Positions 1 through 64,000 of a stretch of 64,000 nt of DNA are shown here, in pieces. Both the position numbers and the translations under genes were made by a program. The notes beneath the pieces were generated by a model that did not search any database, had not been told where the DNA came from, and was given only the letters and a program-made list of their open reading frames with translations. The DNA lies in NCBI GenBank assembly GCA_003246455.1, contig QKAF01000009.1, positions 1 through 64,000 of the forward strand, written 5' to 3'. Numbering within the stretch: position 1 is the stretch's first letter; each line of letters begins with the position of its first letter. The DNA comes from Bacteroidota bacterium (GTDB lineage: Bacteria; Bacteroidota; Ignavibacteria; SZUA-365).

Positions 1-1063
1 CTTCGTTCACTCCGTGGAACCATGTGGATTTCGCATACCAGTCAGGGGAGGTCGATACGAGCAGCTTCGTCGCGACGTCGGACGGAGACACCATTTCCGG
101 CTCGCCTTTGAAGGGTTCGATGTTCCGCTTGTACCAGCAGTATGTCACCTTGCCCGCGCGGGTGAACATCCCGTGGGTGGGATGCAGATCCTCCGGCGGT
201 GTGGAGTGCTGAGAAACGGCAGGATTCACGTCTACGGTCAGCCGATGGCTGAACTTCGGATGGAAATGCACATAGGAGGAAAGTTCGCCGCCGTACACCT
301 CGTACTGCAGGGGCTTGTTCTCCGGCATGAGCACGCGATATACTTTTTCTTTCACCGGAACCGGTGTCCAGAACTCGACGATGTCGTAGAAATGTCCCTT
401 CATCGGCGGCACGAAACGGCTGTCGTCTTCCTCCCCGGCCCGCGCGGCCTGCTGCGCCGCAGAAGGACCTTCCGCGGCGACACCCGCGGCGGCACCCGTG
501 CCGGCTGCGTCCGTGCCGGCGGCGGCATCCTCCCACGTCTCGAGCTGATCGTCCCCGAGCAGCGCATACGTGAAGCCCTTGCGGAAGACCAGGGTTTCGA
601 CCGCGTCGCCGGGCTCGAGCCATCCGATGGAGGCCAGCTTCTGCCGGGCGCCCCAGTAGATCGCACGCGCCGGCGCCGCGTAATCGTAGACATCCGACGG
701 TGCGAGAGTGCGCACCGTCCCGTCCTTGCGGTACACACGTACGCGCAGCACTTCCACCGCGGCGGAGAGCGGATCGTAATCGAACGTCACGCTATTCATA
801 TCCCGGGCGCCCTTGCCGGTGAGGATCTTCACCAGCTTGTGCATGCGCACGTAACTGAGGCCGGACTCCTGGACGTCGACGTCGGTGCTGTCGTACAGCA
901 CCACCAGATCGGCCCCGGGATACTCCGTTGCCGATGCGGCTAGCCGGAGATGGGCGAGATTTGCGTCCTGCTGAGCCCGCAGGGGCAGCAGCGGGAGAAT
1001 GAAAAGGAGAACGGCAGCGGCAGCCAGTATCCGGCCGTTTTTTGCGGGTGTCCGTCGGTTCAT
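1..1063 (-). CDS. DUF3857 domain secreted protein (3' end outside window)
   Basis: Read directly from the minus strand; absent from the ORF track because no stop lies inside the window. About 354 codons are visible. The N-terminus is a signal peptide (basic start, hydrophobic AAAAVLLFILPLLPL, then RAQ). From about residue 50 the sequence matches the DUF3857 pattern: YPGADLVVLYDSTDV, a VKILTGKGARD segment, LRVRVYRKDGTVR and GWLEPGDAVE. DUF3857 usually precedes a transglutaminase-like domain in periplasmic or outer-membrane-associated proteins of Bacteroidota; any such domain would lie beyond base 1. An Ala/Gly-rich insertion (about residues 180-210) interrupts the domain. AGGAC precedes the ATG. 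The function of the family is unknown. The 309-aa plus-strand ORF over this region is a shadow. Confidence 0.8.
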   Translation of the reverse strand, partial: MNRRTPAKNGRILAAAAVLLFILPLLPLRAQQDANLAHLRLAASATEYPGADLVVLYDSTDVDVQESGLSYVRMHKLVKILTGKGARDMNSVTFDYDPLSAAVEVLRVRVYRKDGTVRTLAPSDVYDYAAPARAIYWGARQKLASIGWLEPGDAVETLVFRKGFTYALLGDDQLETWEDAAAGTDAAGTGAAAGVAAEGPSAAQQAARAGEEDDSRFVPPMKGHFYDIVEFWTPVPVKEKVYRVLMPENKPLQYEVYGGELSSYVHFHPKFSHRLTVDVNPAVSQHSTPPEDLHPTHGMFTRAGKVTYCWYKRNIEPFKGEPEMVSPSDVATKLLVSTSPDWYAKSTWFHGVNE

Positions 1064-1221
1064 GGCATTGTCCTGATGTAAGCGGAAGAACACGGGTCGC
1101 CCGGGGGCGATCGCATGCTGGGTCAATTCATTCATTATACGGAATTTTCGATTTTCACGCGATCCGGCAGTGCAGGATGGCCGCATGGACGGATACGGAA
1201 CAGCCGACGGCCACGCCCCCC

Positions 1222-1254
1222 AAAAAAAAGAGCGGCGCGGATGCGTCGCTCTTT
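1222..1254 (-). terminator. Rho-independent terminator after rpsD
   Basis: A 12-bp stem (AAAGAGCG extended by a GCGC/GCGT pairing with one G-U) closes a GGAT loop. On the minus strand it is followed by eight T. It lies 21 bases after the rpsD stop and separates rpsD from the DUF3857 gene. Confidence 0.9.
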
Positions 1255-1275
1255 GGGAAATTCGTTGTACCGCGC

Positions 1276-1881
1276 TTAGCGGGAGTAGTACTCGATCACC
1301 AGCGGGAAATCGCATATCACGGGGATCTTCTCGCGCTCCGGCGCCGCCGTCAGCGTGATCGACAGCTCGGGCTTGGAGATTGCAAGATACTCAGGCGGAC
1401 GGGCGAATTTGACTGCGTCGTTGAAGCACTCGATCTTGCGGCTCTTCTGGCGTACGGTGATCACGTCGTTGACGCGAACCTGGTACGACGGAATGTTGAC
1501 GCGCTTACCGTTCACCTCGATGTGGCCGTGGGTCACGTACTGACGCGATGCGTAAATCGTCCGGGCGAGACCGCCACGGTACAGGATCGCATCGAGACGG
1601 CACTCGAGCATCATGGCCAGGTTGTCGGAAGTATTACCGGTCTTCAGGGACGACTTCTTGTAGTAGTTCAGCATCTGCTTTTCGCTGATGTTGTACTGCC
1701 AGCGAAGACGCTGCTTCTCGACAAGCTGCTTCTTGTAGTCGGAGATCTTCGCGCGACGGTTGCGCGACAGACCATGGGCACCGGGCGGATGGGGCTTGCG
1801 CTCCATGATCTTGGATGCCTTGGGAGAGAGGGGAACGCCAAGCTGGCGCGAGAGTTTGACCTTAGGGCCGTTGTACTTCAT
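1276..1881 (-). CDS. rpsD: 30S ribosomal protein S4
   Basis: 201 residues, the usual S4 length. The N-terminal domain has the family pattern (YNGPKVKLSRQLG, KPHPPGAHG, SDYKKQLVEKQRLRWQY), and the S4 RNA-binding domain follows at about 90-155 (LECRLDAILYRGG, ASRQYVTHGHIEVNGKRVNIPSY). It ends in the typical YYSR. There is no N-terminal four-cysteine zinc motif, so it is of the zinc-free type. S4 is a primary 16S rRNA binder and in many bacteria represses its own operon. GGAG stands 9 bases before the ATG. The gene is alone here: no rpsM, rpsK, rpoA or rplQ is adjacent, unlike the usual alpha-operon arrangement, so it may be a relocated or second copy. Confidence 0.97.
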   Translation of the reverse strand: MKYNGPKVKLSRQLGVPLSPKASKIMERKPHPPGAHGLSRNRRAKISDYKKQLVEKQRLRWQYNISEKQMLNYYKKSSLKTGNTSDNLAMMLECRLDAILYRGGLARTIYASRQYVTHGHIEVNGKRVNIPSYQVRVNDVITVRQKSRKIECFNDAVKFARPPEYLAISKPELSITLTAAPEREKIPVICDFPLVIEYYSR

Positions 1882-1938
1882 ACTGGCTTGCTCCGTGGAC
1901 CTTTTTTCTGGTATCCTCTATTCAAAAATCATGTTTGC

Positions 1939-1967
1939 TTGACAGTGCCTCGAAACGGGCGTACTTT
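1939..1967 (+). promoter_or_regulatory. Predicted promoter of the DUF4870 gene
   Basis: TTGACA, a 17-base spacer, then TACTTT followed by G. It lies about 70 bases upstream of the chosen start and fits the TTGnnn/TAnnTTG pattern repeated elsewhere in the window. Confidence 0.5.
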
Positions 1968-1989
1968 GCCTGCAATGAGGGCATCGGTA

Positions 1990-2017
1990 AATATACCACC
2001 GCATATCGAAAGATCAA
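1990..2017 (-). promoter_or_regulatory. Possible rpsD promoter
   Basis: On the minus strand TTGATC, 16 bases, then TATATTT. Transcription from here would give an rpsD leader of about 100 bases, enough room for S4 autoregulation, although no specific S4-binding fold was recognised. It overlaps the start of the divergent DUF4870 gene. Confidence 0.35.
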
Positions 2018-2035
2018 AATATGGAGCGCCATTCC

Positions 2036-2515
2036 ATGAAGAATGTTGAGGAGCCTGCAAATGACCCGGATGTGCCCGCTACGAACGAGGACCCGGACCG
2101 AATCGCGCATGAAGCCTACAAGAAAGAGCATGATGAGCGCGCCTGGGGCATGCTCTGCCATCTGGCGGTGTTCTCTTCCGCTGTCATCCCGTTCGGACAC
2201 ATTCTCGGTCCCCTGATCGTCTGGATGGTCAAAAAAGAACAGTATCCGCTGGTCGAGGACCAGGGACGGGAGTCGCTCAACTTTCAGATCAGCATGACAA
2301 TATACGCAGTTATCATCCTGATCGTCTTCGTTGCTTCCCTGCTCGGCGTCATCGCGGGAGATTATCACGACGAATTTCCGGCGACGCTCATCCTGGCCGG
2401 CGCAGCGCTGCTCATTCTGGCCCTGCTCAATTTCGTCTTCATTATCATCGCCGCGATACGGGCGTACAGGGGCGAAAAATACCGCTATCCCCTCTCCATC
2501 CATTTCGTGTCGTGA
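2036..2515 (+). CDS. DUF4870 (Tic20-like) small membrane protein
   Basis: 159 residues from the chosen ATG. The first 40 residues are charged and acidic; then WGMLCHLAVFSSAVIPFGHILGP begins the DUF4870 pattern, with the characteristic QGRESLNFQIS segment between the first and second membrane spans. Three hydrophobic stretches follow the family layout, and the C-terminus has the usual AIRAYRGEKYRYPLSI. The function of the family is unknown; it is an inner-membrane protein. The ORF track starts 15 bases earlier at 2021, but GGAG stands 9 bases before the ATG at 2036, which decides the start. It has its own promoter-like sequence and is not obviously linked to the operon after it. Confidence 0.85.
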   Translation: MKNVEEPANDPDVPATNEDPDRIAHEAYKKEHDERAWGMLCHLAVFSSAVIPFGHILGPLIVWMVKKEQYPLVEDQGRESLNFQISMTIYAVIILIVFVASLLGVIAGDYHDEFPATLILAGAALLILALLNFVFIIIAAIRAYRGEKYRYPLSIHFVS

Positions 2516-2542
2516 CGAAACCGCACCGGAAGCGCTGAGAAT

Positions 2543-2570
2543 TTGTGAATTCGGACGTCACGTGTATTTT
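2543..2570 (+). promoter_or_regulatory. Predicted promoter of the kynurenine operon
   Basis: TTGTGA, 16 bases, then TATTTT followed by A, in the 141-base gap before the first gene of the tryptophan operon. The same TATTTTA form of the -10 box occurs before the NHL-repeat gene at 16.6 kb. Confidence 0.45.
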
Positions 2571-2588
2571 ACAGTGTTGGAATTCACA
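2544..2588. promoter_or_regulatory. 9-bp inverted repeat flanking the kynurenine operon -10 box (possible operator)
   Basis: TGTGAATTC at 2544-2552 and its exact reverse complement GAATTCACA at 2580-2588 flank the predicted -10 box; the left arm overlaps the -35 box. The spacing between arm centres is 36 bases. An operator for an unlinked regulator of tryptophan catabolism would fit, but no regulator gene is adjacent. Confidence 0.4.
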
Positions 2589-2606
2589 TCACATGCTCGC
2601 GTCGCG

Positions 2607-2627
2607 ACTTCCGGAACAGCCGGAAGT
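2607..2627 (+). promoter_or_regulatory. Leader hairpin upstream of the kynurenine operon
   Basis: ACTTCCGG pairs perfectly with CCGGAAGT around an AACAG loop, about 30 bases before the first start codon. No T run follows, so it is not a simple terminator; it could be an operator palindrome or an mRNA leader structure. Confidence 0.4.
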
Positions 2628-2656
2628 GGCCGCTGTTATCCGGGAGGAGTGTCCCG

Positions 2657-4099
2657 ATGCTGTACATCCAGAACTATATCGATGGCGGGCTGGCCGATCC
2701 CCTGAGCGGCGGCTGGATCGACGTTCACGAACCTGCGACAGGGCGGGTCTACGCCCAGGCGCCGGCGTCTGCCGCGGCCGACGTGGATGCCGCCGTCAGG
2801 GCCGCGCAGAACGCCTTCCCGGCGTGGCGTTCGATGGAAGCGGAGGGGCGTTCTCGGCTGCTGCGCCGTGTTGCCGACCTGATCGAAGAACGCCTGGAAG
2901 AATTCGCGCAGGCGGAATCGCGCGACAGCGGCAAACCCGTATGGCTCGCCCGTTCCGTTGATATTCCCCGGGCCTCCCGGAACTTCCGCTTTTTCGCCAC
3001 GGCGATTCTCCATGTTTCGAGCGAGGCGCATCAGACAGACGACATTGCGCTGAACTACACCCTGCGGCAGCCGATCGGCGTGGCAGGCTGTATCTCTCCC
3101 TGGAATCTCCCGCTCTATCTCTTCACCTGGAAAATCGCCCCCGCGCTGGCGGCAGGGAACTGCGTCGTGGCGAAACCTTCGGAAATCACTCCGTTCACCG
3201 CCTTCCTGCTCTCGGAGGTGTGCATGGAGGCGGGACTCCCACCCGGGGTGCTCAACATCGTGCACGGACTCGGCGGCGACGTCGGCGCCGCGATCACCGC
3301 ACACCCGGACATTCCGGCCATTTCCTTCACCGGCGGTACCGCGACGGGAGCGGCCATCGCGCGCACCGCTGCGCCGATGTTCAAGAAACTCTCGCTTGAA
3401 CTCGGCGGCAAGAATCCGACGCTCGTCTTCGCGGACTGCGCGTTCGAAGAAACGCTCGATACGGTGCTGCGTTCGGCGTTTTCGAACCAGGGCGAGATCT
3501 GCCTCTGCGGCTCCCGCATCTTCGTCGAGCGTCCGCTGTACGCGCGGTTCCGCGATGCGTTCGTCTCGCGCGTCCGTGACCTCGCGGTCGGCGATCCGCT
3601 CGAGGATGCGACCGGCCAGGGCGCCCTCGTCTCCGAAGCGCATATGGAGAAAGTCCTCTCCTACATCGCGCTCGCGCGCGAAGAAGGCGGGACGGTGCTC
3701 TGCGGCGGGGAACGCGTGGCGGTCGAGGGAAGGTGTGCAGGCGGATGGTTCGTCTCCCCTGCCGTGATCGAGGGACTTCCATTCACCTGCCGGACGAATC
3801 AGGAAGAGATCTTCGGTCCCGTCGTCACCCTGATGCCCTTCGATACGGAGGAGGAAGCACTGACCATGGCCAACGGGACGCCCTACGGGCTCGCGGCGTC
3901 GGTGTGGACGAGCGATCTCCGTCGCGCGCATCGCTTCGCCGGCGCGCTGCAAATGGGCATCGTGTGGGTCAACTGCTGGATGCTGCGCGATCTGCGTACG
4001 CCTTTCGGCGGCGTGAAGCAGTCCGGCGTCGGCCGCGAAGGCGGCTGGGAAGCCCTGCGCTTCTTCACCGAGACGAAAAACGTGTGCATCAAGCTCTGA
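2657..4099 (+). CDS. 2-aminomuconate 6-semialdehyde dehydrogenase
   Basis: 480 residues, a complete aldehyde dehydrogenase. SPWNLPLY with the conserved Asn lies near residue 150, the general-base Glu in LELGGKNP near 248 and the nucleophile Cys in NQGEIC near 282; EEIFGPV and a KQSGVGREGG segment close the fold. The sequence is of the hydroxymuconic/aminomuconic semialdehyde dehydrogenase type, and the operon places it precisely: it would oxidise 2-aminomuconate semialdehyde, the ACMSD product after ring opening, to 2-aminomuconate with NAD+. AGGAG precedes the ATG. It is the first gene of the operon and acts late in the pathway. A 2-hydroxymuconic semialdehyde dehydrogenase cannot be excluded from sequence alone, but no catechol pathway gene is nearby. 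Confidence 0.88.
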   Translation: MLYIQNYIDGGLADPLSGGWIDVHEPATGRVYAQAPASAAADVDAAVRAAQNAFPAWRSMEAEGRSRLLRRVADLIEERLEEFAQAESRDSGKPVWLARSVDIPRASRNFRFFATAILHVSSEAHQTDDIALNYTLRQPIGVAGCISPWNLPLYLFTWKIAPALAAGNCVVAKPSEITPFTAFLLSEVCMEAGLPPGVLNIVHGLGGDVGAAITAHPDIPAISFTGGTATGAAIARTAAPMFKKLSLELGGKNPTLVFADCAFEETLDTVLRSAFSNQGEICLCGSRIFVERPLYARFRDAFVSRVRDLAVGDPLEDATGQGALVSEAHMEKVLSYIALAREEGGTVLCGGERVAVEGRCAGGWFVSPAVIEGLPFTCRTNQEEIFGPVVTLMPFDTEEEALTMANGTPYGLAASVWTSDLRRAHRFAGALQMGIVWVNCWMLRDLRTPFGGVKQSGVGREGGWEALRFFTETKNVCIKL

Positions 4100-4160
4100 C
4101 ACTCCCGCAGGGGCAGCGGGAGCGCGTGAATAACATCATCGTCAACTCGATTCCGGTATC

Positions 4161-4583
4161 ATGAACAGCGAAAACAACATTATCGAATCAGGCGCCGCGC
4201 CCGAACCTGTCGGACGCTACCCGCATGCCCGGCGTGTGGGCAATCTCCTCTTCCTCTCCGGCGTGGGACCGCGGGAAAGAAACAGCAGGACGATCCCTGG
4301 GGTCACACTGGACGAGCAGGGGAACGTCATCGGTCATGACATCGAGGCGCAGTGCCATTCCGTTTTCCGAAATGTGCGCACCATTCTCGAGGATGCGGGC
4401 GCGGGGTGGAACGATCTCGTCGACGTGACGGTGTTCCTCACCGATATGAAGCGGGATTTCCCGACGTTCAACCGCATCTACGCCGAGTACTTCAACGAGA
4501 ACCAGCCCTGCCGCACAACAGTGGAAATCAACGCGCTGCCGACCCCCATCGCCATCGAGCTCAAATGTATCGCGGTGATATGA
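4161..4583 (+). CDS. 2-aminomuconate deaminase (RidA/YjgF family)
   Basis: 140 residues with the RidA family pattern: GRYPHARRVGNLLFLSGVGPR at the start, a central VFRNVRTILEDAGAGWNDLVDVTVFLTDM and a C-terminal TTVEINALPTPIAIEL. The GPRER and LPTPIAIEL variants are typical of the aminomuconate deaminase branch rather than of general RidA, whose usual arginine-containing end differs. The expected reaction is hydrolytic removal of ammonia from 2-aminomuconate to give 4-oxalocrotonate. Its place directly after the dehydrogenase and before the dioxygenase supports this. The enzymes that would carry 4-oxalocrotonate on to pyruvate and acetyl-CoA are not in the window. Confidence 0.85.
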   Translation: MNSENNIIESGAAPEPVGRYPHARRVGNLLFLSGVGPRERNSRTIPGVTLDEQGNVIGHDIEAQCHSVFRNVRTILEDAGAGWNDLVDVTVFLTDMKRDFPTFNRIYAEYFNENQPCRTTVEINALPTPIAIELKCIAVI

Positions 4584-4659
4584 TGCGTGCCGCCGTCATG
4601 GATGACGACGTAGGCGGGACCGACTGAACAGCATCGAATCCAAGGAGAAAGGACACGAC

Positions 4660-5184
4660 ATGTACTCCCTGCAAGGCATCAACTTCCGCCAGTGGATCGA
4701 CGAGCACCGCCATCTGCTCAAACCGCCGATCGGGAACCAGCAGGTATTCGAGAACGCGGAATTCATCATCATGGTCGTCGGCGGTCCGAATGCGCGGAAA
4801 GACTATCATTACAACGAGGGCGAGGAGTTCTTCTATCAGGTCGAAGGCGACATCACGCTCAGGGTGATGGACGGCGAAACTCCTCGCGACGTGCGCATCC
4901 GTGAAGGCGAAATCTTCCTGCTGCCCGCGCGCACCCCGCATTCACCCCAGCGTCCGGCCGACACCGTGGGGCTGGTCGTCGAACGCAAGCGGCTCGAGGG
5001 CGAACTGGACGGCTTCATCTGGTACTGTGAGAACTGCGGCGCGAAACTCTACGAGGAGTATTTCCCCCTGGAGAATATCGTCACGCAGTTCCCTCCGATC
5101 GTCAACCGTTTTTACGGGTCGGAGGAGCATCGGAGCTGCAAGAATTGCGGCGCGGTCATGGCGCCGCCGACACAGGCATCCTGA
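4660..5184 (+). CDS. 3-hydroxyanthranilate 3,4-dioxygenase
   Basis: 174 residues, the bacterial length. The cupin metal site is intact: YHYNEGEEFFYQ supplies the first His and the Glu, and RTPHSPQRP supplies the second His; the catalytic arginines (NARKDYHYN, VVERKR) are present. The C-terminus has two CxxC knuckles (CENCG, CKNCG), the rubredoxin-like iron site of bacterial enzymes that animal enzymes lack. It opens the ring of 3-hydroxyanthranilate to 2-amino-3-carboxymuconate semialdehyde (ACMS) with O2 and Fe(II). The SD AAGGAGAAAGG is strong. ACMS would cyclise to quinolinate if not taken up by the next enzyme, whose gene follows 21 bases later. Confidence 0.95.
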   Translation: MYSLQGINFRQWIDEHRHLLKPPIGNQQVFENAEFIIMVVGGPNARKDYHYNEGEEFFYQVEGDITLRVMDGETPRDVRIREGEIFLLPARTPHSPQRPADTVGLVVERKRLEGELDGFIWYCENCGAKLYEEYFPLENIVTQFPPIVNRFYGSEEHRSCKNCGAVMAPPTQAS

Positions 5185-5205
5185 CAATCTCAATCAGAGG
5201 TATCG

Positions 5206-6222
5206 ATGTTCAAGGTTGATGTTCACACCCACATCCTCCCTCCGGATTGGCCGAATCTCGAGAAGCGCTACGGATACCCGGGCTTCCCGCAGTTCGAGCC
5301 GCAGCCCGACGGGAACAAGGCGATGCTGGTGGACTGCAAGCACTTTCGAACGTTTCAGCCGAATTCATGGGATACCGATGTCCGTATTTCGGAGTGCGAC
5401 CGTCATGGCGTCCATGTACAGGTCCTGTCGACGGTACCGATCATGTTCAGCTACTGGGCCCGTCCCGAAGACGCGCTCGACCTATCCCGCCTTCTCAACG
5501 ACCATATAGCCGCGACCGTCGCCCGGCAGCCGCGGCGCTTCGTCGGACTCGCCACCGTTCCCATGCAGGCACCCGAACTGGCAATCCGCGAACTGGAACG
5601 CGCGGTGAAGGAACTCGGTCTCGCCGGCGTGGAGATCGGGACGCATGTCAATGAATGGAATCTGAGCGAACCGGAACTGTTTCCGTTCTTCGAAGCGGCG
5701 GCGGAACTGGGTGCGGCGATTTTCGTCCACCCGTGGGACATGATGGGCAGCGAGCGCATGCGTCGCTACTGGCTGCCATGGCTCGTCGGCATGCCCGCCG
5801 AAACCTCCCTCGCCGTCTGTTCGATGATTTTCGGCGGCGTCCTCGAACGCCTGCCGGACCTCCGCGTCAATTTCGCGCACGGCGGCGGATCCTTCCCCGC
5901 CACCATCGGACGCATCGAGCACGGGTTCACCGTGCGTCCCGATCTCGTCGCCATTGACAATACGGTCAATCCCCGCGCCTACCTCGGGAGGTTCTACCTC
6001 GATTCGCTCGTCCACGATCCGGTCATGCTGCGCTATATCGTCGACCTCGTCGGCGAAAGCCGCGTCACCCTCGGATCGGATTATCCCTTCCCTCTCGGCG
6101 AACTCAAGCCGGGCGCGTTGATCGAGTCGATGGACGTCTTCCCCGATCACGTAAAGCGCATGCTGCTCGGCGAGAACGCGATGGAGTGGCTCGGGGTGAA
6201 CATCGAGGGCTTCCTCCCATGA
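5206..6222 (+). CDS. 2-amino-3-carboxymuconate-6-semialdehyde decarboxylase (ACMSD)
   Basis: 338 residues of the amidohydrolase superfamily. The zinc ligands are visible: DVHTHILP at the N-terminus, FVHPWDM near residue 175, AHGGGSFP near 228 and the Asp of LGSDYPFPLGE near 290. These segments are the ACMSD signature. It removes the carboxyl group of ACMS, yielding 2-aminomuconate semialdehyde and steering carbon away from quinolinate and NAD synthesis. AGAGG precedes the ATG. Its stop codon overlaps the next start as ATGA, suggesting translational coupling. Confidence 0.95.
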   Translation: MFKVDVHTHILPPDWPNLEKRYGYPGFPQFEPQPDGNKAMLVDCKHFRTFQPNSWDTDVRISECDRHGVHVQVLSTVPIMFSYWARPEDALDLSRLLNDHIAATVARQPRRFVGLATVPMQAPELAIRELERAVKELGLAGVEIGTHVNEWNLSEPELFPFFEAAAELGAAIFVHPWDMMGSERMRRYWLPWLVGMPAETSLAVCSMIFGGVLERLPDLRVNFAHGGGSFPATIGRIEHGFTVRPDLVAIDNTVNPRAYLGRFYLDSLVHDPVMLRYIVDLVGESRVTLGSDYPFPLGELKPGALIESMDVFPDHVKRMLLGENAMEWLGVNIEGFLP

Positions 6223-7067
6223 TCGCGCGCTTCGTCATCGACGGCATGGAATACCGCGCGGACCTCGCCCACGGACAGAGCATCGCCATCACCATGGACT
6301 TCAACGGACCGCAGCCCAACGCGTACGACGTGCCTCCGGCGCGGGCGCAGGCGTACGAGGACGGTGCGTTTATCGGCGACACCCGCCGGGGCGGCAGCTG
6401 CAATTTCGACACCGTGACGATCACACCGCACTGCAACGGCACGCATACCGAATGCGTCGGGCACATCGCCATCGAGCGTATCTCGATCGACGAATTCCTC
6501 CCGCCCGCCTTCATGCCCGCGACGCTGATAACCGTTACCCCCGAGAACGCGCGGGAGTGCGGCGACCGCTACAAGCCGGCACTCGAAGAAGGAGACGAAA
6601 TGATCACCGCGTCGGCGCTTCGGGCGGCGCTGTCCGCGGCAGGCGCAGCGAACACGGTCCATACCTCGTTCCACGAGGCGCTCGTGCTCCGAACGCTGCC
6701 CAACGGCCCGTCAAAAATCCGGAGGAAGTACTCCGAATATCCTGCCCCCTTCTTCAGTATCGACGCGATGGAGCTTCTGAACGAGCTCGGGATCAGGCAC
6801 CTGCTGGTCGACATTCCCTCGCTGGACCGCGCGTTCGATGAGGGCCTCATGACGGCACATCATCTTTTCTGGGGCGTCGGAAACGGCAGTCATGATGTGC
6901 CGCCTTCGAGCGCCTCGAGGCGATCCGTGACGGAAATGATCTACGTGCCGGACGATATCCCCGACGGCCGCTACCTTCTCGATATTCAAATCGCCCCCTT
7001 CGCCGCGGACGCCGCTCCGAGCCGACCGGTGCTCTACTTCGTCAATCCCATCTCCAGCGGAACCTGA
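6219..7067 (+). CDS. Cyclase-family (KynB-like) kynurenine formamidase
   Basis: 282 residues from the ATG that overlaps the ACMSD stop; the track start at 6186 is a GTG inside ACMSD and is less likely. It belongs to the metal-dependent cyclase family (PF04199) by its DTRRGGSCNF and HCNGTHTECVGH segments and the late AHHLFWGVG. By context it hydrolyses N-formylkynurenine, the only pathway step otherwise missing from the operon. The metal motif differs from classic KynB: HxxGTHTExxGH instead of HxGTHxDxPxH, with Glu replacing Asp, and the protein is about 70 residues longer than the usual KynB of about 210. It is therefore a variant branch; formamidase activity is inferred. Confidence 0.78.
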   Translation: MIARFVIDGMEYRADLAHGQSIAITMDFNGPQPNAYDVPPARAQAYEDGAFIGDTRRGGSCNFDTVTITPHCNGTHTECVGHIAIERISIDEFLPPAFMPATLITVTPENARECGDRYKPALEEGDEMITASALRAALSAAGAANTVHTSFHEALVLRTLPNGPSKIRRKYSEYPAPFFSIDAMELLNELGIRHLLVDIPSLDRAFDEGLMTAHHLFWGVGNGSHDVPPSSASRRSVTEMIYVPDDIPDGRYLLDIQIAPFAADAAPSRPVLYFVNPISSGT

Positions 7068-7068
7068 C

Positions 7069-8349
7069 ATGCACACTCCGATCTCATTTTCCGACGACAG
7101 GTCCTTCGCGCTCCGGCAGGATGAAGCGGATCCTCTCCGCGATTTTCGCGCACGTTTCCATATCCCGCGAAGCTCCGACGGGCAGGAGCAGATTTATCTC
7201 TGCGGCAACTCGCTCGGTCTCCAGCCGCTGAGGACCCGCGACTACATCGAGGAGGAGCTGGAGGCCTGGGCGGAGCTTGGCGTGGAGGGGCATTTCCGGG
7301 CGAGGCATCCCTGGATGCGGTATCACGAGTTCCTGACGCGGCAGACGGCGGAAATCGTCGGCGCGCTCCCGTCGGAGGTCGTGACGATGAACACACTGAC
7401 CGTGAACCTGCATCTGCTGATGGTATCCTTCTATCGTCCCACCGCTGACCGATACAAGATCATCATCGAGGAAAAGGCATTCCCGTCCGACCAGTACGCG
7501 GTCGCTTCGCAGCTTCGCGTCCACGGCTTCGATGCGGCCACGGGCGTTGTGGAAATCCCGCTCGATTCCGTGGGGCGCTTCTCCACCGACACCGTGCTCT
7601 CGACCATCGAACGGTACGGGCGCGAATCGGCGCTGCTTCTCCTCGGCGGGGTCAACTACTACAACGGACAGCTCTTCGACATCGAAACCATCACCCGCGC
7701 GGCGCATGATGCCGGCGTCGTCGTCGGCATCGACTGCGCGCATGCCGCGGGCAATGTGCCGCTCCGTCTTCATGACTGGGAGGTGGATTTCGCTGCATGG
7801 TGCTCATACAAGTATTTGAACGCCGGTCCGGGGAGCACCGCGGGCTGTTTCGTGCACGAGCGGCATGCCGGCTCCGATCTACCGCGCTTCGCCGGATGGT
7901 GGGGACATGATAAAGCGACCCGTTTCGCGATGCCGCAGCAGTTCCGCCCCATCGTCGGAGCGGAGGGATGGCAGCTGAGCAATCCGTCCATCCTCCCCCT
8001 CGCGGCGCTGCGCGCATCCCTCGAACTGTTCGAAGAGGCGGGAATGGCGGCCCTTCGCCGGAAGAGCGAACGGATGACGGCGTACCTGTCCTTCCTGCTC
8101 GACCTCCATCCCCGCGGCGACTGGAGCGTGATCACTCCTTCGGACCCCGCGCAGCGGGGCTGCCAGCTTTCCCTGCGGATACCGGAAAACGGACGCCGGC
8201 TCTTCGATCATCTTTCCTCCGCGCACGTCGTGTGCGATTGGCGGGAGCCCGATGTCATCCGTATCGCCCCGGTGCCGCTGTACAACAGCTACGAGGATGT
8301 ATGGCGGTTCGCCGAGCTGTTCCACGGCTATTTCTCTTCACAGACATAA
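7069..8349 (+). CDS. kynU: Kynureninase
   Basis: 426 residues, the normal length. PLP-enzyme motifs of kynureninase are complete: IYLCGNSLGLQP near the N-terminus, MNTLTVNLHLLM, the Asp of GIDCAHAAGN that pairs with the pyridine nitrogen, the Schiff-base Lys in CSYKYLNAGPGS, and GWQLSNPSI. It splits 3-hydroxykynurenine (or kynurenine) into 3-hydroxyanthranilate (or anthranilate) and alanine. It starts one base after the formamidase stop. With the monooxygenase next to it, 3-hydroxykynurenine is the expected substrate. Confidence 0.97.
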   Translation: MHTPISFSDDRSFALRQDEADPLRDFRARFHIPRSSDGQEQIYLCGNSLGLQPLRTRDYIEEELEAWAELGVEGHFRARHPWMRYHEFLTRQTAEIVGALPSEVVTMNTLTVNLHLLMVSFYRPTADRYKIIIEEKAFPSDQYAVASQLRVHGFDAATGVVEIPLDSVGRFSTDTVLSTIERYGRESALLLLGGVNYYNGQLFDIETITRAAHDAGVVVGIDCAHAAGNVPLRLHDWEVDFAAWCSYKYLNAGPGSTAGCFVHERHAGSDLPRFAGWWGHDKATRFAMPQQFRPIVGAEGWQLSNPSILPLAALRASLELFEEAGMAALRRKSERMTAYLSFLLDLHPRGDWSVITPSDPAQRGCQLSLRIPENGRRLFDHLSSAHVVCDWREPDVIRIAPVPLYNSYEDVWRFAELFHGYFSSQT

Positions 8350-8376
8350 GCACTCATCATCAGCACAGCGGCAGCA

Positions 8377-9759
8377 ATGTCAGATACTCAGCAGAACATC
8401 CTCCTCGTCGGCGCCGGTCTCGCCGGATCGCTGCTATCGGTTTTCCTCGCTCGGCGCGGTTTCACGGTCGACGTGTACGAGCGGCGGCCGGATATGCGGC
8501 TCGCGCAGATCAGCGCGGGACGTTCGATCAACCTCGCCCTCTCGACACGCGGAATTCACGCCCTGCGGGAGGTCGGACTCGACGAAGCGATCATGCGGAT
8601 CGCGATCCCCATGCGCGGCCGCATGATTCACGCCACCGACGGCACCGTCACATTCCAGCCATACGGGAAGGACGATTCCGAAGTGATCTACTCCGTGTCC
8701 CGCGGCGAACTGAACCGCAGGCTCATGGATCTCGCGGAAGAATTCCCTCATGTACGCATCCGTTTTCAGCAGCGCTGCGACGGGATGGATTTCGCGGCGC
8801 GGAGTGTCGCGTTCACCGACGAGGAGACCGGAACGGTGTATGCGCGTTCGGGTGACACGGTGATCGCGACCGATGGGGCCGGGTCTCCCGTCCGCCACTC
8901 GATGGAGGCCACCCCGGGCTTCGAATCCTCCCAGGATTTCCTCGAACACGGATACAAGGAGCTTTCCATCCCGCCGAATCCCGACGGCTCGCATCAGATC
9001 GAGAAACACGCGCTGCACATCTGGCCGCGGCACTCGTTCATGCTCATCGCCCTGCCGAATATCGATGGGAGCTTCACCTGTACGCTCTTCCTGCAGCACG
9101 AGGGCGAACCCGCGTTCTCGTCGCTGGACTCGCCGGAACGCGTGCGTGCGTTCTTCGCGCGGGAATTTCCGGACGCGCTTCGCCTGATGCCGACACTGAC
9201 CGAAGACTTCTTCGTGAATCCTACCGGCGCCCTGGGCACGGTGCGCTGTTTCCCATGGCATGTCGGCGATGCCGCCGTCCTGCTCGGCGACGCGTGCCAT
9301 GCCGTGGTCCCTTTCTACGGACAGGGGATGAACTGCGCCTTTGAAGACTGCACGGTATTCAACGAGTGTATCGATGAGTTCGGCCCCGACTGGCACCGGG
9401 TTTTCGCCGCGTACGAGGAACGCCGGAAGGTGAACGCCGATGCCATTGCAGACCTCGCGCTTGAAAACTTCATCGAAATGCGGGACAGCGTGGCGGATCC
9501 GCATTTCCTCCTGACAAAGAAAGTGGGGCTTGTGCTCGAAGAGCGCTTCCCGGACCACTTCATCCCGAAGTACTCGATGGTCACGTTTCACCGCACACCG
9601 TATTCCGTCGCACGGAAACGGGGGAAGATCCAACAGGGAATTCTCGAGGAGCTCACGCGGGGAATCGACCGCGCGGAGGACGTGGATTACGAACGTGCCG
9701 CCCGCCTCATTTCCGAACGCCTGCGTCCATACGCCGAGGAAGCAGGATCACTGCGCTGA
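8377..9759 (+). CDS. kmo: Kynurenine 3-monooxygenase
   Basis: 460 residues. The N-terminal FAD fold is clear (LLVGAGLAGSLL, VYERRPDMR), SAGRSINLALSTRGIHAL matches the KMO substrate region, and LLGDACHAVVPFYGQGMN is the second FAD motif. The C-terminus (KYSMVTFHRTPYS) matches bacterial KMO; a strong C-terminal membrane helix like that of the mitochondrial enzyme is not seen, as expected for the soluble bacterial form. It hydroxylates L-kynurenine with NADPH and O2. It lies between kynU and the tryptophan dioxygenase gene, 27 bases after kynU. Confidence 0.96.
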   Translation: MSDTQQNILLVGAGLAGSLLSVFLARRGFTVDVYERRPDMRLAQISAGRSINLALSTRGIHALREVGLDEAIMRIAIPMRGRMIHATDGTVTFQPYGKDDSEVIYSVSRGELNRRLMDLAEEFPHVRIRFQQRCDGMDFAARSVAFTDEETGTVYARSGDTVIATDGAGSPVRHSMEATPGFESSQDFLEHGYKELSIPPNPDGSHQIEKHALHIWPRHSFMLIALPNIDGSFTCTLFLQHEGEPAFSSLDSPERVRAFFAREFPDALRLMPTLTEDFFVNPTGALGTVRCFPWHVGDAAVLLGDACHAVVPFYGQGMNCAFEDCTVFNECIDEFGPDWHRVFAAYEERRKVNADAIADLALENFIEMRDSVADPHFLLTKKVGLVLEERFPDHFIPKYSMVTFHRTPYSVARKRGKIQQGILEELTRGIDRAEDVDYERAARLISERLRPYAEEAGSLR

Positions 9760-9777
9760 ACAAGAGGAGATTTATCC

Positions 9778-10878
9778 ATGGACAGACCATTTCCGCCGCT
9801 GTATTACTCCGACTACCTCCAGCTCGACCGTCTGCTCGGCAGTCAGCATCGCAAGAGCGAGGAATATGGCTCCCCCGCGCATGATGAAATGCTCTTCATT
9901 ATCGTGCACCAGGCATACGAACTCTGGTTCAAGCAGATTCTTCATGAGATGGATTCCGTCATCGGCATGCTCTCCGCCGAACCGGTGGACGAGGCGCATA
10001 TCGGCGTCTGCGTCTCGCGTCTTCAGCGCGTGACGGAAATCCAGAAGGTGCTGATCGATCAGCTGCGCATTCTCGAAACCATGACCCCGCTCGATTTTCT
10101 GGATTTCCGGGATTTTCTTTTCCCCGCTTCCGGCTTCCAGAGCATTCAGTTCCGCATGCTGGAAATCCGGCTCGGACTGCAGTCCGATTCGCGTCTGCGC
10201 TACAACCAGGCGGCCTATCACAGCCGCGTGTCCGCCGAGCACCGCGAACAGCTGATGGGCGCGGAGCGGCAGCCGACCATGTTCGATGCGCTGCAGGGCT
10301 GGCTCGAGCGAACCCCGTTCCTCGAAACGGAATCCTATCGATTCTGGGAAACCTACCGCGGCGCGGTCCACGCCATGCTCGACGGAGACCGCCACGTCAT
10401 CGAGCGGAATCCCACGCTCAGCGATGAGGAAAAAACGATACAGCTGCGCGAGCTGGACGAAACCACCGCGCATTTCGATGCGGTATTCGACCCGGCCCGC
10501 CACGAATCCCTGCGTCGCGAGGGGAAATGGCGTCTGTCTCATCGCGCGACCCTCGCCGCGCTGTTCGTCTCCCTGTACCGCGACCAGCCCATCCTCGCCA
10601 TGCCGTACCGGCTCATCGCCGCACTCGTCGATATCGACGAGCTCATGACCACATGGCGCTATCGCCATGCGCTGATGGTGCATCGCATGATCGGCACGAA
10701 GATCGGTACCGGCGGGTCCTCCGGGTATCACTATCTGAAATCCACCGCGGAAAGCCACCGCATCTTTTCCGATCTCACGAATTTGTCTACTTTCCTCATA
10801 CCGCGGACGGCGCTTCCGGAACTGCCGGAACCCCTGCTGTCGCGGCTCGGATTCGTATACAACAGCGGGACACGGTGA
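9778..10878 (+). CDS. kynA: Tryptophan 2,3-dioxygenase (long, animal-like form)
   Basis: 366 residues. The family core is clear: FIIVHQAYELWFKQI with the distal His, SIQFRMLEIRLG, and the C-terminal MVHRMIGTKIGTGGSSGYHYL with the haem-ligand His. It inserts O2 into L-tryptophan, giving N-formylkynurenine, the first pathway step. The protein is about 80 residues longer than the short proteobacterial enzymes; the extra central region (WLERTPFLE, VFDPARHESL, MTTWRYRHAL) resembles the animal enzyme from memory. AGAGGAG stands before the ATG. It is the last pathway gene, so gene order runs roughly opposite to reaction order. Its stop overlaps the next start (GTGA). Confidence 0.97.
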   Translation: MDRPFPPLYYSDYLQLDRLLGSQHRKSEEYGSPAHDEMLFIIVHQAYELWFKQILHEMDSVIGMLSAEPVDEAHIGVCVSRLQRVTEIQKVLIDQLRILETMTPLDFLDFRDFLFPASGFQSIQFRMLEIRLGLQSDSRLRYNQAAYHSRVSAEHREQLMGAERQPTMFDALQGWLERTPFLETESYRFWETYRGAVHAMLDGDRHVIERNPTLSDEEKTIQLRELDETTAHFDAVFDPARHESLRREGKWRLSHRATLAALFVSLYRDQPILAMPYRLIAALVDIDELMTTWRYRHALMVHRMIGTKIGTGGSSGYHYLKSTAESHRIFSDLTNLSTFLIPRTALPELPEPLLSRLGFVYNSGTR

Positions 10879-12290
10879 CCTCGTCTTCAACAGCACGCAT
10901 TGCTGCACTCCTTGACCATGCGGCGGAGCTCGCACGCCTCCTCCTCAAATCATCCCAGCCGCCGCGCGAACTTGCTTCCGTTTATCTCCACCGGCTGAAA
11001 CGGCTCGACGCGAACGACCGGCAGTTCGTTTCGGCCGCCGCGCATCACGCGCTCCGGGTGTGGCGTTTTTCGCGCGCCTGCATCACCGGACATGCGGTCG
11101 ATGTGGATCTTCGTCCATCAGTCGACGAAACCCGCCGGATTGCGGCAGCAGCTCTGCTCCTTTCCGTTCATGGCTTCCTTCCGCCCTATGGTGCGGGAGA
11201 AGGACTTCACATAGCGGACGCGGAGCTGGAGCTCGCCTGTGCCGCCGTGCTGGAGCGTGAAAAAGCCCCGGAGACGCCTGTGCTGATGCAGCGCGCAGCG
11301 GAGTGGGACGTCCGGGCGCGCAGCGGTGAGCTCGCCGCGATCGCTGTGCGATGGTCCCTGCCGGATTGGGTCGTCCGTTCATGGAACGAACAGGCCTCCC
11401 CCCTGCCTCCGGAGGTGATCGCGGGAATCGGCAGGGGACTCGGCACAGCGGCACCGCTGGTACTCCGTGTCAACCGCACGCGGGCGTCCCGCGAACACGT
11501 GATCGCAGCATTGCGTGAAGGCGGTGTCGTCGCAGCGGATCATCCGACGCTCCCTGACGCGCTGATGATCGCGGAGCGCACACCACTGACCGAGAGCCAA
11601 TGGTATGAAGCGGGGTTGTTCGAGGTACAGGATGCGGGGAGTCAGCTGGTCACCCTGGGCTGCGGCGCAGACCCGGGCATGGATGTGCTCGACGCCTGCG
11701 CGGGAGGCGGCGGCAAGACCATGCAGCTGGCGGATATAATGGGCGGGAGCGGCAGCATCACCGCCTGCGACATCGAGCGTCAAAAGCTTCGCGGGCTCGA
11801 ACAACGCGGACGGCGTCTGTCATTCGACTGCATTCGCACCCAGCCGCTGTCGCCCGACGGCAAAGATCCGGACGGCGGTGCGGCGTTCCCAGCAGGGACG
11901 GAATTCGACTGCGTTCTCGTCGACGCCCCCTGCACCGGCTTCGGCACCGTCCGCCGGCACACCGCGCTCAAATGGCGTCTCACCGAAAAAACGGTCCGCC
12001 GCCTCGCGGAGCGCCAGGCGGCCATTCTCGCGCGGAACGCCGCGTACGTGCGTCCCGGCGGGATCCTCACCTACGCCACCTGTTCCCTGCTGCCGCAGGA
12101 AAACACGGAGAACATCCGGCGCTTCCTCGCGGCGCATCCCGCGTTTTCCCTCGACGCGCTCTCGCCGCATTTCGAAGCGGCCGGGGTGGCGCTGCCGTCC
12201 CTTGACAGGACCGCAGGCGATCTTCTCCTTGCTCCCGAGGTTCTCGATTCCGATGGGTTCTACGTCGCGCGCATGCGGCGCGACGCATGA
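10875..12290 (+). CDS. RsmB/NOP2-type 16S rRNA m5C methyltransferase
   Basis: 471 residues from GTG 10875, which overlaps the TDO stop; the track ORF starts far upstream inside TDO and is rejected. The N-terminal region resembles the NusB-like part of RsmB (LASVYLHRLKRLDANDRQFV). The SAM domain has DACAGGGGKTMQLA, the proline-cysteine motif DAPCTGFGTVRRH and the second cysteine in YATCSLLPQEN, i.e. the two cysteines of m5C methyltransferases. It would methylate 16S rRNA using SAM. It is a housekeeping enzyme at the end of a catabolic operon, translationally coupled to TDO, which is unusual. Only two bases separate its stop from the convergent next gene, and no terminator is visible. Confidence 0.9.
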   Translation: MTSSSTARIAALLDHAAELARLLLKSSQPPRELASVYLHRLKRLDANDRQFVSAAAHHALRVWRFSRACITGHAVDVDLRPSVDETRRIAAAALLLSVHGFLPPYGAGEGLHIADAELELACAAVLEREKAPETPVLMQRAAEWDVRARSGELAAIAVRWSLPDWVVRSWNEQASPLPPEVIAGIGRGLGTAAPLVLRVNRTRASREHVIAALREGGVVAADHPTLPDALMIAERTPLTESQWYEAGLFEVQDAGSQLVTLGCGADPGMDVLDACAGGGGKTMQLADIMGGSGSITACDIERQKLRGLEQRGRRLSFDCIRTQPLSPDGKDPDGGAAFPAGTEFDCVLVDAPCTGFGTVRRHTALKWRLTEKTVRRLAERQAAILARNAAYVRPGGILTYATCSLLPQENTENIRRFLAAHPAFSLDALSPHFEAAGVALPSLDRTAGDLLLAPEVLDSDGFYVARMRRDA

Positions 12291-12292
12291 GA

Positions 12293-13312
12293 TCAGGCTT
12301 CCAGCAGGCTCTGGCACGCGCGCAGCACGCTTTCGACGGGGATACCCTCCATCGTGCCGTCATCCGACTGCACCGTGCGATGGTGCTCTCCCCTCGGCCC
12401 CCACTCCCACGACGGGGTCGGCCCGAACAGTGACACCGTCGCGCATCCGCTGTACGCGGCAACGTGCATCGTTCCGGTGTCGTTCGTCAGGTACAGTCCC
12501 AGACGGCGGAACACTGCTGCGAGGGTACCGAAGGGCAGATCCCTCAGTATCCGGTGTGGTACTCCTTTCCGGTCGAGCAGACCGGCCAGGACACCGGCCT
12601 GTTCTTCGTCGAGCGCCCCGCAGGTGATCACCACCTCCCCCGCCCCGTCATGATACAGTTCTGAAAGAACCTCCGCGAAACGCTCCCCCGCCCAGACATT
12701 CTGTTCCTTCCCGGCACCGGGATGAACGCCGATCAGGCGACGGCCGTCACCCCATTCCCCGAGGGCCTCGCCCGCGGCAGCATCCGCGGAGGGATGATGC
12801 GGGATGCGAAAAGCGCGCATTTCCTCCGCGGAGATATCGCATCCTGCGATGCGTGCGATCTGGCGGTTGCGCTCTTCCTGATGCACGTGTTCCCCGCCCC
12901 AGAATACGTCGGCTTTCATATTGAGAAACGGATGATACGCGTTGCGATTCCCGTCGATGGAGCGGACACCGACGCGCATGCGGGCACCCGTGAGCAGCGC
13001 CGTGATGTGCGACGTTCGTGAGATCGCAATCGTGGAAGGCACGATGGCCATGTCAAAATCGCGGGTGCGCAGGGATCGATGCGCCCTGATCACCTCCTGC
13101 AGTGTCCCCTTGCGGTAATACTCGACCTGGTCGAGGCAGGGATTGATCTCCTGCAGCGGGATCGCATACCGCGTCGGAGTGGCCAGCAGCGTCAGCGACG
13201 CATCGGGCCAGCGCTTCCGCAGCGCCGCATAGAGCGGCATCGAACACAGCATGTCGCCGAGGTGATTATGGCGCCGTATGACGAGAATGCGGCGTACCGC
13301 GCGGTCACTCAC
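12293..13312 (-). CDS. GT9 (heptosyltransferase-like) glycosyltransferase
   Basis: 339 residues from GTG 13312, which overlaps the stop of the gene before it (GTGA); the longer track ORF adds 53 low-quality residues. GT9 features: the N-terminal RRILVIRRHNHLGDMLCSMPLYAAL, IGVHPGAGKEQNVW in the nucleotide-binding half, and the C-terminal LYLTNDTGTMHVAAYSG followed by SLFGPT. Enzymes of this family add heptose or other sugars to the LPS core on the cytoplasmic side. The donor cannot be told from sequence. It ends a tight four- or five-gene minus-strand operon. Confidence 0.9.
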   Translation of the reverse strand: MSDRAVRRILVIRRHNHLGDMLCSMPLYAALRKRWPDASLTLLATPTRYAIPLQEINPCLDQVEYYRKGTLQEVIRAHRSLRTRDFDMAIVPSTIAISRTSHITALLTGARMRVGVRSIDGNRNAYHPFLNMKADVFWGGEHVHQEERNRQIARIAGCDISAEEMRAFRIPHHPSADAAAGEALGEWGDGRRLIGVHPGAGKEQNVWAGERFAEVLSELYHDGAGEVVITCGALDEEQAGVLAGLLDRKGVPHRILRDLPFGTLAAVFRRLGLYLTNDTGTMHVAAYSGCATVSLFGPTPSWEWGPRGEHHRTVQSDDGTMEGIPVESVLRACQSLLEA

Positions 13313-13929
13313 GCACGCCTCCGCAGTTTCGGCCAGGGCAGGAACATCGGGACCTCCTGCCGGTAGCGGCGGTACGCGTCGCCGTATTCCGCCAGCAGTT
13401 TTTTCTCCTCGAGAAAAGCTCCGATGACGAAATACGCGATGCCGACGACCTTCATGATCAGGTTGGCCCATGTGAGGCTTCCCCAGAACAGCATCAGCAG
13501 AATTCCGGCGGTATAGTATGGATGCCGCATGCGGCGGAGAATTCCCGTTGCGACGAAGCCGCTGAAGTGCGCCGATGTGCCCGCGCGGTATTCCCGAATC
13601 TGGCGTACGCCGAAAAAGAACGCCTGGTCATACTGCCTTCCGGCGAGAAAGAAAATGAGCAGCGATACGCCGAGACCTGCGGCCTGCAGCACGCGCAGCG
13701 CGGGCGGCCAGCCCCAGAGCAGCGGAGAATCGATCGTCAGCTGCAGGTACAGCACGGGGATGAACGTGATCGTGCTGATCAGGACGTAGAAAAGCCTGTA
13801 GTAAGCGAGACGGGGACCGAGGAGGCGCTGCATCCGGGAAGTCCATGAGGGGGTAATGAGAAGGCTGTGCAGAGCGCACCAGACAATCCACCCGCCGGCG
13901 AGCACGATATGAGAAGCGAGAGGTGTCAC
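13309..13929 (-). CDS. Isoprenylcysteine methyltransferase-like (ICMT/NnrU-type) membrane protein
   Basis: 206 residues with about five hydrophobic segments (for example IVLAGGWIVWCALHSLLI, YRLFYVLISTITFIPVLYL, LGVSLLIFFLAG). The C-terminal RHPYYTAGILLMLF and the later FLEEKKLLAEYGDAYRRYR match the ICMT/phospholipid methyltransferase family, where the RHP and E-E-x2-L motifs bind SAM. The true substrate in bacteria is usually unknown; protein prenylation is not expected here. Its start overlaps the LarA stop (ATGA) and its stop overlaps the GT9 start, so it is translated as part of one operon. Confidence 0.78.
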   Translation of the reverse strand: MTPLASHIVLAGGWIVWCALHSLLITPSWTSRMQRLLGPRLAYYRLFYVLISTITFIPVLYLQLTIDSPLLWGWPPALRVLQAAGLGVSLLIFFLAGRQYDQAFFFGVRQIREYRAGTSAHFSGFVATGILRRMRHPYYTAGILLMLFWGSLTWANLIMKVVGIAYFVIGAFLEEKKLLAEYGDAYRRYRQEVPMFLPWPKLRRRA

Positions 13930-15224
13930 GGGCGCAGTTCCCTCAGCACCGGGACCAGCAGGGATCCGTTTTCAATGATCGCCACGTCGGCATCGCGACG
14001 GACGGTCTGTGCGGCCATACGTACCGCGGCGTCGAGCGTCGCCGCCGGTTCCATTCCCATCGACCGGACCGCAGGCTCTTTCAGCGATGAGACGAAAATG
14101 ATGCGGTGCCGCCGCGCCTTCTCGCGCATGACCAGCGCTGTATGCGCGTTCATCGCGTACTTCTCCAGCAGTGCCTTGCGGAACGCTTCATCGCTCCCGT
14201 AATCGAACCACTCCATGAAGCGGTCGTTGCCGATGCCGTCGCGGCATTCCGCCGCGCAGATGATCACGCCGCCTTCCTTCGTCGCGTAGGAAGCGTGGTG
14301 CAGCGCCTTGTGCGCCTGGATGAAATTGATGTCCTTCGGATAGCCGCCGGTGCTCACAATCGTGACATCCGCCGGACGTTCCACCTCACAGCGAAAGCGT
14401 GCATCGACGCGTCGGCATCCTTCCGCATGCGCGAGCTCCATGTCGCCGCACACGCCGTCGACGATACGTCCGCGCTCGTCGAGCAGCGCGGCGAAGTACC
14501 AGTGCGGCGGCATCAGGCGGCGCGCATCCATGATATCCTCGATGACCGGATTCCCCGCAACCGCGCCGTCGGTGCAGCCGGGATGGAAGCTCCCTTCAGG
14601 GGTGATCGTCCGTCGGTGATTCGCCACCGCGGTGCTGTATGCCGCGGTTCCCGGCACGAACAGCTTCGCGCCGCCGCCGAAGCCGGCGAAATAATGATGC
14701 ACGATCGTCCCGGTCGCGAGCACCTGCTGCGCTTCCGCCACCAGGCGGTTCACGCGTACGGCCGTGCCGAAACGGGTTATCCCGACCTCAACGCAGCAGG
14801 CCTCATCGCGTGCGTCGTGCTCGCGCACTTCGTACCGGTCATAAATCGCGTCACCGAGTATCGCGCGCTTCTCTCCCTCGCTCTGTGGGGGATGCGTGCC
14901 GGACGCGAAAAGGATGCGTACGCGCTCACGGGGGATTCCCGAGGCGTGTACGATCGAAAGCAGCCGCGGCAGGAACACATGCGTCTGGCAGCGGCGCGTC
15001 TTGTCGGAAACGAGTACGAGGAGCGGCTGTCGGGGATTGAGGAAGGTTTCGAGGGAGGGGCCGAAGGGCGAGGCGAGGATGTCGTCGATCACCTCGTCTT
15101 CGGATCGCCCCGCAGGAGATGGGGCGGTCCGAAGACGTTGGTGATTCCAGTCGGTTGGCAGCGCGGTCCGCTGAACGCCCGAACCATAGCGCAGCTCGAG
15201 TATCGTATCAGCAGCGGCGGCCAT
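13926..15224 (-). CDS. LarA-family (nickel-pincer racemase-like, DUF2088) protein
   Basis: 432 residues from ATG 15224, one base after the stop of the NHL gene; the longer track ORF runs into that gene. LarA features: VSDKTRRC, FASGTHPPQ with a catalytic-type His, IVHHYFAGFGGGAKLFVPG with a second His and the Lys that carries the nickel-pincer cofactor, and HPGCTDGAVAGNPV with the metal His. The catalytic residues therefore look intact. LarA of Lactobacillus racemises lactate; homologues racemise or epimerise other 2-hydroxy acids. No larB, larC or larE for cofactor synthesis lies in the window. Its setting among glycosyltransferase and membrane genes hints at a non-lactate substrate. Confidence 0.85.
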   Translation of the reverse strand: MAAAADTILELRYGSGVQRTALPTDWNHQRLRTAPSPAGRSEDEVIDDILASPFGPSLETFLNPRQPLLVLVSDKTRRCQTHVFLPRLLSIVHASGIPRERVRILFASGTHPPQSEGEKRAILGDAIYDRYEVREHDARDEACCVEVGITRFGTAVRVNRLVAEAQQVLATGTIVHHYFAGFGGGAKLFVPGTAAYSTAVANHRRTITPEGSFHPGCTDGAVAGNPVIEDIMDARRLMPPHWYFAALLDERGRIVDGVCGDMELAHAEGCRRVDARFRCEVERPADVTIVSTGGYPKDINFIQAHKALHHASYATKEGGVIICAAECRDGIGNDRFMEWFDYGSDEAFRKALLEKYAMNAHTALVMREKARRHRIIFVSSLKEPAVRSMGMEPAATLDAAVRMAAQTVRRDADVAIIENGSLLVPVLRELRP

Positions 15225-15225
15225 G

Positions 15226-16596
15226 TCAGTCGATGCGCAGACTCGGACGAATCGTGAGCACACCCTTGCGGAAACCGAGGATGCGGTCAAAGTCCGCAAC
15301 GTAGATCATGTCGTTGAGCAGGAGCACGTCGCGCGGCGAAATGAATCCGCGGATGGTGATCGGGTCGATGCGCTCGACGAATCCGCCGTCCTTGTCGAAA
15401 TGGAACACGGCGACCGCGGAGGGATCCGCGACGTAAATGTCACCGTTGGCAGGATCGCTGCACACGCCGGTCGGGGTGACCATGTCGTCCTTGATCACGA
15501 GGTCAACGGAGAAATCCGATTTATTGAGAACCTGCACCTGGCCGTTGCCGTAGTCCGCGACGAGGACCCGGTCACCGGTGACGGCGATACCACGCGGGTC
15601 ACGGAACAGGCCGCCCGCGTAATGCTTGATGAGGGCGAGGTTCTTGTCGAAGACGGCAATGCCCTTCTTGTCCAGGACGTAGATCCGCTTCTCGTCGACG
15701 GCCACATCGCGCGGGTCGTCGAGATCGGAAGCGATGACTTTTTCGATCTTGTTGTTCGTGTTGAAGACGCGCAGCGAATTCGCTGCGGCATCGACGACAT
15801 ACGTATAGCTTTCATCGGCATCCACACCGCGCAGCGCGGTTTTTTCCTCGATGCTGATTTCGCTGACATATGTGCCGACGCTGGTGATGCGCTGCACGAT
15901 ACCGACCACCGGGTTGACGATGAGGAGTCCGTCTTCCTTGACTGCCATGTAGTCGAGATTATCGAGCTGGCGGCGGTTGGATTTCATGGCGTAATTGGGG
16001 ATATCCATCGCGCCGTCGCCGGAAATACGGAAATCCTCGAAGGAGACGCCCGACGAAACCGCGCAGAGGCCGGCGTAGCCGGAGTTGAAGCGCAGTTCTT
16101 CGAGAGCGACGTTGCGCTCATTGATGAGGACGGAATAGCTCTTGTTCTTCGGATCGGTGAACACCCGGATCTTCACGGGTGCGACGAGATCCGCGATGTT
16201 GACACTGCGAGTCTCGATGAAGGTGCCGGAATAATCCATGTACCCCAGCGTAATCCCGCCGTCAAGCACGCGCACGACGTGACAATCGTTCAGCGCTCCC
16301 GCATTCTCGGCGTTGAACAGCACACCGCCGCCGAGTTTATTCAGCGTGGTCTCGAGCACGTACGGCTTGGAGTTCATGAGATATCGACCGTAGAGCATGG
16401 CCATATTCTCGCTGCCGCCGGTAACGCGCACGCGGTCGCCTTCGACGGTCCAGGTGCCCGAAACGGGTTTCCAGTCGGCAGAAAGGGCGTCCTGGGCAAA
16501 GCCGTCCTCGATCCAGACATTCTGCGGTTCCGCTGACTGCGCAAATCCCGCGGTCGCGGCAAACAGGCCGATCAACAAGGTGAGTACGAAGCGCAT
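15226..16596 (-). CDS. Secreted NHL-repeat beta-propeller protein
   Basis: 456 residues from ATG 16596 (SD CAGGAGA); this start gives a clean signal peptide (MRFVLTLLIGLFAATAGFAQS), unlike the longer track ORF. The first half (about 25-220) looks like a concanavalin-type beta-sandwich region (DGFAQDALSADWKPVSGTWTVEGDR, EDFRISGDG). The second half contains about six propeller blades of NHL type, e.g. LDDPRDVAVDEKRIYVLDKKG and FRDPRGIAVTGDRVLVADYGNG. NHL propellers bind ligands or proteins outside the cell; no catalytic function can be assigned. It heads an operon with LarA, ICMT-like and GT9 genes. Confidence 0.82.
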   Translation of the reverse strand: MRFVLTLLIGLFAATAGFAQSAEPQNVWIEDGFAQDALSADWKPVSGTWTVEGDRVRVTGGSENMAMLYGRYLMNSKPYVLETTLNKLGGGVLFNAENAGALNDCHVVRVLDGGITLGYMDYSGTFIETRSVNIADLVAPVKIRVFTDPKNKSYSVLINERNVALEELRFNSGYAGLCAVSSGVSFEDFRISGDGAMDIPNYAMKSNRRQLDNLDYMAVKEDGLLIVNPVVGIVQRITSVGTYVSEISIEEKTALRGVDADESYTYVVDAAANSLRVFNTNNKIEKVIASDLDDPRDVAVDEKRIYVLDKKGIAVFDKNLALIKHYAGGLFRDPRGIAVTGDRVLVADYGNGQVQVLNKSDFSVDLVIKDDMVTPTGVCSDPANGDIYVADPSAVAVFHFDKDGGFVERIDPITIRGFISPRDVLLLNDMIYVADFDRILGFRKGVLTIRPSLRID

Positions 16597-16627
16597 TGTA
16601 TCTCCTGCTGTGATAATGGTATTGGGT

Positions 16628-16657
16628 AAAATACGGTAAACAGATACAATTCCACAA
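16628..16657 (-). promoter_or_regulatory. Predicted promoter of the NHL-larA-ICMT-GT9 operon
   Basis: Minus strand TTGTGG, 18 bases, then TATTTT followed by A. The expected transcript start lies about 25 bases before the NHL gene ATG. Confidence 0.5.
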
Positions 16658-16693
16658 AGGGAAAGAGGTTCAATCACATGGTTATCTTGCGTG

Positions 16694-17887
16694 TCATCCT
16701 TCTTCGAACATGCGATCATAGTACCGGATGACCGCGCGCGTGTTTTTCTCCGCATCGAATTGCTCGCGCGCAAATTCGATTCCGTTCCTGCCCATCCGCT
16801 CAGCCAGGGCCGGATCTTCGATCAGGCGCCGCATCGCCGCGGCGAGCGCCCCGCTGTCCTGCGCCCGGACGAGGAAGCCTGTCTCTCCGTCTCGGACCAG
16901 TTCGTTCGGCCCGCCGAGATCGGAGGCGATGACCGGCAGTCCCATGGCGCTGGCTTCGATCACCGGTCGCGCAAAATGCGGCACGGTGGAGGGAAAACAG
17001 AGAACGTCGGAAGCGGCCAGAAGCTGCGGGATATCGGACCGTACGCCCAGAAACCGGATTGCTTGTCGAAGCGGAGCGGGGATGGCCGAAAAAACCGCGT
17101 CCCTGTATATGCGCAGCCCGTTGATTTTGTTTCTGATGCCGTCATCAGGGACGGGGCCGGCAATGAGGAACTGTATGTCCGGCCGTGAAGCAAGCAGGCT
17201 GACCGCCGCGGCCACAAACTCGCGTGTTCCCTTGATGGGGTTCACGCCGCCGAGCATCGTGATCACCGGCCGGTCGACGCCGATTCCGAGTTCGCGCCGT
17301 ATGCTCTGCCCGTCGAGAGACGCATCGAACTGGGTAAAATCGATGAAGTTGTAGACGACGTGGATCCGAGTCGACGGACGCAGCTGCGACGCGTCATACC
17401 GGCAGATAGGCAGGACGAGATCACCCGTCCGGTCGATGATGCCCCGGATGACCGCGCGGCGCAGCCCGAGATATCCCCGCTGCAGCGGCTCGCGGATGTG
17501 CCAGACGACACGCAGCCCCTCCGCTTTCGCCGCAAGCGCGAACGCCGTGAGCGTCGACGTGTTGAGATGCACCGCGTCGAACTGCCGCGTGCGGAGGAAG
17601 CTCCTTGCGCGGAGGATGGTCAGCGGAAACTGCAGCAAACGCAGCGCCAGCTTCGGCAGCTGCCACCACGGATACCACAGCACATTCGTGTGGGAGAAGT
17701 CGTGCAGCGACGCATCGACCAGCGTTTCGATTCCCTCGCGGCGGTACAGATCCGCGGCTTCACTCTCATGGATGCAGAGCACCGTCGGCTGATACCGCGA
17801 ACGGTCCAGCCCGCGGATCAGGTAGAGCAGGCTCAGCGGAGCGCCGCCGATGCCCTTTCCGTGATGCACGTAGAGGATTTTCCTCAC
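16694..17887 (-). CDS. GT4-family glycosyltransferase
   Basis: 397 residues, a complete GT-B enzyme. N-terminal ILYVHHGKGIGGAPLSLLYL is the acceptor-domain start; ITMLGGVNPIKGTREFV opens the donor domain; the EASAMGLPVIASDLGGPNELV segment with the preceding FPSTVPHFARPVIEA is the nucleotide-sugar binding EX7E region. It adds a sugar to a glycan such as LPS or exopolysaccharide; donor and acceptor are unknown. It lies between the tryptophanase terminator and the NHL operon promoter, so it may be a single transcription unit or lead into that operon. Confidence 0.9.
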   Translation of the reverse strand: MRKILYVHHGKGIGGAPLSLLYLIRGLDRSRYQPTVLCIHESEAADLYRREGIETLVDASLHDFSHTNVLWYPWWQLPKLALRLLQFPLTILRARSFLRTRQFDAVHLNTSTLTAFALAAKAEGLRVVWHIREPLQRGYLGLRRAVIRGIIDRTGDLVLPICRYDASQLRPSTRIHVVYNFIDFTQFDASLDGQSIRRELGIGVDRPVITMLGGVNPIKGTREFVAAAVSLLASRPDIQFLIAGPVPDDGIRNKINGLRIYRDAVFSAIPAPLRQAIRFLGVRSDIPQLLAASDVLCFPSTVPHFARPVIEASAMGLPVIASDLGGPNELVRDGETGFLVRAQDSGALAAAMRRLIEDPALAERMGRNGIEFAREQFDAEKNTRAVIRYYDRMFEEG

Positions 17888-17907
17888 AGGCGCGGAGTTT
17901 GTGGAAC

Positions 17908-17942
17908 AAAAAAGAGCCGTCCCCGTGCGAGTCGGGGACGGC
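17908..17942 (-). terminator. Rho-independent terminator after tnaA
   Basis: GCCGTCCCCG pairs with CGGGGACGGC around a 7-base loop; on the minus strand six T follow. It lies 17 bases after the tryptophanase stop. Confidence 0.93.
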
Positions 17943-17959
17943 CGAAACTGCGAGACGTA

Positions 17960-19348
17960 TCAGTCGTTGTAACCGAACCGCGCCGTGAAATGCCGGAGCA
18001 TCGGTGCTTCGTAGGTCAGGTGCAGGCCCTTCAGTTCATCGCGGCGGTCGTACACGTGCTTGACCACTTCGATGACGTAGTCGATATGGCTCTGCGTGTA
18101 CACGCGACGGGGAATGGCGAGGCGGACCAGTTCGAGGTCGGGTGCCACGAACGCGCCGTCTTCGGTGCGTCCGAACATGACGCTGCCGATTTCCACGGCA
18201 CGAATACCGCCGTCGAGGTAGAGGGCGCAGGTGATGGACTGTGCGGGGAACTGATCCTGCGGAATGTTCGGGCAGAAGCGCTTGGCGTCGAGATAGATCG
18301 CATGACCGCCCGGCGGCATCAGGATGGGCACACCCAGTTCGTCGAGTTTGCGTCCGAGGTACTCGGTGCTCTTGATGCGGTACTGCAGGTAATCCTCGTC
18401 GAGGATTTCCTCGAGTCCCTGCGCAATCGCTTCGAGGTCGCGGCCGGCGAGTCCGCCGTAGGTCGGGAATCCTTCGGTGACGATGAGCAGGTTGCGGCAC
18501 TGCACGGCGAGGTCGTCATCGTTCAGGGCAAGCCAGCCGCCGATGTTCACCAGGGCATCCTTCTTCGCGGACATGGTCGACCCATCCGCATAGGAGAACA
18601 TCTCCTGCGCGATTTCCAGCGGGGTTTTGTCCTGGTATCCCGGTTCGCGCAGTTTGATGAAGTACGCGTTTTCCGCGAAGCGGCAGGAATCCATAATCAG
18701 CGGGAGTCCGTACTTGTCGCAGACGGCGCGGGTCTGACGGATATTCTCCATCGATACCGGCTGTCCGCCGCCCGAGTTGTTGGTCACCGTAATCATGACG
18801 GCGGGAATATTCTCGACACCGTATTTCAGGATCGTCGCTTCCAGTTTTTCGATGTCCATGTTGCCTTTGAAGTCGGCGATCACTTCGGGCCGTTTCCCCT
18901 GCTCGTTGAGGCAGTCGATAGCCAGGGCGCCAGAAAACTCGACATTGGCCCGCGTCGTATCGAAGTGCGTGTTGTTCGGGACCACCTTCCCTTTTCCACC
19001 GATAATGGAAAACAGGATTTTCTCCGCGGCACGGCCCTGATGCGTGGGGATGATGTTCTTCATTCCCGTGATCTTGCGGACCATCGATTCCATGCGGTAA
19101 AAGCTGCGCGAGCCGGCATAGGATTCGTCGCCGTCGAGCAGACCCGCCCACTGGGCGGAACTCATCGCCGAGGTCCCGCTGTCGGTCAGCAGATCGATCA
19201 GCACGTTTTCGGCTGAAATGAGGAAGGGGTTGAAGCCGGCTTCCTCGAGAATCTGACTGCGTTCTTCGTATGTGGTGAACTTGATGGGTTCGACGGTCTT
19301 GATCTTGAAGGGTTCGATAACCGTCTTGATGTAGCTGTCTCTGATCAT
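17960..19348 (-). CDS. tnaA: Tryptophanase
   Basis: 462 residues, a PLP beta-eliminating lyase. LLTDSGTSAMSS, IPTHQGRAAEKI, the PLP Lys in GSTMSAKKDALVN and the C-terminal APMLRHFTARF are visible. Three positions that separate tryptophanase from tyrosine phenol-lyase are all tryptophanase-like: Asp in HFDTTR (Thr in the tyrosine enzyme), GIRAVEIG without the specificity Arg, and His in LRHF (Phe in the tyrosine enzyme). It should split tryptophan into indole, pyruvate and ammonia. The gene stands alone with its own promoter and terminator; no tnaC-like leader or TnaB permease is adjacent. It competes for substrate with the kynurenine operon 7 kb away. Confidence 0.93.
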   Translation of the reverse strand: MIRDSYIKTVIEPFKIKTVEPIKFTTYEERSQILEEAGFNPFLISAENVLIDLLTDSGTSAMSSAQWAGLLDGDESYAGSRSFYRMESMVRKITGMKNIIPTHQGRAAEKILFSIIGGKGKVVPNNTHFDTTRANVEFSGALAIDCLNEQGKRPEVIADFKGNMDIEKLEATILKYGVENIPAVMITVTNNSGGGQPVSMENIRQTRAVCDKYGLPLIMDSCRFAENAYFIKLREPGYQDKTPLEIAQEMFSYADGSTMSAKKDALVNIGGWLALNDDDLAVQCRNLLIVTEGFPTYGGLAGRDLEAIAQGLEEILDEDYLQYRIKSTEYLGRKLDELGVPILMPPGGHAIYLDAKRFCPNIPQDQFPAQSITCALYLDGGIRAVEIGSVMFGRTEDGAFVAPDLELVRLAIPRRVYTQSHIDYVIEVVKHVYDRRDELKGLHLTYEAPMLRHFTARFGYND

Positions 19349-19419
19349 CGTTAGTCTGAAACGTATGTGGGTGATGCTGATGGATTGGGCATGCGGATTG
19401 GATCCGCAGATAGCATATA

Positions 19420-19448
19420 AAAATAGCCTTTTTTCGCCTGTTTTTCAA
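19420..19448 (-). promoter_or_regulatory. Predicted tnaA promoter
   Basis: Minus strand TTGAAA, 17 bases, then TATTTT followed by T. The leader would be about 65 bases, too short for an E. coli-type tnaC leader with rut site. Confidence 0.5.
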
Positions 19449-19461
19449 AAACTGCGGACTG

Positions 19462-19491
19462 CGAAAAAGCCGGGGTCACCCGGCTTTTTCG
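19462..19491 (-). terminator. Terminator overlapping the end of the BY-kinase gene
   Basis: A perfect 13-bp stem (CGAAAAAGCCGGG/CCCGGCTTTTTCG) with a GTCA loop. The stem uses the last codons and stop of the kinase gene, and the T run forms part of the descending arm. The tnaA -35 box begins 14 bases beyond it. Confidence 0.75.
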
Positions 19492-21851
19492 ACATCCTCT
19501 TCCCTGGCCTTTTTCTTCTTCACGCGGCGCGACTTCTTCTCGCCGTCCGCCGAGTAATAGTAGTAATTCTGGTAGTAGTAGCGATAGTAGGAGTAGTACA
19601 CCTTGTTCGCGTTGAAACGGTTGACGACAACGCCGAGAATGCGGGCGTTGTTGGCTTCGAGCATCTCATGCGATTTCGTCAGGCCCAGCGACTTCGTCTG
19701 GTCGGCGGAAATGATGACCACGGTCCCATCGGTGTATTTCGAGAGGACGAGCGTATCGGCCATGGCGATCACCGGCGGCGCATCGAACAGCACGAGGTCG
19801 TAATACTGCCGCACGAGCTTGACGAATTTGTCCATGCGGGCGGAGCCGAGCAGTTCCGCCGGATGGCTCGGGATGTTGCCGCAGGGCGTGATGTGCAGTC
19901 CGGGGACCGACGATTTCTTGATGCACTGGTTGACCGGAATTTCTCCGATCAGGGCATTGGAGAGGCCGGGCTCGCGCTCGACGTCGAAAATCTGATGCTG
20001 CACAGGGCGACGAAGGTCGGCATCCACCAGCAGCACTTTCCGGCCTGAATTCGCGGCGCTCACGGCCAGGTTTGCGATGGCGGTGGACTTCCCTTCCTTG
20101 GGTGCCGGGCTGGTGAATACCACGGCCTTCGATTTCCCGTGTTCCGGGAGCGAGTTCTCGATCGCCGTCCGCATGGTTCTGTAGCTCTCGCTGGGCGGCG
20201 ACTGCGGCGCGGTCAGCGTTACCAGGGTCTGATTCCGATCGAGCTTGTTGTCGTCGGATCCGAAAGTCGGGATAAATGACAGCACGGGCATGCCCAGCTT
20301 CTCGACGTCCTCCGGACTGCGTATGGTCGTGTCCATGTAGCGGAGCAGAATCGCCACGCCGAAGCCGAGTCCGAGCCCCACGAGAATGCCGAGGATCATG
20401 TTCATCGGACGATTCGGTTTCACCGGACGCATCGGGACGCGCGCGCGATCCACGATATCGACGTTCCCCATCGTGGTCTGCTCGTTGATGAGCGCTTCCT
20501 GGTATTTCTCATCGAGCAGTCCGTACAGCTTGTCGTAACTGAGACGCTTCCGTTCCATTCGCGCGTACTGAATGCTCTGGGCCGGGATCTGCTCGAACTG
20601 CACGTTGTACTGCTTGATGACGCTCTGAAGGTTGGCGATGCGGGACCGCTGGGATTCGATGTCGACATCCTGCTGGAGGATCTTCTGGCGGAGCTCACGC
20701 GCGTATTCGACGGGTGCGCCGGTGACATCGTCGGAGGCGCTGAGGTTTTTGCTGGCGGCTTCGATCTGGTCGAGCACTTCACGCAGCTGGCGCTGCTTTT
20801 CGGCAATGTCCTTCGCCGCGAACGGCTCGAGATCCGGACGGACCTTGAGTGTCTGGTTGCGATTGTACTCGGCGGTCTGGATGTCCGCTTCGAGTTTCGT
20901 TTTCTTCTCCAGCAGCGCCTTGAGCCGCGGATCCACGCCCTCCTTCAGCTGGCGGGCCAGATTCGGTTCCACCTGCTTGAGCTGCTGATGCATTTCGGAC
21001 CGGATTTTCTCGGCCGATGCGAGATCGATCTTGGCCTGCTCCAGCTGCGCCTCGAACGTCGCCAGCTGCTGGATCAGCTGCTGCGTCTCGGCATCGAGAC
21101 TGACGAAGCCCTGCGACTGCTGAAAGCTGCGCACCTGGTTTTCGATGTTCGCGAGGGAATCCTTCTTCGAATCCATCTGTCCCTCGAGGAAGCTCCGGGC
21201 GGTGGTCACGTTCTCGCGCGCGGATTCGAGGTTGCGCAGCTGGTAGGCGTCCACGTACAGGTTTGCGATCTTCGCGGCTTCGATGGGCGAGGTGCTCAGG
21301 ACGTTGATGCGGATGAAGTCCACCCCGCGCACTTCCTCGGCCGACATCTGCGCGCGCGCGCGTGCGGCGACCATCTCGCGATCCGCCATGCGGGTCGACG
21401 TATCCATCTTCGCCAGGCCGACCGATACGAAAAAGTTTTCCAGTCCGACGGTGCGCGCGATCTTGCGCAGCGTCGACGGACGCTGCCGCGCCTTGAGAAT
21501 CGGCAGGGTGTCGCCTGCCGCGCTCTGCATCTCGGTTTGATCGACGAGCATCTTCGCCACCCGGTCGGCGACGCCGTCGCTCTGGATGATCAGGATTTCG
21601 TTTGCGATGATGCGTTCCCCGCCCCACCCGAGCATATCGAACCCGGGCTGCGACGCCTGACCGCTCAGAAGATCCTTCGATGCTTTCAAACGGACGCTCG
21701 CGCTCGCCTGATAGATGTCATCCTGCTGCATGGTGTAAAACCACGTCGCGGTGACAACTATGACAAAGATGGCGAGAATAACCCACTTGCCCTCGAAGGC
21801 AATACGGAGGTACTCCTGCACCTGCTTATTGAAATCGTCTCTTGCAGTCAT
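19476..21851 (-). CDS. Wzc-like polysaccharide co-polymerase / BY-type tyrosine autokinase
   Basis: 791 residues. A Wzz domain starts after the first membrane span (about 20-42, WVILAIFVIVVTATWFY); a long coiled coil follows (about 220-460); the GNVR region and second span (MNMILGILVGLGLGFGVAILL) come near 480. The C-terminal kinase has Walker A (SPAPKEGKSTAIANLA), Walker A' (VLLVDADLRRP) and Walker B (LVLFDAPP). The tail holds a tyrosine cluster (YYSYYRYYYQNYYYYS) followed by a Lys/Arg-rich end; these tyrosines are the autophosphorylation sites in the family. The protein sets the chain length and export of a capsule or exopolysaccharide. The upstream SLBB gene is a likely partner. No cognate phosphatase or polymerase is nearby. 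Confidence 0.93.
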   Translation of the reverse strand: MTARDDFNKQVQEYLRIAFEGKWVILAIFVIVVTATWFYTMQQDDIYQASASVRLKASKDLLSGQASQPGFDMLGWGGERIIANEILIIQSDGVADRVAKMLVDQTEMQSAAGDTLPILKARQRPSTLRKIARTVGLENFFVSVGLAKMDTSTRMADREMVAARARAQMSAEEVRGVDFIRINVLSTSPIEAAKIANLYVDAYQLRNLESARENVTTARSFLEGQMDSKKDSLANIENQVRSFQQSQGFVSLDAETQQLIQQLATFEAQLEQAKIDLASAEKIRSEMHQQLKQVEPNLARQLKEGVDPRLKALLEKKTKLEADIQTAEYNRNQTLKVRPDLEPFAAKDIAEKQRQLREVLDQIEAASKNLSASDDVTGAPVEYARELRQKILQQDVDIESQRSRIANLQSVIKQYNVQFEQIPAQSIQYARMERKRLSYDKLYGLLDEKYQEALINEQTTMGNVDIVDRARVPMRPVKPNRPMNMILGILVGLGLGFGVAILLRYMDTTIRSPEDVEKLGMPVLSFIPTFGSDDNKLDRNQTLVTLTAPQSPPSESYRTMRTAIENSLPEHGKSKAVVFTSPAPKEGKSTAIANLAVSAANSGRKVLLVDADLRRPVQHQIFDVEREPGLSNALIGEIPVNQCIKKSSVPGLHITPCGNIPSHPAELLGSARMDKFVKLVRQYYDLVLFDAPPVIAMADTLVLSKYTDGTVVIISADQTKSLGLTKSHEMLEANNARILGVVVNRFNANKVYYSYYRYYYQNYYYYSADGEKKSRRVKKKKAREEDVEKAG

Positions 21852-21933
21852 TCAGGTGTAGATATGTGAATAAGGGAACGTAACTCTCTCTTTTCGATCC
21901 GGCGCATCAAGCGGAACGCCGGACAGGCGGACG

Positions 21934-22479
21934 TCAGTTCGAAGCGATGTTGATCACGGCGACGGTGGACGTGATCACCGAAGCGATGGCCACGACGATC
22001 TGTGCGATACGCAGGATCGTGTCGCCGCGCGATTCCTTGCCGTCGACTATGACAAGATCTCCGGGATACAGCGAAAGATCGGAGGTCACGGTCGCGATGC
22101 TCCGCAGTTCGAGATACTTCTCGACATTGACCTCGAACACCTCGGCAATCTCACTCTGATTATCCACCCCGCCCTTGCGAACTATCTTCACCCGATCGAG
22201 GAACACTTCCGCGCTGCGATCGTTGGGACCGCCGCAGTAGGACAGGAGATCGAGCAGGTTGGTCGTACAGGGGACGCGATAGCGGCCCGGATTCCGGACG
22301 AAGCCCCAGACGCTCACGAGCAGGTCGCAGCCGTCGCCGCTCGAGAAGTTGTAGTAGGATCCGCTCTGACCGGAAAAGAACTGGGATGCCGGGTTGCTGT
22401 CGGTGAGGATTTGCGCCCGAAGACCGGGCGCAAATCCCACGACAAGCAGAAATGCAAAAAGAAGCGCACGCTGCGACAC
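21934..22479 (-). CDS. Small SLBB-domain exported protein
   Basis: 181 residues. Signal peptide (ALLFAFLLVVGFAPGLRAQ), then an SLBB domain (SVWGFVRNPGRYRVPCTTNLLDLLSYCGGP) at about 55-140, and a C-terminal membrane helix (IAQIVVAIASVITSTVAVI). The canonical Poly_export (Wza) domain is missing, so it is not a full outer-membrane export channel; it may be a periplasmic accessory or adapter to the BY-kinase encoded after it. It starts directly at the EF-G-like stop with no spacing. Confidence 0.8.
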   Translation of the reverse strand: MSQRALLFAFLLVVGFAPGLRAQILTDSNPASQFFSGQSGSYYNFSSGDGCDLLVSVWGFVRNPGRYRVPCTTNLLDLLSYCGGPNDRSAEVFLDRVKIVRKGGVDNQSEIAEVFEVNVEKYLELRSIATVTSDLSLYPGDLVIVDGKESRGDTILRIAQIVVAIASVITSTVAVINIASN

Positions 22480-24570
22480 TTAGTCTTCCTCTTCCTTGGC
22501 GGCCTTGAATTCTTCAATGATCCGCTGCTGCACATCGCCCGGTACTTCCTCGTAGTTGGCAAAGGACCGTTTGAAGATGCCGCGGCCCTGCGTAATCGAA
22601 CGCAGACGCGTGGCATAGTTGTACAGTTCGGAAAGAGGGACTTTCGCGCGAATGATCTGGAACGGACCCTTGGCGTCCATGCCCTGGATCTTTCCGCGAT
22701 GGGTGGAGATATCGCCCATCACGTCGCCCATGAATTCATCGGGAATCGTGACCTCGATCTCGTAGATCGGCTCGAGGAGCATCGGGCTCGCCTCGTTCAC
22801 CGCCTTGCGGAAGGCCTGCTGTGCCGCGACCTTGAACGCCATTTCATTCGAGTCGACCGTATGCTGGCTGCCGTCGTACAGCGTGATTTTCAGATCGATC
22901 ATCTTGCAGCCGGCAACGACGCCGCGCTTCATCTGTTCCTGGATACCCTTGTCCACCGCGGGGACGAAGCGGCCGCTGATGACACCGCCGACGATATTAT
23001 CGACGAACTCGTATCCTGCGCCGCGAGGCTGCGGATCCAGCTTGATATACACTTCCGCGTACTGTCCGGCGCCGCCCGTCTGCTTTTTGTGCTTGTACGA
23101 AACATCGGCATGCTTGCGGATCGTTTCGCGGTACGGGATGCGCGGCGGGAACAGATCGACCTCCACGCCGAAGCGCTCCTTGAGACGCTTCACCATGATA
23201 TTGATGTGGATTTCGCCCTGACCGAGCACGATGGTCTCACCGGTTTCCTGGTCGACCTTGACCTGGAATGCGGGATCTTCTTCATGAAGCGTGTGGAGAC
23301 CGGTACCGATCTTGTCTTCGTCGCCCTTCGCTTTCGATTTCACCGCGCTCGACATGACCGGCTCGGGGAACTCGATCGGCGGCATCTGGATATTGTAACC
23401 CTTGCTCGTCAGCGTATTATTGGTATGCGTGTCCTTGAGCTTGACGATGGCGCCGATGTCGCCCGCATGCACATTTGCAAGCTCGAAACGATCCTTGCCG
23501 CGCAGCGCGTACATCTGGTTGACGCGCTCCGCCTTGCCGTTGTTCTGGTTGATCATGTCGGTGCCGGCAGCGATCGTCCCGTTATAGACACGGAAGAGGG
23601 AAAGCTCGCCCACGTGGGGTTCGGAGATGGTCTTGAACACGAAGGCGCAGGCATCGCCCGACGTCGACGAGGTGATCTCGACCTGCTCGTCGGTTCCCGC
23701 CTTGAACGCGGGGAACGTCCGGCCGCTCACGGGATCCGGGCAGTAATTGATCAGGAATTCCATCATGCGGCCCACGCCGATATTCATCCCGGCGGCCATG
23801 CAGAACATCGGGAAGACTTTGCGCTCACGGATGGCAGCCTTGAAGCCCTGTGCCAGCTCCGCATCCGTCAGCGTACCGTTTTCAAAAAACGCGTTCAGCA
23901 GGTCTTCGGAGGATTCAGCGACTTTTTCAAGCAGGGACTGATGCAGTTCCTCGATACGCTCCTTGTATTCTGCGGGGACCTCGGTCTCTTCGTATTTTCC
24001 CGAGCCGTCGGTGCTGAATTTCATCTGCTTCATGCGGATGACGTCGATGCAGGTGTCGAACGCCGGCCCCTTGTTGACAGGGAACTGCGCGATGACGACG
24101 TCGCTGCCGAAACGCGCGACCGCCTCTTCGTACACCCGATCGAAATCGGCGTGCTCGTTATCCATCTTATTTACTGCGATCACCACCGGGACATTGGCCT
24201 CTCTGGCATATCCCCACACCAGCTCGCTGCCGACTTCGACGCCTTCGACGGATTTGAGCACCATCAGTGCCGTATCCGCGACATAAAGGCTCGAAATCAC
24301 GTCGCCGAGAAAATCGGAATAGCCGGGTGTGTCGAGAATGTTGAGCTTGTGTCCGCGATATTCGGTGCTCAACAGTGTGCTGTTAATGGAGATCTGTCGT
24401 TCGATCTCATCAGAATGATAGTCTGAGCTCGTCGTGCCATCTTCAATGCGTCCGATACGGGTGGTAGCTCCGGAAGTCATCAGCATGGCATCGGCCAGGA
24501 TGGTCTTTCCGGAGCTTCCGTGGCCGATGATGGCGACATTTCTGATTTGATCGGGGGTAAATTCTTTCAA
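22480..24570 (-). CDS. Elongation factor G-like GTPase (EF-G paralogue)
   Basis: 696 residues with all five EF-G domains: P-loop GHGSSGKT, a switch II DTPGYSDF, NKMD, then domains II-V ending in the EF-G C-terminal fold (LYNYATRLRSITQGRG). Two features place it in the EF-G-like branch rather than with canonical fusA: GHGSSGKT instead of AHIDAGKTT, and Tyr instead of the catalytic His of DTPGHVDF. Its role is probably auxiliary (ribosome, stress or unknown). The start is TTG, 24570, behind a strong AAGGAGG site. No other translation genes are adjacent; instead it is followed without a gap by polysaccharide-export genes. Confidence 0.9.
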   Translation of the reverse strand: MKEFTPDQIRNVAIIGHGSSGKTILADAMLMTSGATTRIGRIEDGTTSSDYHSDEIERQISINSTLLSTEYRGHKLNILDTPGYSDFLGDVISSLYVADTALMVLKSVEGVEVGSELVWGYAREANVPVVIAVNKMDNEHADFDRVYEEAVARFGSDVVIAQFPVNKGPAFDTCIDVIRMKQMKFSTDGSGKYEETEVPAEYKERIEELHQSLLEKVAESSEDLLNAFFENGTLTDAELAQGFKAAIRERKVFPMFCMAAGMNIGVGRMMEFLINYCPDPVSGRTFPAFKAGTDEQVEITSSTSGDACAFVFKTISEPHVGELSLFRVYNGTIAAGTDMINQNNGKAERVNQMYALRGKDRFELANVHAGDIGAIVKLKDTHTNNTLTSKGYNIQMPPIEFPEPVMSSAVKSKAKGDEDKIGTGLHTLHEEDPAFQVKVDQETGETIVLGQGEIHINIMVKRLKERFGVEVDLFPPRIPYRETIRKHADVSYKHKKQTGGAGQYAEVYIKLDPQPRGAGYEFVDNIVGGVISGRFVPAVDKGIQEQMKRGVVAGCKMIDLKITLYDGSQHTVDSNEMAFKVAAQQAFRKAVNEASPMLLEPIYEIEVTIPDEFMGDVMGDISTHRGKIQGMDAKGPFQIIRAKVPLSELYNYATRLRSITQGRGIFKRSFANYEEVPGDVQQRIIEEFKAAKEEED

Positions 24571-24717
24571 AGGGTCCTCCTTGCACTAAAGCGTATAAAG
24601 AACGTAGCCTTACTCCTCGAACAATCCATTAATTTAGCCGTGCGTGCCCTAACTTCCAAACCGGGGCTGCAGATGCGATATTCCGCTGCTCGCCGCGGAA
24701 ATCGCGGGCCTATCACA

Positions 24718-24746
24718 TTGATTTTTCAGTGCATTGTCCCTATATT
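24718..24746 (+). promoter_or_regulatory. Predicted promoter of cinA-pyrRBC
   Basis: TTGATT, 17 bases, then TATATT followed by G. The expected transcript start is about 15 bases before the cinA ATG. Confidence 0.6.
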
Positions 24747-24767
24747 GGGCAGAATTTGGTAAGCCGC

Positions 24768-26036
24768 ATGAACGCAGAAATCCTCTCTATCGGCGACGAA
24801 CTGCTCATCGGGCAGGTCGTCAACACGAATGCCTCGTATCTCGGAGAACAACTCAGTCTATTGGGAGTAACGGTCCGCAAAGTCACCGCCGTCGGCGACC
24901 GGATGGACGACCTGATGGATGCGTTCGCACGGGCGTGGCAGGACAATGACATTATTATCACCACCGGGGGGCTCGGCCCGACGCACGACGACATCACCCG
25001 CGAAGCCGTCTGCCGTTTTTTCGACACCGGACTGGTGGAAAACACGAGTGTCCTCGCCGATATCGAACGCCTGCTAGCGGAACGGAAGCGGCCGCTTTCC
25101 GCCTCGAACCGCGACCAGGCGATGGTTCCCGCCTCGGCAGATATCATCCGGAACGGCAGCGGAACAGCGCCGGGGTATCATTTCCATCGTGACGGGAAAC
25201 ACTTGTTCGTGACGCCTGGCGTTCCCTACGAAATGCACGGGATGATGGAGAATTACATCCTGCCCCGTCTCCGGGAAGGATTCACCCGGGCGCGCGCTTC
25301 CCTCACCGTCCTGACGACCGGAATCGCGGAGTCGACGCTCGCCGATGCGCTCCGGGGAATCGAAACGCTGCGCCCGACCTGCTCGGTCGCGTATCTGCCC
25401 GCGCCGATCGGGGTACGCGTCCGGCTGACCGCCGTCGCAGAGGACCACGAAACCGCGCAGCGCCATTTAGAGGAACTTCGGACCTTTATTTCCGAGCGAG
25501 CCGAGGAGTTCGTCTACGGCCGCGACCACGAGACGCTGGAGCAGAACCTCGGCGCCCTGCTCACGGCGCGGGGACAGTCCGTCGCCGTCGCCGAGTCCTG
25601 CACCGGCGGGCTCATCACCGACCGGATCACGAACGTCCCCGGCAGTTCCCTCTGGTTCGAGCGCGGTGTCGTCTGTTACAGCAACGAATCGAAGACGGCC
25701 CTGCTCGGCGTCGACCCGTCGACCATCGCCGCCTACGGCGCGGTGAGCAGGCAGACCGCCGAGCAGCTGGCGGAAGGCATCCGCCGGACCGCCGGCACGA
25801 CGTTCGGCATTTCGACCACCGGCATCGCAGGCCCGGGCGGCGGCAGTGCCGAGAAACCGGTCGGCCTTGTATGGATCGGCATCAGCAGCGACGCCGGGAC
25901 CTCCGCCTTCGAGTTCTACTTCGGAGACGATCGTATTCGAACCAAGCAGCGCGCAGCCCAGGCCGCACTCGACCTGCTCCGCCGCGCCCTGCTGCAGCTT
26001 CCCCTCTCTCCAACGACACCCAGGCCCACACAATGA
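24768..26036 (+). CDS. cinA: CinA-family protein / nicotinamide-nucleotide amidase
   Basis: 422 residues from ATG 24768; the track start 39 bases earlier lies within the promoter region. The N-terminal MoaB-like domain (AEILSIGDELLIGQVVNTNA, TTGGLGPTHDDITREAV) is the ADP-ribose pyrophosphatase-type part, and the C-terminal domain (VAVAESCTGGLITDRIT, GIAGPGGGSAEKPVG) is the PncC NMN deamidase. The protein recycles pyridine nucleotide breakdown products. The stop overlaps pyrR as ATGA, so it leads a pyrimidine operon. Confidence 0.93.
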   Translation: MNAEILSIGDELLIGQVVNTNASYLGEQLSLLGVTVRKVTAVGDRMDDLMDAFARAWQDNDIIITTGGLGPTHDDITREAVCRFFDTGLVENTSVLADIERLLAERKRPLSASNRDQAMVPASADIIRNGSGTAPGYHFHRDGKHLFVTPGVPYEMHGMMENYILPRLREGFTRARASLTVLTTGIAESTLADALRGIETLRPTCSVAYLPAPIGVRVRLTAVAEDHETAQRHLEELRTFISERAEEFVYGRDHETLEQNLGALLTARGQSVAVAESCTGGLITDRITNVPGSSLWFERGVVCYSNESKTALLGVDPSTIAAYGAVSRQTAEQLAEGIRRTAGTTFGISTTGIAGPGGGSAEKPVGLVWIGISSDAGTSAFEFYFGDDRIRTKQRAAQAALDLLRRALLQLPLSPTTPRPTQ

Positions 26037-26575
26037 ACATTCTGCAGAACATCCTTGATGAAAGCGGTTTCGACCGCATGATCTCGCGTCTTGCACACGA
26101 GATACTCGAGCGCAACCAGGGCGTGGACAATCTCGTGGTCATCGGTCTGCGCACGCGCGGTGAATTCGTCGCGCAGCGTCTCGCCGCGAAACTGACCCAG
26201 ATCGAAGGCGGCACGGTGCAGACCGGCGTCCTCGATGTCACCCTGTACCGTGACGACGTTCGCCACCATCTCAAGCAGCCCGAGGTGCGCGCCACGGACA
26301 TCACTTTCGATATCAACGACAAACATGTCATCCTGGTCGATGACGTGCTTTTTACCGGACGCACCGTCCGGTCCGCGCTCAACGCGCTGCTTGACATCGG
26401 CCGGTCCCGGACCGTCCAGCTGGTCGTGCTCGTTGACCGCGGTCACCGCGAGGTTCCCATCCGCGCGGATTTCATCGGAAAGAACGTCACCACGTCGCGC
26501 GGCCAGGAAGTACGTGTCCGCCTGCGCGAAGTCGACGGTCTCGACGCAATCGATCTCGTCTCCACAGAAGCGTAA
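26033..26575 (+). CDS. pyrR: PyrR: pyr operon regulator / uracil phosphoribosyltransferase
   Basis: 180 residues from the ATG overlapping the cinA stop; the track start 54 codons earlier lies in cinA. The PRPP site HVILVDDVLFTGRTVRSAL and the N-terminal RLAHEILERN fit PyrR. In Gram-positive bacteria PyrR binds pyr mRNA and causes attenuation in response to UMP; in many other bacteria it sits next to pyrB without a known attenuator. No PyrR-type antiterminator or terminator is visible between pyrR and pyrB (26 bases), so its regulatory role here is uncertain. UPRT activity is likely. Confidence 0.93.
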   Translation: MNILQNILDESGFDRMISRLAHEILERNQGVDNLVVIGLRTRGEFVAQRLAAKLTQIEGGTVQTGVLDVTLYRDDVRHHLKQPEVRATDITFDINDKHVILVDDVLFTGRTVRSALNALLDIGRSRTVQLVVLVDRGHREVPIRADFIGKNVTTSRGQEVRVRLREVDGLDAIDLVSTEA

Positions 26576-26601
26576 TCAACCTCCCAGGAATACGGAGCGT
26601 T

Positions 26602-27528
26602 ATGTCATCCCTATCCATCCCGCATCTCCTCGGTCTGCACGATGTGCCGAAACAGGATCTGGAGCTCATTCTGGATTCCACCGACACCTTCCTCGAAATT
26701 CTCGACAGGCCGATCAAGAAAGTACCGACACTGCAGGGAAAGACCGTCGTCAACCTGTTTTTCGAAAACAGCACGCGAACGCGCATTTCCTTTGAACTCG
26801 CCGAGCGCCGTCTTTCTGCCGACGTCGTGAACTTCTCCGCCAGCACGAGCAGCGTCAAAAAGGGCGAGACACTGCTCGATACGGCACGCAACATCGAAGC
26901 GATGAAAGTCGACATCGTCGTCATGCGGCACGCCGCCGCAGGGTCGGTGAAATTCCTCAGCGAACGCTGCACGAGCCGTTTCCTCAACGCCGGTGACGGG
27001 GCGCACGAGCATCCCACGCAGGCGCTGCTCGATATGGTCACCATTCGTCAGAAAACCGGATCGCTCGAAGGACTCAACGTCTGCATCATCGGCGACATCG
27101 CCCATTCGCGCGTCGCGCGCTCCAATATTTACGGCCTGCTCACCATGGGCGCCAACGTCGCGGTCTGCGGCCCCGCAAGCATGATCCCGTATGACCTCGA
27201 ACGCATGGGCGTCCGGGTCTTCACCAACATCGACGATGCACTGGATTTCAGCGACGTCATCAATGTCCTGCGCATTCAGCTCGAACGGGATGCCGGCGCG
27301 GACTTTCCGTCGCTGCGCGAATATCACAACGCCTTCGGGATCACCCGTCGCCGTCTCGACGCACTGGGAAAGGATATGATCGTCCTGCACCCCGGTCCGA
27401 TCAATCGCGGCGTCGAAATCGAGTCTGAAGTGGCCGACGGACCGTATTCCGTCATCCTGCCGCAGGTCACGAACGGCGTGGCCATCCGCATGGCAGTGTT
27501 GTACCTCATCGGAACCAGAGCGGAGTAA
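26602..27528 (+). CDS. pyrB: Aspartate carbamoyltransferase catalytic subunit
   Basis: 308 residues. The carbamoyl phosphate site (FFENSTRTRISFELAERRL), the SSVKKGET loop, GDGAHEHPTQALLD and the C-terminal HPGPINRGVEI are all present. It condenses carbamoyl phosphate and aspartate in pyrimidine synthesis. No pyrI regulatory subunit gene is adjacent. GGAG precedes the ATG. It is followed after four bases by pyrC, together forming the second and third pathway steps. Confidence 0.97.
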   Translation: MSSLSIPHLLGLHDVPKQDLELILDSTDTFLEILDRPIKKVPTLQGKTVVNLFFENSTRTRISFELAERRLSADVVNFSASTSSVKKGETLLDTARNIEAMKVDIVVMRHAAAGSVKFLSERCTSRFLNAGDGAHEHPTQALLDMVTIRQKTGSLEGLNVCIIGDIAHSRVARSNIYGLLTMGANVAVCGPASMIPYDLERMGVRVFTNIDDALDFSDVINVLRIQLERDAGADFPSLREYHNAFGITRRRLDALGKDMIVLHPGPINRGVEIESEVADGPYSVILPQVTNGVAIRMAVLYLIGTRAE

Positions 27529-27532
27529 CGCC

Positions 27533-28807
27533 ATGTCTTCATACATTTTCAAAAATGCCACTCTCGTCGACCCGGTTTCGGGCCTCGACACGCAGAAAGA
27601 CCTGCTGGTCGTCGACGGCGTCATCGAACGCATCGGCGAGCAGCTCTCCTCCGCCGGCGCGGAAATCATCGCGCTCGACGGGAAGACGATTGTCCCGGGA
27701 CTCTGCGACATGCACGTGCACTTCCGGGAGCCGGGACAGGAGCACAAGGAAGACATCGCAAGCGGATCGGCCGCAGCGGCCGCCGGCGGCTTCACGGCCG
27801 TGGCCTGCATGCCGAACACCGATCCGCCGATCGACAACGCCTCGGTGGTCAGTTTCATCTTCAAAAAGGGCCAGGGACTCGCGGTCGACGTGTATCCGAT
27901 CGGCGCGATCACCAAGGGACGCAAGGGCGAGTCGATTTCTCCCATGATCGAACTGCGCGAGGCAGGCGTGGTCGGGTTCTCCGACGACGGCAGCCCGGTC
28001 AACAACACGAAGGTGCTCCGTACGGCGCTCGAGTACGCCTCCATGCTCGACCTGCCGCTGATCCAGCATGCGGAAGATCCGCATCTGTTCGCCGGCGGAG
28101 CGATGAACGAAAGCATCGTCTCGACGGAACTCGGTCTGCCGGCGATCCCGCGCCTCTCCGAGGATGCGGTCGTCGCACGCGACCTGATGTTTACCGAGTA
28201 CGTCAACGGCTGCTATCATCTCGCCCACATGAGCACGATCGGCGCCGCCGAGGCCGTGCGCGCGGCGAAGGCAAAAGGGCTGCGCGTCACCAGCGAAGTC
28301 GCGCCGCATCACTTCACGCTGACCGACGACACGGTCCGCAGCTACGATTCGAATACGAAGATGAATCCGCCGCTTCGCACGGCCGATGATGTCCGCGCCA
28401 TGAAGGAAGCGCTGCGCGACGGTACCGCCGACGCGATCGCCACGGACCATGCGCCGCACGCGGGCTTCGAGAAGGAAGTCGAGTATGTGTACGCACCATT
28501 CGGCATCGTCGGTCTGGAAACCGCCGTCGGACTGTCGGTCACGGAACTGCTGCTCGAAAAATGGCTCACGCTGCCGCAGCTGATCGAGAAACTCTCGACG
28601 AATCCACGGCGCATTCTCCGTCTGCCCGAGATCCGCATCGCCGAAGGACAGCGCGCAAATCTCAGCTTTCTCGATCTCGAAGCGCAGTGGACGGTGGATG
28701 CCGCGGCATTTCGCTCGAAATCGAAGAATACGCCGTTCCACGGGCGCGTACTCACCGGCCGGGCGCTCGGAATCTACAACAACGGCCAGCTGATCCTGCA
28801 GCGGTAA
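27533..28807 (+). CDS. pyrC: Dihydroorotase (class I type)
   Basis: 424 residues. The metal-binding DMHVHFREPGQEHKED near residue 60, the GGFTAVACMPNTDPP segment, QHAEDPHL, HHFTLTD and the Asp of ATDHAPHAGFEKE near 305 are all conserved, so it should be active rather than a PyrC-like dead subunit of pyrB. It cyclises carbamoyl aspartate to dihydroorotate. It ends the cinA-pyrR-pyrB-pyrC unit. Confidence 0.96.
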   Translation: MSSYIFKNATLVDPVSGLDTQKDLLVVDGVIERIGEQLSSAGAEIIALDGKTIVPGLCDMHVHFREPGQEHKEDIASGSAAAAAGGFTAVACMPNTDPPIDNASVVSFIFKKGQGLAVDVYPIGAITKGRKGESISPMIELREAGVVGFSDDGSPVNNTKVLRTALEYASMLDLPLIQHAEDPHLFAGGAMNESIVSTELGLPAIPRLSEDAVVARDLMFTEYVNGCYHLAHMSTIGAAEAVRAAKAKGLRVTSEVAPHHFTLTDDTVRSYDSNTKMNPPLRTADDVRAMKEALRDGTADAIATDHAPHAGFEKEVEYVYAPFGIVGLETAVGLSVTELLLEKWLTLPQLIEKLSTNPRRILRLPEIRIAEGQRANLSFLDLEAQWTVDAAAFRSKSKNTPFHGRVLTGRALGIYNNGQLILQR

Positions 28808-28904
28808 CCCCGGGTTCGGCGTGAAGTCGAGGAACAGAATCGCTCTTCTCGGTGTATATTGTGGAATACACCCGTATTACGATTTCACTCAAGAGGAGAC
28901 GACA

Positions 28905-29525
28905 ATGAAATCCATCACGTTCCTTCTCGTTCTCGCCCTCTTCGTCGGCTGCGGTTCGAAGCAGGACGATCAGAATACACAGCAGACGGGAACCGCCGCC
29001 GGCACCATGGCCGGAGAGGTGATCAGCGCTGACAACGGCTACATTATTGAGAACGCGGCCATCGCCACGGCCGACGATCCGGTTGCGTTCTCGATCAAAG
29101 GCGTGGTGACACTCAAGAAGGCCGCCTCGCAGGTGATGATCGTCCGCACCCAGAGCATGGACGGCGGCGCGACGGAAATGCTCGTCCTGGAGTTCCCGTC
29201 CTTTGCTGAAGGCACCGTCATGGAATTCGCCGCCGGGAGTCCCAATGCGGCGTTCTGGATCTTCGGCCTGAATGCGGAGAAACAGGAAGTGATGCGCCGC
29301 ACGGGGACGGTGGAAGGCAGCCTCCGGCTTGTCAAGCTGGCACCGGCCGCCAACAGCATGGGACTCAGCCGCGACGTGCAGGACGGCACGGGCGAGATGG
29401 AGATCGTGGTCACCGGCATCGAAAACGGCGGCCTCAACGTCCCGGCGGAAAAGAAATTCGCTGCGAGCTATCAGCTCCCGATCATCACCCTCGACGAGCT
29501 CGCCCGGATCAACCAGCCCATCTAA
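28905..29525 (+). CDS. Lipoprotein of unknown function
   Basis: 206 residues from ATG 28905 (SD AAGAGGAG); the track start 84 bases upstream is unlikely because this start gives a clean lipoprotein signal (MKSITFLLVLALFVGCGSK) with the lipobox Cys at 17. The mature part begins with a flexible Gln/Thr/Gly stretch, then beta-rich sequence without a recognised domain. No operon partner is evident; TATATTG about 50 bases upstream resembles the local -10 box, but no -35 box is seen. A terminator follows. Confidence 0.8.
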   Translation: MKSITFLLVLALFVGCGSKQDDQNTQQTGTAAGTMAGEVISADNGYIIENAAIATADDPVAFSIKGVVTLKKAASQVMIVRTQSMDGGATEMLVLEFPSFAEGTVMEFAAGSPNAAFWIFGLNAEKQEVMRRTGTVEGSLRLVKLAPAANSMGLSRDVQDGTGEMEIVVTGIENGGLNVPAEKKFAASYQLPIITLDELARINQPI

Positions 29526-29548
29526 ATCCCCCGACTTTCGTATATTGT

Positions 29549-29582
29549 GAAGGGCAGGCCCGGTGCCTGCCCTTCGTTTGTC
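29549..29582 (+). terminator. Terminator after the lipoprotein gene
   Basis: GAAGGGCAGGC pairs with GCCTGCCCTTC around a 5-base loop, followed by a modest T-rich stretch (CGTTTGT). It lies between the lipoprotein stop and the GT2-fusion start. Confidence 0.7.
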
Positions 29583-29598
29583 TCATCCGGAAACACCT

Positions 29599-31617
29599 AT
29601 GAGCACGTCCGCTTCCGCGGAGCAACGGCCCGCGATCTCGGTGGTCATCGTCAGTTACAATGTGCGCGATCTGCTCGAAAACTGCCTGCAGTCGCTGTAC
29701 ACCGCATTGACGGGAATCACCCACGAGGTGTACGTCGTTGACAACCGTTCCGATGACGGGACGGTCGAGATGGTTCGGCAGCGCTTTCCCCAGGCGACGC
29801 TCATCGCCAACGAGGAAAACCTCGGCTTTGCCCGCGCCAACAACCTCGCGCTGTCGCGTGCGAGCGGAGAGACCCTGCTTCTGCTGAATCCGGATACCCT
29901 CGTTCAGGAGGACACGATCGGCACAATGCTTCGTTTTTTCCGCGAAAACGAAGATGTCGGCATGGCCGGCTGTAAAATCATCAAGCCCGACGGCAGTCTG
30001 GAAGCGGCATCGCGGCGCAGTTTCCCGAGTCCGTGGGTGTCCTTCACGAAACTGAGCGGGCTCAGCACGCTGTTCCCTCGCTCCCCTCTCTTTGCCCGTT
30101 ACAACCTGACATACCTCAGCGAGGACGAGTCGTACGAAGTCGATGCCATCTCCGGCTCGTTCATGATGCTCCGGCGGGAGGTGTACGACACGATCGGCGG
30201 CCTCGATGAGTCGTACTTCATGTACGGGGAGGATCTGGACTGGTGCTTCCGCACGCAGCGCGCGGGCTGGAAGCTGTATTATGTCCACAGCACGAAAATC
30301 ATTCACTACGGCGGCGAGAGCACCAAGCGCAGCAGCATCGACGCGCACGCGGAATTCTACCGCGCGATGCAGGTGTTCGCGCGCAATAATCTCGGACTGT
30401 CGGCGTTCAGCCTCGGGGTCATTTCCATCGGCATCCGCATCCGGCTGGCCCTCGCGCGCTCGCGGCATCTCTTCACGGGCAGTCTCCCGCTCCTCGGCGA
30501 CGCGTTGACGACCGTCATCGCGATGCTCGCGGCCGAATTCATCCGTTTCGGCGGGTTTTTCCGCTTTCCGGAATACGCATACCCGACGGTGTATATCGCG
30601 GTGGTGCTGATCATGTGGCTCGGCCTGCTGCTCTCAGGCGCGTACACGCGGGAACAGTACCATATCGTCCGCTCGGGACTCGGCGTCCTGCTGGCGTTCC
30701 TGATTCTCTCGTCGCTGACCTTTTTCTTCAAGGACTGGGGATTCAGCCGCATGGTGGTCGTCATCGCCGGCGGGCTCAATCTGATACTCATTCCCGGACG
30801 CCGCATCCTCGGCTCCCTTCTTTCGCCGCGGCAGCGGGAACACCCGGTGACGGGAAGGCGAACGCTGCTCGTCGGGCTCAACGAACAGACGCTCGATGTG
30901 CTCGGGCGCCTCAAACGGCTCGATGAACAGAGCTATCATATCCTCGGCCTCATCGACCTGAGCCGCCGGCGCATCGGGGAGACCGTCGATTCGGTCCCCG
31001 TGCTCGGCAGCGTGCAGAACATCGGGAAGGTGATCGACGAGAACGACGTGACAGACATCATCATCGGTCCGGACACCCTCCCCTACTCGGAAATCCTTTC
31101 GATGATCGGCCGCACCCGCGGAAAAGCCGTTCATTACCGCATCGTCCCGCGAAGCATGGAATTCATCGTCGGAAAGACCAGCGTCGACCAGCTCAGCAGT
31201 GTCCCGCTGCTCGATTTCGAATACAATCTGATGAAAGGCTCGAATCGCCTGCTCAAGCGTACGCTCGATATCATTTTGTCTTTGCCCGCAGTCCTGTTAA
31301 TTTACCCGGTTGTATCCCTTCTATCCGGCCGAAAGAATCCGGGACCGATGGCGCGTTTCGTCCTGGGCCTCCCGCAGGTCCTCGCCGGACGCAAAAGCCT
31401 TGTGGGATACGACCCGGCGTATCTTCATGCGCCGAGCGACGTGTACCTGGGCAAACCGGGACTGACCGGGCTTGCGCAGCTGCGCTCGATAGAAAGGCTG
31501 ACCGAGGAGGAAGTTCTCGGGACGGTGATCCAGTACGTGCGGAACTACTCCGTGTTTCTCGACATCGAGATCCTCATCCGCACCCTGCTGATGTTCGTAG
31601 TTAGAAAAAACCGATAG
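29599..31617 (+). CDS. GT2 glycosyltransferase fused to a degenerate polyprenyl-phosphate phosphoglycosyltransferase
   Basis: 672 residues from ATG 29599; the track GTG start lies in the terminator. Residues about 10-240 form a GT2 domain of the rhamnosyltransferase type (ISVVIVSYNVRDLLENCLQ, the LLNPDT metal motif, a GEDLDWCFR base motif). About 295-410 hold four membrane spans and 420-530 a Rossmann-like CoA-binding-type region (TLLVGLNEQTLDVL) as in WbaP/Pgl-type initiators. The C-terminus starts like a monotopic PGT (LLKRTLDIILSLPAVLL near 552) and has LPQVLAGRKSLVG and GKPGLTGLAQL, but the intervening segment with the KFRSM and Asp-Glu catalytic dyad is absent. The GT2 part should be active; the PGT part is probably a dead scaffold or anchor. 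It precedes accA by 19 bases. Confidence 0.85.
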   Translation: MSTSASAEQRPAISVVIVSYNVRDLLENCLQSLYTALTGITHEVYVVDNRSDDGTVEMVRQRFPQATLIANEENLGFARANNLALSRASGETLLLLNPDTLVQEDTIGTMLRFFRENEDVGMAGCKIIKPDGSLEAASRRSFPSPWVSFTKLSGLSTLFPRSPLFARYNLTYLSEDESYEVDAISGSFMMLRREVYDTIGGLDESYFMYGEDLDWCFRTQRAGWKLYYVHSTKIIHYGGESTKRSSIDAHAEFYRAMQVFARNNLGLSAFSLGVISIGIRIRLALARSRHLFTGSLPLLGDALTTVIAMLAAEFIRFGGFFRFPEYAYPTVYIAVVLIMWLGLLLSGAYTREQYHIVRSGLGVLLAFLILSSLTFFFKDWGFSRMVVVIAGGLNLILIPGRRILGSLLSPRQREHPVTGRRTLLVGLNEQTLDVLGRLKRLDEQSYHILGLIDLSRRRIGETVDSVPVLGSVQNIGKVIDENDVTDIIIGPDTLPYSEILSMIGRTRGKAVHYRIVPRSMEFIVGKTSVDQLSSVPLLDFEYNLMKGSNRLLKRTLDIILSLPAVLLIYPVVSLLSGRKNPGPMARFVLGLPQVLAGRKSLVGYDPAYLHAPSDVYLGKPGLTGLAQLRSIERLTEEEVLGTVIQYVRNYSVFLDIEILIRTLLMFVVRKNR

Positions 31618-31636
31618 ATAATAGAGGTAGCATCCC

Positions 31637-32587
31637 ATGGCCAAGACTGTGCTCGAATTTGAACGTCCGATCATAGAACTGGAACAGAAGATCGAGGAAA
31701 TGCGGCGTGTGATCGACGATCTGGACCTCCACGACGAAATCGACGCCCTGGAAAAGCGCGTCAATGATCTGCGCGCCTCCGTGTATGGGAATCTGACCCG
31801 CTGGCAGAAAGTGCAGCTCGCGAGGCATCCCGACCGCCCCTACACGCTCGACTATATCAAGCACATGACCACGGACTTCGTCGAACTGCACGGAGACCGT
31901 TTTCACGGCGACGATCATGCAATCGTCGGAGGCTTCGCGAAGCTTGACGGGAAGTCCGTCATGATCATCGGCCAGCAGAAAGGTCGCGACACGAAGAGCA
32001 ATCTGTTCCGGAACTTCGGCATGGCCAATCCGGAGGGATACCGCAAAGCCCTGCGCCTGATGGGACTGGCGGCGAAATTCAACCGTCCGGTGATCACGCT
32101 GATCGATACACCGGGTGCGTACCCCGGTCTCGAGGCGGAGGAACGCGGGCAGGCGGAAGCGATCGCACGCAACCTCTTCGAAATGACGCGGCTGCCTGTG
32201 CCCATCATCATCGTCATCATCGGCGAGGGCGCCTCGGGCGGGGCGCTCGGCATCGGAGTCGGGGACCGCGTCCTGATGCTCGAGAACACCTGGTACAATG
32301 TCATTTCCCCGGAATCCTGCTCGAGCATTCTCTGGCGCAGCTGGGACTACAAGGAACAGGCCGCCGAAGCCCTCAAACTCACGGCGCCCGATCTGCTCGC
32401 ACAGGGCATCATCGACCGCATCATCCCCGAACCGCTGGGCGGCGCGCATCGCAATCACGTCGAAGCGGCTCTGCTCCTGAAAACCGCGCTGATCGAGGAA
32501 CTCAAGCCCCTGCGGGCGATGAAACCCGATCAGCTTCGACGCAACAGAATCAAGAAATTCGGCCAGATGGGAGAATTCAACACCTGA
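31637..32587 (+). CDS. accA: Acetyl-CoA carboxylase carboxyltransferase alpha subunit
   Basis: 316 residues, the usual length. It starts with the family coiled N-terminus ([20 protein letters not shown]), followed by [49 protein letters not shown] and [15 protein letters not shown]. It transfers the carboxyl group from biotin to acetyl-CoA with the beta subunit AccD, which is not in the window. There is no zinc motif, as expected since that belongs to AccD. Its stop overlaps the thioesterase start as TGATG. Confidence 0.98.
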
Positions 32588-33000
32588 TGCACGCGGTTTC
32601 TCACGAAACGCGTATCCGCGTCCGTTACGCGGATACCGACCAGATGCAGATCGTCTACAACGGCAAGTATTTCGAGTACTTCGAAGTCGGCCGTACCGAG
32701 CTGATGCGCGCCCGGGGACTCACCTACGCCGAATTCGAGCACTCTGGGACGCGCCTGCCGCTGGTGGAGGCACATTGCCGCTTTCACCTCCCCGCGCGCT
32801 ACGACGACATCATTGTGATCCGCAGCGAAGTGCGCGACATCCCCCGGTCGACCATGCGTGTCGATTACGAAGTACGCCGCGAATCCGACGGGATATTGAT
32901 CGCCACCGGCTATACCACGCACGCATTCCTCGATATCGCCTCCCTGCGTCCGATCCGTCCTCCTGCCGTTTTTCTCGACACGCTCTGGCCGAATCGCTGA
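32587..33000 (+). CDS. Acyl-CoA thioesterase (4HBT/YbgC family)
   Basis: 137 residues. The hot-dog fold pattern is clear, with the catalytic segment RYADTDQMQIVYNGKYFEYFEVGRTEL near the start; the Asp in ADTDQ corresponds to the 4HBT catalytic residue. It hydrolyses acyl-CoA thioesters; the natural substrate is unknown. One-base overlap with accA indicates coupling, perhaps linking malonyl/acyl-CoA synthesis and turnover. Confidence 0.88.
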   Translation: MHAVSHETRIRVRYADTDQMQIVYNGKYFEYFEVGRTELMRARGLTYAEFEHSGTRLPLVEAHCRFHLPARYDDIIVIRSEVRDIPRSTMRVDYEVRRESDGILIATGYTTHAFLDIASLRPIRPPAVFLDTLWPNR

Positions 33001-33097
33001 GCCCTCACAGCTCCGACTCCTGAGAATCCAGGCACTTCCGCCCCTGGTTCTTCCTCCTTTTCATCCCCCCGTCTTCGCCTCCCTTATTCTGACAGAA

Positions 33098-33171
33098 TTG
33101 TAAGCCCGGATTAAGTCTGCTGTAAGTTGCTCCGCCTAATTTGCGGAGTGAATGCTGGGACAGTTCCAGCA
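33098..33171 (+). promoter_or_regulatory. Possible promoter and leader hairpins before the heparinase-like gene
   Basis: In the 226-base gap, TTGTAA, 19 bases, then TAAGTT followed by G (33098-33128) resembles the local promoter pattern with a long spacer. Two small perfect hairpins follow: CTCCGC/GCGGAG (33130-33148) and TGCTGG/CCAGCA (33153-33171). No T run follows them. Nothing else was recognised in the gap. Confidence 0.3.
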
Positions 33172-33226
33172 CGGAAAACGAATAGCAGTGCTGAGGTACA
33201 GTTGATAATGCGGAAGAACAGATGAA

Positions 33227-35851
33227 ATGAAAGCCCTTTTCAGCATACTGTGTCTGCTCGTAAGTGCGATTGTCATCCCCCGGCCGGTCCAGGCTCAGAC
33301 CGGCTTACCCTCGCAGATCGAGATGCTCGCATCCCTCAGATCCGGCAACCCTCAGCGTGTGACTCATGCCCTCGAAAACATCAATCAGGATGCACTTGCG
33401 CAGGCCCTGTATGCCAATCTGTACCACGTTGCCGGATCTGAGCCCTCCTCCCGCCTCGAAGCCTCCGCCATCGCCAAAGCCCTCGGATTCGTACTGATCG
33501 TGGGGCTCGACGGCGAGCGCGCGGCGCTTTCACCGAACGAAGTGACGAATGCGATGCAGCGTCTGGAAACGCTGCTGCGGAACATCGATCCCGCCGTGAG
33601 CAATGTCGTGGAGGAATTCCAGTGGCGGGCAGTGGAACTGATGCAGTATGCCACGGCATACGACTTTTACCGCGCGGCACGCGGCGGCACGCTGCCGGAA
33701 GCGGAACAGAAGCTTGCGCTGTTTGCCGATAATGCCGTCCAGCAGCTGCACAACAGCTTCGTGGTTCGGAATAATCTTTCGATCAAACTCGCCGCCGCAG
33801 CCGGATATGCCGCGCTGATGCTTCGCGGCGAGACGGTGATCGGGACACAGCGCACACCCGCCGAATGGTTTGAAACCGCGTTCCTGCACATAGAAAGCAC
33901 CCTCTTCGAATACCAGGGGCAGAGCGACGGCTACCACGGATACAGTGAAGGTCCATGGTATTTCCGCTACGCGATGCAGAACCTGATTCCATTCTTCCTG
34001 GCGATCGACGTCGCCTTCGATGGCGGCGACTTCACCGTCGCGGGGAGATCCGCAGCGAGTCCCCTCCGTGACCCGAAATATCAGCGCCTGCTCGAATGGA
34101 TCGCAACATTGCGCATGCCCGACGGCATGCTTCCGCCGTTTGAGGACACCTACTTCCAGGCGTGGTTCCCGGAAGCGGCCGCGATCGCCCCGGTCGAACC
34201 CGCGCTTTCGTGGCTGGCATGGAACAACTTCGACGGCGCCGGATGCGCGATGAGTCCGTCGCGCCTCTCCGCCGAGCTTTCGCGTAATTTTGACAGCCGG
34301 GTCGAGTATCTCCTGAGCGAGGCGTCGCCGCGGACCTGCGCCGATCCCCTTCCCCGCAGCAGGATTCTCCCCGATGCCGGATACGCGGTGTTCCGCAGCG
34401 ATTGGACCGCCGATGCGACCTATTTTGCCCTGATCGGCAAAAACGGGATCGCCCGCACGCACCGCTCCCCGGTCGGCAGCGGCCACAAGCAGGCGAACGA
34501 AACCGCCTTCATTCTGCACGCAGGCGGAGAACTCCTCGCGATCGAACCGGGGTATCACAGCAGCAGCGCGCGCGGAGAAATCGTCTTCGGCCAGAACCAT
34601 AATATTCTTCTCGTGGACGGACGCGGTCCGGACAGCACGTCGTGGGGCACGTCGCTTTTCGGCGTCGACGCGTTCATGAGCGACACCCTCACTTCCCCCG
34701 ATGCGAATACGGTCACCATCCGTACCGCGTACCAGGGAGCCGACATCGAACGGCGCGCCACCGTCCTCGGCGGCGATTTCATCGTGCTCGCAGACCGTGC
34801 CCGCGCAGCGTTTCCGCACCGCTTCACCCACCAGGTGCACGGCAACGGCCGTGAGAATGCGGGCGGATACTCCGCGGATTTCGACGGACAGACCGCGCTG
34901 TGGACCCGCGGCGCGATGTCGCTTCACGCTCTCGTCGCGAGTGCGGACGGCATTCCTGCGATGGAAACCGTCTCGCGAACGCATGCGCCGGCCGGCGGAC
35001 GATTCGAGGAGCACAGCGCCCTTTACTCGTCACGCACGGGGAGCGACGTCCGCTTCCATACCGTACTCTGCGCCGCTCGCAGCGAAGAACCGGTTCAGAC
35101 GAACATCCTTCAGCAGGGCGACGGCATGACGGTTCTTACTGCCGTCCATGCGCAGCGGGAGCTTCTTTCCATTTTGAATGCGATCGGTGGCGATGTGTCT
35201 GCCGCAGTCCCCATGGCGGGGAATGTCCGCACCGATGCGATCGCATTGCATTGCGTCCTCAATTCTGCTGGCAGGCCGGATCTGTGGATGCTCGATGAAG
35301 GCAGCTTCATCCAGTCTGACGACCGGGTGGTGTTGTCTTCATCACTTACTGTCACGGCTGTCTTGGCGACGGCCGGCAATTCGATGCGGCTGACCGTGCG
35401 CGGCAATGCTCCGGCGACCCTTCGCCTGCACGTCCCGCGCACCATCGCCTCCGTCCGCGGCGATGTGGCTGGCTGGGACCTTTCGGGCAGCATGCTGCGC
35501 ATCGATCTCGCCACGGCGGACGCGGATCTCGTTATCGAGATGACGTCCACACTCACCGATGCGGATATGGCCGGGACCGTTCCTCTCCAGCCGCAGATTC
35601 ACTCCGCGTATCCGCAGCCCGCTGCCGCCGGCAGTGTCATCACCTGCATGGTCGAACTGCCTGCCGCATCCGGCGTGCAGATCAGTCTGCAGGATGCACT
35701 GGGCAGGCGCTGCAGCGAGGATCTGAGCGCGGAATACGCCCCGGGGACGCACGCGCTTCGGCTTCCGACGTCGCGGCTCGCACCGGGCGTCTACTTCCTC
35801 CGCCTGCAGATCGGCGCGGAAACCCGGATGCAGCGCCTGGTGATACGGTGA
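33227..35851 (+). CDS. Heparinase II/III-like secreted protein with type IX sorting domain
   Basis: 874 residues. Signal peptide (MKALFSILCLLVSAIVIPRPVQAQ). The middle resembles the alpha-toroid of polysaccharide lyases (FVVRNNLSIKLAAAAGYAAL; DGYHGYSEGPWYFRYAMQN), followed by the heparinase II/III-type beta-sandwich entry (THRSPVGSGHKQANETAFILHAGGELLAIEPGY). These suggest cleavage of an acidic polysaccharide, but the substrate is not deducible. The last 85 residues (AYPQPAAAGS, VQISLQDALGRR, LAPGVYFLRLQ, MQRLVIR) are a T9SS type A C-terminal domain, so the protein should be exported across the outer membrane and attached or released. No T9SS machinery gene lies in the window. It starts a group of cell-surface genes. 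Confidence 0.8.
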   Translation: MKALFSILCLLVSAIVIPRPVQAQTGLPSQIEMLASLRSGNPQRVTHALENINQDALAQALYANLYHVAGSEPSSRLEASAIAKALGFVLIVGLDGERAALSPNEVTNAMQRLETLLRNIDPAVSNVVEEFQWRAVELMQYATAYDFYRAARGGTLPEAEQKLALFADNAVQQLHNSFVVRNNLSIKLAAAAGYAALMLRGETVIGTQRTPAEWFETAFLHIESTLFEYQGQSDGYHGYSEGPWYFRYAMQNLIPFFLAIDVAFDGGDFTVAGRSAASPLRDPKYQRLLEWIATLRMPDGMLPPFEDTYFQAWFPEAAAIAPVEPALSWLAWNNFDGAGCAMSPSRLSAELSRNFDSRVEYLLSEASPRTCADPLPRSRILPDAGYAVFRSDWTADATYFALIGKNGIARTHRSPVGSGHKQANETAFILHAGGELLAIEPGYHSSSARGEIVFGQNHNILLVDGRGPDSTSWGTSLFGVDAFMSDTLTSPDANTVTIRTAYQGADIERRATVLGGDFIVLADRARAAFPHRFTHQVHGNGRENAGGYSADFDGQTALWTRGAMSLHALVASADGIPAMETVSRTHAPAGGRFEEHSALYSSRTGSDVRFHTVLCAARSEEPVQTNILQQGDGMTVLTAVHAQRELLSILNAIGGDVSAAVPMAGNVRTDAIALHCVLNSAGRPDLWMLDEGSFIQSDDRVVLSSSLTVTAVLATAGNSMRLTVRGNAPATLRLHVPRTIASVRGDVAGWDLSGSMLRIDLATADADLVIEMTSTLTDADMAGTVPLQPQIHSAYPQPAAAGSVITCMVELPAASGVQISLQDALGRRCSEDLSAEYAPGTHALRLPTSRLAPGVYFLRLQIGAETRMQRLVIR

Positions 35852-35900
35852 GCAGGAACAGCGAAAGAGAAATACGATCTTTTATAGAGGAGTAGGTTTC

Positions 35901-37940
35901 ATGATCAGTCAATCGTTACCATCAAAGCCCCCTGTTGCCTGGGCGCTCGCCTTCATGGCGCTGGTTATCGCGGCAACGCTGTTCGGCGGCTGTTCAGAAC
36001 CGCTGGCGCCGGTCCTTCCCGAATGGGACATCGACGCCAACGTTCCGCTGATCAACCATACATATACCATGCAGGACATGCTGCAGGAAGATGATATCCT
36101 GCGGATCACCCAGGATGGCGACCAGGTACTCGTCGTCACCCAGCGGTACCCGGTCAATGCCATCAGTCTTTCGGACCATCTTCGCATCACCGATTACAAT
36201 TTCCGCGCCTCGGAAACCTTCGATTTCGTGCGCTTCGATATTCCCGATTACCTCGACCAGCAGCTGAACGTCTTCACCCTCTTCCCCGACCTTCCCCGCG
36301 GCCAGCAGGTCGTCCCCGCCATCCGAAACGATCTCGGTGTGAGCGTGGCCATTGATACCCGTGAGTATTTCGAGGAAATGATCTTCGCGAAGGGGAAACT
36401 GGGACTCGATTTCGTCAACAGCACCCCGGTCCCGCTCCGCCTCGAAGATATCCGGCTTCTGGATGCCGCAGGCAGCACGCTTGGACAGACGAGCTATGCA
36501 AACCTGATTCAGCCCGGACAGCGCATCACCCTGCCTGCGATGAATCTCGCCGGCCTGAAACTCACCAGCGCCATGCGGCTGACCTTCGACGTTTCCTCGC
36601 CGGGAAGCGCCGGGAAAACCGTCGACCTGTCCAGCGCGATGAGCCTCGGGGTGAATGGCGCGCTGACGGAGACCGATATTCTCTCGGTTCGCGGTTTCGT
36701 CCCCTCCCAGGACCTCAGCTATTCCCGTACCGTCAATATTACGAACGGCAGCGGGCTGCGCGTGCGCGACGGACTCGTCCGCAGCGGCGCCCTGCAGTTC
36801 ACGGTCAACAACTACTTCAACGTTGGTGCGGATGTCTCCGTGACCGTGTCCAGTGCGAGCAAAGGCGGCGCACCCGTCTCCGCCACTGCGCACGTGAACC
36901 CGCGCAGCGTGAAAACGATGACCATCGATCTCAGCGGCGCGGCACTGCTCCTGCAGAACGAAACGGATCTCACCTACAGCGCGCATGTCGTCACCGACGA
37001 TGCGTCGTCAGCCGCGGTCACCCTCCGCCGTGACGACAGTGTCGCTGTCACCGGTCTCGTCAAGGACGTCTTCCTCGCATCGATGACCGGGACGCTCGCT
37101 CCCACCGCGCTGCGCATCCGGCAGATGGAAAACGCGGACTTCTCCATGGACAAGACCATCTCCGGCGCGATTTCACTCGCCGACGCGCGGATGTGGGCAC
37201 AGCTTCGAAATGACGCCCTGCTTCCCGTCGGAATCAAATCCGCGACCGTACTCGGAAAGAGCACGGCCGGCAGCGCGGCAAGCATGCCCATGTCGGCGTT
37301 CGATATCGCGGGCAAGTCGCAGTCTACCGTGCACTTCGACAACGCCCAGGTCGTCAGCTTCCTCAATTCCTTCTCCCCGAAATACCCTGACAGTCTCGGC
37401 CTCGAGGGGGAATTCATCCTGAACCCCACGCATGAATACGGCAGTGCGACAGACCAGGACCACCTCACCGGCGACCTGTACGTGGAGTTTCCGATGCGAT
37501 TCACCCAGATGAGCGGGAGCGTCGTCGACACGGTGGATATGGTGATGGACGAGGACAGCCGTAAAAAACTGACCGAGGTCAACGAGGGCTCCCTTTCTTT
37601 CGAACTGGAGAATCACCTTCCGACGGACGTCATCATCGAACCGGAATTCCTCGACAGCCGGTATCGCCACCTGCTCTCCCCGGTATCGGTCGACGGCTCA
37701 CCGCTTCGCGTGGGCGCCGCCCCGGTTGACGCCAACGGCTTTGTCAGCCGCTCGCTGGTCCAGAAGATCGCGATGCAGTTCACGGGAGACGATTTCTCCC
37801 AGCTGTCGAAGGCCGCCTATATCCGCTTCCGGATTTCCTTCAATGCGCAGAACAGCAGCGGGGCCTTCCGCAGCACGGATTATGTGCGCGTCCGCGGCTA
37901 TGCCCGTCTGAATGTCAGTACGGCTATCACTGAGAAATGA
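35901..37940 (+). CDS. Large outer-membrane lipoprotein of unknown function
   Basis: 679 residues. Lipoprotein signal with lipobox Cys in LFGGCSEPLAP near residue 31, preceded by the hydrophobic ALAFMALVIAATLF. The body is beta-rich, threonine/serine-rich and without a recognised domain; a similar motif (TLAPTALRIRQMENADFSM) and several regular strands suggest repeated beta-sandwich units. SD TAGAGGAG precedes the ATG. Its end overlaps or adjoins the DUF5723 gene start region, suggesting the two products form a surface complex. Confidence 0.78.
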   Translation: MISQSLPSKPPVAWALAFMALVIAATLFGGCSEPLAPVLPEWDIDANVPLINHTYTMQDMLQEDDILRITQDGDQVLVVTQRYPVNAISLSDHLRITDYNFRASETFDFVRFDIPDYLDQQLNVFTLFPDLPRGQQVVPAIRNDLGVSVAIDTREYFEEMIFAKGKLGLDFVNSTPVPLRLEDIRLLDAAGSTLGQTSYANLIQPGQRITLPAMNLAGLKLTSAMRLTFDVSSPGSAGKTVDLSSAMSLGVNGALTETDILSVRGFVPSQDLSYSRTVNITNGSGLRVRDGLVRSGALQFTVNNYFNVGADVSVTVSSASKGGAPVSATAHVNPRSVKTMTIDLSGAALLLQNETDLTYSAHVVTDDASSAAVTLRRDDSVAVTGLVKDVFLASMTGTLAPTALRIRQMENADFSMDKTISGAISLADARMWAQLRNDALLPVGIKSATVLGKSTAGSAASMPMSAFDIAGKSQSTVHFDNAQVVSFLNSFSPKYPDSLGLEGEFILNPTHEYGSATDQDHLTGDLYVEFPMRFTQMSGSVVDTVDMVMDEDSRKKLTEVNEGSLSFELENHLPTDVIIEPEFLDSRYRHLLSPVSVDGSPLRVGAAPVDANGFVSRSLVQKIAMQFTGDDFSQLSKAAYIRFRISFNAQNSSGAFRSTDYVRVRGYARLNVSTAITEK

Positions 37941-37957
37941 CGAACGAGGATAGAAGA

Positions 37958-39352
37958 ATGACACACCTGCGACTTTTGCGAACCGGACTGCTGCCGCTTC
38001 TGCTGTCGGTCGCCCTCACGGCGGCTGCGGGCGCACAGACCATCGGAACCAGCGCGCGCCTGACCGGCATGGGCAACAGCAGCGCCGGACTCGTCCGCGG
38101 TCTCGACGCCCTCAACGTCAACCCGGCCCAGCTCGTGCCGAATGACGGCGTCACGGTTTCTCTCGGCATCCTCCCCTTCGGCGCGCAGGCCGGGGCGGAC
38201 TTCATGGACTACGCCACGTACGAGAAGTACTTCACCGGAACGCCTAATGAGAAAGGCGTGCGCGAGGCGACGTACCTGACGACGCTCGACAAGCAGGCGA
38301 TCCTCAACACCTTCCAGGGCGAGGTCGGGCACTTCACGCACGACATCCGCTACGCGCTGGGGGGACTGATGATTTCGACGAAATTTCTCACAGTCGGATT
38401 CAGCGTCACCGAGCGTACGGGGAGCAACATTTCCCTGCCCCGCTCCTTCGCGGAATTCACCTTCTTCGGGAACGAGCCCGGAAAAGAATTCGACTTCTCG
38501 AAAACGGAGGTTTCCTCTTCCTGGACGCGTGACTACGCGCTGACGGTGGCGCAGGAATTCCGTCTCTACCGGCGCATCCCGGTGCTGGTCGGCGCCAGTG
38601 TGAAGCTGGTTCATGGTTATGGCTACTTCGGACTCGAGCGCTTCAACAGCAGCTTCGTCACCGATCCCGACACGTATGAAGTCCGCGGCACCGCCGACAT
38701 GGCCGCCCGGTATGCCGGCTCGGAAGAGTGGCTGTTTGCAAACAATGATTTTCACTATACGCTGTTTCCCGACCCTGTCGGCAGCGGCATCGGTTTTGAC
38801 CTCGGCGCGAATGTGCAGGTGAATCGGTATTTCAGCGCCGGGCTGAGCCTGGTGGATCTGGGATCCGTCACATGGAACCGGCGCGCGCATGAAATTTCGG
38901 CGAACGAGGATTTCGTCATCGACGACATCACCACGAGCGACCAGGTCGACGAAATCAAAAGCCGTCTCAACGGGCAGGAATACGCAATCCCGTCGTTCTC
39001 GACGCCCCTTCCTTCCGCGATGATCATCTCCGGCGTGTTCGCACTGCCGGATATGCCCCGCAAAGGAAGGAACTGGTATTTCACCGTCGCCTACCGTCAG
39101 GGATTCAATGACGTCGCGGGAAACAGCACCAGCCCGCGCCTGGGTCTCGGCACGGAAATCGAACTTCTGTACAACGTGGCCTTCCGTCTGGGCGCGAATT
39201 TCGGCGGTATCCGCCCGGTGACTCTCGGTGCCGGCGTCGGATTCATCGCAGACAACTTCAAGCTCGACATCGGCACGATGGACGTAACCCCGCATCTGAC
39301 GAACACGTTCAGTGCGGTCGCAGTGGGCATCAGTTCCCACTGGGATATTTAG
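37958..39352 (+). CDS. DUF5723-like outer-membrane beta-barrel protein
   Basis: 464 residues from ATG 37958; an earlier ATG (37937) overlaps the preceding stop but lacks a good SD, while GAGGATAG precedes 37958 and this start gives a clean signal peptide (LLRTGLLPLLLSVALTAAAGAQ). The N-terminus GTSARLTGMGNSSAGLVRGLDALNVNPAQL is typical of FCB-group OmpP1/FadL- or DUF5723-like barrels, and the rest alternates in amphipathic strands ending VAVGISSHWDI. Function unknown; probably partner of the lipoprotein. Confidence 0.72.
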   Translation: MTHLRLLRTGLLPLLLSVALTAAAGAQTIGTSARLTGMGNSSAGLVRGLDALNVNPAQLVPNDGVTVSLGILPFGAQAGADFMDYATYEKYFTGTPNEKGVREATYLTTLDKQAILNTFQGEVGHFTHDIRYALGGLMISTKFLTVGFSVTERTGSNISLPRSFAEFTFFGNEPGKEFDFSKTEVSSSWTRDYALTVAQEFRLYRRIPVLVGASVKLVHGYGYFGLERFNSSFVTDPDTYEVRGTADMAARYAGSEEWLFANNDFHYTLFPDPVGSGIGFDLGANVQVNRYFSAGLSLVDLGSVTWNRRAHEISANEDFVIDDITTSDQVDEIKSRLNGQEYAIPSFSTPLPSAMIISGVFALPDMPRKGRNWYFTVAYRQGFNDVAGNSTSPRLGLGTEIELLYNVAFRLGANFGGIRPVTLGAGVGFIADNFKLDIGTMDVTPHLTNTFSAVAVGISSHWDI

Positions 39353-39393
39353 CCTCCGACGGAGGCAAACAAGTTTCCGCGGCAACGCGGAAA
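39352..39393 (+). other. Tandem hairpins in the 3' region of the DUF5723 gene
   Basis: GCCTCC/GGAGGC starting at the stop codon with a 3-base loop, then TTTCCGCG/CGCGGAAA capped by a GCAA tetraloop. Together with the terminator 59 bases later they make three perfect hairpins in a row; they may protect the mRNA end. Confidence 0.4.
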
Positions 39394-39451
39394 GATCCAA
39401 CCTACTTCCTTTCCTCATACTTCCCGCCGGAACCCGCTCCGCGGCTACGGC

Positions 39452-39491
39452 AAGTACATGCAAGTTTTTTCCGGCTTGCATGTACTTTTTT
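39452..39491 (+). terminator. Rho-independent terminator after the DUF5723 gene
   Basis: A perfect 13-bp stem (AAGTACATGCAAG/CTTGCATGTACTT) with a 10-base loop and a run of six T. It ends only 20 bases before the next gene. Confidence 0.92.
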
Positions 39492-39504
39492 ATGGCCGTA
39501 ATTT
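39476..39504 (+). promoter_or_regulatory. Candidate promoter inside the terminator, close to the patatin start
   Basis: TTGCAT (in the terminator stem), 17 bases, then TAATTT. The -10 box ends seven bases before the ATG at 39511, so transcription would begin at or next to the start codon and the mRNA would be almost leaderless. Confidence 0.35.
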
Positions 39505-39510
39505 TTCAGG

Positions 39511-42237
39511 ATGTTTCGCATCTCACCTCTCTTCATCGTGCTGCTTTTTCCTGTCTTGTCTGCCGGGGCCCTGCACGCACAGGACACCGCCGGAGACACG
39601 GCGGAGAAGTCGTTTCGCGTCAGCGTGCCTGCCACCCTCGTGGCAGTGCCGGGCACGGGCGGAAGCGAACGCATGCCGTGGCATCCTCGGCTCGGGCTGG
39701 TACTGAGCGGCGGAGGTTCGCGCGGCCTGGCGCAGATCGGCGTGCTTCGCGCGCTCGAGGAAGCGGGCATCCGTCCGGATTTCATCGTCGGCACCAGTGT
39801 CGGGAGCATCGTCGGGGGACTCTATGCGAGCGGATATAACGCCCGGCGGCTCGAGCAGGCGGTTCGACGCATCGACTGGAAAACCGTGCTCCGGCTCAGT
39901 GACGAGGCCGACCGCACGCACATCGCCGTCGATCAGAAACCTCTCTCCGATCGATCCATACTGACGCTGCGCTTCGACGGCCTCCAGCCCGTCCTGCCGC
40001 AGTCGGTATCGAACGGACAGCGGCTGACCAATCTGCTCAATGAACTCGCGCTCCAGGGGATATACCACGAAGAGAATTTCGACAGTCTCGCCATACCGTT
40101 CCGCGCGGTCGCAACCGATCTTTATACAGGGAAACGCGTCGTCCTCGCCGGCGGAAGCCTGGCAGAATCAATGCGAGCCAGCTCCACGCTGCCGGTCATG
40201 TATGCCGCTGTTGCCCGCGACTCCATGCTGCTCGTCGACGGAGGACTCCTTGCGAATATTCCGGCAGACGTCGCGGTTGCCGCGGGGTGCGACATCATCG
40301 TTGCGGTGAATACGACGAGCCCGCTTCGCAGGAAGGGAGAACTGAACAGCGCCCTCGAGACCATCGACCAGATTTTCAACGTCATCATGGTTCCGCAGGC
40401 AGCGCCGCAGCTCGCCCTGTCCGATATCGTCATCACGCCCGACCTGAGCAACATGATCGGGACGGATTTCGACGCCATCGACACCTTGATCGCGCTCGGA
40501 TACGCGGCCGGTCACGACGCCGCCATCCAGCTGAGGCGCCGCCTCCTCGACGCGTCGATAAGCCGAATGGCGCGTCCCTCCGTCGTCGCCCCGTCCTACG
40601 AGGTCCGCTGCGAGCTCCCCGCGGTGGCGGACGATCCGTGGTTCGGCCGGCCGCATGACCTCGACGAGGTGTACCGAAAGGCCATCCTGCTCGCCGAAGA
40701 CGAGCGATACACGAAAATCGACGTCATCATCGCCGACGGAAGCGCGGAGATCGTCGCGGATCAGGCCCCGCTGCTGAAAGCCGTGAAGGTCATGGGCAGC
40801 TCCCTGCTATCGGATGCGGAACTGGCGGGGATCGAGTCGCGCTGGGCGGGACAGCCGATCTACGCAAAACTCGAGCGCGATATCCGGGAATACATCCTCG
40901 AAGACTACCGCAACCGCGGGTATTCGCTGGCGGACATCGACTCCGTACGCATCGACCGCGACGGCATCGTGCGCGTATGGGTCGACGAGGGCGTGATCAG
41001 CCGCATTTCCGTGAGCGGCAACAGCAGGACGAACCGGGTGGTCATTCTCCGGGAAATCCCGCTGCGCGAGGGCGAGATATTCCGCATGTCGCGAATGAAA
41101 CAGGGCATGGAAAACCTTCTCGCGCTGAACCTCTTCCACCACGTTTCCTACGATATCCGGACGGAAAGCGGTCAGACGCAGCTCATCGTCCGCGTCGTCG
41201 AGCGTCCGTCGCAGGAACTGCAGACCGGTCTCCTCGTCGACAATGAACGAAACGCACAGATCGGGCTTCTCCTGCGCGATGCGAATTTCCTCGGCACCGG
41301 GACGGAAATCGCCGGATCGTTCTTCAGCGGACAGAGCAACCGCGAGTACGTCCTCCGCTACAGCACGAACCGCATGTTCTACACTCCGTTCAGTGCGCGT
41401 CTCGAAGGGTATTTCGGATTTCGGGATTACAATAACTTCGAAGACGTTCCCAATCTCCCCGCGGACCGTTTCGAGCGCGAGATCACCTACGTCTACCGGA
41501 ACGTGGCATACGGCGCCGCCGCTTCTTTCGGCCTGTACGTGCAGCGTTTCGGGAATCTCCTCGGAACCATCCGGTACGAACAGCAGCGCATCCGCACCGA
41601 TCAGATCCGCCGCCTCGACGCGGAACCCATCAATGAAGATCACCGGCTCGTCGATCTCTCGCTCTCGACCACGATCGACACGCAGGATCGTTTCCCGTAT
41701 CCCACGCAGGGCCTGCTGTTCGAGGCGGAATACAGCTCGGCGCAGACAGCCCTCGGCAGCGAGGTCGCCTTCACGCGGCTTTCGGTCGGCTACGATCTCT
41801 ACATTCCACTGATTGAAGAAACGGTCGTGCTTCATCCGCGTTTCATGTTCGGCTACGGCGACAAGACCATGCCCCGAAGCGAGGAGTTCCGCCTGGGCGG
41901 ACTGCCGTCGTTCATCGGCATGCGGGAAAACGAATTCAACGGCAGGCAGATTGCGCTCGGAGGCGCGGAAATCCGATACACCCTCCCGATCCGCATCCTG
42001 TTCGACAGCTATCTCTCGCTGCGGTACGATCTCGGCCGCACATGGGAAAACCCGGAATTGATCAAGCTCGAAGATCTCCGCCACGGGGTCGGTCTGCAGC
42101 TGGGACTCGACACCCCGATCGGTCCGGCGGATTTCGCCATCGGCAAAAGCTTCTACCTGCTGCGGAACAACCCCGACACCCCGGTGCGCTGGGGACCGAC
42201 GAATCTCTACTTCTCCATCGGGGTCCGGCTCAGGTAA
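39511..42237 (+). CDS. Patatin-like phospholipase with POTRA and outer-membrane barrel
   Basis: 908 residues. Signal peptide (ISPLFIVLLFPVLSAGALHAQ). The patatin domain (about 60-340) has the oxyanion loop LSGGGSRGLAQ, the GTSVGSIVGG nucleophile elbow and the DGGLLANIP Asp, so the Ser-Asp dyad is intact. At about 420-580 there are POTRA-like segments (VSGNSRTNRVVILREIPLREGEIF), and the C-terminal 330 residues resemble a BamA/Omp85-type barrel (YPTQGLLFEAEYS, FRLGGLPSFIGMRENEF). Proteins of this type (PlpD-like) are thought to expose or release a phospholipase at the cell surface. It follows other surface genes but has a terminator in front. Confidence 0.9.
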   Translation: MFRISPLFIVLLFPVLSAGALHAQDTAGDTAEKSFRVSVPATLVAVPGTGGSERMPWHPRLGLVLSGGGSRGLAQIGVLRALEEAGIRPDFIVGTSVGSIVGGLYASGYNARRLEQAVRRIDWKTVLRLSDEADRTHIAVDQKPLSDRSILTLRFDGLQPVLPQSVSNGQRLTNLLNELALQGIYHEENFDSLAIPFRAVATDLYTGKRVVLAGGSLAESMRASSTLPVMYAAVARDSMLLVDGGLLANIPADVAVAAGCDIIVAVNTTSPLRRKGELNSALETIDQIFNVIMVPQAAPQLALSDIVITPDLSNMIGTDFDAIDTLIALGYAAGHDAAIQLRRRLLDASISRMARPSVVAPSYEVRCELPAVADDPWFGRPHDLDEVYRKAILLAEDERYTKIDVIIADGSAEIVADQAPLLKAVKVMGSSLLSDAELAGIESRWAGQPIYAKLERDIREYILEDYRNRGYSLADIDSVRIDRDGIVRVWVDEGVISRISVSGNSRTNRVVILREIPLREGEIFRMSRMKQGMENLLALNLFHHVSYDIRTESGQTQLIVRVVERPSQELQTGLLVDNERNAQIGLLLRDANFLGTGTEIAGSFFSGQSNREYVLRYSTNRMFYTPFSARLEGYFGFRDYNNFEDVPNLPADRFEREITYVYRNVAYGAAASFGLYVQRFGNLLGTIRYEQQRIRTDQIRRLDAEPINEDHRLVDLSLSTTIDTQDRFPYPTQGLLFEAEYSSAQTALGSEVAFTRLSVGYDLYIPLIEETVVLHPRFMFGYGDKTMPRSEEFRLGGLPSFIGMRENEFNGRQIALGGAEIRYTLPIRILFDSYLSLRYDLGRTWENPELIKLEDLRHGVGLQLGLDTPIGPADFAIGKSFYLLRNNPDTPVRWGPTNLYFSIGVRLR

Positions 42238-42256
42238 TGGCGTATTTCGGAGTATC

Positions 42257-42297
42257 AAAAAAGAAGGGCGGATGCTTGAATCCGCCCTTCTTTCATT
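42257..42297. terminator. Bidirectional terminator between the patatin gene and pepA
   Basis: A perfect 14-bp stem (AAAGAAGGGCGGAT/ATCCGCCCTTCTTT) with a 6-base loop. On the minus strand six or more T follow, and on the plus strand TTTCATTT. It serves two convergent genes. Confidence 0.9.
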
Positions 42298-42337
42298 TCG
42301 TGCTGTGCTGCGAGGGATTGCGGCCGGGCCCGTTCCG

Positions 42338-43846
42338 TCAGGCCTCCTGTCCGCGGAGAAACGCGGTCAGGAGCCGCACGCCGACACCCGTCCCGCCCTT
42401 CGGCTGGTAATCGCTGGCGGATTCGAGCATCGCGGTTCCCGCAATGTCGAGATGCACCCAGGGATATTCCCCGACGAAATGCTGGAGAAACGCCGCCGCG
42501 GTGATGGCGCCGCCCCATCTACCCCCGAGGTTGGCGAGATCCGCGACGTCGCTTTTGAGCATCTTTTTGTATTCCTCGTAGAGCGGCAGTTCCCACACCC
42601 TTTCGAACGTCGTGCTTCCCGCCTCGCGGATGTCGGCTTTCAGATCGTCGTCATTTCCCATCATGCCCGTGGCATGCGAAGCCAGCGCAACCACGACGGC
42701 GCCGGTCAGCGTCGCGACATCGATGATGGCGGCAGGTTTGAATCGCTGTGCATACACCAGCGCATCAGCGAGGATCAGCCGTCCTTCCGCGTCGGTGTTC
42801 TTCACCTCGACTGTCGTCCCGTCGGAGATCGTGATGATGTCACCGGGCCGGTACGCGGCTCCTCCTGTCATGTTGTCTGTCACCGGGATCAGCGCGACGA
42901 GCCGAATCGGAAGCTTCAGCTTTGCGACGGCGTACATCGTCCCGAGGACCGCGGCGGCACCGCTCATGTCCATCTTCATCTCGTCCATGCTTGCGGCGGG
43001 CTTCAGGCACAGGCCGCCGGAATCGAAGGTCACCCCTTTGCCGACGAGCACGAACGGCGGAAGCCGTCGTTTCTTGTCGTTATATTCCATGACGATGAAG
43101 CGCGGTTCGCGGCTGCTGCCCTGATTGACGGCGAGGAGCCCGCCCATTTTGTTGGCCTGGATTTCCTTTTTATTGAGCACGACGGTCTTGATCATGAATT
43201 TCTTGCCGAGCGCCACGGCTTCTTTCGTCAGCGCATCCGTATCCATGACGTTCGCGGGGGCATTCGACAGGTTCCGTGCGAACTCGACCGCTTCGACGAT
43301 GACGGTCGCGTCCTGAATGGCTGTCTTCAGACGGCTCTGGTACCCTTCATCGGCCGTGGTAATCTTGAATTCCTTCGCTTTCCCCTTCTTGCTGTCCGGC
43401 TTTTCCTTTTTGAATGCATCGTATTTGTACATCGCAAGCGACGCCCCTTCGAGCATCGCGACCACGGTGTCTTCGAACGATACGGGAAGGATTTTCTTGA
43501 CGATCTCCTCGAGCGGGCAGTAGAGTGCGATCGCCGTGGCGACGTAGCCTTCCGTCAGTTTGATCGCCTGCGCAAACGCGCGCCGCACGCGCTCGACCCC
43601 CATGTCGTCCGCTTCGCCGAGACCGGTCAGGATGAAGCGCCCGTCCGGCGTGGCGAGCGCGACGGTTTCATCGGCTTTCCCGGTGAAATCCCCGTTCTCC
43701 CGCAACCCGGTGATCAGCGTTTTCAGCCCGGGGCAGATCTGATTCAAGGTCTTCTGAAACAGGGCTTTATCGCCGGGAAACGGAATAATGTAGACGTCCG
43801 CGGCAACGCGATCCGGGGTTCCGTAGTGGCCGGTACATTTCAGCAT
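42338..43846 (-). CDS. pepA: Leucyl aminopeptidase (M17)
   Basis: 502 residues. The C-terminal catalytic domain has the metal ligands and signature: VGKGVTFDSGGLCLKP, the MKMDMSGAAAVLG segment and NTDAEGRLILADAL. The N-terminal regulatory domain is present. It is a two-zinc hexameric cytosolic exopeptidase; in some bacteria PepA also binds DNA. GAGGAGG precedes the ATG. Lysine is frequent in the middle (KKEKPDSKKGKAKEFK), slightly unusual for the family. Its own promoter-like sequence lies in front. Confidence 0.95.
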   Translation of the reverse strand: MLKCTGHYGTPDRVAADVYIIPFPGDKALFQKTLNQICPGLKTLITGLRENGDFTGKADETVALATPDGRFILTGLGEADDMGVERVRRAFAQAIKLTEGYVATAIALYCPLEEIVKKILPVSFEDTVVAMLEGASLAMYKYDAFKKEKPDSKKGKAKEFKITTADEGYQSRLKTAIQDATVIVEAVEFARNLSNAPANVMDTDALTKEAVALGKKFMIKTVVLNKKEIQANKMGGLLAVNQGSSREPRFIVMEYNDKKRRLPPFVLVGKGVTFDSGGLCLKPAASMDEMKMDMSGAAAVLGTMYAVAKLKLPIRLVALIPVTDNMTGGAAYRPGDIITISDGTTVEVKNTDAEGRLILADALVYAQRFKPAAIIDVATLTGAVVVALASHATGMMGNDDDLKADIREAGSTTFERVWELPLYEEYKKMLKSDVADLANLGGRWGGAITAAAFLQHFVGEYPWVHLDIAGTAMLESASDYQPKGGTGVGVRLLTAFLRGQEA

Positions 43847-43933
43847 TCAATTCCTCCTCTGCGGTGTGAACGCTCCTGATTCGGGGCATGCTTCAGCCCG
43901 GTCCGGAACGCAGCGAAAATGCGGGTTGGGAGA

Positions 43934-43962
43934 ATGGTAAAGGAAAAAGGGAAAACAAACAA
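43934..43962 (-). promoter_or_regulatory. Possible pepA promoter
   Basis: Minus strand TTGTTT, 17 bases, then TACCAT followed by T. It lies directly after the SDR stop, about 90 bases before the pepA ATG. No terminator for the preceding operon is visible in this gap. Confidence 0.4.
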
Positions 43963-43963
43963 A

Positions 43964-44680
43964 TTACTTCGGATTCGAGGGTCGAATATCGATCTCGCTC
44001 AGAAGGGCCCGGCGCGAGGCGCGGAGCAGATCGATAATCGTCTGGGCGACATCCTCGGAGGCAAGTATCTTACTGCGGTCAGGGGACATCGGCGTATCGT
44101 CGAAAAAACGGGTGTCGGTCGAACCGGGAAACACCGAGGCGACACGGACATTCCTGTCGCGCACCTCGAGCATGAGCGACTGCGCGAGCCCGCGAACGGC
44201 AAATTTGCTCGCAGAATACGCGGTTCCGCCCGCGAAGCCGTTTTTCCCGGCTAGCGAAGACACGATGATCACATCGCCGCCGCCCTTTTCGATCATCGAG
44301 GGAACGGTATGCCGCAGCGTCAGCCAGACCCCGCGAACATTCGTCGCGATGACCGCGTCGAATTCCGCCGTCGACATGTCGACGAACGGTTTGATCGTAC
44401 CGAAGCCGGCATTGGCAATGACAATATCAGGCATGCCGACGGTCTCCGCGGCTTTTTCCAGGACCCGGAGGACCTGCGGTTCATCCGCCACATCCGCGGC
44501 GGCGAGGAGGAGTTTCCCGGGCAGTCCCGCGGCCGCCTCGCGCAGTTCGTTCAGGCGTTCTTCGCCGCGGGCGCTCGCGATGACGGACGCACCTTCGCGA
44601 AGCAGCAGCAGTACCAGCGCGCGGCCGATGCCGCTGCTGGCTCCGGTGACCAGGGCGACCTTCCCGTTGAAAACGCTCAC
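43964..44680 (-). CDS. Short-chain dehydrogenase/reductase (second SDR of the pterin operon)
   Basis: 238 residues from GTG 44680, which overlaps the stop of the other SDR gene (GTGA). NAD(P) motif TGASSGIGRAL, NAG segment NAGFGTIKPF, catalytic Ser in VSSLAGKNG and the YSASK motif are complete. The Arg after the glycine motif favours NADPH. It belongs to a classical SDR subfamily often labelled sepiapterin reductase-like or 3-ketoacyl-ACP reductase-like; the operon with PTPS and folE suggests pterin side-chain reduction, but this is inference. Two tandem SDRs could handle the two keto groups of 6-pyruvoyl tetrahydropterin. Confidence 0.8.
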   Translation of the reverse strand: MSVFNGKVALVTGASSGIGRALVLLLLREGASVIASARGEERLNELREAAAGLPGKLLLAAADVADEPQVLRVLEKAAETVGMPDIVIANAGFGTIKPFVDMSTAEFDAVIATNVRGVWLTLRHTVPSMIEKGGGDVIIVSSLAGKNGFAGGTAYSASKFAVRGLAQSLMLEVRDRNVRVASVFPGSTDTRFFDDTPMSPDRSKILASEDVAQTIIDLLRASRRALLSEIDIRPSNPK

Positions 44681-45402
44681 AGGGCGCCCCCAATCGGCTG
44701 CAGCACGATTTCCTCGACCATTACCGAGGATGGGGTCTTGCATGCAGTCAGAATCGTCTCCGCGACATCGTCCGGGTGCATCATCCGTTCCGCATGCTTG
44801 TCCCGCACGGGATCAGGCCAGATCGGGGTATTGGTCGCGCCCGGGTGGACGTTGATGACGCGGACACCCGCCTTGCGGACTTCCAGCCGCAGGCAGTCTG
44901 CCATCCACTTGAGGCCGCCTTTCGTGGCGGCGTATATACTGCTGTTCGCGAACACCTGGCGGGCGGCCATGGAGTTGATCATGACGACCGTGCCGCCTCC
45001 CCGTTCGATCATCGACGGGAGCACCGCACGTGAACAGAGAAAAGGTCCCCGAAGATTCACCGATGTGAGCTGATCGAATTCCTCGATGCTCGTTTCGAGA
45101 AAGGGCTTGAACACCGTGACGCCGGCGTTGTTGATCAGGACGTCGATCGGTCCGCAGAGCTCCGCGATTCGCGAGGTGACGGCGGCGACTTCGTTCGCGT
45201 CACTGACATCGCAGGGGATCGCGCGCACGCCGCTGCCGAGTTCGGCCGCGACCGTATCGATGCGCGCGGCGCTGCGGCCGCTGAGCACGACCTGTGCGCC
45301 TTCACGCACGAACGCCGCGGCTATGGCCTTGCCGATCCCCGTTCCCCCGCCCGTGATCCAGACGGTTTTTCCTTCGAATGCCTTCGGTCCCTCGGCTGCC
45401 AT
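44677..45402 (-). CDS. Short-chain dehydrogenase, sepiapterin reductase-like
   Basis: 241 residues from ATG 45402; the longer track ORF runs into folE. It has TGGGTGIGKAI, NNAGVTVFKPF, catalytic Ser in MINSMAARQ and YAATK. The segments SSIYAATKGG, HPGATNTPIW, MMHPDDVAETI and VEEIVLQPIGG resemble, from memory, the Chlorobium tepidum sepiapterin reductase C-terminal pattern (MM.P.D.A, VEEI.L.P..G). With folE and PTPS next to it, reduction of 6-pyruvoyl-tetrahydropterin to a biopterin is the likely role. General 3-ketoacyl reductases share part of this pattern, so activity needs proof. It starts one base after the folE stop. Confidence 0.82.
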   Translation of the reverse strand: MAAEGPKAFEGKTVWITGGGTGIGKAIAAAFVREGAQVVLSGRSAARIDTVAAELGSGVRAIPCDVSDANEVAAVTSRIAELCGPIDVLINNAGVTVFKPFLETSIEEFDQLTSVNLRGPFLCSRAVLPSMIERGGGTVVMINSMAARQVFANSSIYAATKGGLKWMADCLRLEVRKAGVRVINVHPGATNTPIWPDPVRDKHAERMMHPDDVAETILTACKTPSSVMVEEIVLQPIGGAL

Positions 45403-45403
45403 A

Positions 45404-46087
45404 TCAGAATCCTGTGTTGATGAGACGGAGAAACTCCTCACGGGTTTTCGAATTCGCTTCGAATGCGCCGAGCATTTCACTGGTGGTGGCAACGGAATTC
45501 TGCTTCTGAACGCCGCGCATCATCATGCACATGTGGCGGCCTTCGCATACCACGGCCACGCCGAGCGGCTGCAGGGCGTGCTGCAGGGCGTCAGCGATCT
45601 GCTGCGTCATGCGCTCCTGCACCTGGAGCCGCCGCGAAAACACCTCGACGATACGCGGAAGCTTGCTGAGGCCGATGATTCTGCCCGCCGGGATATAGGC
45701 GATGTGACACCTGCCGAAAAACGGCAGCATGTGGTGTTCGCACAGGGAATAGAAATCGATGTCCTTGACGATCACCATCTCGTTGTAGTCTTCCTCGAAG
45801 ACCGCGCCGTTGAGCACCTGGTCGATGTCCATGGTGTAGCCTTCCGTCAGGAAGCGGTAGGCTTTCGCGACACGGTACGGCGTCCGCAGCAGTCCTTCGC
45901 GATCGGGATTCTCCCCGATTTCACTGAGGATGTCGTGGATGTGCTGCTCGAACGCCGGTTCGCGGTCCTCCGGCAGGGCAACGGTCTGGCCCTGATCCAG
46001 CTTCGGTGCTCTTCCCGCGCCGGTCGTGAATCCTTCGCCGGTTCCGGTATTCGAATCATGACTCTGCGAATGCGGATCGGATCTCAT
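45404..46087 (-). CDS. folE: GTP cyclohydrolase I
   Basis: 227 residues with an N-terminal extension of about 40 residues rich in Ser/Thr/Gly. The zinc site [10 protein letters not shown] and the second Cys in [11 protein letters not shown] are present, as are the [13 protein letters not shown] and [10 protein letters not shown] segments. It converts GTP to dihydroneopterin triphosphate, the shared precursor of folate and biopterin. Its start overlaps the PTPS stop (ATGA), so it is coupled to biopterin-type genes rather than to folB/folK. Confidence 0.97.
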
Positions 46088-46494
46088 TCTTCACCTCGAT
46101 AGTCGACGAAATTTTTTTCGGTTTCATAAAGCCGCACCTGGTGCAGCCGTCCCTGGGGAATATGGTCGACGAGCTCCCGCCATATTTCGATGGCGATGTT
46201 CTCCGCGGTCGGAATGACGCCGCGGAGGAAATCGACGTCGACGTTCAGATTCCTGTGGTCGACTTTCGCGATGACCCGCTGGATGATGACGTTCTTGAGC
46301 TGCTTGAGATCGACGACATACCCGGTATCCGGATCCACATCTCCGGCGACGGTAATCTCGACATAATAGTTATGGCCGTGGCCGGCAGGATTGTTGCACT
46401 TGCCGAACACCTCCTCGTTCCGCTCCTCGCTCCAGGCAGGATTGAACAGCCGGTGGGCGGAAGAGAAGTGCTCGCGTCGTGTGACATACATCAT
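46084..46494 (-). CDS. 6-pyruvoyl-tetrahydropterin synthase (PTPS/QueD family)
   Basis: 136 residues. Zinc histidines in HFSSAHRLF and AGHGHNYYV, the catalytic Cys in [11 protein letters not shown], the DHRNLN Asp-His pair and the YETEKN Glu are all there. The CNN..GHGHNY arrangement and the ending [14 protein letters not shown] are closer to animal and Chlorobium-type PTPS than to typical QueD, where the catalytic Cys lies in a different short motif. It would form 6-pyruvoyl-tetrahydropterin from dihydroneopterin triphosphate. QueD activity (queuosine) remains possible, but no queC or queE gene is adjacent. Confidence 0.85.
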
Positions 46495-46532
46495 GGGTGG
46501 ATCATCCTCAGGATGGAATTAGGTGCGTGTGG

Positions 46533-47111
46533 TCAGAACAGATCCCTGAGCAGACTGCCGCGGGTGTCCCCGTCAATCGCGACCTCGGCCGAACAGTGGT
46601 CGTGGCAGGCGCTGAGCCGCACCGGGACCGACGGGTTGGCGAACGCGGCGATCTGCGCGTCGGAAAATGCAAAGTGGATATAGAAAACATCTCCGGTGCA
46701 GAAGAGGGACTCGTCTTCGACATCGAAGCGTGCGGGGATGCGATCGTCGCCCACGAGCAGCGCAATGCAGCCGCGCGTGAGCCCCTGCATCCGTTTGATG
46801 GTATTGTCCACGTCCCGGTATTCCGGAATGCGCAGAATCAGCGTCGCGCTGAGTTCATTTTTACGCGGGATCAGCAGATTGAAGCAGCTGAGCTCGAGCG
46901 CGATCCTGTCCGGATGATCCGACTGATCGACGCGCAGCATCTCCTGCACCTGGAAGCGGACGGTTTCCCTGTTCTCGAAAATGACAACACAGGCGTCACT
47001 CAGCTCCATACGGCGCAGCTGCCGCAGTGCGTTCATGCGCATGCGGATCGCGGAGCGCTGCTGCTCGTAATCCTGGAGCGAAAGAATATCGGTGACGGCG
47101 AGTGCTTCCAT
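46533..47111 (-). CDS. DUF3501 family protein
   Basis: 192 residues. The start LAVTDILSLQDYEQQRSAIRMRMNALRQLRRMELSDACVVIFENRETVRFQVQEML and the LSATLILRIPEYRD segment match DUF3501. The function is unknown; in other bacteria the gene is often found with rubrerythrin or redox genes, and here it follows a peroxiredoxin, which fits an oxidative-stress link. It lies seven bases after bcp and 38 bases before PTPS. Confidence 0.82.
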   Translation of the reverse strand: MEALAVTDILSLQDYEQQRSAIRMRMNALRQLRRMELSDACVVIFENRETVRFQVQEMLRVDQSDHPDRIALELSCFNLLIPRKNELSATLILRIPEYRDVDNTIKRMQGLTRGCIALLVGDDRIPARFDVEDESLFCTGDVFYIHFAFSDAQIAAFANPSVPVRLSACHDHCSAEVAIDGDTRGSLLRDLF

Positions 47112-47118
47112 GCGGACG

Positions 47119-47580
47119 TCATCCTTCCTCGATGGCGGCCAGCACCTGGTCGACGTGCCCTTTCACCCGGACCTTGTTCCAGATGCGGCTCACGACGCCC
47201 TTTTCATCGATCAGCACGGTCGTGCGCTCGATTCCCATATAGGTGCGGCCGTAGTTCTGTTTCTCCTTCCACACCCCGTACTTCTCCATCATCTCATGAC
47301 TTTCGTCGGTGAGGAGTTCGAAGGGAAGTTCATACTTGTCGCGGAATTTTTCATGCGAAGCGATGCTGTCGGCGCTCACGCCGAGCAACACGGCGCCGGC
47401 GGCCTGGACGCGCGCCATGCTGTCGCGGAAATCGCACGCTTCCTGCGTACAGCCGGGGGTATTGTCCTTCGGATAGAAATAGAGGACGACTTTCTTCCCT
47501 GTGAAATCCTTGAGGGCGATCTTTCGGCCGCTCACCGACGGCAGCGAAAACGCGGGTGCCTTCTTGCCAGTTTCGAGCAT
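47119..47580 (-). CDS. bcp: Thioredoxin-dependent thiol peroxidase (Bcp/PrxQ type)
   Basis: 153 residues. The peroxidatic Cys lies in NTPGCTQEACDFRD, five residues before a second Cys as in the atypical 2-Cys PrxQ class; LYFYPKDNTPG is typical. It reduces hydrogen peroxide and organic peroxides with thioredoxin. It is the first gene of the bcp-DUF3501-PTPS-folE-SDR-SDR unit, behind the terminator of the second peroxiredoxin gene. Confidence 0.96.
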   Translation of the reverse strand: MLETGKKAPAFSLPSVSGRKIALKDFTGKKVVLYFYPKDNTPGCTQEACDFRDSMARVQAAGAVLLGVSADSIASHEKFRDKYELPFELLTDESHEMMEKYGVWKEKQNYGRTYMGIERTTVLIDEKGVVSRIWNKVRVKGHVDQVLAAIEEG

Positions 47581-47628
47581 GCAGTCTCCTGAAACGTCTG
47601 TTGAGTGATACCCGGCTTCGCGGGATGG

Positions 47629-47664
47629 AAAAAAGAGGAGGCCGCCCCGCGGGGGACAGCCTCC
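47629..47664 (-). terminator. Terminator after the AhpE-type peroxiredoxin gene
   Basis: GGAGGC pairs with GCCTCC, with a GC-rich inner stem; on the minus strand a TCTTTTTT run follows. It lies 17 bases after the gene stop. Confidence 0.85.
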
Positions 47665-47680
47665 ATTGTGTTTTACGTTG

Positions 47681-48151
47681 TCAGCCGAGCTTTTTCAGCT
47701 CTTCCTTGAGCGCCGCGTAATCCGGTTCGATGCCGGGCTTTTCCGCGATCCACTTGAAGCGGACGATACCGTCGGCGTCGAGAATGAACACCGAGCGCTG
47801 TGCGACGTCGTATCCCGTGACGCCTGCGAAATCCTTGAGCAGGATGTCATAGTTCTTGATTGTTTCGCGCGTGAAGTCCGACAGAAGGGGGAACTCCAGG
47901 TTGTGGCGTCCGGCGAAGCCGCCGTTGGCGAACGGGGAGTCGACGCTGATGCCGACGACGTTGGCATTCAGTTCGTTGAATTCCGCCATGGAATCGCGAA
48001 GCGAACACATCTCGCTGTCGCAGACGCCGGTGAAGGCGCCCGGGTAAAATGCGAGCACGGTGACGCGCCCTTTGAAATCATTAAGGGACTTTGCTTCTCT
48101 CTTGGTATCGAGAAGTGAAAAATCCGGTGCCGGGGATCCGATTTCGATCAT
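47681..48151 (-). CDS. Peroxiredoxin (AhpE-like)
   Basis: 156 residues. The peroxidatic Cys is in YPGAFTGVCDSEMCSLRD, a TSA/AhpC-type motif with a second Cys four residues later. FSLLDTKREAKSLNDFKG and the WIAEKPGIEPDY ending fit AhpE-like redoxins. It removes peroxides; electron donor unknown. It follows dodecin closely, so the two form one small unit. Confidence 0.9.
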   Translation of the reverse strand: MIEIGSPAPDFSLLDTKREAKSLNDFKGRVTVLAFYPGAFTGVCDSEMCSLRDSMAEFNELNANVVGISVDSPFANGGFAGRHNLEFPLLSDFTRETIKNYDILLKDFAGVTGYDVAQRSVFILDADGIVRFKWIAEKPGIEPDYAALKEELKKLG

Positions 48152-48173
48152 GGTTGCTCCTGGGTGGAAGATA

Positions 48174-48374
48174 TTATTTTGCGCGGCATCCGATCTTGAG
48201 TGAAACCTGGTATTCGACCTCGTTCGCGTCGGTCACGCGACCGCGCATGGAAAGGACTTCGAACCAGGCCACATGATGCGTCTTGGCGGCTTCGTCGAGC
48301 CCTTCCTTGATCGCAGCTTCGATGTTTTCCGTTGAAATGCCGACGACTTCTTTGTACTCGAATGCAGATGGCAT
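48174..48374 (-). CDS. Dodecin
   Basis: 66 residues, the normal size. EYKEVVGISTENIEAAIKEGLDEAAKT, the aromatic VAWFEV and RGRVTDANEVEYQVSLKIG are the dodecin pattern; the Trp stacks on flavin in the known structures. Dodecins form 12-mers that store or buffer flavin. SD GTGAGGAG precedes the ATG. The pairing with a peroxiredoxin suggests protection from flavin-derived oxidants. Confidence 0.94.
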   Translation of the reverse strand: MPSAFEYKEVVGISTENIEAAIKEGLDEAAKTHHVAWFEVLSMRGRVTDANEVEYQVSLKIGCRAK

Positions 48375-48434
48375 TGTTACTCCTCACAAAAAAGATAAAC
48401 ATGAATCGGTCTGCTGACGTTCCAGCGACCGCAA

Positions 48435-50564
48435 TTATTCTTCGGTATTGTAGTACATGTTGACGTAGTCCGACACCATGCGGTCGGTATTGAACTGCGG
48501 GATGAGCGTCTCCATCGAATTGCGGATGCGCTGAATCCACTTCCGGGGAATTCCGAATTCGTCGCGATCGTAAAATTCGGGGATTACCTCCTTCTCGAGT
48601 ATCGTGTAGAGGAATTCCGCGTCGTTGGCGTCCTGCTGCTCCTGGTCCTCGAGATTCGCGTCGTCGCCGATGCTCCAGCCGTTGGAACCGTTGTAGCCTT
48701 CACGCCACCACCCGTCCTGGATGCTCAGGTTGAGGCCGCCGTGGATCACGATCTTCATCCCGCTCGTCCCGCTCGCCTCCATCGGCCGGCGGGGATTGTT
48801 GAGCCAGATGTCGACGCCCGAAATCATGTGCCGCGCAACGTTGATGTCGTAGTTTTCGAGGAAAACGACCTTGCCGAACAGCGCGGGATTCTTGCTGTAG
48901 CCGACGATCTCCTGGATGTACTGCTTGCCCATGTCGTCCCGGGGGTGCGCTTTCCCGGCGAAGACCAGCTGTACGGGACGGTCCGGATGGTTGATCATTT
49001 CGACGACGCGCGCGAACTCCTTGAAAAACAGCGGCGCGCGTTTATACGTCGCGAACCGCCGCGCGAAGCCGATGGTCAGGGCATCCGGGTTCAGGATGCC
49101 GTCCTGGGCGACGCTGTAATCGGCGCCGGACCGCTGGAACTGATGCCGCATGATGCGGCGGACGTACTCGATCAGATCGCGGCGCAGGCCGTACCGCAGC
49201 GCCCAGAGATCCTCGTCGGGGATGAGTTCCGGATCGGACACCTGCGTCCAGATCGCCTGCTTCTTCAGATAGTAGATCCACTTGGCGCCAAGGTGCTTGT
49301 GCCAGAACTGGCGGGTGCGGTTCGCCATCCACCCGAGGATATGCACTCCGTTGGTGATGTGGCCGATCGGCACCTGCGATGGATCGCTGACGTTGAAAAA
49401 TCCTGCCCACATCTCCCGGCTCACCTGCCCGTGCAGCTCGCTGACGCCGTTCGCGGCGCGCGACATTTTCAGTGCCAGCACGGTCATGCAGAAACTTTCG
49501 GCGCTGTCGTCGCGGTGTTCGCGGCCGTACGAGAGCAGGTCGTGGTGTTCGAGCCCGAGGCTCTGCCGGAACCCCAGCATAAGGTGATCGAGCAGATCAG
49601 GGGTGAACCGGTCGTGCCCCGCCGGGACGGGGGTATGGGTCGTGAACACGCATTTCCTGCGGACCCACTCCTCTGCGGCCTCGCGCGCGTCACCGCGGGA
49701 GAGCCGCTCACGCAGGAGTTCGAGCGTCAGAAACGCACTGTGCCCCTCGTTCATGTGATACACGGTGGGATACCTGTCGAGCTGCCGCAGATAGCGCACG
49801 CCGCCGATCCCCAGGATGATTTCCTGCATGACGCGCGTCGTGCTGTCGCCGCCGTAAACGCGAGCCGTGATTTCGCGGTAATGCAGATCATTTTCCGGCC
49901 GGTTCGTGTCGAGCAAGTAGATCACGGCGCGGCCGACGTTGACCCGGTAGGCGTGGAATGTCACGATGCTGTGCCCGATCTCCACCGATGCGGTGATCGG
50001 ATTGCCGGCGTCGTCCGTGACGAGGGCAACCGGGAGATTCTTCGGGTCCACGAGCGGATAACTTTCATGCTGCCAGCCGTCGGGTCCAAGAGTCTGCTGG
50101 AAATACCCGTTGCGGTAGAACAGGCTGACGCCGATGAAGGGCACCCCCAGATCGCTCGCCGACTTCGTGTGATCCCCGGCCAGAACGCCGAGACCGCCTG
50201 AATAGATCGGGAGACACTCGTGGAGACCGAACTCCGCGCTGAAGTAGGCAATCAGCCGCCCGTCGGGTCCCTGGGTATGCACGTTGTACCACGTGTCTTC
50301 CTTCGCCATGTACGCGTCGAATTCCTGGATGACGTCCTCGACGAACTCGAGGAACTCCCTCTCGCACAGCCGCGCCTGCAGTTCCTCGTTCGATATCGAC
50401 AGGAGAACGGCGACGGCATTGTGGTTCGACGATCGCCACTTTCGCTCGGAGAGCGCCTTGAAGATGTCCTGTGCCTTGGGGTTCCAGGTCCACCAGAGAT
50501 TGTATGCCAGACGGTGCAGACCCTCTATCGCCTGCGCCGTGCGCTGCATGAATGCTGCATTCAT
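48435..50564 (-). CDS. glgP: Alpha-glucan (glycogen) phosphorylase, GT35
   Basis: 709 residues from ATG 50564 (GAGG eight bases before it). In-frame ATG 50597 and a GTG-like extension to 50828 exist but have weaker sites, and the extension has no family similarity. The N-terminal GLHRLAYNLWWTWNPKAQD is typical of the short bacterial/archaeal AgpA-like phosphorylases. The PLP Lys is in GTSGMKIVIHGGLNLSI, and FAGKAHPRDDMGKQYI and LENYDINVARHM are conserved. It releases glucose 1-phosphate from glycogen. No other glycogen gene is adjacent. Its promoter gives a leader of about 150 bases. Confidence 0.94.
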   Translation of the reverse strand: MNAAFMQRTAQAIEGLHRLAYNLWWTWNPKAQDIFKALSERKWRSSNHNAVAVLLSISNEELQARLCEREFLEFVEDVIQEFDAYMAKEDTWYNVHTQGPDGRLIAYFSAEFGLHECLPIYSGGLGVLAGDHTKSASDLGVPFIGVSLFYRNGYFQQTLGPDGWQHESYPLVDPKNLPVALVTDDAGNPITASVEIGHSIVTFHAYRVNVGRAVIYLLDTNRPENDLHYREITARVYGGDSTTRVMQEIILGIGGVRYLRQLDRYPTVYHMNEGHSAFLTLELLRERLSRGDAREAAEEWVRRKCVFTTHTPVPAGHDRFTPDLLDHLMLGFRQSLGLEHHDLLSYGREHRDDSAESFCMTVLALKMSRAANGVSELHGQVSREMWAGFFNVSDPSQVPIGHITNGVHILGWMANRTRQFWHKHLGAKWIYYLKKQAIWTQVSDPELIPDEDLWALRYGLRRDLIEYVRRIMRHQFQRSGADYSVAQDGILNPDALTIGFARRFATYKRAPLFFKEFARVVEMINHPDRPVQLVFAGKAHPRDDMGKQYIQEIVGYSKNPALFGKVVFLENYDINVARHMISGVDIWLNNPRRPMEASGTSGMKIVIHGGLNLSIQDGWWREGYNGSNGWSIGDDANLEDQEQQDANDAEFLYTILEKEVIPEFYDRDEFGIPRKWIQRIRNSMETLIPQFNTDRMVSDYVNMYYNTEE

Positions 50565-50718
50565 TGGAAAAGCCTCGATTCTTGCTTGTGAAATCATGTC
50601 CGTCCCGGCCTGCAAAACGGAATACGGGCCGTCGCCCTCTTGCCGTCGTACGCCGGCTTCCGCGTGTTCGCGCTTCGCTCTGAACAGGGGATCCGGTGAA
50701 TAATCGGTACAGATAGAG

Positions 50719-50748
50719 CAAAATAGCGGGACCGGCCTGAAGTTCCAA
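50719..50748 (-). promoter_or_regulatory. Predicted glgP promoter
   Basis: Minus strand TTGGAA, 17 bases, then TATTTT followed by G, a full fit to the local pattern. It lies about 155 bases before the chosen glgP start. Confidence 0.55.
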
Positions 50749-50857
50749 CACACAACCGCCCGATGAAATTCCTCAAGGAATGAGATGCCTGTCCGGCGGT
50801 CTCTCCCGCCGCCGATCCCCGGCGACAATGCGAATGATTGCGGCGAATGTTCCCGCG

Positions 50858-52345
50858 TCAGGGGGTGATGTTCGCGGATTGATTCGCGGAACTGCGGGGA
50901 TTCTGAAACAGCAGATTATCCGCTCGCAATGTCCGGCGTATCATCATGACGCCGTCCGGATCCTTCAGCGCCGTGAAGGCCTCCGCCAGGGATGCCGCGA
51001 GGGAATCCCGAAGGATGCGGCGTTCCTCCCCGGCCGCAAGCTGCAGCCATGCATGCTGCGTGAACATCGTTCCGAGCAGCGACCGCACCCGGCGCGCGTC
51101 ATCGCGGTGCTGCCGCGCTTCTGCGAGCGCCCGGCGTATCCGTGTCTCCGCGCGCTCGGCGTCGCCTCCTTTCCCCGCATAGTTCATCCCGCGAACGGCA
51201 TGCACGGCGTCAGGATCCGGGGCTTCGCGCTCGATCCGGCTGCGGAATCGGCTTCGCAGCGTCACGGCGATCATGGACGGGGCACGGGCCACACCCGCGT
51301 CGTTGAGGAGGTAGACGATCCCGCGGCACTGCACCGCGGTGAGATTCGTGCGGACGAGGTCCAGGCCGGCCCGGAGGATCAAATCCCCTGTCGCTCCTTC
51401 GAGCATGGGGAGAATGCGCAGGATGGCACTGCGGATGAACAGTCCCTGATTGTAGCAGCGGTCATGATCTCCGAACTGGTACCCTTTCCGCTGGCGCAGC
51501 GCCTGGAGTTCCGCGCCCGGGTTCTCGAATCCGAGGAGTTCCAGGGCCCCGAAGGCATCGGAAAACCCGATCTCCACGAAGTACGGAACGCTGTCGCGCT
51601 GGCACATTCGGGCGACGCGCCGCTGCAATTCGGCACGTCCCCGCGCCGCGCGCACGTTCGAAATGATATTCGAGGCTTCGTTCTTGTATCCGAGATCGGA
51701 ATACGTTCCGCGCGGAATGCTCGTGATGCGAACGAGCGGAGCGTCAAAATCGACTGTCAGGAGATGCAGTGCGTCCGCCCGACCGCGTTCCCTCCCGAGA
51801 CGGCTGTCGAGACCGATGAGCAGAATGTCGAGCGTGCGTGTCGAGGGACGCGGCAGTCCACGAAGGACATCATCCGCGTACTCGGGAAGGGGCGGCGGCA
51901 GCGCGGCGGGCGGCGCGGCCGGCGCGATCGTCTCGCGGCCGGTCCCAACGGAATCACTACGGGCCGACGGCGCGGAATCGCCACGCACGGCGAGGGAAGC
52001 CGATGAGCCCCCCGAGACTTCCTCTCCCTGCAGCATCGGAGGCATGGCACTGCTGTCGAACAGTCGCATGACCGCTTCCTTTGCTTCCTCCCTGAACCCG
52101 GGCTGGAGTTCCGCATGCACCGTATTGATGGAGACGGCGGCGGACCGAACGACCTCGCGGGCGGCGCGCCGTCCGACTTCCGCGGGATCCGGGGGTGCGT
52201 ACCGTTCGGGACCGACATGGGACAGGATTGCCCAGGCGGTAAAGAACGCGGCCACCGACCCCGTTGCCATAAGCGCGTGACGGAGCAGGCGGCGCCTCCG
52301 CTGCCGGCGCAGCAGATACTGTCGATGCCGTTCAAAGGTGTTCAT
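50858..52345 (-). CDS. LytR-CpsA-Psr (LCP)-like membrane protein
   Basis: 495 residues from ATG 52345; GTG 52351 is two codons earlier. A basic N-terminus is followed by a membrane span (ALMATGSVAAFFTAWAILS) and an Ala/Pro-rich linker (about 130-155). The LCP domain starts at about 168: DILLIGLDSRLG, GRADALHLLTVD, and RITSIPRGTYSD give the acidic and arginine residues that bind pyrophosphate-lipid in known LCP enzymes. The C-terminal 150 residues are helical and unassigned. LCP enzymes attach polyprenyl-linked glycans to peptidoglycan or proteins; their role in Gram-negative bacteria is poorly known. It follows the LysM transglycosylase gene by 48 bases. Confidence 0.8.
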   Translation of the reverse strand: MNTFERHRQYLLRRQRRRRLLRHALMATGSVAAFFTAWAILSHVGPERYAPPDPAEVGRRAAREVVRSAAVSINTVHAELQPGFREEAKEAVMRLFDSSAMPPMLQGEEVSGGSSASLAVRGDSAPSARSDSVGTGRETIAPAAPPAALPPPLPEYADDVLRGLPRPSTRTLDILLIGLDSRLGRERGRADALHLLTVDFDAPLVRITSIPRGTYSDLGYKNEASNIISNVRAARGRAELQRRVARMCQRDSVPYFVEIGFSDAFGALELLGFENPGAELQALRQRKGYQFGDHDRCYNQGLFIRSAILRILPMLEGATGDLILRAGLDLVRTNLTAVQCRGIVYLLNDAGVARAPSMIAVTLRSRFRSRIEREAPDPDAVHAVRGMNYAGKGGDAERAETRIRRALAEARQHRDDARRVRSLLGTMFTQHAWLQLAAGEERRILRDSLAASLAEAFTALKDPDGVMMIRRTLRADNLLFQNPRSSANQSANITP

Positions 52346-52393
52346 GCACACCGGTATTCGGTCCGGTTCACGGACCCTGCGAAAAGAAAGACG

Positions 52394-55300
52394 CTATTGC
52401 GTGGTGTAGTAGACGATTTTCTGGCCGATTTTGAGGAACTCACCCAGGTCATTCCACTCGACGAGGCGCGACACCGGAATGCCGAGCGAACGGGAAATGC
52501 TGTTGAGTGTCTCCCCTTTGACGACCACATGCTCATGACGTACCCCGTTTTCAGGGGTCGCCGGTGCTGCCTGGGCGCCTTTGTCCGCGCCGGCGGGTTT
52601 CGCGACTGTCCGTCCCTGGACTTTCACGCTCGTACGTACGGCGGCGTCCTGACGCAGTTCCCCGGCGGGCGTCCGTGCGGGCGCTTCCGCGGCGGCACTG
52701 TCGGCCTTCAGCGAGACGCTTTTCGCAGCGGTGCCGCTGGCAGGATTCTTCGCGACCGGCGTCTCTGCATGCGATCCGGGCTGCGATTCCGAATCCGGAC
52801 CGACCACCTTCAGTTTCTGCCCGACGCTGAGGCTGCTCGACTTCAACCCGTTGATCTTCTTGAGCTGATCGACGGACAGACCGGCTGCACGGGCGATGCG
52901 GTAAAGATTGTCGCCGGGCTGCACTGTGTATACGCCGTCGACGGCTGCCAGCCCGCTGGCCGGATCGTCCTTAACCACCGGATCCGGCTGCGTGGCTGCC
53001 GGGGCGGCCTTCGTCTCTTCCGCTGCAGTCTTCGTGTCAGCAGGCGTCGACGCGTCCGATCCGGGAACGGGTTTGGCCGGCGCTGCCTTGGCCGGAGCCG
53101 CTTTCTTCTCAGCCGGAGCAGCCTTCTTTTCTGCTGGCACGGCTTTCGTTTCTGCTGCCGCCGTTTTCCCGGGCACGGGAGCGGCCTTCGCGGCAGGGGC
53201 GACATCCGTGCTGTTTTCCTTCGCGACCGCCGGAGCAGCCCGGCGCACGATCAGCTTCTGTCCGACCTGGATATTCGGATTCGGCATCGCATTCCACTGC
53301 ATGAGGTCGTCGACCGACACGGCGTGCATCACCGCAATGCGGTAAAGGGTCTCGCCCTTGCCCACGGTGTAGACCGAATCTTCCTGGACAGCAGTGCGCT
53401 GTGCCGGTGCCGCTTTCACGACCGCGGGCTTTGCCGCATTCTTCTCCGCCTGCGGAGCTGCAGCGTCGGCTTTGCGCTTGCCGCTGCCGGGTTTCTCCTG
53501 CGCTGCCGTTTCCGGACTTGTTCCCGCGGCGTCGGACTGCACCTTGAGCGTGCTGCCGCTGGCGATGCGCGTACTCTTGAGTCCGTTCCACTCCATGAGG
53601 TTCTGTATCGTCACGTTGAACGCGTCCGCGATGCTCGCCAGAGTCTCTCCCCGCTGCACGGTATGCTCAAACGTCGATGCGCCGGCGCCCGCTTCGATTC
53701 CGGTGGCGGGACCGTGCACACTGGCCTGCGACGCGTACCCGGCCGCACTGCTCGTGGCGCTGCCGCCGGGGGCCGCGGTGCTCTCTGCCGGGTGAAGTTC
53801 GGCCAGCAGCGGTGCTTCATCCTCCACGGGCTGATCCTTTTTCACCCACACGTCCATCGTCTTTCCCGCGATGAGGCGATCATCGGAAGCCATGCCGTTC
53901 CATGTCATCAGGTCCGCGACCGTCACGCCGAAATTCCTGGCGAGTCCGCCGAGGGTCATGCCGTTTTCCACCTTGATCGTCAGCTTCTGCCGTCCGTTGG
54001 TGCGCGCTGTCGGATCGGCTTCACTGTCGGGGTTGGCGATGTTGTCCATGGCGACCTTGATCGACGAGGTCGTCGTGACCTGCTTTTTCGGGATCCGGAG
54101 TATCTCCCCGATGCGCAGATGCCGCGCGCTGTTCAGTTCGTTGGTCTTGACGATCTGCCCGACCGAGACGTTGTACTTCTTCGCGATCTTGTACAGGTTG
54201 TCGCCGCGCTTGACCTTGTAATCGACGATCACGGTTTCCGTGGTGCTGCGCACCTCCACCTTGCCGATGTTGGCGGCGAAGGTTGCGGAGCGTCCCTTCG
54301 GAATACGCAGATCGAACGGCCGCGGCGGTGTCAGCGGCTGCAGCAGGGTCGGATTGAGCAGCTGCATCTCTTCCTCGCTGCTTCCGACCACAAGTGCGAG
54401 GTCCTTTATCTGATAGGGTTTGTCGGTGCTGACGACATCAAACTCGAGCGGACGCTCCATCTCGATCGAGGCGAAATCGTACTCTTTGGGATCGAGCGCC
54501 ACGATCGCCGCCGCGATGAACCGCGGGACATAGTTCTGGGTCTCACGCGGCAGGTAGGGGCGCACTTCCCAGTACGACGGGTTCGTTTTGCCCGATTTCT
54601 TGATGGCGCGCGAAATCCGTCCCGCGCCGGCATTGTACGCGGCAAGCGCGAGATGCCAGTCGTTGAACCGATTGTAGAGATCGCGCAGATGCCGCGCGGC
54701 CGCGCGGGTCGCTTTCTCGGGATCGCAGCGGTCATCGGTGTGCCAATCCCCTTTCAGCCCGTACATTTCACCCGTCGATTTCAGAAACTGCCACAGCCCG
54801 ACGCAGGCCGCCCACGACCGCGCGACGGGATTGACGCCGCTTTCGATCATCGAGAGGAAAATGATTTCGTCGGGCATTCCCTCTTCTTTCAGAATCGGGC
54901 GCATAACGGGGAAATACCTGCCGGAGCGTTCGATCCACTTCACGAAATGCTTGCGCATCTTGGTGGTGAAATAGATGATGTTCTTTTCTACCTCCGTGTT
55001 CAGCGGGAGCGGGATCGTGGTCGCAGGGGGCTCCTTGAAAGCGATCTGCGAGAGGTCGATCGTATCGGCTTCCGCCGCGTCGTCGGCGAGCGATGCCAGG
55101 GCGGACATCGGCACGTCGATTTCCGACTGCTCGATGGTCGTCGCGCAGGCGCGGTACAGGGCACGCAGGCGCGCCGAAAGTTCGGTGTACGTCGCGTCCT
55201 CGTCGATCTCGGGGAGATAACTGGCGCGGTCCAGTTTTTCACTGGCCTGTGTACACTGATCGATGGAGGTCAGCGTGTCGCCGTTCTCCAGCGCCTTCGC

Positions 55301-55591
55301 CGCAAGCACGATGTGCATGCGCGCGCGGTCGAGCAGGGGTTCCTTATCGATGGCGCTCACGTCCAGCGGCGGCGGCGCACCGTCGAGCGTAAGCTCGGGG
55401 CGCGGCAGGAACGGAGCGGAGGGATCGGGAGCAAGCGTGTCGAGAAGCGCAGCGGTCGACAGGCTGTCGTCGGCGCGTTCTTCCTTCGTCAATTCCCCCT
55501 GGGAGGAACAGGCGGCGGCGAACGCAGCGATGAGACCAGCGAGCAAAACGGATGAGATTCCCCGCGAGCGGAACACGTCGATCGAAAACAT
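52394..55591 (-). CDS. MltD-like lipoprotein lytic transglycosylase with six LysM domains
   Basis: 1065 residues from ATG 55591, which gives a lipoprotein signal ([16 protein letters not shown]). The transglycosylase domain (about 225-340) has the catalytic Glu in [12 protein letters not shown], the [10 protein letters not shown] segment and AYNAGAGRI. Six LysM domains follow at about 455, 535, 640, 738, 888 and 1015 (for example [45 protein letters not shown]). Between domains 4 and 5 lies an Ala/Lys/Pro-rich linker of repeated KKAAPAE units. MltD usually has two or three LysM domains, so this one is greatly extended. It cleaves peptidoglycan in the periplasm while anchored to the outer membrane. 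Confidence 0.93.
53070..53162 (-). repeat. Low-complexity Ala/Lys/Pro linker repeat in the LysM transglycosylase
   Basis: The coding strand encodes [23 protein letters not shown] and similar units, repeating a short GCTGAGAAGAAAGC-like sequence. It may vary in copy number by slippage; no frame disruption is seen. Confidence 0.6.
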
Positions 55592-55690
55592 ACAACCTCG
55601 GGTCGGGTGGATGGAGGACTCGCCGCGAGCCGTTCCGGCCGGCGGCGATGTGATCATCCGGCGTCGTTCACCGAATCTGAATCAGCAGGA

Positions 55691-55719
55691 AACCTACGAA
55701 TGTATCTTGAGAAAATCAA
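55691..55719 (-). promoter_or_regulatory. Predicted promoter of the LysM transglycosylase / LCP operon
   Basis: Minus strand TTGATT, 17 bases, then TAGGTT followed by T. The leader would be about 90 bases. Confidence 0.5.
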
Positions 55720-55746
55720 TGAAATGAATGCCGTAAGATATTGGAA

Positions 55747-57429
55747 TCATTGACTGGCGGTACTTCCTTCCGCCGTCGGCGATCCCGTTCCGTTGACACC
55801 GCCCGCTTCGGCTGTTTTCTCGAAAATCAGAACGCCGAAGGTCTGATCGGGAGCAATGATCTGCTCCAGCAGCTTGAAATGCGGATTCTGCTGGAAGTAC
55901 TCCATCGGGACATCACCGCCGAACTGGCTGTTGCCGTAATGGCTGTCCCAGACCATGATCGATCCGGTCGGCGCCTTCTCGAGTTCCTCGATCCGCAGGC
56001 CGCGATCCCGGTTCGCATCGTTGATGTCGATATCCGCGAAATAGCGGAAGAGAACGTGGTTCCCGTAGAGCGGACGCGAACGGAATTCCTCCGGCTGCTC
56101 AAGGTACCATTCCGCTGCCTGCTTCACCGTGCTTGCCTCCGTATCGAGCTTCCGCGGCTGCTCGGCATAGACAGTGAAGCCGACGAGCACGGCGACCAGC
56201 AGCACGCTGACCACCGCACCGTTGAAGATTCTCGCCGAGGCATACAGCGCGTATACCGCGAGGAGGCCGATGATCACGGAAACGTGATCGTAGCGCGGCG
56301 CGTCGATGAGGATCAGTCCGTTGGTATCACGCGCGAGAAAGATCAGGCTGATGATCGTGAATCCGCCGAGAATGGCATAATTCACCACGGGCGTGCGGTT
56401 CTCGAGCATCGCATTCACCCCTTTGGCTGCGTAGATCGCCGTCAGCGGAGCGATGGAGAGCAGATACCGCCAGTGGCCAGGGTTCGCGCCGAAGTTCGGC
56501 ACGTCCCACGCGGAAACGACCGCCCACGCGAACATGATCGTGAAGGTGAAAAACAGGAATCCGTGTTCGCTGAGCGTTTCCTTCATCCGGTCGAAGGGGT
56601 AGAAGGATTTCCAGTATCCCAGAACGAGCAGCGGGAGCACCACCGGACCCACCATATAGATGTACGTTCCGAAATAGTGCCAGAACGGTTTGTGGGGAAC
56701 CTCGACGCCGAGGCCGATGCGCTGCATGTCGTCGAGCATCCACATGATATTCCCGGTGGACGCCCACCCGATCAGCGCGAGGACGAGCGGCGTCCAGGCC
56801 AGCAGCAGGAAAGGGATCCACTGTCGGCGCATGAGAAACAGCACGCCGAGTCCGATGCTCACAAGCGCGAATTCCTGTCGGATGGCAAAGACATACGACG
56901 AGGTGATCGCGGCCCAGATCCACCGTTCCCGGTAGTAGAAGTACAGGGACAGAACGATGAACAGCCCCGCGGTGATTTCCGAATAGGCCCGGAACGAAAG
57001 CTGGAGATACAGCGGCTGCGCCGCGAGGAAGATGGCAGCGAGCGACGCGTTCTTCATCTTCATTGCGCGTCCGAGCTTGTAAGTCATGACTACGGTCAGC
57101 GCGGAGATGATGCAGTGCGCCAGCACAACGCCCGTGAACCCGAACAGTCCGGGAACGACGAGGAGGATTTTCCATCCCGGTTTGGGCTGGTTTCCCATGA
57201 TCGAGAAGGGATCGCCCCAGAACTGCCGGATGTTGCGGTAGTGACCGATTTCATCGTCCTGGTAAAATCCGGTCGAGCCATGGCTGAACCAGTAATACAG
57301 CAGCACGAGCAAGGGCAGCAGGAGCCAGATGTACCTGTCCAGAAAATCGTCGAGATTGAATGCAGGCGGAATCGTCTTCGATTCCGCTCTTCCTGCGCTT
57401 CCCTGCCTGCTTTTTCTTGTCTTCACCAT
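55747..57429 (-). CDS. GT-C (GT39/ArnT-like) membrane glycosyltransferase
   Basis: 560 residues with about ten hydrophobic segments. The first periplasmic loop has FYQDDEIGHYRN, the acidic metal/catalytic motif of GT-C enzymes. Further on YRERWIWAAITSSYVFAIRQEF and RYLLSIAPLTAIYAAKG fit dolichyl/undecaprenyl-phosphate-mannose-type transferases. The C-terminal 150 residues form a periplasmic domain. It transfers a sugar from a polyprenyl phosphate to a glycan or lipid outside the inner membrane. Its ATG lies after the GT4 gene stop by five bases, in the same operon. Confidence 0.82.
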   Translation of the reverse strand: MVKTRKSRQGSAGRAESKTIPPAFNLDDFLDRYIWLLLPLLVLLYYWFSHGSTGFYQDDEIGHYRNIRQFWGDPFSIMGNQPKPGWKILLVVPGLFGFTGVVLAHCIISALTVVMTYKLGRAMKMKNASLAAIFLAAQPLYLQLSFRAYSEITAGLFIVLSLYFYYRERWIWAAITSSYVFAIRQEFALVSIGLGVLFLMRRQWIPFLLLAWTPLVLALIGWASTGNIMWMLDDMQRIGLGVEVPHKPFWHYFGTYIYMVGPVVLPLLVLGYWKSFYPFDRMKETLSEHGFLFFTFTIMFAWAVVSAWDVPNFGANPGHWRYLLSIAPLTAIYAAKGVNAMLENRTPVVNYAILGGFTIISLIFLARDTNGLILIDAPRYDHVSVIIGLLAVYALYASARIFNGAVVSVLLVAVLVGFTVYAEQPRKLDTEASTVKQAAEWYLEQPEEFRSRPLYGNHVLFRYFADIDINDANRDRGLRIEELEKAPTGSIMVWDSHYGNSQFGGDVPMEYFQQNPHFKLLEQIIAPDQTFGVLIFEKTAEAGGVNGTGSPTAEGSTASQ

Positions 57430-57434
57430 CTCGG

Positions 57435-58601
57435 TCAGCTCCGCTCCTTTGCTTTGCTTCGTTGGTACAGTTCCTCGATCCCATCGGCCATGTACTCCCA
57501 GGAGTACTTTTTCTTTTCCTCGATCACGCCGGCACGAAAATCCTCGAACCGGTCGTTCTCAAAGAAAGAAATGACCGCATCCGCGATCGCGGAAGGCTTT
57601 TCTGGGGGCACGATGAATCCGGTGCGCCCGTCGACGATAACCTCGCCCAGTCCGCCGACATCGGTCGCAATCACCGGGCGGTGGAAGTTGTAGGCGATCT
57701 GGATGATGCCGCTCTGGGTGGCAGACTTGTAGGGCAGCGTCATAACGTCGGCGGCGGAAAAATACGCGCCGACTTCTTCGTTCGGCACGTAGTCCGAATG
57801 AAAGATCACCGCGTCGTCGATCCCGAGTCTGCGGACCTGGTCACGGTACTGCGCCTCGTTGTTGTAGAATTCACCGACCACCAGCAGCGTGACGCGCGTT
57901 TTCGCGAGAATCGCGGGCATGGCGTCGAGAATGACGTCCAGCCCCTTGTAATCGCGGACGTATCCGAAAAATAGAAGCACGCGGGCGTCGTCCCCGAGCT
58001 TCATCGCCGGATCCATTTCCCGCAGCTTCGCACGCGCCTCCGTCCGGGAGCTTTCCTCGCCGAAAATCTCGTATACCGGGTGAGGCAGATATGCGAGCAG
58101 CGGATCCTTTTTCCACAGGCGCAGGTCCCGTTCGACAGCACGCGACTGTACGACATAGCTGTCGATGAAGCGGAAGGCGAAGCGCGTCAGCAGTTTGTCT
58201 CCGGGCCGCCGCTCATGCGGAATGACGTTGTCGCAGATGAACATCGTACGCGTGGACCGGCCCCAGCGGGCGATCGCCGCGATGACACCGTACGACGGAG
58301 CGAAAAAAGGCATCCAGAACTTGAACACTATCAGGTCGGCGTGCAGCGCGCGGACGCGGAAGCCCGTGCGAATCCAGTTCAGCGGGTTGATCGAATCGAT
58401 CCATTGCTCGCTCGCGACCGGGACCCCCGCATCCCCGCTCTCCTCCTGGGATTTGCCCGGGAACAGGAGCTTCGGGTACTGGCGGGAGAACGTCACGATG
58501 CGGACATCATGACGCCGCGAAAGGTATTTCCATAACAGTCCGACATAGTGGGCGATACCGCCCCGCAGCGGATACGCCGTGCCGATGAGCACGATGTTCA
58601 T
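57435..58601 (-). CDS. GT4-family glycosyltransferase
   Basis: 388 residues from ATG 58601; the track ORF extends 163 residues upstream into the GT9 gene and is rejected because ATG overlaps the GT9 stop as TGATG. N-terminal IVLIGTAYPLRGGIAHYVGLLWKYL is the GT4 acceptor domain; LLFFGYVRDYKGLDVILDAM and the GIIQIAYNFHRPVIATDVGGLGEVI donor region are conserved. Its Q-rich substitution in the EX7E region (QSGIIQIAY) is a variant. It probably adds a sugar to the LPS core or O-chain. Confidence 0.88.
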   Translation of the reverse strand: MNIVLIGTAYPLRGGIAHYVGLLWKYLSRRHDVRIVTFSRQYPKLLFPGKSQEESGDAGVPVASEQWIDSINPLNWIRTGFRVRALHADLIVFKFWMPFFAPSYGVIAAIARWGRSTRTMFICDNVIPHERRPGDKLLTRFAFRFIDSYVVQSRAVERDLRLWKKDPLLAYLPHPVYEIFGEESSRTEARAKLREMDPAMKLGDDARVLLFFGYVRDYKGLDVILDAMPAILAKTRVTLLVVGEFYNNEAQYRDQVRRLGIDDAVIFHSDYVPNEEVGAYFSAADVMTLPYKSATQSGIIQIAYNFHRPVIATDVGGLGEVIVDGRTGFIVPPEKPSAIADAVISFFENDRFEDFRAGVIEEKKKYSWEYMADGIEELYQRSKAKERS

Positions 58602-59740
58602 CAGGAGCCGCTGCCTCCGGCGGAACCGGCGGTGCGAACGCCCTCGCCGGCGCGTATGACGGCGTCGCGCACGCGGTCGACTTCGAGATGCTCCATGCAG
58701 CGATATTCCTCGTTGCGGCAGGTCGCCTGGAAAAAGCAGGTGCACGGTTTCGACGGTTCGAGAATTTCGCCGCGTCCGTACAGTTCGAATTCGTGACGGT
58801 TGAAAATGTTGTTGAACAGAATCAACGGCTTTTTCAGACCGATTGCAAGATGCATGGCCATGGTCACCGCCGATACGATGACGTCGCAGCGATCCATCAG
58901 CGCAATGAAATCCTTGAGCGGGAAATGTCCGAGGTACAGGCCGTCGGACGCCGCCGCAAAGGCAATATTCTTTTCGTGTTCCTGCTCGCCGCCGAGAAAC
59001 AGCGGCTGATACCCCGCTTCCCGAAGCGATACAGCCAGTTCGATCCAGTACGCGTCCGGCCAGAGGCGGCTGGTCCACCGTCCCCCGCATCCGGTGTTGA
59101 GACCGATCACCGGACGGTCCTTCGAAATGCGCACGCCTTTCTCCTCGGCCGCGGTTTCAAGATCGAAACGGCGATCGAGGTCGAGCACGTACTCCTCCCC
59201 CTTCCATTCGAATCCGCAAACCTCGAAGATCTCCTGCACGTAGTGTTTCGTGTTCGCCTTGTTGAGATCGTCGAAGATGCCGGTATTGAACTTGTGCCGG
59301 GCGTCCGCGTCGACGGGAGCACAGATGCCGCCGTGCAGCGTGAACCCTTTCTTGACGCCCGCCTCGATGCGCGCCGCAAGTGCGCAGGCCTCGAGGTCCT
59401 TGTCGAGATTGATCAGCAGGTCGAAGCGGATCGCGAGCAGCGCCGCGACGCTGGCCGCGTCGAATCGAAGCTTGCGGTCCACGCCGGCGGGCAGCACGTC
59501 GGGCGTGAGTGTGAGCCACCAGATGCGCGCCGCCGGATATTCGGCGCGGAGGCGCTCGAGCAGCGGCGTGGTGCGGATGACGTCCCCGATGGCGCCCAGC
59601 TTGATGATCAGAATGTTGCCGTCCGTCGGATCATAATGCGTGCAGTCGACACAGTGCACACCCTCGCGTTTGTGCGGGGCGCAGGGGATGTCGCCGCGAA
59701 AATGCCGGCAGTCGGACTTGTAGACAATGGGTTCGTTCAT
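58601..59740 (-). CDS. GT9 (heptosyltransferase-like) protein with cysteine-rich ends
   Basis: 379 residues. GT9 core: ILIIKLGAIGDVIRTTPLLERL, LNTGCGGRWTSRLWP and SAVTMAMHLAIGLKKPLILF. In front is a 35-residue extension with CRHFRGDIPCAPHKREGVHCVDC (Cys spaced C-x8-C-x9-C-x2-C), and the C-terminus has CTCFFQATCRNEEYRC. These could bind a metal or form a small structural knot. The function is LPS-core type sugar transfer. Its end overlaps the GT4 start (TGATG). Confidence 0.86.
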   Translation of the reverse strand: MNEPIVYKSDCRHFRGDIPCAPHKREGVHCVDCTHYDPTDGNILIIKLGAIGDVIRTTPLLERLRAEYPAARIWWLTLTPDVLPAGVDRKLRFDAASVAALLAIRFDLLINLDKDLEACALAARIEAGVKKGFTLHGGICAPVDADARHKFNTGIFDDLNKANTKHYVQEIFEVCGFEWKGEEYVLDLDRRFDLETAAEEKGVRISKDRPVIGLNTGCGGRWTSRLWPDAYWIELAVSLREAGYQPLFLGGEQEHEKNIAFAAASDGLYLGHFPLKDFIALMDRCDVIVSAVTMAMHLAIGLKKPLILFNNIFNRHEFELYGRGEILEPSKPCTCFFQATCRNEEYRCMEHLEVDRVRDAVIRAGEGVRTAGSAGGSGS

Positions 59741-59848
59741 TTCACTCGTTGTTGTGATTCCGGAAGCGGGGGTTTTCTGATGGTTGACACCGCGTCGGCC
59801 CGGAGTTTGTCCGCAGCACGCGCGTGCGGCGCTCGCGCGCCGCGGCGG

Positions 59849-60790
59849 TTACTCGTGCAGCTCGCTGATGCTGTAGTCGCCCGCTTTGGCATCGGATTTC
59901 GTTATCATCTCGGCGAGGAGTCCCGTGGAGATGAGCTGTATCCCGAGCAGCATGAGCAGGACGCCCAGCAGAAGCATCGGCCGGTCACCCACCGGATACC
60001 CCATGAGCCATTCCACCGTCATCCAGGTGTTGATCATCAGTCCCAGCATCAGCATCGCGCCGCCCAGTGTCCCGAAGACGTGCAGCGGCCGCTGCGTGTA
60101 CCGCGAAGTGAACATGACGGTCAGCAGATCGAGGAAGCCCTTGAAGAAACGGCTCAGGCCGAATTTCGTGTGCCCGTATTTTCGCGGATGATGCTGCACG
60201 GCCAGTTCGGTGACGGTGAAGCCCGCCATTTTGGCCAGCACGGGAATGTAGCGGTGCATCTCGCCATAGATGTTCACCGATTTCACGACTTCATGGCGAT
60301 AGGCCTTGAGCCCGCAGTTGAAATCGTGAATGGGGATGCCCGACATCTTGCCGGTCACGAAATTGAAGAACTTCGAGGGAATCGTTTTGGAGATCGGATC
60401 GTAGCGTTTCTTCTTCCAGCCGGAAACCATGTCCCAGCCTTCCTCGATCCTGGCGATGAGGAGCGGAATCTCGGCGGGATCGTCCTGCAGATCGGCGTCC
60501 ATCGTGATGACGTACCGCCCGCGCGCTTTTTCGAAGCCTACGGCAAGTGCGGCGGACTTTCCATAGTTCCGGCGAAAGCGCACGACCTTGAAGCGCGCGT
60601 CGCGCTCATGCAGGCTGCGCATCAGTTCCAGCGAGCCGTCGTGGGAACCGTCATCGATGAACCAGACTTCCCAGTGGGGCGTCATCCCGGACAGGACTTC
60701 ATCGAGTCGGGCCGAGAGTTCCGGCAGGGAATCCTTTTCATTATAGGAAGGGATGACGACCGAAATTTCGGCGGCCTGCGTATCCTGCAT
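59849..60790 (-). CDS. GT2 polyprenyl-phosphate glycosyltransferase (DPM1/GtrB-like)
   Basis: 313 residues from ATG 60790; TTG 60838 is an alternative but adds a poor N-terminus without an SD site. The GT2 domain has ISVVIPSYNEKDSLPEL, the Asp-containing FIDDGSHDGS and TMDADLQDDPAEIP. Two or three membrane spans end the protein (GGAMLMLGLMINTW; MLLLGVLLMLLGIQLISTGLLAEMI). It should make a polyprenyl-phosphate sugar for a GT-C enzyme such as the one encoded at 55.7 kb, a plausible partner in the same operon. Confidence 0.9.
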   Translation of the reverse strand: MQDTQAAEISVVIPSYNEKDSLPELSARLDEVLSGMTPHWEVWFIDDGSHDGSLELMRSLHERDARFKVVRFRRNYGKSAALAVGFEKARGRYVITMDADLQDDPAEIPLLIARIEEGWDMVSGWKKKRYDPISKTIPSKFFNFVTGKMSGIPIHDFNCGLKAYRHEVVKSVNIYGEMHRYIPVLAKMAGFTVTELAVQHHPRKYGHTKFGLSRFFKGFLDLLTVMFTSRYTQRPLHVFGTLGGAMLMLGLMINTWMTVEWLMGYPVGDRPMLLLGVLLMLLGIQLISTGLLAEMITKSDAKAGDYSISELHE

Positions 60791-60868
60791 GCTCGCCTGG
60801 CTCTGTGCCGCGGAAGGACTGTGTTGCGCTGTCTGCAAATCGTGGCTGTCAATTGATATAAAAAATGA

Positions 60869-60897
60869 AAAATATCAGGATCGGGGCTGAGATGCAA
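60869..60897 (-). promoter_or_regulatory. Predicted promoter of the glycosyltransferase operon
   Basis: Minus strand TTGCAT, 17 bases, then TATTTT followed by T. The expected transcript start is about 75 bases before ATG 60790. Confidence 0.55.
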
Positions 60898-60991
60898 TGA
60901 ATGAAAAGTGTTACCTTGCGGGTTTGATGTCTGCCTGCGCCAGCCGCTCCGGCGTCGGCCTCACCGTCCGGCGATACTCGACACAGCATTC

Positions 60992-62263
60992 ATGTGGACA
61001 TTCTTCTATAACCTGTTCGTCCTGCCGCCGCTCTGGCTCGCGTTTCGCGTGCTCTGGCTTTTCAACCGCAAGGTCCGGCGCGGGCTTCGCGGCCGCCACA
61101 GCTCGCTGCAGAGGCTGCGCGTGTTCATCCGCAACAATCCCGGCAGCCGTCGCCTGTGGGTGCACGCCTCGTCCATGGGAGAGTTCGAGCAGGCCAAACC
61201 GATTATCGAAGCGCTTCGCGAGCGTGATCCGGACCTCGTGATCATCGCCTCGTTCTTCTCTCCGTCGGGCTATGAAAACAACCTGCGGTACCGCGCCGTC
61301 GACGCCGTGGTGTATATCCCCTTCGACACACCGTTCCGCGCCCGCCGCTTTCTCGAACTGATGCAGCCGACGGCCGCGGTGTTCATCCGCTATGACGTCT
61401 GGCCGAACCATATCTGGGCCTGTCGACGCATGGGCATTCCCGTCATGCTCGCCAACGCCACGCTCCGGGAAAACTCGGGCCGCCTGTTCCCCCTTATCCG
61501 CCGATTCCACCGCCGCGTTTTCAACAGCATGGACGCCATCCTCACCGTATCGGAGAGCGATGCCGCGGTGTTCCGCTGGCTCCGTCTGCAGCATCCGCTG
61601 ATCGAGGCGGTGGGGGATACGCGCTACGACCGCGTGGCAGGGAAAGCCGCGCTTTCGCGGAAACGCACGCTCGTACCGGAGCGCATTCTCAAGGGACGAA
61701 AGGTCATCGTCGCAGGGAGCAGCTGGCCTGAAGACGAGGAGATGCTGCTTCCCGCGCTCTTCCGGCTGCTCGACGAGGATCCGGAACTGCTCTGCGTGGT
61801 CGTGCCGCATGAACCGACGATCGATCACCTGGAATTCCTCGAATACCGTCTCAACGGCACTATCCCCTCGCTGCGTTTCTCCTACCTGCAGTCGTGGAAC
61901 GGAGAGCGGGTGCTGATCGTGGACAGCATCGGCATCCTCCTGCCGCTGTATGCCGTGGCCAGCGTGGCCTTCGTCGGCGGCGGATTCAAGAGCAACGTGC
62001 ACAATACACTGGAACCTGCCGCCTACGGGATCCCCGTATTATACGGTCCGAAAATCGGCAACAGCCAGGAAGCGCGGGAACTTGCGGCTGCGGGCGGCGG
62101 ATTCATCGTGCGTTCGGAAGAAGAAATCGAGTCCACGCTCCGCACCCTTCTCGCCGACTCCGGCCGCCGCGCGGAGGCGGGTGCCGCTGCCGGCCGCTTC
62201 GTTGCCGAGCGCTCCGGTTCCACCGCCCATATCCTCACGCGTCTCCTGCCGATGATCGACTGA
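60992..62263 (+). CDS. waaA: 3-deoxy-D-manno-octulosonic acid (Kdo) transferase
   Basis: 423 residues from ATG 60992; the track start 84 bases earlier adds an unlikely Arg/Pro-rich segment. N-terminal membrane anchor (FFYNLFVLPPLWLAFRVLWLF), then LWVHASSMGEFEQAKPIIEAL with the catalytic-type Glu, ASFFSPSGYEN, the IRYDVWPNHIWAC motif, VAGSSWPEDEEML and GGGFKSNVHNTLEPAAYGIPVLYGP in the CMP-Kdo domain. It adds Kdo to lipid A, confirming an LPS-containing outer membrane. Confidence 0.96.
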   Translation: MWTFFYNLFVLPPLWLAFRVLWLFNRKVRRGLRGRHSSLQRLRVFIRNNPGSRRLWVHASSMGEFEQAKPIIEALRERDPDLVIIASFFSPSGYENNLRYRAVDAVVYIPFDTPFRARRFLELMQPTAAVFIRYDVWPNHIWACRRMGIPVMLANATLRENSGRLFPLIRRFHRRVFNSMDAILTVSESDAAVFRWLRLQHPLIEAVGDTRYDRVAGKAALSRKRTLVPERILKGRKVIVAGSSWPEDEEMLLPALFRLLDEDPELLCVVVPHEPTIDHLEFLEYRLNGTIPSLRFSYLQSWNGERVLIVDSIGILLPLYAVASVAFVGGGFKSNVHNTLEPAAYGIPVLYGPKIGNSQEARELAAAGGGFIVRSEEEIESTLRTLLADSGRRAEAGAAAGRFVAERSGSTAHILTRLLPMID

Positions 62264-62310
62264 CGCCGCGCGGGTGCTTTCCGCCGTTGGTCTTTCCCTG
62301 CCTACGAGCG

Positions 62311-63078
62311 CTATTTGCGCTCCAGCGCCTTCGCCTCGTCCCAGTATCGGTCCATTTCTTCCAGCGTGGCATCGCGCGGGTCCATCCCCTGTTCCCGTAC
62401 GCGCCGCTCCACGTGGCGGAAGCGGCGATCGAACTTGTCGATGGTGCGCCGCAGGGCGTCCTCGGGATTGACCTTGATGAAGCGGGTGAAGTTGACGATG
62501 GAAAACAGCAGGTCCCCGACCTCCTCCTCCATGTCGCTTCCGCTGCGGCGCTCGACCGCCTCCCGCAGTTCCTCGAGCTCCTCCTGCACCTTCTTCCAGA
62601 CATCCTCGCGGTGTTCCCAGTCGAACCCGATCTTCGAGGCCTTGTCCTGCATCCGGTGCGCCTTCAGCAGCGCCGGCAGCGAGCGCGGCACGCCGTCGAT
62701 CACCGACTCCCGCCCTTCTTCCATTTTTATCTGCTCCCAGTTTTTCAGCACCTCGGTGGAATCCTCCACTTTCGTATCGCCGAAAATATGCGGGTGGCGC
62801 CGGACCAGCTTCTCGATGATCGCGCGAAGAACGTCGTTGATGTCGAATCGGCCCTCCTCCTCCGCGATGCGGCTGTGGAACACCACGTGCAGCAGCAGAT
62901 CGCCGAGTTCGTGCTGCAGGTCGTCGTCGTTCCGATGATCGATCGCTTCCACGACCTCGTAGGCTTCTTCGATGGTATGCCCCTTGATCGAGTCGTTGGT
63001 CTGTTCACGGTCCCACGGACATTCATTCCGCAGCCGGCGCATGATGGAGAGAAGTTCGTCGAATGTATGAGGATGCAT
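62311..63078 (-). CDS. mazG: Nucleoside triphosphate pyrophosphohydrolase MazG
   Basis: 255 residues from ATG 63078 (GGAG in front); the track ORF adds 30 residues with no family similarity. Two MazG domains are visible: CPWDREQTNDSIKGHTIEEAYEVVEAI with ELGDLLLHVVFHSRIAEEE, and VQEELEELREAVE with EEEVGDLLFSIVNFTRF. The ExxE-type magnesium sites are intact. It hydrolyses non-canonical or excess NTPs. The stop codon lies inside a small GAGCGC/GCGCTC hairpin without a T run. Confidence 0.95.
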   Translation of the reverse strand: MHPHTFDELLSIMRRLRNECPWDREQTNDSIKGHTIEEAYEVVEAIDHRNDDDLQHELGDLLLHVVFHSRIAEEEGRFDINDVLRAIIEKLVRRHPHIFGDTKVEDSTEVLKNWEQIKMEEGRESVIDGVPRSLPALLKAHRMQDKASKIGFDWEHREDVWKKVQEELEELREAVERRSGSDMEEEVGDLLFSIVNFTRFIKVNPEDALRRTIDKFDRRFRHVERRVREQGMDPRDATLEEMDRYWDEAKALERK

Positions 63079-63121
63079 GGGTCTCCGGGGCCTCGTAAAT
63101 GGACAAATCAGTTTCGCTCCG

Positions 63122-63205
63122 TTCAAGCTAGTTAAAAATCGCTGGAGCCAAAAACGGACCTGCCGCACCCTCCTTGCACAATCCCCGTGAAAAACCTAGC
63201 TTGAA
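63122..63205. promoter_or_regulatory. 10-bp inverted repeat with mirrored -10 boxes between mazG and ftsX
   Basis: TTCAAGCTAG (63122-63131) and CTAGCTTGAA (63196-63205) are exact reverse complements. Each arm contains TAGCTTG, placed as the -10 box for mazG (minus) and ftsX (plus). The mazG side has only a weak -35 box. Confidence 0.4.
63174..63202 (+). promoter_or_regulatory. Predicted ftsX promoter
   Basis: TTGCAC, 17 bases, then TAGCTT followed by G. The transcript would begin about 17 bases before the ATG. Confidence 0.5.
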
Positions 63206-63225
63206 AATTGACAAACTGTGGCCTC

Positions 63226-64000
63226 ATGAGTGTCTCCTATACGCTGAAAGAAAGTTTTGCGGGATTCAGGCGGAACAGGTCCGCCTCGCTGATCACCGTC
63301 TTCACGGTGAGCATCTCCCTGTTGCTGCTCGGCGTATTCGTGATCATCACGATGAACTTCGCGACCTTCGTGGATCAGATCCGTTCGCGCGTGGATCTCG
63401 AAGTCTTCCTGTCTTCGGAAATGAGCGAGAGTCAGCAGGAAGGGATGACGCGCATACTGAGCAATATCCCGGGGGTGGAAGAGGTCTCGTTCATCTCCAA
63501 GGAGGACGCGGCGAAAATTTTCAAGCAGGATTTCGGCGAGAGTTTCGATGACATTCTCGACGACAACCCGCTCCCGCAGAGTTACCGCCTGTCCATCCAG
63601 GAGGGGTACAACAACGCCGACAGCGTGCAGATCATCGCGGCGCGGGTCGAGAAACTGCAGATGGTGGAAAGCGTGCACTACCGCAAACAGCTGCTGCAGC
63701 TGATCGATCGCCGTGCGCGCGCGTTCGGCTACGCGGCCGGCTTCATCGGCATGATTCTCGCGCTCAGCGCGATCATCCTCGTCGCGAACACCATCCGTCT
63801 CACCATCTACGCGAAACGGCATATCATCCGCACCATGAAGCTCGTCGGAGCGACCTCAATGCTCATCCGCCTTCCCTTCCTGATCGAGGGCGCGTTTCAC
63901 GGCATCATCGGCGGGGTGATCGCCTCGCTGCTCATCGACATCGTCTTCACGTTCTTCATCCAGCCGCTGTCGGAAGACCTGCTGGTGAACATCGGCGTGA
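63226..64000 (+). CDS. ftsX: Cell-division protein FtsX (3' end outside window)
   Basis: 258 codons are visible from ATG 63226; absent from the ORF track because no stop lies in the window. N-terminal cytosolic part (SYTLKESFAGFRRNRSASLIT), first membrane span (ISLLLLGVFVIITMNFATF), an extracytoplasmic domain (about 50-165, with FISKEDAAKIFKQDFGE) and the next spans (GMILALSAIILVANTIRLTIYAKR; GIIGGVIASLLIDIVFTFF). It is the membrane partner of the FtsE ATPase and controls peptidoglycan hydrolases at the septum. No ftsE precedes it here, so ftsE lies elsewhere. Confidence 0.93.
   Translation, partial: MSVSYTLKESFAGFRRNRSASLITVFTVSISLLLLGVFVIITMNFATFVDQIRSRVDLEVFLSSEMSESQQEGMTRILSNIPGVEEVSFISKEDAAKIFKQDFGESFDDILDDNPLPQSYRLSIQEGYNNADSVQIIAARVEKLQMVESVHYRKQLLQLIDRRARAFGYAAGFIGMILALSAIILVANTIRLTIYAKRHIIRTMKLVGATSMLIRLPFLIEGAFHGIIGGVIASLLIDIVFTFFIQPLSEDLLVNIGV

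Follow-up and report, generated by a model that had tools for sequence, protein, structure and literature searches.

The fusion gene and its domains

The stretch of DNA analysed here (the window; 64,000 nucleotides from a Bacteroidota bacterium of the class Ignavibacteria) contains an open reading frame of 672 aa, uninterrupted by stops, at positions 29599-31617 of the forward strand, on which all domain coordinates below are given. Pfam matches and alignments divide its product into a GT2 in front and the remnant of a large monotopic phosphoglycosyltransferase (Lg-PGT) behind. The GT2 catalytic domain (29599-30378; residues 1-260) is WbbL/rhamnosyltransferase-like and carries the conserved NPD and ED motifs. 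Glycos_transf_2 (PF00535) matches at residues 14-199 (E 1.8e-23), and the PF00535 and PF13641 scores, both well above cut-off, place the domain in the GT2 sequence family, while the NCBIfam rhamnosyltransferase model TIGR01556 matches at 5.3e-17, under its cut-off, with homology over ~220 aa.

The second half follows the order of an Lg-PGT. A four-helix transmembrane (TM) bundle (30484-30789; approximately residues 296-397) is indicated by alignment with the N-terminal region of WbaP and with the active PGTs of the class, and by low-confidence AlphaFold models, in which four consecutive long helices occupy this position. It is followed by a Rossmann-like DUF (30841-31242; residues 415-548), which contains the hairpin region FIVGKTSVDQL and is recognised as CoA_binding_3 (PF13727; residues 361-517, E 1.9e-9, 38.2 bits against a cut-off of 25). 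The re-entrant membrane helix of the PGT, KRTLDIILSLPAVLLIYPVVSLLSGR (31249-31332; within residues 551-578), is assigned from the sequence rather than from geometry and aligns with the KRxxDI helix of active PGTs and of WbaP. After a short linker, the C-terminal PGT remnant (31369-31614; residues 591-672) retains LPQVLxGxxSLVG, GKPGLTG and the LDIEI helices; here Bac_transf (PF02397) matches at residues 593-666 (E 1.3e-10), covering only profile positions 96-177 of 179. The best relative in the PDB is WbaP, with residues 334-578 of the query aligned to 60-305 of WbaP and residues 594-665 to 390-468. TIGR03025 and TIGR03023 also match the protein in two stretches, far under their cut-offs. The two AlphaFold models, whose input was limited to five sequences, have pLDDT values of 42 and 49 (low confidence), with the DUF mostly at 60-86 across its first two thirds; a Foldseek search with the second model recovered 3nkl, Rex and WbaP (8t53) at low TM-scores. 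The PGT-like fold of the remnant is accordingly described here as predicted.

Gene neighbourhood

The order of genes in the window is pyrB, pyrC, a lipoprotein-like ORF, the fusion, accA and a thioesterase. accA (31637-32587, +) starts 19 bp downstream of the fusion and is overlapped by a 4HBT thioesterase gene (32587-33000, +; PF13279, 1.9e-19); both are neighbours conserved by synteny, and accA is no part of the enzyme. The usual order in the class is intact Lg-PGT, in some loci a DegT aminotransferase, a DPM1-like GT2, the fusion, accA, thioesterase, nadC and a MOP-type flippase, several of these names having been assigned by reading sequences, not by family search. Other classes show either fusion, accA, thioesterase and nadC, or fusion, an additional gene, PGT, DPM1-like GT2 and accA. 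The earlier note on this DNA had remarked that the gene precedes accA, and this adjacency indeed recurs at 41 of the 45 class loci and at many loci outside the class; it reflects an old conserved synteny. A functional link to accA was considered and dropped, as the fusion occurs without accA in six loci (L042, L044, L110 and L119-L121).

An intact Lg-PGT lies close upstream of the fusion in 33 of the 45 class loci, and all 34 PGT genes at these loci have KFRSM or KFRTM; of the 20 loci from other classes, 9 have an intact Lg-PGT nearby. The DPM1-like GT2 usually adjoins the fusion. The two intact PGTs of the window genome sit on other contigs (C18 and C107), so that any argument from the operon depends on relatives. 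At two loci of relatives (L094:10123-12606 and L105:9224-11725, both on the reverse strand) the fusion-adjacent intact Lg-PGT is itself fused behind a WecA/MraY-like Glycos_transf_4 domain (Pfam, on L094 only), so that one chain combines a polytopic with a monotopic PGT.

Two further features of the window were noted. A GC-rich inverted repeat (gggcaggcccggtgcctgccc) at 29550-29580, just upstream of the fusion, has a similar counterpart in the same place in one relative (L039) and was not listed by the terminator scan. The gene at 33227-35851 follows the fusion operon in near relatives as well. Its product is large and looks secreted; it gives a weak heparinase II/III-like match (E 3.8e-5, slightly under cut-off) and has a C-terminus that resembles a type IX secretion sorting domain.

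Excision of the catalytic core

The linker at 31333-31368 marks a deletion junction, located both by span lengths and by the gap in a profile-profile alignment. The segment that it replaces contains, in active PGTs, GPVFYxQxRxG, KFRSM, the DAE dyad and DPRVT; approximately 55 residues, including KFRSM, the Asp-Glu dyad and DPRVT, are absent from the PGT half of the fusion protein, which also lacks the GPRP arginine. From the lysine of KRxxD to VG the window protein spans 51 aa, where active PGTs from its class have 105-107 aa. The fusions of the class span 42-56 aa and those of other classes mostly 39-54 aa, with 28 aa in one and 61-67 aa in three (L124, L126 and L128). In three more (L131, L135 and L136) the span reaches 79-80 aa and a degenerate core segment is still there; these look like intermediates, and would imply that the fused PGT was originally complete.

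The remainder of the PGT is readily recognisable. A profile built from 38 C-terminal halves of fusions finds WbaP at E 2e-35, and hhalign aligns the same 38 halves with 33 active PGTs of the class at a probability of 100% (E 1.2e-45), a single large gap marking the core. The motifs, Pfam matches and WbaP alignment therefore bear out what the earlier note had read from the letters alone, namely a GT2 fused to a PGT that keeps KRTLDI, SLVG, KPGLTG, the membrane spans and a CoA-binding-like domain and misses the KFRSM/Asp-Glu stretch. The fusion protein retains the four-helix TM bundle and the KRxxD re-entrant helix of an Lg-PGT, but the catalytic core with Asp-Glu dyad, KFRSM and DPRVT, by which the PGT superfamily is defined, is wanting both here and in all homologues examined. 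The protein should therefore be kept out of the PGT class despite its PGT-like build.

Distribution and origin

The fusion is encoded in one piece in 54 of 61 close genomes and in fragments in two more (G001 and G013); the remaining five have no full-length match. In a sample of 396 genomes of the phylum, matches over most of the 664 profile positions come from 91 genomes of the class and from at least 50 outside it. The same architecture, which the earlier note had proposed to seek elsewhere, is thus present in other classes of the phylum too, and its conservation in dozens of genomes excludes chance. A tblastn search of plasmids gave no match covering 80% of the query, the best ones falling in the GT2 part. 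The core was inspected in 92 homologues drawn from these close and phylum genomes, 68 distinct sequences of the class and 24 full-length sequences of other classes; KFRSM, the dyad and DPRVT were found in none of them, the fusion to a core-less PGT was conserved throughout, and no relative with an intact core was seen. In the tree a split with support 1.0 separates the fused PGT halves of the class, as one clade, from the active PGTs, which makes a single origin the simplest reading.

A second kind of core-less PGT was observed in another family of the phylum (L165:4211-5542). It is a hexapeptide-repeat, nucleotidyltransferase-like protein, encoded close upstream of a GT2 gene, whose terminal Bac_transf remnant matches profile positions 84-174 at 28.9 bits and lacks both KFRSM and the dyad.

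Selection on the retained domains

Among the 68 class homologues, NPD (residues 97-99) is conserved at 99%, E211 and D212 at 100% and D214 at 99%, and K553 and D557 of the re-entrant helix at 97-99%. Conservation extends into the dead half, in which S383, R384, R402, G450, G470, V602, G603, Y646 and D655 are conserved at 99-100%, and the C-terminal half retains invariant residues over 38 divergent sequences. Comparison of the window with its closest relative (92% identity) gave dN/dS values of 0.015 (DUF), 0.040 (GT2), 0.067 (TM bundle) and 0.086 (PGT remnant), all approximate since dS is ~1 in this pair. Purifying selection acts strongly on each domain and none is drifting, the DUF being the most constrained portion of the dead half. 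A shell that is kept by selection in much of the phylum must therefore have a non-catalytic job. In one family of the class (L057-L060) the PGT remnant also lacks KRxxD and GLTG, and in L057 Bac_transf and CoA_binding_3 are no longer recognised by Pfam.

Reduced orthologues

Shorter orthologues of 370-428 aa (L142-L147) consist of the GT2 and a tail, without the membrane part. Five of the reduced tails match the DUF profile at 13.8-20.9 bits, compared with 5.1 for the best shuffled tail; the scores for Prevotella (9.9 bits), Parabacteroides (5.2) and L146 (4.1) are weak or individually non-significant. Taken as a set, the reduced tails match the fusion profile with a probability of 95.6% (E 1e-8). 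In the GT2 tree the reduced forms branch off at several points within the full-length ones, in a clade of 102 sequences (support 0.785) that also includes three other short GT2s. The membrane parts were probably lost repeatedly, as judged from a single-gene tree of moderate support, whilst the DUF remnant tends to persist with the GT2. One reduced form (L142/L167) still precedes accA; the Parabacteroides form (L176:6007-7173) lies between recR and a GNAT gene.

The earlier note had suggested a dead initiator acting as membrane scaffold for the GT2. The dead initiator and its conserved shell stand, but the role of scaffold is too narrow, as the DUF is the most constrained part of the dead half and a remnant of it outlives the membrane parts in reduced relatives.

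A proposed role and its alternatives

On present evidence the protein is probably an active GT2 that lengthens a lipid-linked glycan and is docked, made oligomeric and perhaps tuned by nucleotides through its retired initiator. We infer GT2 activity, the identity of the acceptor, and docking, dimerising and sensing roles as follows. Early in the history of the phylum, a WbbL-like GT2 would have been joined to a complete Lg-PGT; the catalytic segment would have been lost next, with the TM bundle, DUF, re-entrant helix and interfacial C-terminal helices retained. The GT2, the catalytic motifs of which are near-invariant among the 68 homologues, would act at the inner face of the cytoplasmic membrane, adding one sugar to a polyprenyl-linked glycan; its acceptor would be a lipid-linked sugar that the neighbouring active PGT plausibly makes. 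The retained shell would hold the GT2 against the membrane, close to the Und-PP-sugar at its surface, and the DUF would make the fusion oligomeric, presumably a dimer. In Salmonella WbaP the TM bundle and DUF form the dimer, UMP, UDP and UTP stabilise the DUF on its own while UDP-Gal destabilises it, and UMP inhibits the full-length enzyme at ~4 uM (PMC10942596); by analogy, uridine nucleotides may tune the fusion via its DUF. Docking is not essential everywhere, because several lineages do without the membrane half.

The dead half could instead be an assembly partner, forming a heterodimer via TM bundle and DUF with the active Lg-PGT of the operon so that the Und-PP-sugar passes directly to the GT2 in a two-enzyme metabolon, or so that the active PGT is regulated. 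Lg-PGTs dimerise via exactly the parts that are retained (PMC10942596), an intact Lg-PGT lies within a few genes of the fusion at the class and other loci counted above, and in Myxococcus EpsZ/EpsW a partner at the DUF interface sets Lg-PGT activity (PMC12802240). However, in the window genome the active PGTs do not adjoin the fusion, reduced orthologues without a TM bundle exist and homodimerisation is equally possible, and we regard this reading as rather unlikely. It has a more speculative extension, in which the active Lg-PGT, the DPM1-like polyprenyl-P-sugar synthase and the GT2-pseudo-PGT would constitute a phylum-ancestral initiation complex, the dead PGT pairing with the active one and a single heteromeric membrane assembly attaching both the first and the second sugar of a conserved lipid-linked glycan. 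Such a complex, itself a doubtful proposition, would be a candidate for making the core that protein O-glycans of Bacteroidota share, the machinery of which was still unidentified according to a 2025 review (PMC12871550); the module is put forward as an O-glycan candidate speculatively, by its phylum-wide distribution only.

Erosion offers a different account, in which the C-terminal half is a passive anchor, an accidental legacy of the fusion that is slowly decaying and the details of which are functionless. The disappearance of PGT motifs from one family of the class and the independent trimming of this half in several other lineages are what such decay would produce, but dN/dS values of 0.015-0.086 across its parts, its invariant residues and its length of some 380 residues, which a bare anchor would not need, make this improbable. 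That the remnant might retain PGT or phosphotransfer activity via unrecognised residues is suggested by the conservation of SLVG, GKPGLTG and the C-terminal helices; with the dyad, KFRSM and DPRVT gone in all members examined, the GPRP arginine generally lost and an intact PGT usually next door, this has very little probability. Least credible is the idea that sequencing or assembly removed the core from a normal bifunctional GT2-PGT, a danger of which the earlier note had warned together with that of intact-core relatives: the same gap recurs in dozens of genomes that were assembled independently, several on a single contig, no version with an intact core was found, and this idea can be dismissed. 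An active GT2 carried by a retired initiator is the reading preferred here.

Pseudo-enzymes that arise by excision of a whole catalytic core, with the remaining shell under selection, are uncommon, and none was found described among monotopic PGTs in the openly searchable literature. The TM bundle, DUF and re-entrant helix are the least understood parts of active Lg-PGTs, and the fusion family is therefore a natural deletion experiment on their usefulness independent of catalysis, in which the reduction series across the phylum ranks the parts of the shell, the DUF remnant lasting longest beside the GT2. The fusion also marks a conserved glycan operon in Bacteroidota, and Bac_transf matches in genomes of this phylum may represent dead initiators.

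Comparison with known systems

With the Lg-PGTs WbaP and WcaJ (TIGR03025/PF02397 and PF13727) the fusion shares the TM bundle, DUF, re-entrant helix and C-terminal helices, but it differs in the GT2 in front and in the loss of the stretch that holds the whole catalytic centre. Like a Bi-PGT, it has a second enzyme joined to a PGT; a Bi-PGT, however, is defined by a domain fused to an intact PGT catalytic domain (PMC10942596), whereas here the fusion is present and the core destroyed. WbbL-like GT2 rhamnosyltransferases (TIGR01556 and others) share the GT-A fold, the NPD and GEDLD motifs and the homologous ~220 aa, but the TIGR01556 model describes a GT2 of ~280 aa without an Lg-PGT part and the fusion scores far under its cut-off. 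A Parabacteroides GT2 encoded beside recR (WP_005856215.1) and its Prevotella relative (L175) fall in the same GT2 clade as the fusions and carry a tail of ~95 aa at the position of the DUF, with the TM bundle and PGT part absent; homology of the tail to the DUF is borderline for the Prevotella protein and not significant alone for that of Parabacteroides. FpgA of Flavobacterium psychrophilum was considered as a possible characterised relative (PMC4293000). No published description of a core-less PGT fusion was found in the openly searchable literature. Lg-PGTs, Bi-PGTs and GT2s are already known; the core-less, phylum-wide form of the fusion appears to be new.
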